A DNA stretch of 34,442 nt from Eubacteriales bacterium (GTDB lineage: Bacteria; Bacillota; Clostridia; Oscillospirales; Oscillospiraceae). The stretch spans positions 3,184 through 37,625 of the forward strand of contig JAUNND010000015.1 in the NCBI GenBank assembly GCA_030531595.1. Direction: 5' to 3'. The notes beneath the pieces were generated by a model, which was given only the letters and a program-made list of their open reading frames with translations, did no database searches and was not told the DNA's origin. Below, piece by piece: positions 1-34,442 of the stretch (within the stretch, counting starts at the first letter, position 1; each line of letters opens with the position of its first letter). The position numbers and the translations under genes were made by a program.

Positions 1-55
1 ATAATCTTGCTTTTGTACAATAAAACAAATATTTCTGCAAGTTTAAGGCTTTTGT

Positions 56-70
56 AAACTTAAAAAGTTT
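56..70. repeat. small palindrome AAACTT-AAA-AAGTTT
   Basis: A perfect 6-bp inverted repeat with a 3-nt spacer lies downstream of the minus-strand dgt gene. A GC-rich hairpin (GCCGC-GTCA-GCGGC, 88-101) lies closer to the gene. Either could contribute to transcript ends for the cluster, but neither has a proper T-tract, so a terminator role is only a guess. Apart from the 7-mer repeats at 110-140 I see nothing else in 1-138. Confidence 0.3.
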
Positions 71-109
71 CTGAGGAGAATTCAAATCGCCGCGTCAGCG
101 GCTCCATTA

Positions 110-140
110 ACTCCACACTCCACACTTCAAACTCCAAACT
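110..140. repeat. degenerate heptanucleotide tandem repeat
   Basis: About 4.4 copies of a 7-mer of the type ACTCCAC / ACTCCAC / ACTTCAA / ACTCCAA / ACT run directly into the dgt stop codon (139-141). Period and phase are clear by eye; the units differ at one or two positions. No coding role is apparent. Confidence 0.6.
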
Positions 141-1143
141 ATTTCACCGTCCATGCGAACGGAATAAACTTTTCGCTGTATTTCTCCATAGCATAGCCGT
201 CGGTCATGCCGGAGATATAATCGACCGCCGCTCTTTCAACACCGTCACGCTCGATAACTCCGCCGAAATCCTCGGGCAGCTCATCGAAATGCACGGTGTA
301 ATATTCATACAGCGCGGACATTATGCCCTCGACCTTGCTCTCTTCACTCTTGGCAATCGGATTTACATAGATGTCGGAATACATGAAGCTGTGGAAGAAA
401 TCAAAGGTCTGCTGCATTTTTTCGGACATTCTAAGCTGCCCGTCACGGCTGTTCAAAATAAGGTCGGTAATAAATGAATTAATTCTGCTGCTGTTGGTGT
501 CTCCGCAGTTATGACGGATGATCTCCGGAACCTGTTCCGAGGTAAGGATACCGGCGCGGATGGAATCGTCAAGATCGTGATTTATGTACGCTATGCGGTC
601 GCACAGTCTGACAAGGGTTGCCTCCGGCGTGTCGTCCGGCGCACCCTTGGTGTGATTTAAAATACCCATGCGGGTCTCGTAGCAGAGATTTAAGCCCTGC
701 CCGTCACGTTCAAGCACATCCACAACGCGCAGACTCTGCTCATAATGCTTGAAGCCGCCGGAATATATCTTGTTCAACGCCCTCTCACCGGCGTGACCGA
801 AGGGCGTGTGCCCCAAGTCGTGCCCCAGTGCGGCAGCCTCGGCCAGATCCTCGTTGAGCATCAGCGCACGGGCAACGGTTCTCGCCAGACGGCTGACCTC
901 CAGGGTGTGGGTAAGGCGTGTGCGGTAATGGTCGCCCTCCGGCTGCAAAAACACCTGTGTCTTGTGCTTTAAGCGTCTGAAAGCTTTGGAGTGAGTTATG
1001 CGGTCAACATCGCGCTGAAAGCAGGTGCGGATGCTGCATTCTTCCTCCGGGTACAGCCTCCCGCGGGAGTTTTCCGACAGCATACCGTAAGGACCGACAA
1101 TAAAATGCTCAAGCCTCTCGCGTTCCTCTCTGGGACATGACAT
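139..1143 (-). CDS. dgt: dGTPase-like HD-domain dNTP triphosphohydrolase
   Basis: Predicted cytoplasmic dNTP triphosphohydrolase, hydrolysing a dNTP to the nucleoside plus triphosphate and so controlling dNTP pools. The HD metal site is visible: H79 in RLTHTLEV, H108-D109 in LGHDLGHTPFGH, and a later Asp at D182 in RLCDRIAYINHD. At 334 residues it matches the short Gram-positive dGTPase-like class rather than the roughly 500-residue E. coli Dgt. The ATG at 1141-1143 has an AGGAG about nine bases upstream. The gene lies 89 bp after yigZ on the same strand and probably closes the hflX-yigZ-dgt cluster. In many Firmicutes dgt precedes dnaG; whether that holds here lies outside the window. Actual nucleotide preference cannot be read from sequence. 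Confidence 0.93.
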   Translation of the reverse strand: MSCPREERERLEHFIVGPYGMLSENSRGRLYPEEECSIRTCFQRDVDRITHSKAFRRLKHKTQVFLQPEGDHYRTRLTHTLEVSRLARTVARALMLNEDLAEAAALGHDLGHTPFGHAGERALNKIYSGGFKHYEQSLRVVDVLERDGQGLNLCYETRMGILNHTKGAPDDTPEATLVRLCDRIAYINHDLDDSIRAGILTSEQVPEIIRHNCGDTNSSRINSFITDLILNSRDGQLRMSEKMQQTFDFFHSFMYSDIYVNPIAKSEESKVEGIMSALYEYYTVHFDELPEDFGGVIERDGVERAAVDYISGMTDGYAMEKYSEKFIPFAWTVK

Positions 1144-1232
1144 AAATGAGCGCTCCTTTCCCTGTTTTCTCTTGCATTAGATATATACGACGCGAATTTG
1201 ATTTTTCCCCTATGAATTTGAAATTATTAAAA

Positions 1233-1859
1233 TTATTTCTTCGGCACAGCCTTGAAGCTCTCGCCGGTCACTTTTACGGTGACGCTTCCGGCGGTGACGT
1301 CAAAAATTTTTGCCTTGAAGTCCTCGATCATTTCCTCCGGCACAAGCACTTTGATCACGACAGCCGCGCCGTATTCCATATCGCCGACGATGCCGCCGGC
1401 GGCTGCTATCTCGTTTTTAAGCTTTTCCGCCTGCGAATAGGAGCAGGGGATGTCCGCCTCTATCCAGCGGCGCACGACCGATATGCCCGCCGCGTCAAGT
1501 GCGTCCTTCGCGCTTTTGGTATAGGCTCTTAACAGCCCGCCCGCGCCCAAAAGAATACCGCCGAAATAGCGCGTGACGACGCACACGACATTCGTCACAC
1601 CCTCGCGGCGCATGACCTCCAGCATCGGTATTCCCGCCGTGCCCTGCGGCTCACCGTCGTCACTGTACCGCTCCGCGCCGTTTCGTATGATATAGCACCA
1701 GCAGTTATGGCGTGCGTCGTAGTATTTTTTCTTCATCTCGGCAATGAAGGCGCGTGCCTCGTCCTCTGTCTCGACACAGCGCAAATGACCTAAAAAGCTT
1801 GACCGCTTTTCAACATATTCACTCTCGCCTGCGCCTGTGGGGATGAGATACTCAGTCAT
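1233..1859 (-). CDS. yigZ: YigZ/IMPACT family protein
   Basis: A 208-residue YigZ/IMPACT protein. The family signature DGEPQGTAGIP sits at residues 68-78 and the conserved VTRYFGGILLGAGGLLRAY block follows at about 95-113; the C-terminal part matches the small ferredoxin-like (DUF1949) domain. Family members bind nucleic acid or ribosomes, and the eukaryotic IMPACT protein modulates GCN2, but the bacterial role is poorly defined and I assign none. The ATG overlaps the 3' end of hflX by 8 bp, so the two are almost certainly cotranscribed and probably translationally coupled. Length is normal for the family. Confidence 0.92.
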   Translation of the reverse strand: MTEYLIPTGAGESEYVEKRSSFLGHLRCVETEDEARAFIAEMKKKYYDARHNCWCYIIRNGAERYSDDGEPQGTAGIPMLEVMRREGVTNVVCVVTRYFGGILLGAGGLLRAYTKSAKDALDAAGISVVRRWIEADIPCSYSQAEKLKNEIAAAGGIVGDMEYGAAVVIKVLVPEEMIEDFKAKIFDVTAGSVTVKVTGESFKAVPKK

Positions 1860-3174
1860 CCTCCCATTCCTCCTTGGGTTCTTTATAGCCCGGGATAAAC
1901 CTTTTCACTCTGCCGAATACCTCCGGCGTGACTATGACCTCGGCTTCAATGCCGGTGTCGGTATATTCCATATTAATAATGGAAGCTTCACGTTTTAAGG
2001 TGTCCACTATTCCCGCGTCGGTATAGGGGATGACAAGGTTGACATGATGGTGTCCTCTGTCGAGCATTTCCAGAAGCTTTTTTACAAGGACGTCCGCGCC
2101 CTCGCCGGTCTTTGCGGAAATGCAGACAATATCGTCGCCGTGGGGAAGTATGCCCATATACGCGTCGCACTTGTTGAAAAGACGGATACACGGAGTTGCC
2201 TCCGCGCCGAGCTGCCTTATCAGCTCGTCCACAACTCTCGCCTGCTCCTCCCATTCGGGATTTGAAATATCAATTACGTGCAGGAGAACATCCGCATAAC
2301 TCAGCTCCTCAAGCGTCGCCTTGAAAGCCTCTATAAGATGGGTGGGCAGCTTGCGGATAAAGCCGACGGTATCGGAAAGCAGCACCTCCGTTGTCTCATT
2401 GAGCCTCAGTCGGCGGGTCGTCGTGTCGAGCGTATCAAAAAGCCTGTTGTTTGCCGGAATACTCTCGCCGGTGAGACAGTTTAAGAGAGTTGACTTGCCC
2501 GCGTTTGTATAGCCCACAAGCGCGACCACCGGCATGGAGTTTTTCTCTCTCAGCCTTCTCTGGGTGGAGCGCACCTTGCGGACTTGTGCGAGTTCTTCTT
2601 CTAATTTCTGTATCTTGCGGCGGATATGGCGGCGGTCGGTCTCAAGCTGAGTTTCGCCCGGACCTCTCGTACCGATAGGGGAGGAGCCGCCGGACGCTGT
2701 CTGACGCACAAGGTGCGACCACATACCCGTGAGCCTCGGCAGCAGATATTTGTACTGCGCCAGCTCGACCTGTAACTGACCTTCCTTTGTCTGCGCACGC
2801 TGAGCGAAAATATCTAAAATAAGCCCGCTTCTGTCCAGCACCTTGACGCCGAGATCCTCGGAGAGAACGCGCATCTGGGACGGCGACAGCTCATTGTCAA
2901 ACACCGCCATATCGCACTCGTTTATCTCGATAAGCTCTTTAAGCTCCTGCACCTTGCCGTCACCGATGAAGCTTCTCGGGTCGGGCGTGGCGCGGTTTTG
3001 TATCAGCATGGCGACCGCTTCGCCGCCCGCTGTCTCAACGAGAGCCGCCAGTTCTTCCATGGAAATGTCCGTAGAGCGCTCATGCTCGTCAAAGCAGGCG
3101 GCGGAAAGCCCCGCAAGTACGGTGCGTTCCTTCTTTTTCAGGGTATTATCTATATAAATCAGTCCTTTTCGCAA
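1852..3174 (-). CDS. hflX: ribosome-associated GTPase HflX
   Basis: HflX splits stalled or stressed 70S ribosomes and hydrolyses GTP. Its N-terminal HflX domain carries the diagnostic GTRGPGETQLE (about residues 168-178). An Obg-type G domain follows with G1 GYTNAGKS (221-228), G3 DTVG (268-271), G4 NKCD (334-337) and G5 SAKTG (353-357). At 440 residues it is full length. The 5' end is uncertain. The longest frame begins with TTG at 3172-3174, which has no good SD, while an AAAAGGA lies just inside the frame, so a near-cognate start a few codons downstream is possible. First gene of the minus-strand cluster. Confidence 0.95.
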   Translation of the reverse strand: MRKGLIYIDNTLKKKERTVLAGLSAACFDEHERSTDISMEELAALVETAGGEAVAMLIQNRATPDPRSFIGDGKVQELKELIEINECDMAVFDNELSPSQMRVLSEDLGVKVLDRSGLILDIFAQRAQTKEGQLQVELAQYKYLLPRLTGMWSHLVRQTASGGSSPIGTRGPGETQLETDRRHIRRKIQKLEEELAQVRKVRSTQRRLREKNSMPVVALVGYTNAGKSTLLNCLTGESIPANNRLFDTLDTTTRRLRLNETTEVLLSDTVGFIRKLPTHLIEAFKATLEELSYADVLLHVIDISNPEWEEQARVVDELIRQLGAEATPCIRLFNKCDAYMGILPHGDDIVCISAKTGEGADVLVKKLLEMLDRGHHHVNLVIPYTDAGIVDTLKREASIINMEYTDTGIEAEVIVTPEVFGRVKRFIPGYKEPKEEWEDD

Positions 3175-3187
3175 ACTTAATCAGTAT

Positions 3188-3216
3188 ATTATATCATAAA
3201 AGTCAATCCTTGAAAA
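3188..3216 (-). promoter_or_regulatory. candidate hflX promoter
   Basis: Read on the minus strand, a perfect TATAAT (3193-3188) lies 17 nt after a weak -35-like TTTTCA (3216-3211). It faces hflX and would leave only a very short leader before the TTG start. The -10 is convincing and the -35 is weak. Confidence 0.4.
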
Positions 3217-3260
3217 GCATAAAAAATTAAAAAAATTTTAAACCGATTTCACAAAAGTAG

Positions 3261-3289
3261 TTGAAATATGTAAACCAAAGTGTTATTAT
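3261..3289 (+). promoter_or_regulatory. sigma-A type promoter of the LysM gene
   Basis: TTGAAA (3261-3266) and TATTAT (3284-3289) are separated by 17 nt in an A/T-rich intergenic region. They point at the LysM protein gene, whose SD AAGGAG is at 3309-3314. Confidence 0.65.
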
Positions 3290-3325
3290 GTAAATAAGAT
3301 TATTTTCCAAGGAGCTTATCGAATT

Positions 3326-4405
3326 ATGAAACGCGGATTTTTGAAAATAATAACTACGTTTTTATTACTGGCATTGTGTTTTTCTTTATCCGCTCCGGTT
3401 TATGCGGACTATACGAATGTCGAAAAGGTCAAAATAAAGAGCGGTGATATGCTTCAGACGCTGTGCCAGGCGCGGGGTTTAGACTACTACCGTGTAAAAG
3501 ATACCATCATGCAGCTTAACGGCTTCACCAGTGCATCGCAGCTTGACAAGATCCGTGTCGGTGATACGATACTTCTCCCCGCAGCAGCCGGAACGGGAAG
3601 CTCCGCTTCTTCCGCAAACTCGCTGGCATATAAGGCTGCCATCGCCAGCACAGGCGTGACAAGCCAATCTGCGGCATATGCAGGGGATGCGGTATCCTAT
3701 TATGTTGTCGTCTACACTCTCAGATACGGCGATACTCTCAATTCGATTTACAACTCCTGGGGGCTCAACTACAGCTCCTACGCTTCCATGATCTCAAAGC
3801 TGAATAACGCTGTCAATCTTGACGCGCTTTCGGAGGGACAGACACTGTTTCTCCCGGTTGCGAAAAGTATTGCCAATGTTCCGATCAGCTACACGATCTT
3901 TGAGCATACGGTCAGAGTCGGTGAGACAATGACTTCCATCTGCATGGAAAGAGGTATTGATCTGGGACAGTTCAGTTCAACGCTGCAGTTATTCAATCCC
4001 GGAATTGATTTCAACCGCATCAACGTCAATCAGAGAATATTTTATCCCGCAACAGGCGGTACAGCTCTCCCGGCCGCTTCTGCTGTGACTGTGCCTGCCG
4101 CCAATACTGCCGCAGTACAGCCTGCCGCCGGCGCTTCTCCCGCTGCCGCACAGAAGCTCCCCCCTCAAAATCCGGTATTGCAGAACATCAATGAGCTCTA
4201 TGTCGGCTACGGTGTTGTCATCAGCAAAGGTGATTACCTCTGCGTAAGGCTGGAGACGGAAGGCTGCGACGTCTATCTCACATACACACCCTCTGTTCTG
4301 AACGGTTATACGCCGAGATCCGGCGACTATGCGAAATTGATCTTCACCCCCACCGATTTTCTGCTCGCCTCGGTCAGCTACGTTTACAATGTGTTTGAAC
4401 AGTGA
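3326..4405 (+). CDS. secreted protein with three LysM domains
   Basis: A 359-residue exported protein. It has a basic N-terminus, a hydrophobic core and an Ala-x-Ala-like end (signal peptide about residues 1-27, ending VYADY). Three LysM-type repeats lie at about 33-86, 129-178 and 193-242, each with the pattern V-x-x-GDT/ET-x-x-x-(hydrophobic)...G-x-x-L/I-x-(F/L)P. An Ala/Pro-rich linker (about 243-280) leads to an unrecognised 80-residue C-terminal domain. LysM modules bind N-acetylglucosamine glycans, so peptidoglycan or spore-cortex association is likely; no catalytic domain is visible. The first repeat is more divergent than the others. The gene has its own promoter and an intrinsic terminator and looks monocistronic. 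Confidence 0.88.
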   Translation: MKRGFLKIITTFLLLALCFSLSAPVYADYTNVEKVKIKSGDMLQTLCQARGLDYYRVKDTIMQLNGFTSASQLDKIRVGDTILLPAAAGTGSSASSANSLAYKAAIASTGVTSQSAAYAGDAVSYYVVVYTLRYGDTLNSIYNSWGLNYSSYASMISKLNNAVNLDALSEGQTLFLPVAKSIANVPISYTIFEHTVRVGETMTSICMERGIDLGQFSSTLQLFNPGIDFNRINVNQRIFYPATGGTALPAASAVTVPAANTAAVQPAAGASPAAAQKLPPQNPVLQNINELYVGYGVVISKGDYLCVRLETEGCDVYLTYTPSVLNGYTPRSGDYAKLIFTPTDFLLASVSYVYNVFEQ

Positions 4406-4421
4406 TCAGACTGAATATATT

Positions 4422-4453
4422 AAAAAGGCTTCGGGAATTTCCGAAGCCTTTTT
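4422..4453 (+). terminator. intrinsic terminator of the LysM gene
   Basis: A 13-bp perfect stem (4422-4434 / 4441-4453) with a 6-nt loop, ending in a T-run. The A-run on the 5' side makes it usable on both strands. Before the adjacent element inserted it would have abutted the stop codon of the convergent gene at 4621-4902 and so may once have terminated both. Confidence 0.9.
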
Positions 4454-4458
4454 TATTA

Positions 4459-4619
4459 GGGCACCTCTAAAAATTCTCCTGTGCTCATCTTGCTTGACCT
4501 TTTTCCGTCATATTTCATAAAAATGCTCGGAAATACACAAAGTATTCCCTGCGCTTTTTATTTCATCTGCCGAAAAAATCTCTGCGCAATCTGAACACAT
4601 CGAATTATTAGAGGTTGCC
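4459..4619. mobile_element. MITE-like element, 161 bp
   Basis: The ends form an 18-bp imperfect terminal inverted repeat: left GGGCACCTCTAAAAATTC, right (reverse complement) GGCAACCTCTAATAATTC, with three mismatches. ATTA directly precedes it (4455-4458) and directly follows it (4620-4623), the expected target duplication of a transposition. There is no ORF inside. It is therefore a non-autonomous element whose transposase is not in this window. The right-hand ATTA includes the stop codon of the neighbouring minus-strand gene. Confidence 0.72.
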
Positions 4620-4620
4620 A

Positions 4621-4902
4621 TTATTCAAAAAGGAAGCGGGCTTTTCTTTTTCGCCGCCTGAATTCCTCTTTTTTATCCACGAGGATTATATCCGTTCCCA
4701 CGCGCACGATACTGCCCCAGGGCATTACCGTGTCATCCTCTCTGCCGAAAAGTCCGAACAGCTTTGCCCGTCCGGGCGTTATAACGGCTGTTATCTGCCC
4801 GCTTGCGTCATCATATTCGGCATCGCATACATAGCCCATGCGAAAGCCCGAATGTACGTCAATGACCTCCTTATAGCGCAGCTCGGAAAAATACCGGTTC
4901 AT
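4621..4902 (-). CDS. YlmC/YmxH-type PRC-barrel sporulation protein
   Basis: A 93-residue PRC-barrel-like protein of the YlmC/YmxH family found in endospore formers, with the typical start MNRYFSELRYKEVIDV, the (R)xGYVCDAEYD strand and a mid-protein GRxKLFGLFGREDD segment. Its molecular role is not established in the family. I chose the ATG at 4900-4902 because GGAGG lies eight bases upstream; the longer GTG at 4911 would overlap that SD. The SD itself lies inside the 3' arm of a strong hairpin that terminates the upstream gene (4905-4939). The stop codon (4621-4623) coincides with the target duplication of the MITE-like insertion, so transcripts now run into that element. Confidence 0.8.
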   Translation of the reverse strand: MNRYFSELRYKEVIDVHSGFRMGYVCDAEYDDASGQITAVITPGRAKLFGLFGREDDTVMPWGSIVRVGTDIILVDKKEEFRRRKRKARFLFE

Positions 4903-4904
4903 AA

Positions 4905-4939
4905 AAACCACCTCCGTACAGCATATACGGAGGCGGTTT
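4905..4939 (-). terminator. terminator hairpin containing the next gene's SD
   Basis: On the minus strand, AAACCGCCTCCGTA (4939-4926) pairs with TACGGAGGTGGTTT (4918-4905) over 14 bp with a single G-U wobble and a 7-nt loop, followed by a short U-run. It sits four bases after the upstream CNNM gene and forms a good intrinsic terminator. The 3' arm carries the GGAGGTGG that serves as ribosome binding site for the gene starting at 4902. Confidence 0.75.
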
Positions 4940-4942
4940 CCT

Positions 4943-6217
4943 TTATTCTTCTTTTTTCTCCGGCTTTATCGAAACAAGAACTCTGTCAACGCGCCTGCCG
5001 TCCATTTCAAGGACGGTGACGGTGAAGTTTTCGTATTCAAAGCTGTCTCCCGCCTTGGGGTAGCCGCCGAACATCTCCATCGTCCAGCCGCCGACGGTGC
5101 TGCTGTCGGCGTCAAAGTCATCCTCGCGGATGCCGACGACTTCAAGAAAGTCGGAAATGACCATGTCGCCGTCAAGCTCAAATTCGCCCTCGGTGCGCTG
5201 TACAAGCTCCTGCTCGACCTCGTCGCTCTCGTCCCAGATATCGCCTACGATCTGCTCAAGCACGTCTTCCATGGACACAACGCCGGTCGTGCCGCCGTAT
5301 TCGTCCGAGACGATCGCCAGATGCTGCTTTGCGCGGCGGAGCTGATTGAGCACCTCGGGGAGCTTTGTGGTCTTGTAGACATAGCAGGGCGGCATAAGAA
5401 GCGAACGGATATCGGGCATTTCGCCGTTTGTTTCGGTCAGGGCTTTAAGAAAATGATTGAGGTAGAGAATACCGATAACGTTGTCGATGCTGCCCTCGTA
5501 TACGGGTATTCTCGTGTGGGTAGCGTCATCTATGACTTTAAGAATATCGTCCCAGTCGTCCTCGATGTCGATCGCCTCGACGTCGACGCGGGCAGTCATG
5601 ACCTCGAACGCCGCGATCTCCGAAAAGTCTATGGCGGCCTGCACCAGCTCGGAACGGTCCTCGTCAAGGACCTCCTCGTCCTCGGCGGTCTCGATGATGG
5701 ACTGCAGCTCCTCGACTGCCTCCTCGCTGCTGTCGGCGCTTTCGTCGTCTTTCATTCGGAAGGTCAGCAGACGGATAAGCTTCACGACGATCCAGATCAA
5801 CGGAGAGAGCACCGTCATCATGGCGCGGACAACGGGCGCATAGCTGACGGCAAGGGTATTTGCTTTCTTCTTGGCGACGATCTTCGGGATCGTCTCGCCG
5901 AAGATGATGACAAGCACGGTGATAATGACCGTAACGACCCATGTGTTTTCGTCGCTTCCGGTGATCAGCAGGAAAGCAACCGCGCCGAGAGAGGAAGCGG
6001 CGATGTTGACAAGGTTGTTGCCGATCAGTATCGCGCTGAGAGCCTTGTCAAACTGTTCGATTATTTTAAGGGCGATACCGGCTTTTTTTGATCCGGCGTC
6101 TCTCATGCTTTCGAGGCGCAGTTCACTGCAGGAGGAATAGCTCATTTCGGCGGACGAACAGAACGCCGAGAGCATGATGCAGATCACGATGCCGGCAAGA
6201 TAAACATATATGCTCAT
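4943..6217 (-). CDS. CNNM/HlyC family transporter-like protein (second copy)
   Basis: A 424-residue membrane protein of the CNNM/CorC-HlyC type, a family linked to Mg2+/Co2+ transport and often mislabelled hemolysin. An N-terminal DUF21 membrane domain spans about residues 1-150, with the IFGETIPK motif at the end of its helix bundle. A CBS pair follows at about 190-330 (VMTARVDVEAIDIEDDW; HLAIVSDEYGGTTGVVSMEDVLEQIVGDI), then a C-terminal CorC_HlyC domain with G-GWTMEMFG-YPKAGDSF. I chose the ATG at 6215-6217 because it overlaps the upstream stop as ATGA; the open frame extends 51 codons further but that part is antisense-like and out of register with the family. It is a tandem paralogue of the upstream gene, and coupled translation is likely. 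Confidence 0.9.
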   Translation of the reverse strand: MSIYVYLAGIVICIMLSAFCSSAEMSYSSCSELRLESMRDAGSKKAGIALKIIEQFDKALSAILIGNNLVNIAASSLGAVAFLLITGSDENTWVVTVIITVLVIIFGETIPKIVAKKKANTLAVSYAPVVRAMMTVLSPLIWIVVKLIRLLTFRMKDDESADSSEEAVEELQSIIETAEDEEVLDEDRSELVQAAIDFSEIAAFEVMTARVDVEAIDIEDDWDDILKVIDDATHTRIPVYEGSIDNVIGILYLNHFLKALTETNGEMPDIRSLLMPPCYVYKTTKLPEVLNQLRRAKQHLAIVSDEYGGTTGVVSMEDVLEQIVGDIWDESDEVEQELVQRTEGEFELDGDMVISDFLEVVGIREDDFDADSSTVGGWTMEMFGGYPKAGDSFEYENFTVTVLEMDGRRVDRVLVSIKPEKKEE

Positions 6218-7497
6218 GATTGAACGCCCCCTTCCCTGTTTTCGGGAAGCAGACACACGGTGAGCTTCATGATCCTGTGATTGTCCATTTCGGAAACCGT
6301 GATCTTCATGCGGTGGTAGAGGAAGCTGTCGCCGCATTTGGGGATAGCGGTAAACTGTTCGTAAGCCCATTCGCCCATCAGCGTGTTGATAAGCTCCTCG
6401 TCGTTTTCGGGGTCTTCATATTCAAGCCGCTCCATAACGTCGCTGACGCTCTCGTCGGCCTCGACAAGAAGGCTTCCGTCGGGCAGCTCCACGATAGGCT
6501 CTTCCACAACGTCTTCCTCGTCCCAGATCTCTCCGACCAGTTCTTCGAGCATATCTTCCATTGTGACTATGCCGAGCGTCCCGCCGTAATTATCGGTGAC
6601 GACGGCTATGTTCAGCTTGCGTCTGGACATGACGGGCAGAAGCTCGTCGATATTCATACTCTGGTGTACGAAATATGCCTCGTCCAGAAGCGAACGCACA
6701 TCGAGGGCTTTCCCCTGTTTCAGATATGCCTTGATGAAGGTGCGTATCTGGAGTATGCCGATGATATTGTCCGTGCTGCCCTCATACACCGGCAGACGGC
6801 TGTGGGTCTGTTCCTTGATCTGCGTAAGAATGTCCTCAACGCTGTCCTCGATATCGACGGCGACCATGTCGACGCGGGGGGTGAGGACGCTTTCAACGGT
6901 CACATCGCCGAATTGAAGAGCGGAGGAAATGAGGTCGGACTGCTGCTCGTCTATGGAGCCCTCTTCTTCCATGTCCTCGATGATGTCGTACAGCTCGTCC
7001 TCGGTGACGGAGACGGGCGTTTCGCCCTTTGAAAGCTTTGCCGCCGCCTGTCCGATAGCCGAGAGCACATAGGCGAGGGGCTTGAAGAGCGTCATAAAGA
7101 ATGACAGTAATCCGGAGGTGCCCAGAGCAAAGCGTTCCGCATATTTCTTGCCGACGCTCTTGGGGAGCATTTCACCGGCAAAAAACACGACGACCGTAGT
7201 GATCAACGTGCTGACCGATACGGCGCTTACGCCCCATTTTCTTGTCACTGCCACGGTCACGATGGAGGCTGCGGCGATGTGGACGATATTTGTGCCGATA
7301 AGGATAGTAGTTATGGCTCTGTCAAAATTTTCTAATATCCACAGAGCTTTTTCCGCTTTTTTCTCACCGCGTTCCGCGGCAAGCTTTATTTTTGTTTTCG
7401 ACGCCGAAGCAAATGCCGTCTCGGTAACGGCAAAAAACATAGCGCACACTAAAAGCGCGGCGGCTATGATCCACGGCAATCGACTGCCATCATCCAT
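6214..7497 (-). CDS. CNNM/HlyC family transporter-like protein (first copy)
   Basis: A 427-residue paralogue of the following gene with the same order: DUF21 membrane domain (about residues 8-150, with FFAGEMLPKSVGKK), CBS pair (VLTPRVDMVAVDIEDSVEDI through NIAVVTDNYGGTLGIVTMEDMLEELVGEIWDEED) and CorC_HlyC domain (LMGEWAYEQFTAIPKCGDSF). Proposed role: divalent-cation (Mg2+/Co2+) efflux or homeostasis, by family only. The SD AAAGGAG lies 14 bases before the ATG, a long spacing. A strong promoter is at 7537-7565. The pair may act as a heteromer, since many Clostridia carry them in tandem; this is inference. Confidence 0.9.
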   Translation of the reverse strand: MDDGSRLPWIIAAALLVCAMFFAVTETAFASASKTKIKLAAERGEKKAEKALWILENFDRAITTILIGTNIVHIAAASIVTVAVTRKWGVSAVSVSTLITTVVVFFAGEMLPKSVGKKYAERFALGTSGLLSFFMTLFKPLAYVLSAIGQAAAKLSKGETPVSVTEDELYDIIEDMEEEGSIDEQQSDLISSALQFGDVTVESVLTPRVDMVAVDIEDSVEDILTQIKEQTHSRLPVYEGSTDNIIGILQIRTFIKAYLKQGKALDVRSLLDEAYFVHQSMNIDELLPVMSRRKLNIAVVTDNYGGTLGIVTMEDMLEELVGEIWDEEDVVEEPIVELPDGSLLVEADESVSDVMERLEYEDPENDEELINTLMGEWAYEQFTAIPKCGDSFLYHRMKITVSEMDNHRIMKLTVCLLPENREGGVQS

Positions 7498-7536
7498 TGT
7501 CGGATATCCAACTCCTTTGTTTACATATTAAACTTA

Positions 7537-7565
7537 AATATAGCATATTCTGTATGTACCGTCAA
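7537..7565 (-). promoter_or_regulatory. promoter of the CNNM pair
   Basis: On the minus strand TTGACG (7565-7560) and TATATT (7542-7537) are 17 nt apart and drive toward the gene starting at 7497. This is one of the closest matches to the housekeeping consensus in the window. Confidence 0.7.
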
Positions 7566-7597
7566 CATTTCAGAAAAAAGTTTATCAATAAGTTCAT

Positions 7598-7633
7598 AAA
7601 AAACAGACCCTGTGCCTGCGGCAGAAGGATCTG
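7598..7633 (-). terminator. terminator of the XRE regulator
   Basis: On the minus strand CAGATCC (7633-7627) pairs with GGGTCTG (7610-7604) with one G-U, around an inner TGCC/GGCA stem, followed by six T. It starts five bases after the stop codon of the XRE gene. Confidence 0.7.
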
Positions 7634-7638
7634 AGAAT

Positions 7639-7890
7639 TCAGTCACGAAAGAGCAGGAGCTTATACGGCTCAACGTTCAGCACCTGTGCGATGTTAAAAA
7701 GAAGCTCAAGAGATATGGGGCGGCAGAGCTTCGGGGCTTCGATCGCGCCAAGATGCGCCCGGCTGATACCGACCTTTTCGGCAAGCTGTTCCTGCGTTAT
7801 TCCTGCGTGCTTGCGGTAATATGCGATATTGTAGCCGATTTCGATATATTTCTGTGAATGATCAAAGCATTTCAGTTCATCCCGACTCAA
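7639..7890 (-). CDS. small XRE-family HTH regulator
   Basis: An 83-residue single-domain Cro/C1-type repressor. The helix-turn-helix reads GYNIAYYRKHAGITQEQLAEKVGISRAHLGAIE, with a trailing helix PISLELLFNIAQVLNVEPYKLLLF, which is typical. No sensor domain is present. The start is uncertain: the GTG at 7899 sits on top of the AAAGGGG, whereas the TTG at 7888-7890 has that SD eight bases upstream, so I prefer TTG. It is transcribed divergently from the BspA-like gene at 8032 across about 140 bp that hold the palindrome TATCT-CAC-AGATA, so local control of that surface protein is plausible but unproven. Confidence 0.85.
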   Translation of the reverse strand: MSRDELKCFDHSQKYIEIGYNIAYYRKHAGITQEQLAEKVGISRAHLGAIEAPKLCRPISLELLFNIAQVLNVEPYKLLLFRD

Positions 7891-7955
7891 AAGAACCACC
7901 CCTTTGTATTATTATAACTTTTGAACCGGGATAATAAATTATTTGGAACAAAACT

Positions 7956-7985
7956 TTTGCTATCTCACAGATAACAAGTTATAAT
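7956..7985 (+). promoter_or_regulatory. candidate promoter and operator of the BspA-like gene
   Basis: TTTGCT (7956-7961) and TATAAT (7980-7985) are 18 nt apart and read toward 8032. The spacer holds the inverted repeat TATCT-CAC-AGATA (7961-7973), placed where a repressor would block the polymerase. The adjacent XRE gene is the obvious candidate binder. The -10 is good; the operator is inferred from symmetry alone. Confidence 0.4.
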
Positions 7986-8031
7986 TAATTTACAACATAT
8001 CCCAGATAATAAATGAAAAGGAGAGCAGAAT

Positions 8032-9302
8032 ATGAAAAGCACTTTGATGCGTACTCTTGCCCTGCTGATGGCATTGGTGATGTGTGTGCGTCACTTCTGC
8101 CCGCATATGCCCTTGCAGAGGGCGAAGCAGAAGAACCGGCGGAAATCCCGGAGATACCCTCCGAGGAAGAGATTATTGATATCGAAAAGGTTGACATAAC
8201 TTCTAATAATACAGAAGAAGTTGTGCCGGAGGTCGAGATACTTTCGGACGTAATAGCGGAAGAAATTATTGAGCCTGTTGTTGAAGAAGCGGAAGAAAAG
8301 GCTCTGGGCATCAATGCACCCGAAACCGAGCTTGTTGTTGGCGAAACGATGCAGCTTATGAACGCCGCAGCCAACGGTTATGTTGCCTCCGGCGAGTGCG
8401 GCGAAAACCTCACATGGACGCTTGACGATAAGGGTACATTGACCATCTCAGGCACAGGAGATATGAACAATTATACCTTTTCAATAAGCACTGGAATCTC
8501 CGTTGATTCTCCCTGGTATGAAATAAGAAACAAAATAATCAATATTGAAATAGAATCTGCTGTAACGAGCATTGGAAGCTATGCCTTTTACAATTGCAGC
8601 AATCTAAAAACAGTATCCATCGGCAATAACGTAACAAGTATTGATACAACAGCCTTTGAAAACAGTGCAAATATAAATTCTTTTACTGTCAGCGAAGGAA
8701 ACAGCATTTTCTGCTCTCTTGATGGAGTAGTTTATTATAAAAGTAAAACAAAGCTCATTGTATTTCCAAGCGGGCAAACAGGTACTTTTGTCATTCCTTC
8801 TTCTGTAACAGAAATTGAAAGATATTCTTTTGCATTATGTCACTTATCCGAAATAACTATACCGGACAAAGTAAATAAAATTGGCGAATTTGCATTTTTT
8901 GCCTGTCATTTTGAGGAAGTAACCTTGCCGTCAGCCTTAGAGAGCATAGAAAAAGGTCTGTTCCAAAAGTCTGGAATAAAAAGTATTGTTATCCCGCAAA
9001 GTGTTAAAAGGATAGGCGGTCTGTCATTCTTCTCTTCTGCGCTTGAGGATGTATATTACAATGGCACAAAAGAACAGTGGGACGCAATTTCTTTCGGTTC
9101 ATTAAATGAAGACCTTTTAAATGCAAATATCCACTTCTTTGGTATTACATCTACCTACACCGTCACATACAACTTAAACGGCAGAGAGGGTGCACTCTCT
9201 GTACAGACGAAGACAGCGGTGCAGCCCCATCCTATATTCAGCTCACCCTCAACGGTCAGAGAGCCGTTGACGGTAAGGGTAGTACCGTCTCCGCAGATGT
9301 GA
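8032..9302 (+). pseudogene. BspA-like LRR surface protein, frameshifted in signal peptide
   Basis: A secreted BspA-type leucine-rich-repeat protein in two frames. The ATG at 8032, with AAGGAGAG at 8017-8024, encodes a signal-peptide start MKSTLMRTLALLMALVM. After the tract TGTGTGTG (8081-8088) that frame is lost, and the rest continues in the frame beginning CASLLPAYALAEGE. Removing one TG unit restores a perfect 422-residue precursor. The mature part has an acidic Glu/Ile-rich stretch, a CGENLTWTLDDKGTLTISG module, and LRR_5 repeats (SIGSYAFYNCSNLKTVSIG and similar). The ATG at 8013 lies inside the SD and is not credible. The LRR part (about 8490-9170) is much more AT-rich than its surroundings. 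The C-terminus is cut off where the gene meets the convergent partner near 9190. It may be phase-variable, decayed, or a sequence error. Confidence 0.75.
9182..9201. repeat. palindrome at the gene-gene junction
   Basis: CAGAGAG-GGTGCA-CTCTCTG is a perfect 7-bp inverted repeat with a 6-nt loop. It lies where reading on the plus strand stops resembling the LRR protein and on the minus strand stops resembling the beta-helix protein. No T-tract follows, so a terminator role is weak. Confidence 0.45.
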
Positions 9303-12084
9303 AGGCGTTTGTTCTGAGGTATTGTGACATCGCCGTCGATCGTAAGGTCATCACAGATAAACACTTCATACAGATCATCGGATCTCAGCATTTCTGCAAG
9401 CTCGTCCTCTGTGGAAGCCGCGTTGGAACAGAAGGCAGGATTGTTGTCCCATATACCGTGGCAGTCGACATTCTGAACGTTAACGAGTCTGATTTCGCCG
9501 TTGTTCTCGACACGGGAATTATCGCCGACGAAAATTCCGCCGTAGCCGAGCTCAACATTTCCGTTGACGATCAGGGTATTTGCCGGCATATCATAGCCCA
9601 CGCCGTCTATATTCACCCAACCGTCGCGGGTGTCGAGAGTACCATTAACGATGACGGTATTGCCGAAGTCGCAGATACCGAGACCGTTTACACCCAGAGT
9701 CTTCCCCTCGTCTACCGTAACGGTCACGGGGACGGCTCCGTTTTCATTCCAGCAGCATCCGGAACCGAGGTATACGTTTTCGGGGAAGTAGCCGCTGACA
9801 CTCAGATCGGTGCGGATGAAGATATCGAAATTATATGTGCTGTTGGACACTGCCATATTTTTGGCTTGGGACAGCTCCGAATCGCTCGAAACATCGACAT
9901 GATAGTTGTACTCGTTCTTATCGATGCCGGAAATCGATTCGTAGAGGTCAAAGTTATCGCCGTTTCTCGGAATAATGACGAATATATGCCGTCCGCCGCT
10001 CCGATTCTGATAGGCGTCACCGTTTATTTTCAGCTGACCGTAACCGCTCAGCTCCACATAGCAGTTGCGTGTGATGAAGAAGCCGGCGGCATCGGAGGCG
10101 TCGAGAGTACTGCCCTGATCGATGCGGAGTTCACCCTCCACGGTGAGGCAAGCGTTTTCGGTGAAGGTCAGAGTGCAGCCTTCGAGAAGGACAAGTCTCT
10201 TGCCCTCGGGGACGGTGAGATCGGAAGCTACCGTGAAGCTCTCGGTGACAAAGATATCGCCGTAATAATCGTCATCTTCGAGCCATGTTCTCAGAACATC
10301 CTCACTGTCGATGCTGTGGTTCGGATCGGTATACTCGATCGGGTTGCCATAGACGTCCGCGCTGATCGGGAAGAGCGTATCGGAAACGATACTGCCGAGG
10401 TTGTTGATGTTTCTGATGTTGACAAATGCTTCGGCGCAGATATGTACCTCGCCGCCCTCTTCAACGACCAGAGCCTGCGTTCCGTCAGGAGCGTTGATGC
10501 CGCTGTAATCGGCAAGAGTGAGCTTTCCGTTGACGATAAGGGCTGCGAAAGGCTCAAAGCGGACGCTGCCGTTGACCGTTACTTCGCCGTCGAGCAGCAG
10601 ATTTAACATCAGTCCGTCATAACCGCCCAGAGTCAGTATGAGATTAGAGGGAACGGTGAAGTCTTCTGTCAGTGTGATGCTTCTGACATTAGGGCTGTAT
10701 TCCTGTGTATTTATTCCGTGATTGCTTCGGAAAGCGACGTCAAAGGTCATATCGCCGTAGCTGTTTGCAAGAGAAATCGCACGGTCGAGAACGCTGTAAT
10801 CCGAGGCATGGAGCTTGAAGTGAATGTTATCAAGGTCGGTGCCGCTCACAACGCTCTTCATGGTTTCAACATCGCCGATATCGGTGACATTCAAGCCGAT
10901 CTTCTCGCCGTTTTCCGCAGTAAGGTTATTGTCGAGGACGACCGAGCCGCCGTCGACCCAGATGTGACCGTCGTTTCTCAGAACAACGGATGTTCCCGCG
11001 GCGGATACGTTCAGACGGCTGCCTTCGCCGCATACGTTTATTCTGCTGCCGTCGAGGATGAGTGCGGCATTTTCGCCGAAGGAGAGGCAGACGCCGCCGG
11101 TAACTGTGATCTCCTGACCTTCGCTCAGCGTGAGATCGTTATTGATCTCAATGTCATTTACGAGCTCGAAACGGTTCTGACCGTTATCAAGAGCCTCGCG
11201 CAGAGACGCTTCATCGAAAACGTCCCTTTCGGCAAATTCGACATCTAAGGTATCAAAGGGCGTATTGTAGGAGTCGACATATACATTTGCCCACAGCCTC
11301 TCGGTGCCTTTGTAAAGGATACTGCCGATATTGGTGCAGTCGGCAAAGGCGCCCACACCGATATATCCGAGACCGGACGGGAGGACCAGACGCTCCAGCA
11401 TACTCTCGCTTCCGCTTTCATAATTGACGGCAAAGGCGAAGCTGCCGATACTTCTGAGACTTTCGGGAAGCTCAAGCGTTCCGGACAGGAGGCAGTTGAA
11501 GAAGGCATTGTCACCGATGTACTCGATGCTGTCGGGCAGATCGACGTACCGGAGAGAGAAAGCTCAAAGTAATTATCGGACGAGAATGTGAGATAATTCT
11601 CGCTGACAGGCTCGGTTTCAAAGCTGAGGACATTTATCAGCGCGTCGTTGCCCTCACCGACGTAAACGTCGCTCCACTCTTCCTCAGTGCCGAGAAAGCT
11701 TGCCTCATTTAAGGATGTTTCGCCGAAGGCGTAGTCACCTATGCTCTCAACGCTCGCCGGTATCGTCACGCTTGTCAGACCGCATGAGGCAAAGGCGCTC
11801 TGACCGATGCTCACAATGCTGTCAGGCAGAGAGATCTGTTCTATATCACCAAATCCGGTAAATGCACAATCGCCTATCGTTGACACGCCCTCATTTATTA
11901 CGATCGCTTTGACCAGATTGTGGCAAACAGACCACGGTTTCTGAGTATCCGGTCCGGGTTGGTAATTATCCATCGCGCCCGTGCCGGAGATCGTCAGAGT
12001 GCCGTTTTCATCCAGCGACCATGTGAGGTTAGCGCCGCACTGACTGGAGAAATTTTCACCGTCGGACAGGTAAAGCTCTGTCTC

Positions 12085-12170
12085 AGTCTCCTCGACCTCT
12101 TCGATCTCAATCACTTCGACCTCAGTCACTTCGATCTCTTCGACCTCAGTCTCCACGGCTTCAACGACCG
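12085..12170. repeat. imperfect tandem repeat encoding VE(V/I)-rich segment
   Basis: Repeated TTCGACCTCAGTCAC-like and TTCGATCTC-like units encode the VEEIEVTEVEVIEIEEVEET region of the surface protein. All units keep a multiple-of-three length, so variation here would change linker length without shifting frame. Confidence 0.5.
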
Positions 12171-12779
12171 TGACCGTTTCGGCTTCGTTCACGGTGAGCT
12201 CTATCTCGCCGTATCTGCCGCTGCCGTCAAAAGCATCGGCTCTGACGGTCGCTGTACCGACGCTGACAGCCGTGACAAGTCCGTTCTGATCGACCGTAAG
12301 GACGGCCTCGTCAGAGCTTGACCAGACAGCATATGCGTCTGCGCTTAATTGCACAGTCTCACCCACCGTAAGTTCATCTGTCGGTGTTATGATCGTGAGA
12401 TACTGCGGAAGTTCCGGCGTAAAAACCGGAGGAGCGAGCTGCTCATCAACGACATCCGTGAGGATATCGATCTCTTCCGCAAAAGCTGCGGACGGGAAAA
12501 GGCTGAACAGCATTACAATGCTTAGGAAAAGCGCAAATACTCTTTTCATGATCTGCCTCCATAGTAATAAATATTGAAAAAATGAATTAACAAAGAAACG
12601 TCACGGAATAATAATCCATTTTTGTAATTTTACCTGTTAAAGGAAAAATTGTCGGACATTGTCAATAAATTTCATGAATTGTTATCGGCAAAATTTAAAT
12701 TTTCCCAACGTTATTTTTCACCCAAAAGCACATAATGAATTTGCGATGCATCATTTATGGGCAAGAGGGAGAAATCAAA

Positions 12780-13778
12780 ATGATAAAAAGATTTATGAGC
12801 AGACGGCTGCTGTCGGCGCTGACGGCGGCTGTACTGATGCTGTGCTCAGCGCCCTCGGCTCTTGCGAAGGAGCTGATCGTCGGAGGGCAGGCCGTGGGAA
12901 TACAGGTAGAGACAGACGGCGTACTTGTTGCCGGGCTTACGCAGGTCGAGACGTCGGAGGGTACGAAAAGACCGGCCGAAGAAGCCGGTCTGTGTGAGGG
13001 CGACGTTATTTGCGCCGTAAACGGAGAAAAGGTCTCCGGCGCGGCGGAGCTGATAGAAAAAATTTCCGCGCTGGACGGAGAGAGCGCGGAACTTACGGTA
13101 CGTCGAGACGGCAGTACAATGCGCATGGAGGTGACTCCGGCAAGATCGACCGAAGGTCAACGGATGCTTGGTATGTGGCTTCGTGACGGTATTTCCGGCA
13201 TCGGCACCGTCACCTTCACAGACCCCGGCAGCGGGATCTACGGTGCGCTCGGTCACAATATCAGCGACGGAGACAGCGGCGCGGCCATTCCGGTGGATAC
13301 CGGCGCGATCACGGACGCGGAGATCGTCGGCGTCGACCCCGCCTCCTCCGGCACACCGGGCGAGCTGAACGGCTGCTCCGACAGCGGGCGCGTTCTGGGA
13401 AGCATCGATACCAACACCGTCCACGGCATCTTCGGCAGAGCGTTCGAGCCTCTCGGCAGCAGGATCGTGGATACCGGCACCATAACGACCGGCAGAGCGG
13501 CCATACTGTGCACCCTGCAGGGCAGGAGCTGTCAGGAGTATTCGGTGGAGATCAACCGTATCTATAAGGACTCTTCGGGCGAACATGTCATGCTCACCGT
13601 TACCGACCCGGAGCTTCTTGAAAAGGCAGGCGGCATCGTGCAGGGGATGTCGGGAAGCCCCATTATCCAGAACGGTATGCTCGTGGGCGCAGTCACGCAC
13701 GTATTTGTAAACGACCCTAAACGCGGGTATGGCGTGAGCATACAGGATATGCTGCGTTCGGCAGGCGTCGCGGCATAA
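12780..13778 (+). CDS. spoIVB: SpoIVB peptidase (S55 family)
   Basis: In Bacillus, SpoIVB is the forespore-secreted serine peptidase that cleaves SpoIVFA and so activates sigma-K. This 332-residue protein has a signal peptide (residues 1-29, ending SALAK), a PDZ domain (about 55-120, GLCEGDVICAVNGEKVSG), and the S55 catalytic domain with GALGH (155-159, His159) and GMSGSPI (Ser291 of the GxSGxP motif). The length is slightly short of the Bacillus enzyme but all parts are present. I chose the ATG at 12780 with AGGGAGA nine bases upstream rather than the in-frame ATG at 12735, which lacks an SD. In many Clostridia spo0A follows directly; here a convergent lipoprotein gene does. A sporulation-sigma promoter was looked for upstream and not convincingly found. 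Confidence 0.93.
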   Translation: MIKRFMSRRLLSALTAAVLMLCSAPSALAKELIVGGQAVGIQVETDGVLVAGLTQVETSEGTKRPAEEAGLCEGDVICAVNGEKVSGAAELIEKISALDGESAELTVRRDGSTMRMEVTPARSTEGQRMLGMWLRDGISGIGTVTFTDPGSGIYGALGHNISDGDSGAAIPVDTGAITDAEIVGVDPASSGTPGELNGCSDSGRVLGSIDTNTVHGIFGRAFEPLGSRIVDTGTITTGRAAILCTLQGRSCQEYSVEINRIYKDSSGEHVMLTVTDPELLEKAGGIVQGMSGSPIIQNGMLVGAVTHVFVNDPKRGYGVSIQDMLRSAGVAA

Positions 13779-13782
13779 AAAA

Positions 13783-13810
13783 TCAGCCGGAGTCTTTTGA
13801 CTCCGGCTGA
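13783..13810. terminator. terminator between spoIVB and the lipoprotein gene
   Basis: A 12-bp perfect stem (13783-13794 / 13799-13810) with a 4-nt loop. Six A precede it on the plus strand, so on the minus strand it ends in a strong U-run and terminates the lipoprotein gene. In the plus direction the trailing sequence is not T-rich, so it is weaker for spoIVB. Confidence 0.85.
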
Positions 13811-13829
13811 AATCATAGGTATAGGTATA

Positions 13830-14561
13830 TTATGCGTTGGGGAGGAAGCAGCGGAAATTCTGCTCGGTCAGGCTGACAAAATTGCCCGCATCGTCGGTGT
13901 TGACAGTGAACTTGTACTCATACTCGCTGTCGGAAACGGAGACGATCGTAGCGGTGATAACCTCCCAGGTGAGAGCGTCTTCCTTGCCGTCAAAAACCTC
14001 TTTGCCGGTGCCGTCGGCATTGAGCACGATGGTGTTGGAGGGGTTATCCTTCTCGGTAAGAGTTTTGTCGGCGAACAGCTTTGCAAGCTCCTCGGCATTG
14101 CCGCGGATGTAACGGACGCCGTCGGCGTTGTTGTATACGCTCAGTTCGCTTTCAAATACAAGATCCAGATCGCTGCTGCCGTCCTGATCTACGACATGAT
14201 CGTCACTCCCGACCTTGCACAGCCAGGTCTTGGCGACATTGCCGCCCTCGACCTTGACGCAGGCAAAACCGGCGTTTGCGTTGTCGGCAGTCTCAAAATA
14301 GATGTAATCGGCGTCCTTGGCTCCGTCCTTATACCAGTTGTCGCCCAGATGCGCTTCACCGCCGGAGGTGCCGAAATTGATAAGAGTGGGATCAACGCCC
14401 GCGTCGACCTTCTCGGCGAGTACGGGAGCCTGTTCCGGCGCCGTGTTCGCGGCCTGAGTCGGGGCAGCAGTGGCGGGGGCGGGCTCTGCGGGCTTCTCAC
14501 CGCACGCCGCAAGCGAGCAGACCATTGCGCAGACAAGAATGAGCATTACGATTTTTTTCAT
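13830..14561 (-). CDS. lipoprotein of unknown function
   Basis: A 243-residue predicted lipoprotein. The signal sequence MKKIVMLILVCAMVCSLAACG carries a clear lipobox (LAAC, Cys at residue 20). A Pro/Ala/Thr-rich tether (residues 23-47) leads to a folded domain of roughly 190 residues that I do not recognise. Its composition is acidic and Asn/Asp-rich with many aromatic beta-strand patterns (TLINFGTSGGEAHLGDNWY; LDLVFESELSVYNNADGVRYI). An AGGGAG lies about nine bases before the ATG, and a consensus-like promoter is at 14625-14653. It is monocistronic with its own terminator. A substrate-binding or surface-sensing role would be speculation. Confidence 0.85.
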   Translation of the reverse strand: MKKIVMLILVCAMVCSLAACGEKPAEPAPATAAPTQAANTAPEQAPVLAEKVDAGVDPTLINFGTSGGEAHLGDNWYKDGAKDADYIYFETADNANAGFACVKVEGGNVAKTWLCKVGSDDHVVDQDGSSDLDLVFESELSVYNNADGVRYIRGNAEELAKLFADKTLTEKDNPSNTIVLNADGTGKEVFDGKEDALTWEVITATIVSVSDSEYEYKFTVNTDDAGNFVSLTEQNFRCFLPNA

Positions 14562-14624
14562 TATTATGTTCTCCCTTCGAGATTAAAATAACAACAATTT
14601 AACTTAGTTATGTTTACCAAGCAC

Positions 14625-14653
14625 ATCATAACACATCGTTTTGAGAATTGCAA
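14625..14653 (-). promoter_or_regulatory. promoter of the lipoprotein gene
   Basis: On the minus strand TTGCAA (14653-14648) and TATGAT (14630-14625) are 17 nt apart, directed at the gene starting at 14561. Confidence 0.65.
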
Positions 14654-14714
14654 TACTTTTGTAAACATTTTTGGCGAGAAAAGAAAATGTTTTGCCGGTG
14701 TTTTCGGAACGTGC

Positions 14715-14743
14715 TTTACAAATCCGAAAAGGTGTGTTATACT
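14715..14743 (+). promoter_or_regulatory. promoter of the PerR-rubrerythrin operon
   Basis: TTTACA (14715-14720) and TATACT (14738-14743) are exactly 17 nt apart. The Per/Fur-type box at 14754-14768 covers the expected transcription start, a good arrangement for autorepression. Confidence 0.75.
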
Positions 14744-14753
14744 AAAACAAGAA

Positions 14754-14768
14754 TAAGAATTATTCTTA
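14754..14768. promoter_or_regulatory. PerR/Fur-type operator (7-1-7)
   Basis: TAAGAAT-T-ATTCTTA is a perfect 7-1-7 inverted repeat. The Bacillus PerR box has the same 7-1-7 geometry and a similar A/T pattern (TTATAAT-N-ATTATAA). It sits 10-25 bases after the -10 and just before the regulator's SD. Confidence 0.75.
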
Positions 14769-14781
14769 GTTTTGGAGCGCT

Positions 14782-15180
14782 ATGGACAATAAACGCGTTA
14801 ACAGCAAAAAGAGACAGGCGATATATGACTATCTTCGCGGCGTTGATGAACATCCCACTGCCGAGATGATATATAACCGTCTGAAACCGGAATATCCCGA
14901 GCTGAGTCTGGGCACGGTGTACCGCAACCTCGCGGTGCTTGAGGAGGACGGTCTGGTCATACGTGTCGGCAGCGTGGACGGACAGGAGCGGTATGATGCC
15001 TGCCTTAAGCTTCACGCCCACTTTGTGTGTGATGAATGCCGTCGGGTTTCGGATATAGAGATCGACCATTATGCCGCACGGCTTCTTGCCGATGTGAATG
15101 AGCGGTGTGACTGCGCCGCGTCCTCTTTTTCGCTGACCTTTCACGGCCTGTGCGCCGAATGTAAAAGCAAAGATAATTGA
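14782..15180 (+). CDS. perR: Fur-family regulator, PerR-like
   Basis: A 132-residue Fur-family repressor with an N-terminal winged helix (recognition helix [19 protein letters not shown]) and a C-terminal dimer domain. The structural zinc site is CxxC at 83/86 and CxxC at 124/127. Candidate regulatory-metal ligands matching PerR are His24 (HPTAEMIY), Asp72 (ERYDAC), His78 and His80 (LHAHF) and Asp91 or Asp95. Asp rather than Glu in this set, together with the rubrerythrin and rubredoxin genes downstream, favours peroxide-sensing PerR over iron-sensing Fur. A 7-1-7 operator overlies its own start region, so autorepression and peroxide-triggered release of the operon are expected. SD GGAG is six bases before the ATG. 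Confidence 0.88.
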
Positions 15181-15229
15181 TTGCGGAAGCAATTTATTAT
15201 TAAAATACAGATCATGGAGGTTTTTACTT

Positions 15230-15793
15230 ATGAAAAAGTGGGTTTGCCCCGTATGCGGTTATGTTTGGGAAGGCGAGACTCCCCCTGAGTCCTGCCCTCA
15301 GTGCAAAATCCCCGGCTCAAAGTTCGTGGAGCAGAAGGGTGAAATGGCATGGGCTGCAGAGCACGTTGTCGGCGTGGGCAAGAAGTTCGGCGCAGATGTT
15401 CCCGCAGACGTTCAGGAAAAGATCATTGAGGGTCTGAACGCAAACTTCATGGGCGAGTGCACTGAGGTCGGTATGTATCTGGCCATGGCTCGCGTTGCAC
15501 ACCGCGAGGGTTATCCCGAGATCGGTATGTACTGGGAGAAGGCCGGTCTTGAGGAAGCGGAGCACGCCGCAAAGTTTGCGGAGCTGCTGGGCGACGTTGT
15601 GACCGACTCCACCAAAAAGAACCTTGAACTGCGTGTTGAGGCCGAGAACGGCGCGACCGCCGGTAAGACCGAGCTTGCAAAGCTCGCCAAACAGTACGGT
15701 CTGGATGCCATCCATGATACCGTCCACGAAATGGCACGCGACGAGGCGAGACACGGAAAAGCCTTCGCCGGTCTGCTGAAAAGATATTTTTAA
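15230..15793 (+). CDS. reverse-type rubrerythrin (NADH peroxidase)
   Basis: A 187-residue rubrerythrin with the domains in reversed order: rubredoxin-like FeCys4 first (Cys6, Cys9, Cys22, Cys25), then the ferritin-like diiron four-helix bundle. Candidate ligands lie in GECTEVGMY (Glu76/79), EEAEHAAK (Glu108-His112), RVEAEN (Glu137/139) and DEARHGKAF (Glu172, His175). Clostridial reverse rubrerythrins reduce H2O2 with electrons from NAD(P)H via rubredoxin reductase and rubredoxin, and are under PerR control. The context fits: 49 bp after the PerR-like gene with no terminator between, and a rubredoxin gene 13 bp downstream. SD GGAGG is nine bases before the ATG. Confidence 0.93.
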
Positions 15794-15806
15794 AGGAGCA
15801 AAAAAG

Positions 15807-15938
15807 ATGAAATACGTTTGCAATCTCTGCGGTTGGGTCTACGACGAAGAGGAAGCGGGAGTCAAGTGGGAAGACCTTCCCGATGATTTCGCCTGTGAGC
15901 TCTGCGGCGTCGGAAAAGACGAGTTCACCGCTGAATAA
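15807..15938 (+). CDS. short rubredoxin
   Basis: A 43-residue rubredoxin, easily missed because of its size. It begins [16 protein letters not shown] and ends [11 protein letters not shown], with both CxxCG knuckles (Cys5/Cys8 and Cys30/Cys33) and the usual aromatic core (Trp10, Tyr12, Trp21, Phe28). The loop between the knuckles is about ten residues shorter than in the usual 52-54-residue proteins. SD AAAGGAG lies eight bases upstream. It is the last gene of the PerR-like operon and the probable electron donor to the adjacent rubrerythrin. A terminator follows immediately. Confidence 0.92.
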
Positions 15939-15949
15939 GGTAAGTTTGA

Positions 15950-15983
15950 GGGACTGCTGCAGTAATTGCGGCAGTCCCTTTTT
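15950..15983 (+). terminator. terminator of the oxidative-stress operon
   Basis: An 11-bp stem (15950-15960 / 15968-15978, one G-U) with a 7-nt loop, followed by five T. It closes the perR-rubrerythrin-rubredoxin unit. Confidence 0.88.
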
Positions 15984-15989
15984 CCGCTT

Positions 15990-16117
15990 AATGTCATTAA
16001 GAAAATTACGTCCGTAGGGCGGGGGCTCTGCTCCCGCCGAGAAGTTGAGGGTTGCGCTGCACCACGGCGGGAGCAAGCCCCCGCCCTACGCAAAAAAAGC
16101 ACTAACTTAATGACATT
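15990..16117. repeat. structured palindromic repeat, copy 1
   Basis: Outer 12-bp inverted repeats AATGTCATTAAG (15990-16001) and its complement (16106-16117) bracket two long inner arms (16013-16039 and 16065-16090) that share the core GTAGGGCGGGGGCT and CTCCCGCCG and differ by a one-base indel and substitution. The whole can fold into a single long hairpin. A second locus with the same core is at 25307-25482, so it is a dispersed family. No ORF inside. Confidence 0.75.
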
Positions 16118-16120
16118 GCC

Positions 16121-16231
16121 CTTGTTCAGCGGCTCTTACAGCACAGCAGCGCGGCCACTACGCAGCGTTATATCGGCATAGAGCCTGAACGCATAGAAAA
16201 GGCGATTGAGGGACATATACGGCTGATATGA
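16121..16231 (+). pseudogene. relic of a tyrosine recombinase C-terminus
   Basis: An open frame of 36 codons with no start reads LVQRLLQHSSAATTQRYIGI then EPERIEKAIEGHIRLI and a stop. This is the C-terminal catalytic box of phage/transposon-type tyrosine recombinases, where H-x-x-x-x-TQ-x-Y supplies the last catalytic His/Trp position and the nucleophile Tyr. Everything upstream (the Arg and Lys boxes, the N-terminal domains) is missing; the structured repeat begins directly upstream. A GC hairpin (16237-16255) follows the stop. It suggests a former integrated element at this site. Confidence 0.65.
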
Positions 16232-16263
16232 AAAGAGGGGCGCGATTTGCGCCCCCTCAAAGT

Positions 16264-16427
16264 GTAGACAAAGTACCATCTCTGTCATTGCGAGACAGCG
16301 CGCACACTGTCGTGGCAATCCGTTTTCTCTTAAAAAATGCCGAAATTTCAACGTTTTTGAGATACGGATTCCCACACCAGTGACATCGGTCACTGGTGTG
16401 GAATGACAACTTTTGAGGTTTGTCTAC
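16264..16427. repeat. second repeat element with terminal inverted repeats
   Basis: GTAGACAAA (16264-16272) is inverted at 16419-16427. Inside are the segments CTGTCATTGCGAG and GTGGCAATCCG, which resemble dispersed intergenic repeats of many gut bacteria (from memory, not searched), and a 13-bp perfect hairpin CCACACCAGTGAC-ATCG-GTCACTGGTGTGG (16372-16401). No gene is supported in this interval on either strand. Confidence 0.55.
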
Positions 16428-16433
16428 GGTCTG

Positions 16434-16460
16434 AAGATGGGACAAATTGCCCCATCTTTT
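16434..16460 (+). terminator. terminator-like hairpin
   Basis: AAGATGGG (16434-16441) pairs with CCCATCTT (16451-16458) across a 9-nt loop, followed by a T-rich run. It sits after the repeat element with no intact gene upstream, so it is probably a leftover of a lost gene. From here to 16680 I see only another weak CGGAGG/CCTCCG hairpin with T-runs (about 16567-16610). Confidence 0.55.
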
Positions 16461-16680
16461 ATTTCTTTTCTTCATAGTAATCACATTTGCTTGAACTTCG
16501 ACATCTAATCAAATAATTCCCTGCTAACAAGCAAGAACATAAGCAGTTTTGAACTGCACTTTTCAAACGGAGGGAAGCCGCTGTTTTTTTAACTGAACCT
16601 CCGCTTTTTTAATCAGATGGGCGACACGCCTTTGTGCGGCCGATGGAAGCTTTTAATCATCAGACAATTTGTCAAAATGG

Positions 16681-16709
16681 TTGCTTTTTGCCGGTGAATT
16701 TGTTATTAT
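16681..16709 (+). promoter_or_regulatory. promoter of the FAD oxidoreductase operon
   Basis: TTGCTT (16681-16686) and TATTAT (16704-16709) are 17 nt apart, 36 bases before the start codon. Confidence 0.55.
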
Positions 16710-16744
16710 TGTCCAAATAGCAGCAATGTATAAGCCGGGGGAAA

Positions 16745-18295
16745 ATGATGAAAAAAGTAATTATAATCGGCGGAGGGCCTGCCGGACTGACAGCGGCCTA
16801 TGAACTTTTAAAAACAGAGGACGGATGGGACGTCACGGTTTTTGAGGAAAGCGATAGCTTCGGCGGTATTTCCAAAACCGTCAACTATAACGGAAACCGT
16901 ATGGATATGGGCGGACACAGGTTCTTTTCCAAGGCGCCTGAGGTCAATCAATGGTGGGAAGAAATGCTGCCGAGTCAGGGAAGCCCTTCCCGGGATGATA
17001 TTATGCTGAAAAGATGCCCGCCTCTCGCCGAAGGGGGTCCCGACCCGGAGACGGAAGACGCCGTAATGCTGACAAGACGCCGGGTGTCGAGAATATTCTT
17101 CGACGGGAAATTTTATGACTACCCCATTTCTCTCAAAGTCGAAACCTTTAAGAATATGGGCTTAAAGAAAACCGTGCAGTGCGGTTTCTCTTATCTCGGC
17201 GCCATGCTTCATAAGCTGCCGGAAGACAACCTTGAAAATTTCTATATCAACTCTTTCGGGAAACAGCTTTATTCCATGTTTTTTGAGTATTATACGCAGA
17301 ACCTGTGGGGACGCCATCCGAGTGAAATAGACGCCTCCTGGGGTGCACAGAGAACAAAGGGACTGTCCATATCAGGGATCATCAGGGATGTACTGGGCAA
17401 GGCGTTTCATTCAAAAAACAGAGAAGTGAACACGTCGCTTATTGAAGAATTTAAGTATCCGAAGCTCGGCCCGGGACAGCTTTGGGAAATTACCGCCGAA
17501 AGGATCCAAAATATGGGCGGCAGCATACACAAAAATACCAAAGTGCTTTCCCTTGAAAAAGACGGAAACAGGGTCGTGTCCGCTGCGTGCTCTGACGGCA
17601 AGGTCTATCCGTGCGACTATGTGATCTCCTCAATGCCGTTAAAGGATCTTGTCCTCGGAATGAATGATGTACCGTCTGAGATGCGGAGGATAGCGGAGGG
17701 ACTTCCGTACCGCGATTATATGACATTGGGCGTCCTTGTAAAAAAGCTTGCGCTGGAAAACAAAACCAATCTGAAAACGGTCGGAGACATTGTGCCGGAC
17801 TGCTGGGTATATGTTCAGGATCGCAGTGTAAAAATGGGCAGATTTCAGATATATAACAACTGGAGTCCCTATCTTGTCAAAGACCTTGAGAACACGGTGT
17901 GGGTAGGTCTTGAATATTTCTGCACCGAGGGAGATGCGTTCTGGGAGCAGAGTGAGGAAGAATTTGCAAAACTCGGTGTGGAAGAAATGGTGCGCATCGG
18001 TATTATCTCGGATGCCGGGCAGGTCATGGATACACATATGGAAAAAGTGAAAAAGGCATACCCGGCTTATTTTGATACATACGCCGAAATCGATACTCTT
18101 ACGGATTGGCTGAACACGATTGATAACCTCTTCTGCGTGGGACGCAACGGACAGCACCGATACAATAATCTGGATCACTCCATGATGACGTCCTTTGAGG
18201 CTGTAAAATGTATCCGTTCCGGCAGCAGCGACAAGTCGAAAATCTGGAATGTAAATACGGAAAAAGAGTATCATGAGGAAAAGCGTAACAGATAG
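16745..18295 (+). CDS. FAD-dependent oxidoreductase, amine-oxidase/UGM-like
   Basis: A 516-residue flavoprotein. The N-terminal Rossmann motif is [17 protein letters not shown] (GGGPAG at residues 9-14) with an acidic residue ending the second strand (VTVFEES), followed by the GG-x-S-(K/R)T and MGGHRFF segments typical of amine-oxidase-fold enzymes (COG1232-like). This family is often labelled UDP-galactopyranose mutase or protoporphyrinogen oxidase; neither label is proven here. The C-terminal [19 protein letters not shown] resembles the second FAD-binding segment. The start could be either of two adjacent ATGs; the GGGG before them is a modest SD. It leads a three-gene run with a membrane glycosyltransferase 16 bp downstream, which favours a role in cell-envelope glycan or lipid-linked sugar metabolism. 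Confidence 0.8.
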
Positions 18296-18310
18296 CTATT
18301 TTATAGAGAG

Positions 18311-19807
18311 GTGAGAAGTATTATTGACTCCGAAAAAGACAGATGGACGGATATAAAACTACCCAAAGTTTTTTTTATTATACTGCTTGTGCTGTATGCC
18401 GCGTTTCATATATACGTAATTCAATATCATGAAGCATGGCGCGACGAGGCTCAGGCGTGGACGATAGCAAAAAATACTTCTCTGAGAGAGATGTTTTCCC
18501 TCTTGAGCGTGGAGGGACATCCGGCACTCTGGTTTTTGTTTCTGCGTTTTTTTGCAAAGCTCGGCCTTTCTTATCCGTACATAAGTTATCTCAGCCTTGC
18601 CCTCATGACGGCAGCGCTGGCTCTGCTGTTTTTTAAGTCGCCTTTTCCCGATGTTGTCAAGTTCCTTCTGTCCCTCGGCGCGGTGTTCTTTTACTTTTAC
18701 TCTGTCGTTTCCCGCGTTTATGCCATGGTAGTCCTGATCGTCATTCTTTTAGCGGTGTATTGGCCGCAGAAATATGAAAAACCGATTTTGTACGGTATTC
18801 TTATCGCTCTGCTTTTCCAGACCCATATTGTGATGTCGGGCATGGCTATCGGACTCATGCTGTGTATGCTTATAAGATGCACAAAGAAGGAGTGGCGCAC
18901 AAAACGGCAGATCACAGGGACGGCCATAGCGTTTTTGAGTCTGTGTCTGCTGATCCTTGAGCTGCTCCCCGCAAAGGATGCTCCCGCATCGATATCGGTT
19001 TCCGTTAAAGATGTTTTAAGTCAACTGAATATACAGTCACTGTATACATCCCTGTGTGTGATCTACAGTTTGATTTTCCACAGTTTTTTTGAGTCTGTTC
19101 CTTTGCAGCTGAAAATGGCTCTCCTCCTTGCGGTAATAACGGCAGTTTTGGCGATCATAGTGATAAAGAAACAGTTTCCCCACTTATCGGAAGCGCTTTT
19201 CGTTTGGATATGCGGCTTAGGAGCCGTTATCATCATTGTCGGCTTCATATACAGCGGGACACGGGAGATGCATTTCCTCTGTCACCTTATCAGCCTTTTT
19301 GCGGCGTGGGCGATATACACGGATGCAAATGACCGAACGGTAAAAACGGTCGTTGCCTGCCTTGCGTGTGTCCTTTCTCTTATGACAACAAATATGTGGA
19401 TCGATATGGAAGTGTTTGACATAAGAAATGCCTATTCCGGCGCGAAAAGCATAAGTATCATGATCCGGGATGAATTGCCCGAAAACAGCGTTATTCTCGT
19501 AAATGATGAACCGTTTAATGTTTCGGCTCTCGCTTATACGGAAGCATACAGGGATGATATCCGACTTTATAATGTCGATACGGACGCGCCGTTTTCGTGC
19601 TATACGTGGAAGAGGGATCATCCGCCCAAAACGGCGGAGGATATTGAACAGCTCGTCGGTGAGGTGTTTCCGGAGCAAAAGAATATTTTTCTCCTGCTGT
19701 CTGACGGAGACAGCAGCGGAGATATAGCCGACAGCTATGAAATGACAGCGGAGACCCCGCCGGGATCTTTAGCGGATGAAAATTTCAGATTATTCAAAAT
19801 CAGATGA
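18311..19807 (+). CDS. multi-pass GT-C fold glycosyltransferase-like protein
   Basis: A 498-residue integral membrane protein. About nine to eleven hydrophobic segments fill residues 18-370, with a soluble C-terminal domain. Between the first two helices is HEAWRDEAQAW with the Asp-Glu pair (about residues 45-46) characteristic of GT-C transferases of the PMT/ArnT type, which use polyprenyl-phosphate sugars on the outer face. The substrate is unknown. Start problem: the frame opens with GTG at 18311, but the only purine-rich SD (GAGAGGTGAG) overlaps that codon, and no ATG or TTG occurs in frame before the catalytic loop. Either the GTG is used with poor spacing or an ATT at 18320/18323 is the start. 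Follows the FAD enzyme by 15 bp. Confidence 0.82.
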   Translation: MRSIIDSEKDRWTDIKLPKVFFIILLVLYAAFHIYVIQYHEAWRDEAQAWTIAKNTSLREMFSLLSVEGHPALWFLFLRFFAKLGLSYPYISYLSLALMTAALALLFFKSPFPDVVKFLLSLGAVFFYFYSVVSRVYAMVVLIVILLAVYWPQKYEKPILYGILIALLFQTHIVMSGMAIGLMLCMLIRCTKKEWRTKRQITGTAIAFLSLCLLILELLPAKDAPASISVSVKDVLSQLNIQSLYTSLCVIYSLIFHSFFESVPLQLKMALLLAVITAVLAIIVIKKQFPHLSEALFVWICGLGAVIIIVGFIYSGTREMHFLCHLISLFAAWAIYTDANDRTVKTVVACLACVLSLMTTNMWIDMEVFDIRNAYSGAKSISIMIRDELPENSVILVNDEPFNVSALAYTEAYRDDIRLYNVDTDAPFSCYTWKRDHPPKTAEDIEQLVGEVFPEQKNIFLLLSDGDSSGDIADSYEMTAETPPGSLADENFRLFKIR

Positions 19808-19828
19808 CCTTGACATGGGAGTGAAATC

Positions 19829-20665
19829 GTGAAAAAGAAGCTTTTTTTCTGTTTAGCTGTTTGTATGCTCCTTTCGGCCTCCGCTTCGGCAGCGGACGAC
19901 TGCGAAACCCTCGGTCATGATTGGCAGATGGATGCGGGTATACTCATCTGCTCCCGCTGCGGTGCGGTCGATGACAGTGAAGAACGCGCCGCCATTGAAA
20001 TGGCGGAGAGTAAAGCTCCGGATAACACGGAGTCATACGCCGCCCCTTCCGAACCGACCGGATTTTTTGAGGCTTCCGAAGCGGAAGAAGCCTCCGACGA
20101 GCCTGACTTTGAGAAATTCGGCATCGTACCGGACATGAAATACAAAGAGGTGTATCCCTTCACGACCGGTACGCGCGATATGAGCGCCCTCAGTACGACG
20201 GGCGATATCTCGGTGACGGAGTTCGGGGTACTGCCGGCGGATGAAGAGCACCCCGGGCGCGACGGCTATAATTGGTGCTATGTGCTGATGCAGTCGATGT
20301 TTTCGGACACGAACGCACGCACGAACGGCGTGAAGGTCATGGCGCTGTGCGACGATTATTACAATACACGGCTCCGCGGCACGACGCAGAGGCTTGACGC
20401 GGACGGATATAATGCCTACACCGTGATCTTCAACGGCGAGGAAGCGGAATGCCGCTACAAAAGGACAGGCATATGGAGCGATTGGATGACGGACGAGAGC
20501 GGGAAGCGGGTCATTATGTACAGCTGTATGTGGGAGCTTGAAATTCCGGAAGGCTACGACGGCACCGTCGTCGGACTTTACTCGTCCGATGTCGACTGGG
20601 AGGACGGGGCGTATATCGATGAAGTGTACTCACCGGAGAGTTTCAGACTGTTCCGCGTGAGCTGA
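19829..20665 (+). CDS. secreted protein with N-terminal zinc-ribbon-like motif
   Basis: A 278-residue exported protein I cannot assign to a family. Signal peptide MKKKLFFCLAVCMLLSASASA is followed directly by C-x4-H-D-W...C-x-x-C-G, the short Cys/His knuckle (CETLGHDW...ICSRCGAV) seen repeatedly in clostridial extracellular proteins. An acidic low-complexity stretch follows (about residues 50-95), then a beta-rich domain (FGIVPDMKYKEVYPFTTGTRDMS; EGYDGTVVGLYSSDVDWEDG). The start is GTG at 19829, supported by GGGAG seven bases upstream. It lies 22 bp after the glycosyltransferase and is probably the last gene of that operon; no terminator is obvious before the EF-G promoter. Confidence 0.78.
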   Translation: MKKKLFFCLAVCMLLSASASAADDCETLGHDWQMDAGILICSRCGAVDDSEERAAIEMAESKAPDNTESYAAPSEPTGFFEASEAEEASDEPDFEKFGIVPDMKYKEVYPFTTGTRDMSALSTTGDISVTEFGVLPADEEHPGRDGYNWCYVLMQSMFSDTNARTNGVKVMALCDDYYNTRLRGTTQRLDADGYNAYTVIFNGEEAECRYKRTGIWSDWMTDESGKRVIMYSCMWELEIPEGYDGTVVGLYSSDVDWEDGAYIDEVYSPESFRLFRVS

Positions 20666-20699
20666 ACGGTACACGCCGTAAATTTCGTAAAAATAATTG

Positions 20700-20729
20700 T
20701 TGCAAACAGGTATATACATAGTGTATAAT
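20700..20729 (+). promoter_or_regulatory. promoter of the EF-G-like gene
   Basis: TTGCAA (20700-20705) and TATAAT (20724-20729) with an 18-nt spacer, leaving a leader of about 65 nt before the ATG at 20800. SD GAGAGGA at 20784-20790. Confidence 0.65.
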
Positions 20730-20799
20730 AAATCGGAAATGCTGAAAAATTATATTTCACATATTTAGTACACTTAATTGACAGAGAGGAAGCAAACAC

Positions 20800-22812
20800 A
20801 TGGAAACCAAAAACATCCGCAACATTGCCCTGCTGGGTCACGGCAATAACGGCAAGACAAGCCTTGCCGAGAGTATGCTCTACGTTACCGGTGCTATCGA
20901 CCGTATGGGTAAGGTAGCCGACGGTACCACCGTCTGCGACAATGATGCAGAAGAAAAAGCCCGTCAGATCACTATTTCTACCGCTATTGCTCCCGTAAGC
21001 TTCGGCGGCTGCAAAATCAACGTACTTGACTGCCCCGGTTACTTTGACTTTGTGGGCGATGTTCTCTGCTCTCTCCGCGCTGTCGAAGCCGGCGTTATCG
21101 TCGCTTCCGCCAAGGACTGCGGTGAGTCCCTGCCCGTAGGCGCACAGCGCTCCTGGAATTACCTCAAGAATGCGGGTCTGCCCGTTATGTTCGCTATCTC
21201 CAAGTGCAACGAGGAGCACGGCGATTACTTCAAGGCATTAGAGACCATCAAGGGCAAGTACGGCTCCATCGTCTGCCCCGTCACCATTCCCACCTCCGAC
21301 GGTAAGGGCGTTATCGACCTTGTCCACAATGTCGCCTACATGACCAACGGCGCCAAGTTCACCAAGGGCGATGTCCCCGCAGCCGATGCCGGCAAGGCCG
21401 AAGACCTCCGCGCAGAGCTGATGGAAGCCGCCGCCGGTGCAACCGAAGAGCTCATGGAAAAGTTCTTTGACACCATGGAGCTCGACGAGGCCGATATCAT
21501 CGAAGGTCTCAAGGTCGGCGTGAAGGAGCGCACCGTCGTTCCCGTGTTCGCATCCGACGCTATGACCAACGTCGGCACTGCCGCCATGCTCCAGGGCATC
21601 TGCGACTACTGCCCCGTTCCCGAAGAAAAGAACGACTGCACCCTCGGTTTTGTCTTCAAGACCGTTTCCGATAAGTTCGGCAAGTTCAGCTTTGTCAAGG
21701 TCCTCTCCGGCAAGGTCGCTTCCGGTATGTCTCTCAAGAACGTCCGCGCCTCCTCCAACGACAAGCTCGGCCGTCTCTACACTATGACCGGCAAGAACAG
21801 CACCGAAGTTACCGACGCCTGCTGCGGCGACATCGTTGCCATCGGCAAGATGGATTGGAAGACCGGCGACACCGTTACCGATTCCAAGGAAGATATCGAG
21901 CTTCCCGCCATCGAGATCCCCGAACCCTGCTACTCCATGTGCATCGCTCCCAAGACCAAGGGTCAGGACGATAAGGTCGCAGGCGGTCTTGCAAAGCTGG
22001 GCGAAGAAGATATCTCCTTCACTCTCGTCAACAATGCCGAGACTCACCAGATGGTCATCTCCGGCGCAGGCGACATTCAGGTCGGCGTTCTCTGCTCCAA
22101 GCTGAAAAACCTCTACAACGTCGAGACCGAGCTTAAGCCCGCCCGTGTTGCTTACCGTGAAAAGATCAAGGGCAAGGTCGAAGCCCACGGCCGTCATAAG
22201 AAGCAGTCCGGCGGTTCCGGCCAGTTCGGTGATGTTTGGATCCGTTTCGAGCCTCAGGAAGAGCAGGACGATATGATCTTCGCCGAGGAAGTCTTCGGCG
22301 GCTCCGTCCCCAAGAACTTCTTCCCCTCCGTTGAAAAGGGTCTGCGCAACGCAGTTGTCAAGGGCGTTCTCGCCGGCTATCCTCTGGTCGGTCTGAAGGC
22401 CACTCTGTACGACGGCTCTTACCACCCCGTCGACTCCAACGATATGGCATTCCAGACGGCTGCACGTCTTGCATACCAGGACGGTATCCCCAAGGCAAAG
22501 CCCACCATCCTTGAGCCTATCGGACAGCTCTTCGTCACCATTCCCGACGAGTATCAGGGCGCCATCATCGGCGACATCAACTCCAAGCGCCGCGGCACCA
22601 TGATGGGCTCCATGCCCGCCGATGACGGTATGACCACCATCGAGGCGGAAGTCCCCATGGCGGAAATGACCACCTACACCATCGACCTGCGCTCCATGAC
22701 TCAGGGCGCCGGCTCCTTCACCTGCAAGTTCGTCCGTTACGAGGAAGCCCCCGGCAACGTACAGCAGAAGGTCATCGAGGAAGCCAAGGCTCTGGCGGAA
22801 GCAGAAGCCTAA
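20800..22812 (+). CDS. elongation factor G paralogue (EF-G2-like)
   Basis: A 670-residue translational GTPase of EF-G architecture: G domain, domain II (CTLGFVFKTVSDKFGKFSFVKVLSG), domains III-V with GQFGDVWIRFEP and a C-terminal MTQGAGSFTCKFVRYEEAP. It resembles the EF-G-2 class rather than canonical FusA (about 690 residues). G1 is GHGNNGKT (13-20). G3 is DCPGYFDF, with Tyr81 where the catalytic His is usual. G4 is SKCN (134-137) instead of NKxD. The Tyr is shared with Thermus EF-G-2; the altered G4 may weaken guanine specificity. Whether a canonical fusA exists elsewhere is unknown. Codon use is unusually C-ending (CCC, GTC, ATC, AAG), implying high expression. Confidence 0.88.
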   Translation: METKNIRNIALLGHGNNGKTSLAESMLYVTGAIDRMGKVADGTTVCDNDAEEKARQITISTAIAPVSFGGCKINVLDCPGYFDFVGDVLCSLRAVEAGVIVASAKDCGESLPVGAQRSWNYLKNAGLPVMFAISKCNEEHGDYFKALETIKGKYGSIVCPVTIPTSDGKGVIDLVHNVAYMTNGAKFTKGDVPAADAGKAEDLRAELMEAAAGATEELMEKFFDTMELDEADIIEGLKVGVKERTVVPVFASDAMTNVGTAAMLQGICDYCPVPEEKNDCTLGFVFKTVSDKFGKFSFVKVLSGKVASGMSLKNVRASSNDKLGRLYTMTGKNSTEVTDACCGDIVAIGKMDWKTGDTVTDSKEDIELPAIEIPEPCYSMCIAPKTKGQDDKVAGGLAKLGEEDISFTLVNNAETHQMVISGAGDIQVGVLCSKLKNLYNVETELKPARVAYREKIKGKVEAHGRHKKQSGGSGQFGDVWIRFEPQEEQDDMIFAEEVFGGSVPKNFFPSVEKGLRNAVVKGVLAGYPLVGLKATLYDGSYHPVDSNDMAFQTAARLAYQDGIPKAKPTILEPIGQLFVTIPDEYQGAIIGDINSKRRGTMMGSMPADDGMTTIEAEVPMAEMTTYTIDLRSMTQGAGSFTCKFVRYEEAPGNVQQKVIEEAKALAEAEA

Positions 22813-22832
22813 TAAAACAAACAACCGATTAG

Positions 22833-22855
22833 TGGCGGGCTTATTAAGCCCGCCA
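22833..22855. terminator. stem-loop after the EF-G-like gene
   Basis: TGGCGGGCTT (22833-22842) pairs perfectly with AAGCCCGCCA (22846-22855) around a 3-nt loop. No T-tract follows, so it may be a weak terminator, a 3'-stabilising hairpin, or a partial read-through point into the next gene, whose SD is only 17 bases downstream. Confidence 0.5.
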
Positions 22856-22884
22856 TTGAAGCATAATCTACGGAGGGAGAGACC

Positions 22885-23718
22885 TTGAAAAATTCGGCGC
22901 TTAAAAATGTGATATGGGCAATGAGCATCATTGTGTGTCTTATCGCAGTGATCGTGGGGCTGCTCATAGCCTCCGTAAACCGCTACAACGGTTCCGGATT
23001 TGACAAAGAGGTCGATCTGCACATGAAAAACAGCTCTGCCTCCGGCGTCGTTCAGCTCACGGCGGGCGATATGCCCGACGGTGCCTCACTGAAATCTCTG
23101 GGCGAGACCGCCGACGCGGGCATGGAGTATATAGACAAGCTCACATTTCTCTGTGACAGCTCAGTTATCGGTATGCGCGATTACGGTCTGCTTTCCGGCG
23201 GCAAGGACACCTATCAGGTCTGGGGTACGAACTCCGGGACTCTGAAAATATCCGAAATAACATCGACCGATATCAAATATCCCTCAGACGGTTCACTTAT
23301 CTCCATTGCCGATTCCGCGATGATCGCAAAGCCGCCGATCCTTGTCATCTGCGTCGGGCAGGACGGACTTGCCGGCAGTGATGAGAATAATTTCAAGACC
23401 AATTATACCATGCTTATCAACTCGATCATGTCGGGCAGTCCCGATACACAGATCATCTGCTGCTCCATAAGCTCAGTTACCGAGAACTACACGGGCCCCG
23501 ACGGATTAACGGCGGAGCTTATCCGCTCGGCAAACAAATGGATCGAAGAAGTCTGCATGAGCACGGGAGTTTACTACTGCAACGCTGCCCACAGTGTTGA
23601 CAACGGCTACGGCTATGTCCACGGCACCTTCCTTTCCACGAACGGAAAGACATTGAACTCCACCGGCATCAGCGAGTTTATCAGCTATCTGAGAACTCAC
23701 GCGCTGGGCGGAATATAG
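22885..23718 (+). CDS. membrane-anchored SGNH-hydrolase-like protein, degenerate
   Basis: A 277-residue protein: one N-terminal membrane helix (about residues 10-31), a linker, then an SGNH/GDSL-like domain. The blocks can be recognised but are altered. FLCDSSVIGM replaces FxGDS(I/V)T, so Ser is kept and Gly lost. VICVGQDGLAG replaces GTN-G. LSTNGKTLNSTGISEFISYLRTHA replaces the usual DGIHLN-x-x-G, so the catalytic Asp and His positions are Asn and Thr. It therefore probably lacks esterase activity. The relatives act on envelope glycans. The start is TTG at 22885, well supported by GGAGG eight bases upstream. It follows the EF-G gene with only a hairpin between. Confidence 0.78.
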   Translation: MKNSALKNVIWAMSIIVCLIAVIVGLLIASVNRYNGSGFDKEVDLHMKNSSASGVVQLTAGDMPDGASLKSLGETADAGMEYIDKLTFLCDSSVIGMRDYGLLSGGKDTYQVWGTNSGTLKISEITSTDIKYPSDGSLISIADSAMIAKPPILVICVGQDGLAGSDENNFKTNYTMLINSIMSGSPDTQIICCSISSVTENYTGPDGLTAELIRSANKWIEEVCMSTGVYYCNAAHSVDNGYGYVHGTFLSTNGKTLNSTGISEFISYLRTHALGGI

Positions 23719-23727
23719 TAAACAATG

Positions 23728-23761
23728 AAAAAATCCTTTCCCGTATCGGAAAGGATTTTTT
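23728..23761. terminator. bidirectional terminator
   Basis: AAAAAATCCTTTCC (23728-23741) pairs perfectly with its complement at 23748-23761 around a 6-nt loop, with A- and T-runs on the two sides. It lies between convergent genes and can serve both. Confidence 0.92.
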
Positions 23762-23764
23762 CGT

Positions 23765-24112
23765 TTAACCGTGCTGCTTTGCTATTCTGATAATGACGGT
23801 GGCCTCCTGCGATACGTTTCCGTCCCCGTCCTTTACGCGAAAACCGAAATAGTCCCTGCCTCGGCGGTTCGGGTGCGGCGTGTAGCGGTAATATCCGTCG
23901 CCGTCAACAGTCAGCTCGCCTTTTACCGGCTGTGTCGTCACATAAAAGGTGACGTCCTTTCCGTCGCCGTCGGCGTGAAGCGAACCGAAAGCAGGGGTGT
24001 TGACAAGGGTATATATTTCAAGGTTTTCGGCTGTCGGCAGCGCATATGCCACTGATGTTACGGCAAATGTAAAGATAAGCGGGATCAATAGAAATAGTAT
24101 TTTTCTGCTCAT
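23765..24112 (-). CDS. secreted single Ig-like (cadherin-like) domain protein
   Basis: A 115-residue exported protein: signal peptide MSRKILFLLIPLIFTFAVTSVAYA, then one Ig-like/cadherin-like module of the tandem-95 type (PVKGELTVDGDGYYRYTPHPNRRGRDYFGFRVKDGDGN-x-SQEATVIIRI). Such modules usually occur in long arrays in adhesins; here it stands alone, with no anchor and no catalytic domain. Conserved features are the YxYTPxxNxxGxDxFxFxVxDGxG strand pattern. SD GAGGTGA precedes the ATG. Monocistronic, sharing a bidirectional terminator with the upstream convergent gene. Function unknown; it may be a scaffold or a binding partner. Confidence 0.8.
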   Translation of the reverse strand: MSRKILFLLIPLIFTFAVTSVAYALPTAENLEIYTLVNTPAFGSLHADGDGKDVTFYVTTQPVKGELTVDGDGYYRYTPHPNRRGRDYFGFRVKDGDGNVSQEATVIIRIAKQHG

Positions 24113-24224
24113 ATTTTCACCTCAGACATATTCTGCGCTTTTTTATGATGAAAATACAATTTTATGTTTACGAAAGCAGCGTCATTGTGATATGATGTAG
24201 AAAATTTCTCCGGAGGTCCTGTAT

Positions 24225-24851
24225 ATGACTCTTACACCTGCCGTATTGTGGCTCAACACGGTTTTCGCGGCGTTTGATATGAACGTCACTCTTTTTATTC
24301 ACAAGCTTTACGAAATGGGCGGCGGTTTTTTTACACCGTTTTTTGAATTAGTTTCCCTTTTAGGCAAGGGCGGTATAGCAATGATCATGTTTGCCGCTGC
24401 CATGCTTATAAACAAAAGACCCCGCCGCGCCGGAACCGCGGTTCTGCTGGGACTGCTTGTTGGGGTCATCATTACAAATCTATGTATAAAAACCACTGTT
24501 GCCCGTCCGAGACCGTATGCTGACGAAAGCAGTATTTTTTATCAGCTTTGGATTACCGTCGGGCAGAACATGGAGAGCGATTACAGCTTCCCGTCGGGAC
24601 ACACAACGGCTGCGATGGCGTTTGCAACGGCGTTGTTTTTTACCTGCAACAAGCGGTACAGCTGGACAGCGTTTATATTTGCCCTGCTGATGGGCGTTGC
24701 GAGAGTTTATCTGTGTGTGCATTTTCCGTCAGACGTTATCGGCGGGTTTATTGTCGGCTTTGTAAGCGGTGTTATCGGCACACTGATAGCCTGTAAGCTT
24801 CCGCGAAAGTGGTACGAGTTGGAATTTTTCGGAAAGAAAGGCAGGGCATAG
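24225..24851 (+). CDS. PAP2-family membrane phosphatase
   Basis: A 208-residue integral membrane phosphatase with the full PAP2 signature. Motif 1 is KTTVARPRP (Lys89-x6-Arg96-Pro97), motif 2 is PSGH (Ser124-Gly-His126), and motif 3 is R-x5-H-x3-D (Arg160, His166, Asp170). Six membrane helices are expected. Family substrates are lipid phosphates such as undecaprenyl pyrophosphate, phosphatidic acid or phosphatidylglycerophosphate; the sequence does not decide among them. SD GGAGG lies eight bases before the ATG. A plausible promoter TTTACG-N18-TATGAT lies about 24155-24200. The next gene starts one base after the stop, so they are cotranscribed. Confidence 0.92.
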   Translation: MTLTPAVLWLNTVFAAFDMNVTLFIHKLYEMGGGFFTPFFELVSLLGKGGIAMIMFAAAMLINKRPRRAGTAVLLGLLVGVIITNLCIKTTVARPRPYADESSIFYQLWITVGQNMESDYSFPSGHTTAAMAFATALFFTCNKRYSWTAFIFALLMGVARVYLCVHFPSDVIGGFIVGFVSGVIGTLIACKLPRKWYELEFFGKKGRA

Positions 24852-24852
24852 A

Positions 24853-25248
24853 ATGTTCGGCTTCGGAAAAACGGTATTCAAAGGCGTTAATAAGGAAAAA
24901 ATCTCCGACCGGAAGTATATCGACGACTATAATTCCGGAGAGGCGATCGGAAGAGTGACCCTCGGAAAGCTCGGTTTCTATTACCGCGACCTCGGGAAAA
25001 AGTACTACGTGCCCTACGACTATATTGACAGGACCTTTACCCGCATAAGCGAGTGCCAGCCGGACGACAGTCCCGCGTATTTCTATTATCGCCTGATTTT
25101 AGTGCACGGCGAGAAGGAATTTGCCAATCTGATATTCAACAAGGAACCCGAGGTCGACCTTATCCATCAGCGTCTGAAAGAGATAAACCCCGATATTCAG
25201 TACGGCTATATCCCGCCCGCCGACGGGAAAAGAAAATATTTCTGCTGA
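24853..25248 (+). CDS. conserved-looking hypothetical protein
   Basis: A 131-residue soluble protein I do not recognise. No signal peptide or membrane segment. It is Tyr- and Lys-rich, with alternating hydrophobic strands (AIGRVTLGKLGFYYRDLGKKYYVPYDYIDRTF) followed by a possible helix (EVDLIHQRLKEINPDIQ), which could be a small PH-like or beta-barrel fold; this is only an impression. Its ATG lies one base after the PAP2 stop, with AAGGCAGGG as SD inside the upstream gene, so translation is probably coupled. A functional link to the phosphatase is inferred from this tight arrangement alone. Confidence 0.75.
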   Translation: MFGFGKTVFKGVNKEKISDRKYIDDYNSGEAIGRVTLGKLGFYYRDLGKKYYVPYDYIDRTFTRISECQPDDSPAYFYYRLILVHGEKEFANLIFNKEPEVDLIHQRLKEINPDIQYGYIPPADGKRKYFC

Positions 25249-25275
25249 AAAGGAACGCCCTGCGCGTTCCTTTTT
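25249..25275 (+). terminator. terminator of the PAP2 operon
   Basis: AAAGGAACGC (25249-25258) pairs with GCGTTCCTTT across a 5-nt loop and runs into T. It begins right after the stop codon. Confidence 0.9.
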
Positions 25276-25306
25276 CGTGAGCTTTTGAGGAATTAAGATG
25301 ACTAAC

Positions 25307-25482
25307 CGTCAACTGTAGGGCGGGGGCTTGCTCCCGCCGTAACCTACCGGAAATTCTGACTTTCCGGCGGGAAGACTCCCTCCGGCGGAGGGAGATGTCC
25401 GTTTGCGGACAGAGGGAGGGGTGATAGAAGCCCCCGCCCTACAGTTGGGTTGTAAGTTAACTTTGCTCCCATTAAGTTGACG
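25307..25482. repeat. structured palindromic repeat, copy 2
   Basis: Outer arms CGTCAAC (25307-25313) and GTTGACG (25476-25482); inner 19-bp perfect arms 25311-25329 and 25428-25446 with the same GTAGGGCGGGGGCTT core as the repeat at 15990-16117, followed on the left arm by GCTCCCGCCG. Between them sit three small hairpins: CCGGAAA/TTTCCGG, CTCCCTCC/GGAGGGAG and TGTCCG/CGGACA. No ORF. This is most of the gap between 25249 and 25535. Confidence 0.75.
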
Positions 25483-25535
25483 TAAGCTTTGAACGGGAAT
25501 ATAATTAACACAAAAAAGCCGAAAGGAGAGATAAA

Positions 25536-28500
25536 ATGCTCAGACTTATCATCGGCAAAGCCGGAACCGGCAAGACATCGGCGATAATTGAAGAGATACG
25601 CTGCGCTGTGGAAAATAAAACCGGAAAGCGCATTATGCTCGTGCCGGAGCAGTACAGCCATGAGGCCGAGCGCGAGCTGTGCCGGAGATGCGGCGATACG
25701 CTCTCCCTATATGCCGAGGTATTCAGCTTCACCGGTCTTGCAAGACGTATTCGCTCTCAGCTCGGCGGCAGCGCGGAAGAATATCTGGACAAGGGAGGCA
25801 GACTTCTGTGTATGTCTCTCGCGCTCTCCGCCGTGGGCAGCCGATTGAAGGTATATTCCGCTGCCGCACGGAACAGCGAACTGCAGTCCGAGCTTCTCGA
25901 TGCGATAGATGAGCTGAAAAGCGCCTGCATCGGCACCGAAAAGCTTCTGGAGATCGCCGAGAGCTGTGATGACGCCCTCGGAGACAAGCTTGCGGATCTC
26001 GCCCTTATCTATGAAGCCTTTGAGGGCGCTGTCGCGAACGGTCATGCCGATCCTGCGGATATGCTGACTCTACTTGCCGCGCAGATACCCGACTGCGAAC
26101 TCAGCGCGGACAGCCATATTTACATCGACGGTTTTATCGACTTCACCGCACAGCAGATAAACGTGATAACGGCTCTGATGAAAAAGAGTGTGAATGTCAC
26201 CGTTTGCCTGACGGTGGACGACATGAACGGAGACAACGAGATCTTCGAGCTCAGCCGCCGTGCCGCCCGACAGCTTTCCGAGACCGCAAAGGAGATGGGC
26301 GTTGAAGTCGGGATAAGCGTTTCCGACAAGGAGTGGAACAAGAACGACTCTCTCGGCTTTTACTGTGACAAGCTTTTTTCCTACTCTGCTGCGGACTACG
26401 GGGGCGAAAGCGCCGTTTCGCTGTATCGCGCCGAAAACATGACGCAGGAATGTGAGCTTGCCGCGGCAAAGGCACTGGAGCTTGTGCGGGATAAAAACTG
26501 CCGCTGGCGCGATATCGCCGTTGCCGTGCGCGGCTTTGACGATTACGCCGGTGTGCTCAGCGATGTCTTTGAGCGCTACGGTGTGCCGCTCTATATAAAT
26601 AAGAAAACCGAACTGCTGTCCCGACCTCTGCCGCTGATGACCTCGCTCGTATATGATATCATCCATCGCGGCTGGGATACGGATGATGTGATCAGCTATA
26701 TGCACACGGGTCTTAGCGGATTGAGCGCGTCGGAATGTGACATTCTGGAGGGCTATATATTCAAGTGGCAGCTCCGAGCCGGTGCATGGATGCGCACTGA
26801 CGACTGGAATCAGCACCCGGACGGTTACGGCTGTGAGTATGACGATGATGCAAAGGAGCGTCTGAGAGAGATAAATTCCGTCCGGCGCCGCTTTTCCGCA
26901 CCCATTCTGAACTTTCACAAGCGCATGGGGCTTGCGGATACGGCGGAGGGACAGTGCAGCGCCCTTGCCGGTTTTTATTCAGACCTGAAGCTGCCCGAGC
27001 TGCTCGAAAAGCGTGCCGCCGAGCTGGAAGAAGCGGGACAGAGCGAAAGAGCACGGGAGTATCAGCAGCTCTGGGGGCTTATCGTTTCCGCGCTTGAGCA
27101 GACAGCCGCCATTCTGGGAGACCGTCCCATGAACGGCGAGGAGTTTTCAAAGCTTTTCACGCTCATGCTTTCAAAATACGATATCGGCACGATCCCCGTG
27201 TCACTTGACCGGGTCTCCGCCGGTGACTTTGACAGGATGCGCCGCCGCTCCATAAAGCATCTGATAGTACTCGGCGCGTGCGATACGCGATTACCGCGAA
27301 GTGACGAAGCCGGCGGAGTATTCACCGACAGCGAGCGCCGCCGCCTTTCGGAGCTTGACCTTACGCTCGGCGCGGACGGCGACGGGGAGCTGTGGCGTGA
27401 ATTTTCACTGATCTATCACTGCTTTACTCTGCCCTCCGATACGCTCACCCTCTGCTATTCGACCGCCGGCGAGGACGGGGCGGCACTGCGCCCGGCGTTT
27501 GTTTTCAACCGTGCCGCAGCACTCTTCGGCATGGAGGCGCAGAAGGTGAACACCGAAAAAGTACGTATGAGCGCCGAAGCGCCAGCCCTGCTGCTGGCGT
27601 CGCGGGGCATAAAGGGCGGCAGCGGTGCGGAAAACGCCGCGAGGGAGTATTTTGAAAAAAAAGACGCAAAACGCTGTGAGGCACTGAAAAACGCCGCCGA
27701 AATGCAGCGCGGAAATCTCTCTCCGAAAGCCGTAAGGGCGCTGTACGGAGACAGACTTCGCCTCAGCGCCTCCCGTATAGATAAATTTGCGTCCTGTAAA
27801 TTTTCTTATTTCTGTCAGTACGGGCTGAAAGCAAAGCCCTATGAACCCGCAGGCTTTAAGCCGCCCGAGATAGGCACCTTCATGCATTATGTCCTTGAAA
27901 ACCTCGCCCGCGAGGTAAAAGAACTCGGAGGATTTAAGAAGGTAAGCGACGAGGAGATCGGAAGGCTGACAGACAAATACGTTGAAAAATACGTACAGGA
28001 GGAGCTGAACGATTTCCGCGAAAAAAGCGCGAGATTTGTGCACCTGTTCCGACGGCTCTGCCGCGACGTGCGCACAGTGGCGGCCGATACCGCCGCCGAG
28101 CTTCGGAGATCGGATTTTCAGCCTCTGGATTTTGAGCTGAACTTCGGCGACGCGCAGAAGTTCAGACCTGTGGAGCTTGGAGACGGGGAGACCTCAATGA
28201 CCCTCACCGGTGTTGCCGACCGCGTGGACGGCTGGCTGCATGACGGAAAGCTGTATCTGCGCGTGGTGGACTACAAGACCGGACGGAAAAAATTCTCTCT
28301 GTCCGATGTGTGGTACGGCATGGGACTTCAGATGCTTTTGTATCTGTTCGCCTTGGAAGCCGACGGGAAGGAGCTGTACGGTCATGAGATCGTTCCCGCA
28401 GGGGTGATGTACCTGCCCGCGAGAAACGCGCTTTTATCCGCCGAAGGCGATATCAGCGGCGAGGAAGCATCAGAGGCACGTCATAAGGAGCTTCGCCGCA

Positions 28501-28868
28501 GCGGGCTTGTGCTCGATGACGCAGGGGTGCTCAACGCATGGGAAAACGGCGAGGACAAGCTATATATTCCCGTGAAATTCAAAAAAGGCGAGCCGTCGAC
28601 CGATGATGTGGCGAGCCTTGAACGGCTGGGCATCCTTTCAAACCATATCCGCGAAAACCTCTCGGAGATGGCGCGGGAGCTCAAACGCGGCAGTATTGCC
28701 GCCGACCCGTATTACAGAGGGCAGCAGGAAAACGCCTGCATGAACTGTGATTATTTTGACGTCTGCCATTTCTCCGACGGAGAAAACGGCGAGCATTGCA
28801 GATATCTGAGCAGGCTGCGTCCCGACAGGGTCTGGGCTATGCTGGAAGGAGGCGAAGAGAATGGCTGA
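25536..28868 (+). CDS. addB: AddB subunit of the AddAB helicase-nuclease
   Basis: A 1,110-residue AddB. With AddA it resects double-strand breaks to a Chi-like sequence for RecA loading. A Walker A-like motif GKAGTGKT is at residues 7-14, and the RecB-type nuclease motif VVDYKTG is at about residues 910-916 (Asp912, Lys914). The Fe-S cluster ligands match the family: one Cys in FASCKFSYF before the nuclease domain and C-x2-C-x5-C in ACMNCDYFDVCHF near the C-terminus, the same spacing as Bacillus AddB. The length is typical. SD AAAGGAGA precedes the ATG. addA overlaps its last 8 bp, so translation is coupled. Confidence 0.96.
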   Translation: MLRLIIGKAGTGKTSAIIEEIRCAVENKTGKRIMLVPEQYSHEAERELCRRCGDTLSLYAEVFSFTGLARRIRSQLGGSAEEYLDKGGRLLCMSLALSAVGSRLKVYSAAARNSELQSELLDAIDELKSACIGTEKLLEIAESCDDALGDKLADLALIYEAFEGAVANGHADPADMLTLLAAQIPDCELSADSHIYIDGFIDFTAQQINVITALMKKSVNVTVCLTVDDMNGDNEIFELSRRAARQLSETAKEMGVEVGISVSDKEWNKNDSLGFYCDKLFSYSAADYGGESAVSLYRAENMTQECELAAAKALELVRDKNCRWRDIAVAVRGFDDYAGVLSDVFERYGVPLYINKKTELLSRPLPLMTSLVYDIIHRGWDTDDVISYMHTGLSGLSASECDILEGYIFKWQLRAGAWMRTDDWNQHPDGYGCEYDDDAKERLREINSVRRRFSAPILNFHKRMGLADTAEGQCSALAGFYSDLKLPELLEKRAAELEEAGQSERAREYQQLWGLIVSALEQTAAILGDRPMNGEEFSKLFTLMLSKYDIGTIPVSLDRVSAGDFDRMRRRSIKHLIVLGACDTRLPRSDEAGGVFTDSERRRLSELDLTLGADGDGELWREFSLIYHCFTLPSDTLTLCYSTAGEDGAALRPAFVFNRAAALFGMEAQKVNTEKVRMSAEAPALLLASRGIKGGSGAENAAREYFEKKDAKRCEALKNAAEMQRGNLSPKAVRALYGDRLRLSASRIDKFASCKFSYFCQYGLKAKPYEPAGFKPPEIGTFMHYVLENLAREVKELGGFKKVSDEEIGRLTDKYVEKYVQEELNDFREKSARFVHLFRRLCRDVRTVAADTAAELRRSDFQPLDFELNFGDAQKFRPVELGDGETSMTLTGVADRVDGWLHDGKLYLRVVDYKTGRKKFSLSDVWYGMGLQMLLYLFALEADGKELYGHEIVPAGVMYLPARNALLSAEGDISGEEASEARHKELRRSGLVLDDAGVLNAWENGEDKLYIPVKFKKGEPSTDDVASLERLGILSNHIRENLSEMARELKRGSIAADPYYRGQQENACMNCDYFDVCHFSDGENGEHCRYLSRLRPDRVWAMLEGGEENG

Positions 28869-31800
28869 TTTTGAACCGACACGATCACAAAAGTGCGCGA
28901 TAGAGTCAAGAGGAAGCAGTATTCTCGTCTCCGCCGGCGCGGGCAGCGGCAAGACAAGAGTCCTCACCGAACGGCTGATGGCCTACGTCACCGACCCCGT
29001 AAATCCCGTCGACATTGACAGCTTTCTCATCATAACCTTTACCCGCGCCGCCGCCGGTGAGCTGCGGGGGAGAATAACGCAGGAGCTTTCACGAAAGCTG
29101 GCGGAGGATCCCTCCAACCGCCGACTGCGCCGTCAGAGCGCCATGTGCAGGAAAGCGCAGATCGGCACGATACACAGCTTCTGTTCAAATATCCTGCGTG
29201 AAAACAGTCACCGTGTGGGACTTGCGCCGGATTTTAAGATCATGGATGATGAACGCGCCGAGGCGATGAAGACGGCGGCGCTGGATCGCGTTCTGGAAGA
29301 ACGCTACGAAAAAAGTGACAGATATAAAGGCTTTCTTGATCTTGCGGACACCGCCGGACAGGGACGGGACGACAGACTTCTCTCAGAGCTTACGCTGACG
29401 CTCCATGAGAAAATGCAGTGCCATGCCCGACCGGAAAAGTGGGCGCGGGAACAGATTAGACTTATGAAGGCAGACTATACCGACGCCGGAGACACGCCGT
29501 GGGGCAGAGAGATACTTGCCGGCGCATTGGAGACGGTAAACTACTGGAGCGGGGAATTTGACGCTCTCATGTCCGCAATATCGGACTGTGATGAGATAAA
29601 AAAGGCATATCTTCCGAGTCTCTCCGTGACTGCCGATGGGCTGCGCGAGTATGCGAGATGTCTGCGGCTCGGCTGGGACAGAGCTTATTCCTGCGAAAGC
29701 GTCGATTTTCCCCGACTGGGTACTCTGCGCAGTTCTCCCGACCCGGAACTTTCAGAACGCATAAAAGCGAAAAAGGCAGCCTGCAAAAAGGCTGTTGACG
29801 GTGTGCGCACCATGATCTACGCCCCCGGTGAAAAGCTGCTGAAAGAGATGGAAAATTCCGTCGGGGCGATGGAGGCGCTCCTTGAACTGACGCTTGATTT
29901 TGACAGAGAGTACCGCACCGACAAGCGTCGGGCGGGGCTTGTCGATTACTCCGACCTTGAGCATCTTACGGCACAGCTTCTTACGAACGAAGATGATACT
30001 CCCTCGGAAATCGCCGAAAACCTTTCAAAGCGCTATACCGAGATCATGGTGGACGAATATCAGGATGTGAGCAAGGTGCAGGACGTCATTTTCTCCGCAA
30101 TCTCCGACAAGGGCAGAAACCTCTTCTTCGTCGGTGACGTGAAGCAGAGCATTTACCGCTTCCGGCTTGCGGACCCCGGGATATTCACCGAAAAGTATCT
30201 CCGCTATAAAAACGCCGATGAAGCAGCCGAGGGAGAAGCGCGGCGAATCATGCTGCAGGAAAATTTCCGCTCGCGGCGTGAGATACTCGAGTGCGCCAAC
30301 ACGGTATTTTCTCTGTGTATGTCGAAAAGTCTCGGCGATATGGATTATGATGAAAATGCCTCGCTGAAATGCGGCGCATCGTTTGAAGGCAGCGTGCCGG
30401 TGCCGGAGATAATGCTGCTTGAGGTGCGGAAAAGCGAGGACGATGAGGAGACGCCCGATAAGACCGCGATGGAGGCCCGCCTTGCGGGAAGAAAGATCAA
30501 AGAGCTTCTGACGGCTGACCCGACTCTCGACTATAACGATATAGCGATCCTCATGCGCTCGGCAAATTCAAACGGCGGAATTTACCGGCGGGAGCTTGCC
30601 GCCATGGGCATACCCACGGATGCCTCTCAGGGAGGGGAGTTTTTTACCTCCGTGGAGGTCTCGACCGTGATGTCGCTGCTGTCGGTGATCGACAATCCGC
30701 ACAAGGATATCCCGCTCATTGCCGTGCTGCGCTCTCCGATATTCGGCTTTACGGCAGACGAGCTGTCGATCATCCGAAACGCGAAAAAAGACGGGGATTT
30801 TTACTCTGCTTTGACAAAATGTGCGGAAACGAACGGGAAATGCGCAGATTTTCTGAAAAAATTATCGGAATTTCGCACCCTTGCACCGGATATGGGCGCA
30901 AGCGAAATGCTTCGAATGCTGATAAACACTCTGGATATGAGCGCGATATTTTCTGCGATGACCGACGGCAGGAGAAGGCTCAATAACCTTGCGGAGCTGT
31001 CCGAGCTGAGCGACCGCTTTGACGCGACGGGATATCGCGGACTTCACCGTTTCGTTATGTGGCTGCAGCAGCTCGCAAAGAAAGGGCAGAGCGGCGTATC
31101 GGAAGGCTCTGTCAGTGCGGTGAAGATCATGACCGTGCATAAATCCAAGGGTCTGGAATTTCCGGTGGTATTTTTGTGCGATACGGCAAGACAGTTCAAT
31201 AAGAAGGACAGCCGGGATACGGTGCTTGTTCATTCGGAGCTGGGTCTCGGCCCGAAAGTCACGGATCGGGAAAAGGGGATACAGTACCCGACTCTTGCCC
31301 GCCGCGCCATCAAGCTGCGTTCCGAACGGGAAATGCTGTCGGAGGAAATGCGCCTTTTATATGTGGCGCTGACACGCCCCAGAGAACGGCTCTTCATCAC
31401 TGCGACGACCTCAAACGCCGAAAAACTCATAAGCGACCTGTCGGCTTCGGTCAGTGTGCCAATGCCGCCGCAGACGCTCGCGGTCTGCTCGTCGCCGATC
31501 AAATGGCTCGTCAGCGCGGCTCTGGCGGACGGGCAGAAGCATATAAAGCTGACTGTGACTTCCGATGAAGAGGCAGACGCTCTCCCCGATGAGGCGGGGG
31601 CGTCGTTTGAGGCGGACGAAAATGCGCTGAAGGAGCTGGAGCAAAATCTGAGCTTTGCATATGCGAACCAAGCCGCCCGGGAGCTGCCCTCCAAGGTCAC
31701 TGCCACAGAGTTGAAGGGGCACACGGAGAAGGATGAAGACGCCCTTTCCGTAGCGCCGAAGCCGAAGCGCAGCTTCCGTATGCCGGACTTTGCCAAAAAG

Positions 31801-32334
31801 GACAAACCCCTTACCGGCGCCGAGCGCGGCATCGCCACGCACCTTGCTCTGCAATATATGGATTTTGCGAAAACGGGCACAGTCGAGGCGATAAACGCCG
31901 AGATCGAACGGCTTTACGACGCAAAATTTCTCTCCGCAAGAGAGAAGGCCGCCGTAAATGTGAAAGCTCTGTACAAGCTGTTTTCCTCCGAACTCGGAAA
32001 GCGTATGATGAACGCCGATATGCTCAAACGGGAGTTCAAATTCTCGCTTCTGTGCGACGCCGGAGAGATATTCGGAAAAGCGCCGGGCGAAGAGGTCTTG
32101 CTGCAGGGCGTTGTGGACTGCTGTATTGCGGAAAACGGAAAGCTTACGGTTATAGACTATAAGACCGATAATGTGCGCACGGATGCGGAAATAAAAAGCC
32201 GCGGTGAATTCTACCGCGGACAGATAGAGACCTACGCAAAGGCTCTGAAACGTATATTCAACATGGAAGTCGGGGAATGTGTGCTTTATTTCCTTACTCC
32301 CGGCAAGGAATTCATTTTGCCCCCCGACAGATAA
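28861..32334 (+). CDS. addA: AddA subunit of the AddAB helicase-nuclease
   Basis: A 1,157-residue UvrD-like helicase fused to a RecB-type nuclease. Walker A SAGAGSGKT is at residues 24-32, motif II is IMVDEYQDVSKVQ, and later helicase motifs include VGDVKQSIYRFRLADP and IMTVHKSKGLEFPVVF. The nuclease motif VIDYKTD lies at about residues 1097-1103 (Asp1099, Lys1101). It is complete and of normal length. It supplies the 3'-5' motor and one of two nuclease sites of AddAB. The ATG overlaps addB by 8 bp. A long hairpin follows the stop. I see no candidate Chi site that I could defend. Confidence 0.96.
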   Translation: MADFEPTRSQKCAIESRGSSILVSAGAGSGKTRVLTERLMAYVTDPVNPVDIDSFLIITFTRAAAGELRGRITQELSRKLAEDPSNRRLRRQSAMCRKAQIGTIHSFCSNILRENSHRVGLAPDFKIMDDERAEAMKTAALDRVLEERYEKSDRYKGFLDLADTAGQGRDDRLLSELTLTLHEKMQCHARPEKWAREQIRLMKADYTDAGDTPWGREILAGALETVNYWSGEFDALMSAISDCDEIKKAYLPSLSVTADGLREYARCLRLGWDRAYSCESVDFPRLGTLRSSPDPELSERIKAKKAACKKAVDGVRTMIYAPGEKLLKEMENSVGAMEALLELTLDFDREYRTDKRRAGLVDYSDLEHLTAQLLTNEDDTPSEIAENLSKRYTEIMVDEYQDVSKVQDVIFSAISDKGRNLFFVGDVKQSIYRFRLADPGIFTEKYLRYKNADEAAEGEARRIMLQENFRSRREILECANTVFSLCMSKSLGDMDYDENASLKCGASFEGSVPVPEIMLLEVRKSEDDEETPDKTAMEARLAGRKIKELLTADPTLDYNDIAILMRSANSNGGIYRRELAAMGIPTDASQGGEFFTSVEVSTVMSLLSVIDNPHKDIPLIAVLRSPIFGFTADELSIIRNAKKDGDFYSALTKCAETNGKCADFLKKLSEFRTLAPDMGASEMLRMLINTLDMSAIFSAMTDGRRRLNNLAELSELSDRFDATGYRGLHRFVMWLQQLAKKGQSGVSEGSVSAVKIMTVHKSKGLEFPVVFLCDTARQFNKKDSRDTVLVHSELGLGPKVTDREKGIQYPTLARRAIKLRSEREMLSEEMRLLYVALTRPRERLFITATTSNAEKLISDLSASVSVPMPPQTLAVCSSPIKWLVSAALADGQKHIKLTVTSDEEADALPDEAGASFEADENALKELEQNLSFAYANQAARELPSKVTATELKGHTEKDEDALSVAPKPKRSFRMPDFAKKDKPLTGAERGIATHLALQYMDFAKTGTVEAINAEIERLYDAKFLSAREKAAVNVKALYKLFSSELGKRMMNADMLKREFKFSLLCDAGEIFGKAPGEEVLLQGVVDCCIAENGKLTVIDYKTDNVRTDAEIKSRGEFYRGQIETYAKALKRIFNMEVGECVLYFLTPGKEFILPPDR

Positions 32335-32336
32335 AC

Positions 32337-32375
32337 GACGGTTAATTCGGCATCTGTTTTGCCGAATTAACCGTC
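32337..32375. terminator. long hairpin between convergent addA and nrdD
   Basis: GACGGTTAATTCGGC (32337-32351) pairs perfectly over 15 bp with 32361-32375 across a 9-nt loop, starting three bases after the addA stop. There is no clear U-tract on either strand, so it may terminate inefficiently or protect 3' ends. A smaller CGGCATAT/ATATGCCG pair lies at 32416-32454. Confidence 0.6.
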
Positions 32376-32463
32376 TGCGCGGTTTCTGCTTTGAAAATAA
32401 GTCAGGATGACATTCCGGCATATTCCGTCAGCGAACGGCGCTCATGATATGCCGTATAAAAGT

Positions 32464-34442
32464 TTATCGGTTTGCCAAAAACTGCTTTATCGCAGCGGCG
32501 CCGGCATATTTTTCAAATCCGCCGTTACGGACAAGCACAAGAGTAGGAGCCTGCTTTACGCCGTAATGCACAGCCAGCTCCGCATTGTCCTCAGCCATGA
32601 TCTTCTCGTAGGGGAAGGCGGCCTTTTCCAGATAAGTGTAGACGATGCGGCAGTTGGGGCAGGTAGGAGCGGCAAAGAGGATGTTTCTGTCTTCACCGAC
32701 TTCCGCGGCGACCTCCTCGGACTTATCTGCGGCATTTTCCGCGGAGAGGGGTCCGTCATGGGTGAGCTTTGAGGTCTCAATGACGTATTCCTTGCGTGTC
32801 TCATACTCCTTGGTCTTACCGGCGTTCCAGTTCTGAACAGGACGGTAGTAGCCGGTGATGCGGCTGTATACTTCGGCGGGTTCTCCACATTCGGGGCAGA
32901 TGAACTGCTCACCGGTGAGATAACCGTGGTTTTTGCACACGGAATATGTCGGGGAGAGCGTATAATAGGGCAGCCTGTAATTTTCGGCGATCTTGCGAAC
33001 GAGGCTTGCGGCTGCCTCCCAGTTCGGCAGCTTCTCGCCGAGAAAGGCGTGGAAGACCGTACCGGAGGTGTAGCGGGTCTGCAGATCGTCCTGAATATCC
33101 AGAGCCTCAAAAATGTCATCGGTAAAGCCGACAGGCAGGTGAGAGGAGTTGGTGTAGTAGGGAGTACCGCCCGGCTCGGAAGCGGTGATGATGTCGGGGA
33201 AGTCGGCGGCGTCGTGCTTTGCAAGGCGGTAGGAGGTGGACTCGGCGGGAGTGGCCTCAAGGTTGTAGAGGTCACCGTACTGCTCCTGATAGTCGCTGAG
33301 TCTCTCGCGCATATGGTCAAGCACCTGCTTCGTAAAGTCCTGGCACTTTTTGGTCGTCATGTCGGCGCGGATCCATTTGGCGTTGAGTCCGGCTTCGTTC
33401 ATACCGACGAGACCGATGGTGGAGAAGTGGTTTTCAAAGGTGCCGAGATAGTGCTTCGTGTAGGGGTAGAGACCTTCATTCAGAAGCTTCGTAATGACGG
33501 TGCGCTTGACCTTGAGGGAACGGGCGGCAATGTCCATCAGCCTGTCCAGCCGCTTATAGAAATCCGCTTCATCCGCCGCGAGATACGCGATGCGGGGCAT
33601 ATTAATGGTGACAACACCGACAGAACCTGTGGACTCACCCGAGCCGAAGAAGCCGCCGGACTTCTTGCGCAGCTCTCTGAGGTCGAGTCTCAACCGGCAG
33701 CACATGGAGCGGACGTCTGAGGGCTCCATATCGGAATTGATGTAGTTGGAGAAGTAGGGAGTGCCGTATTTTGCGGTCATTTCGAACAGCAGTCTGTTGT
33801 TCTCGCTGGGAGACCAGTCAAAGTCACGGGTGATGGAGTAGGTGGGGATGGGATACTGGAAGCCGCGACCGTTGGCGTCGCCTTCGATCATGATGTTGAT
33901 GAATGCCTTGTTGACGATATCCATCTCGGCCTTGCAGTCACCGTAGGTGAAGTCCATCTCTTTGCCGCCGACGATCGCCGGCTGATCCTTAAGGTCTGCA
34001 GGGACGGTCCAGTCGAGGGTGATGTTGGAGAAGGGAGCCTGCGTACCCCAGCGGGAGGGAGTGTTCACACCGAAGATGAAGGACTGGATGCACTGCTTGA
34101 CTTCCTTATAAGAGAGGTTATCGACCTTTACGAAGGGGGCAAGATAGGTATCGAAGGATGAAAACGCCTGTGCGCCCGCCCATTCGTTCTGCATGATGCC
34201 GAGGAAGTTGACCATCTGGTTGCAGAGGGTGGACAGATGGCTGGCGGGGGAGGAGTTGATCTTGCCGGGAATACCGAGACCTTCCTTGATAAGCTGACGG
34301 AGACTCCAGCCCGCGCAGTAGCCGGTGAGCATACTCAGATCGTGCAGATGAAGATCACAGTTTCTGTGTGCGTCCGCGATCTCCTGATCGTAGACCTCGC
34401 TGAGCCAGTAGTTGGCGGTGATGGCGCCGGAGTTGGAGAGGA
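32464..34442 (-). CDS. nrdD: anaerobic ribonucleotide reductase NrdD with fused redoxin, 5' partial
   Basis: Class III ribonucleoside-triphosphate reductase, which makes dNTPs without oxygen by a glycyl radical. The frame runs off the right edge, so the N-terminus (ATP-cone and start) is missing. 658 residues are visible, beginning within ANYWLSEVYDQEIADAH and HLHDLS-MLTGYCAGWSL. The glycyl-radical site is RITGYYRPVQNW (Gly codon at 32851-32853). The zinc-binding group is CKNHGYL...CPECG just before it. After the normal end comes a 40-residue linker and a 73-residue thioredoxin/glutaredoxin-like domain (32464-32685) with CPNC (32650-32661) and the cis-Pro segment QAPTLVL. The activase NrdG is not in view. 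The redoxin could deliver electrons directly to the reductase. Confidence 0.94.
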   Translation of the reverse strand, partial: LSNSGAITANYWLSEVYDQEIADAHRNCDLHLHDLSMLTGYCAGWSLRQLIKEGLGIPGKINSSPASHLSTLCNQMVNFLGIMQNEWAGAQAFSSFDTYLAPFVKVDNLSYKEVKQCIQSFIFGVNTPSRWGTQAPFSNITLDWTVPADLKDQPAIVGGKEMDFTYGDCKAEMDIVNKAFINIMIEGDANGRGFQYPIPTYSITRDFDWSPSENNRLLFEMTAKYGTPYFSNYINSDMEPSDVRSMCCRLRLDLRELRKKSGGFFGSGESTGSVGVVTINMPRIAYLAADEADFYKRLDRLMDIAARSLKVKRTVITKLLNEGLYPYTKHYLGTFENHFSTIGLVGMNEAGLNAKWIRADMTTKKCQDFTKQVLDHMRERLSDYQEQYGDLYNLEATPAESTSYRLAKHDAADFPDIITASEPGGTPYYTNSSHLPVGFTDDIFEALDIQDDLQTRYTSGTVFHAFLGEKLPNWEAAASLVRKIAENYRLPYYTLSPTYSVCKNHGYLTGEQFICPECGEPAEVYSRITGYYRPVQNWNAGKTKEYETRKEYVIETSKLTHDGPLSAENAADKSEEVAAEVGEDRNILFAAPTCPNCRIVYTYLEKAAFPYEKIMAEDNAELAVHYGVKQAPTLVLVRNGGFEKYAGAAAIKQFLANR

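Follow-up and report, generated by a model that had tools for sequence, protein, structure and literature searches.

A convergent pair of BspA-type surface-protein genes broken near four-unit dinucleotide tracts: probable recent decay

Background

When the signal peptide of a bacterial surface protein is interrupted by a frame shift at a short dinucleotide tract, is the gene being switched reversibly, has it decayed, or is the sequence wrong? The question is raised by a locus of a Eubacteriales bacterium (Oscillospiraceae) lying in a stretch of 34,442 nucleotides, the whole of which was analysed and is called the window below. The assembly amounts to 2.3 Mb in 121 contigs and is 92% complete. 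The kind of organism, together with the record of one distant relative (sheep rectum), suggests a gut habitat. An initial annotation made from the sequence had proposed that slipped-strand mispairing at a TG tract turns the surface-protein gene, here gene A, on and off, with simple decay or a sequence error as the fallback.

The start of gene A and the break in its signal peptide

A Shine-Dalgarno-like AGGAGA (8019..8024, plus strand), read directly in the sequence, stands seven bases upstream of the ATG at 8032, and the frame from this ATG opens with the first part of a signal peptide, MKSTLMRTLALLMALVM (8032..8082, plus strand), which is supported by the frame itself, by the alignment with relatives and by the codon score. 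The start that had been annotated, with its ribosome site, is retained. Its product is MKSTLMRTLALLMALVMCVRHFC, which ends at the stop 8197-8199 after 55 residues; as found, ATG 8032 would direct the synthesis of this short peptide and of no surface protein. The mature protein lies in a different frame (open over 8013-9302), which encodes CASLLPAYALAEGE and a BspA-type leucine-rich repeat protein. The codon score, trained on the 15 unbroken window ORFs with Pfam matches, changes frame at a window start of about 8056 (60-base windows, centre near 8085). In secreted relatives the signal peptide and the entire mature protein usually share one frame; in gene A they do not, and the frame break is confirmed as genuine in the given sequence.

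The position of the offset can be narrowed by comparison. The signal peptide of a relative from the same genus (L099), LVMCLSLFPASAFAEGD, aligns without gaps to the gene A residues LVM / CASLLPAYALAEGE, and that of a related BspA gene (L118), LVMCVTMLPTWAMGE, is likewise aligned gap-free with gene A. Because of these gap-free alignments, the offset was placed just after the ATG at 8080-8082. Its range, about 8083-8090, includes most of the (TG)4 tract found by direct reading and by the tract scan (8081..8088, plus strand) and extends beyond it, the alignment not distinguishing the tract from the two bases 3' of it. The tract is the likely site of the offset, as far as the alignment goes, which upholds the annotated break in the signal peptide and loosens its assignment to the tract itself. 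The interval 8032-9302 measures 1271 nt, with a remainder of 2 when divided by three; removal of one TG would restore the frame, as had been noted, and a one-base loss at the break would also fit.

The frame of the mature protein contains an ATG of its own at 8013, from which it is open, and gene A might begin there and specify a cytoplasmic protein. We regard this as very improbable: no Shine-Dalgarno site is seen upstream of 8013, a start there yields no signal peptide, and the frame that overlaps it from 8032 has both a ribosome site and a good signal peptide. In addition, among the matches listed none starts before residue 24, the self-match excepted, and residue 24 of the 8013 frame is where the signal-peptide remnant starts.

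The mature part of gene A and its junction with gene B

Downstream of the break, the mature frame (8083..9218, plus strand; ORF, Pfam and alignments) encodes CASLLPAYALAEGE, an acidic stalk, a BspA-type LRR_5 domain and the start of an InlB-type B-repeat (YTVTYNLNGREGALSVQTKTA). With 123.9 bits (E 4.9e-36; cut-off 27.7), the LRR_5 match (PF13306) places gene A in the BspA type, and its description as a surface-protein gene holds. No Pfam domain was detected in the final 71 residues of gene A; the B-repeat was called from the alignments to relatives and from the Flg_new match of a paralogue on contig C107 (see below). The LRR part (8470-9160) is AT-rich, about 32-42% GC in 200-base windows with flanks near 50%, as if it were a cassette of other origin.

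The mature protein had been taken to run to the stop at 9302; its reading frame does so, its coding sense does not. Between window starts 9180 and 9195 (60-base windows), the codon score moves from the strand of gene A to that of a second gene, gene B, and the homology of relatives to gene A stops at about residue 401-402 (9215-9218). The tail of gene B, which has no match among the ORFs of the family survey described below, is similar to a preceding segment of the same gene (44.9% over 49 columns, E 2.1e-10); the similarity stops at about 9218. Three alignments extend the homology of gene A to residues 413-416, some 35-40 bases farther; the junction was nevertheless set near 9218, on account of the codon score and the internal repeat of gene B. 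It is thus placed at 9210..9226, from the codon score, the B repeat and the homology of A, with the sense of gene A on its left, the sense of gene B, on the opposite strand, on its right, and both 3' ends absent. What follows in the frame of gene A (9219..9302, plus strand; ORF and codon score) is an antisense tail, and since the coding sense beyond about 9218 is that of the other strand, the stop at 9302 is not where the gene naturally ends. As judged from the sequence, each of the two genes reads into the antisense of the other, and the natural end is absent in both. A misjoin through a repeat was considered and rejected: the assembled genome holds no second full copy of the junction and only one 32-base match elsewhere, at 84%.

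Gene B

Gene B is a BspA paralogue read on the minus strand from 12549, convergent with gene A. Its first frame (11245..12549, minus strand; ORF, Pfam and codon score) carries an intact signal peptide, MKRVFALFLSIVMLFSLFPSAAFAEE, a Big_2 domain and an LRR_5 match of 62.1 bits, over the PF13306 cut-off of 27.7, and loses its coding sense below about 11560. The second frame (9155..11557, minus strand) contains the rest of the LRR_5 domain (51.1 bits, E 1.6e-13, cut-off 27.7), which resumes at about 11554, and a long repetitive part whose coding sense ends near 9218, ahead of the stop at 9155. The signal peptide is in frame with the first part only. The change of frame falls within about 11552-11563, bounded by the second-frame stop at 11566-11564 and by the point where the LRR match of that frame begins; the codon score also switches frame there. 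At this break lies a (TC)4 tract, GA on the plus strand (11552..11559, minus strand), located by the tract scan, the LRR_5 match, the stop codon and the codon score. Each gene has one frame break, and both shift in the same sense, equivalent modulo three to a gain of two bases or a loss of one. In either gene a dinucleotide tract of four units falls wholly or partly within the break interval.

Surroundings of the pair and paralogues in the genome

Pfam was run on twenty further ORFs of the window. In fifteen a match exceeds the cut-off and no break is apparent, although one of these ORFs runs off the contig end; three unbroken ORFs hold a homopolymer of seven or eight bases (6083, 24326, 27655). 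The XRE-type gene described next, also among the twenty, has a match as well. ORF 22885-23718 has a match below the cut-off only, and Pfam gave no match for ORFs 13797-14591, 18311-19807 and 19829-20665 (264, 498 and 278 aa), which leaves no basis for judging the break status of these four.

A small XRE-type HTH gene (7639..7896, minus strand; Pfam) is divergent from gene A. Its homologues in two genomes, G006 and G040 (L047, L048), are 79% identical at the protein level over 75 residues; within the 19 kb covered, none of the 14 further window proteins in the comparison has a match. Possible operators lie in the intergenic region between the regulator and gene A (7900-8010): the motif GATAATAAAT, present twice, and a weak inverted repeat whose arms are 7911-7931 and 7965-7985.

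The pair is flanked by genes for CNNM and SpoIVB. In the two genomes inspected, G120 and G129, these lie close together, separated by a gene for a methyltransferase (identified by Pfam in G129). A homologue of this methyltransferase (76% identity) is present in the genome under study on another contig, C70. Since the flanking genes are neighbours in two relatives with a different content between them, the A/B interval is a variable site.

The same genome (G000) has two further BspA-type LRR_5 genes. The paralogue on contig C67 (L051, 4579-7044) is open for 821 residues, with LRR_5, Big_2 and dockerin domains and a cohesin match just under the cut-off; that on C107 (L050, 3628-5088) has cohesin, LRR_5 and a B-repeat (Flg_new match) and runs into a masked stretch. 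They share with A and B the signal peptide, the CGEN..W module and LRR_5. The former is open to its dockerin end and the latter is in frame up to the masked stretch, whereas A and B are broken.

Relatives and the BspA family

No DNA-level orthologue of gene A, in which the tract of a sister lineage might be read, was found in 99 relatives, nor in 102 genomes of the genus. DNA matches to gene A occur in 11 of the 102 genus genomes, its own included, and all are short save the gene itself. At the protein level, LRR-type matches are found in 42 of 60 genomes (again with its own), the three best outside it being partial, at 39-40% identity; LRR_5 genes as such occur in 85 of the 102 genus genomes. 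Two larger collections, genome_contigs and viral_contigs, were searched with six short peptide patterns, whose reach is that of close relatives. The former yielded one relative, at 30%, the record from sheep rectum; in the latter, three pattern matches were obtained and none was confirmed.

The BspA family was surveyed in 48 sequences (634,684 bases; 68 ORFs with BspA hits), namely the window, seven earlier loci and 40 hand-chosen, non-random stretches, nearly all of them with the strongest LRR_5 matches. A signal-peptide heuristic sorted the 68 ORFs into 40 with a signal peptide in frame, the first frame of gene B among them, 23 without one and 5 that lie next to N or at an edge. This sorting is approximate: L109 resembles a signal peptide and was passed over, and L098, L114 and L130 are doubtful among the 40. 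None of the 40 in-frame signal peptides (first 105 bases) carries a dinucleotide tract of four or more units; five carry three units. The idea that signal-peptide breaks are a habit of the family was dropped, since gene A alone among the 23 has a signal peptide in another frame with a ribosome site. Real frame breaks inside the domain number three, that of gene B included, and cover 6 of the 68 ORFs; they lie at a short tandem duplication (L108), at no tract (L128) and at (TC)4 (gene B). A fourth candidate, L114, turned out to be two separate ORFs.

Dinucleotide tracts in the window and in the genus

Dinucleotide tracts in the window reach four units at most, a length found nine times: at the breaks of genes A and B (two) and, outside the pair, in unbroken ORFs with Pfam matches (five) and in one ORF without a Pfam match (two). 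For a window stretch of 10 to 20 bases, the chance of overlapping a four-unit tract is 0.4-0.7%; for tracts of three or more units it is 3.3-5.5%, which is the fairer base if one unit was gained. Among the 102 genus genomes, the pattern YTGGTGATGTGTGTG has only two matches, this window and an unrelated gene of G014 (L137). The latter has a five-unit TG tract within a frame that is open across the 300 bases inspected, and a tract of such size is thus by itself no sign of switching.

Decay, error or switching

Three readings have to be weighed, and they rank with decay first, sequence or assembly error second as the main rival, and switching third. In our judgement, genes A and B are probably a recently decayed, lineage-specific, convergent pair of BspA surface-protein genes, slippage at short repeats being the likely lesion. 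Indels by slipped strands at such repeats would have broken both genes, the junction would be a deletion between them, and the breaks would persist since the locus is lineage-specific and dispensable. Each gene can be read as one protein interrupted once; the disabling lesions, two in each gene (a frame break and a 3' truncation), are limited to this locus, as in a pseudogene; the 15 other window ORFs are unbroken, no DNA-level orthologue of gene A was found in the relatives and genus genomes searched, the site is variable, and frame breaks occur elsewhere in the family survey. However, one break apart, the frames of A and B stay open as far as the junction, as they would with an error or a switch too, and decay alone does not predict that both breaks should lie at four-unit tracts, though short repeats favour indels. 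It is somewhat unlikely that the two genes were merely misread, repetitive BspA genes, perhaps of mixed strains, having been misjoined with wrong tract lengths and a false junction. The fragmentation of the assembly into 121 contigs speaks for this, as do the crowding of two frame breaks and one head-on junction into about 3.5 kb and, in a survey of prokaryotic genomes, the expectation voiced in the excerpted text that unclustered, BLASTP-validated frame transitions are mostly sequencing errors (PMC3711429). That survey names sequencing errors or recent indels as the expected source of unclustered cases (PMC3711429, in the same excerpt). Yet the 15 other ORFs are unbroken, three of them in spite of a seven- or eight-base homopolymer, the junction sequence is single-copy in the assembled genome, and the contig flanks are neighbours in two relatives as well.

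A slipped-strand contingency locus, in which the TG tract of A, and the TC tract of B, would switch surface proteins and the assembly would have caught the off state, is improbable, and the stronger form, in which A and B are twin contingency loci each put out of frame by a single dinucleotide unit of a very short tract, is more improbable still. Both genes do break at four-unit tracts and in the same sense, and there are precedents in the BspA-like proteins of Ca. Mycoplasma girerdii, which vary via dinucleotide tracts (PMC5476646, excerpted text), and in the CT tract of the oipA signal peptide of H. pylori (PMC10564699, excerpted text). The tracts are, however, as the initial annotation itself cautioned, short for phase variation: the lengths printed in the excerpts are 5 or more units (PMC5476646) and 6 or 8 (PMC5953494). 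Four or more units are found in 0 of the 40 in-frame survey signal peptides, seven other four-unit tracts of the window lie outside the pair, five of them in unbroken, Pfam-matched ORFs, and the G014 gene keeps its frame open over a five-unit tract. Moreover, the 3' end is lost in both A and B, so that neither is an otherwise intact gene, and the neighbour of gene A is broken too. The proposed switch is not supported; the fallback, decay or sequence error, agrees better with a truncated gene A facing a broken, convergent gene B. Were the switch real, the bacterium would vary its surface proteins with tracts below the lengths usually searched, and searches for phase-variable genes would miss loci with very short tracts. 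To programmed recoding, by which ribosomal or transcriptional slippage would restore the frame, we give almost no credence: the shift has the same sense in both genes, but neither break shows, by eye, a classical slippery heptamer or a long homopolymer, and 40 BspA ORFs of the survey have their signal peptide in frame. Read as decay, the preferred interpretation, the locus adds another broken pair among BspA-type surface genes and cautions against inferring phase variation from a single out-of-frame assembly.

Comparison with known systems

Among the literature matches listed, as far as titles and the openings of abstracts go, none deals with short-tract switching of BspA genes in gut bacteria. 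In a phase-variation survey of Neisseria, the excerpted text prints cut-offs of 8 units (methods) and 6 (table footnote), and reports dinucleotide tracts as unchanged (PMC5953494). A known case of a dinucleotide tract within a signal peptide is, according to the excerpt, oipA of H. pylori (PMC10564699), in which, as here, a tract in the signal-peptide region decides the frame. The gene encodes an outer-membrane protein, and its CT tract is variable over hundreds of sequences, whereas a single genome is at hand here (PMC10564699, excerpt). The closest protein type is offered by the BspA-like genes of Ca. M. girerdii, for which the excerpted text places every observed repeat indel in tracts of five or more units (PMC5476646). 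Tracts of 5-12 units with length variants in the reads are described there (PMC5476646, excerpt), in contrast to four units and a 3'-truncated gene A in the present locus; in the same excerpted description, common to both are BspA-type LRR surface proteins whose frame is set at a dinucleotide tract, with some genes assembled in the off state.
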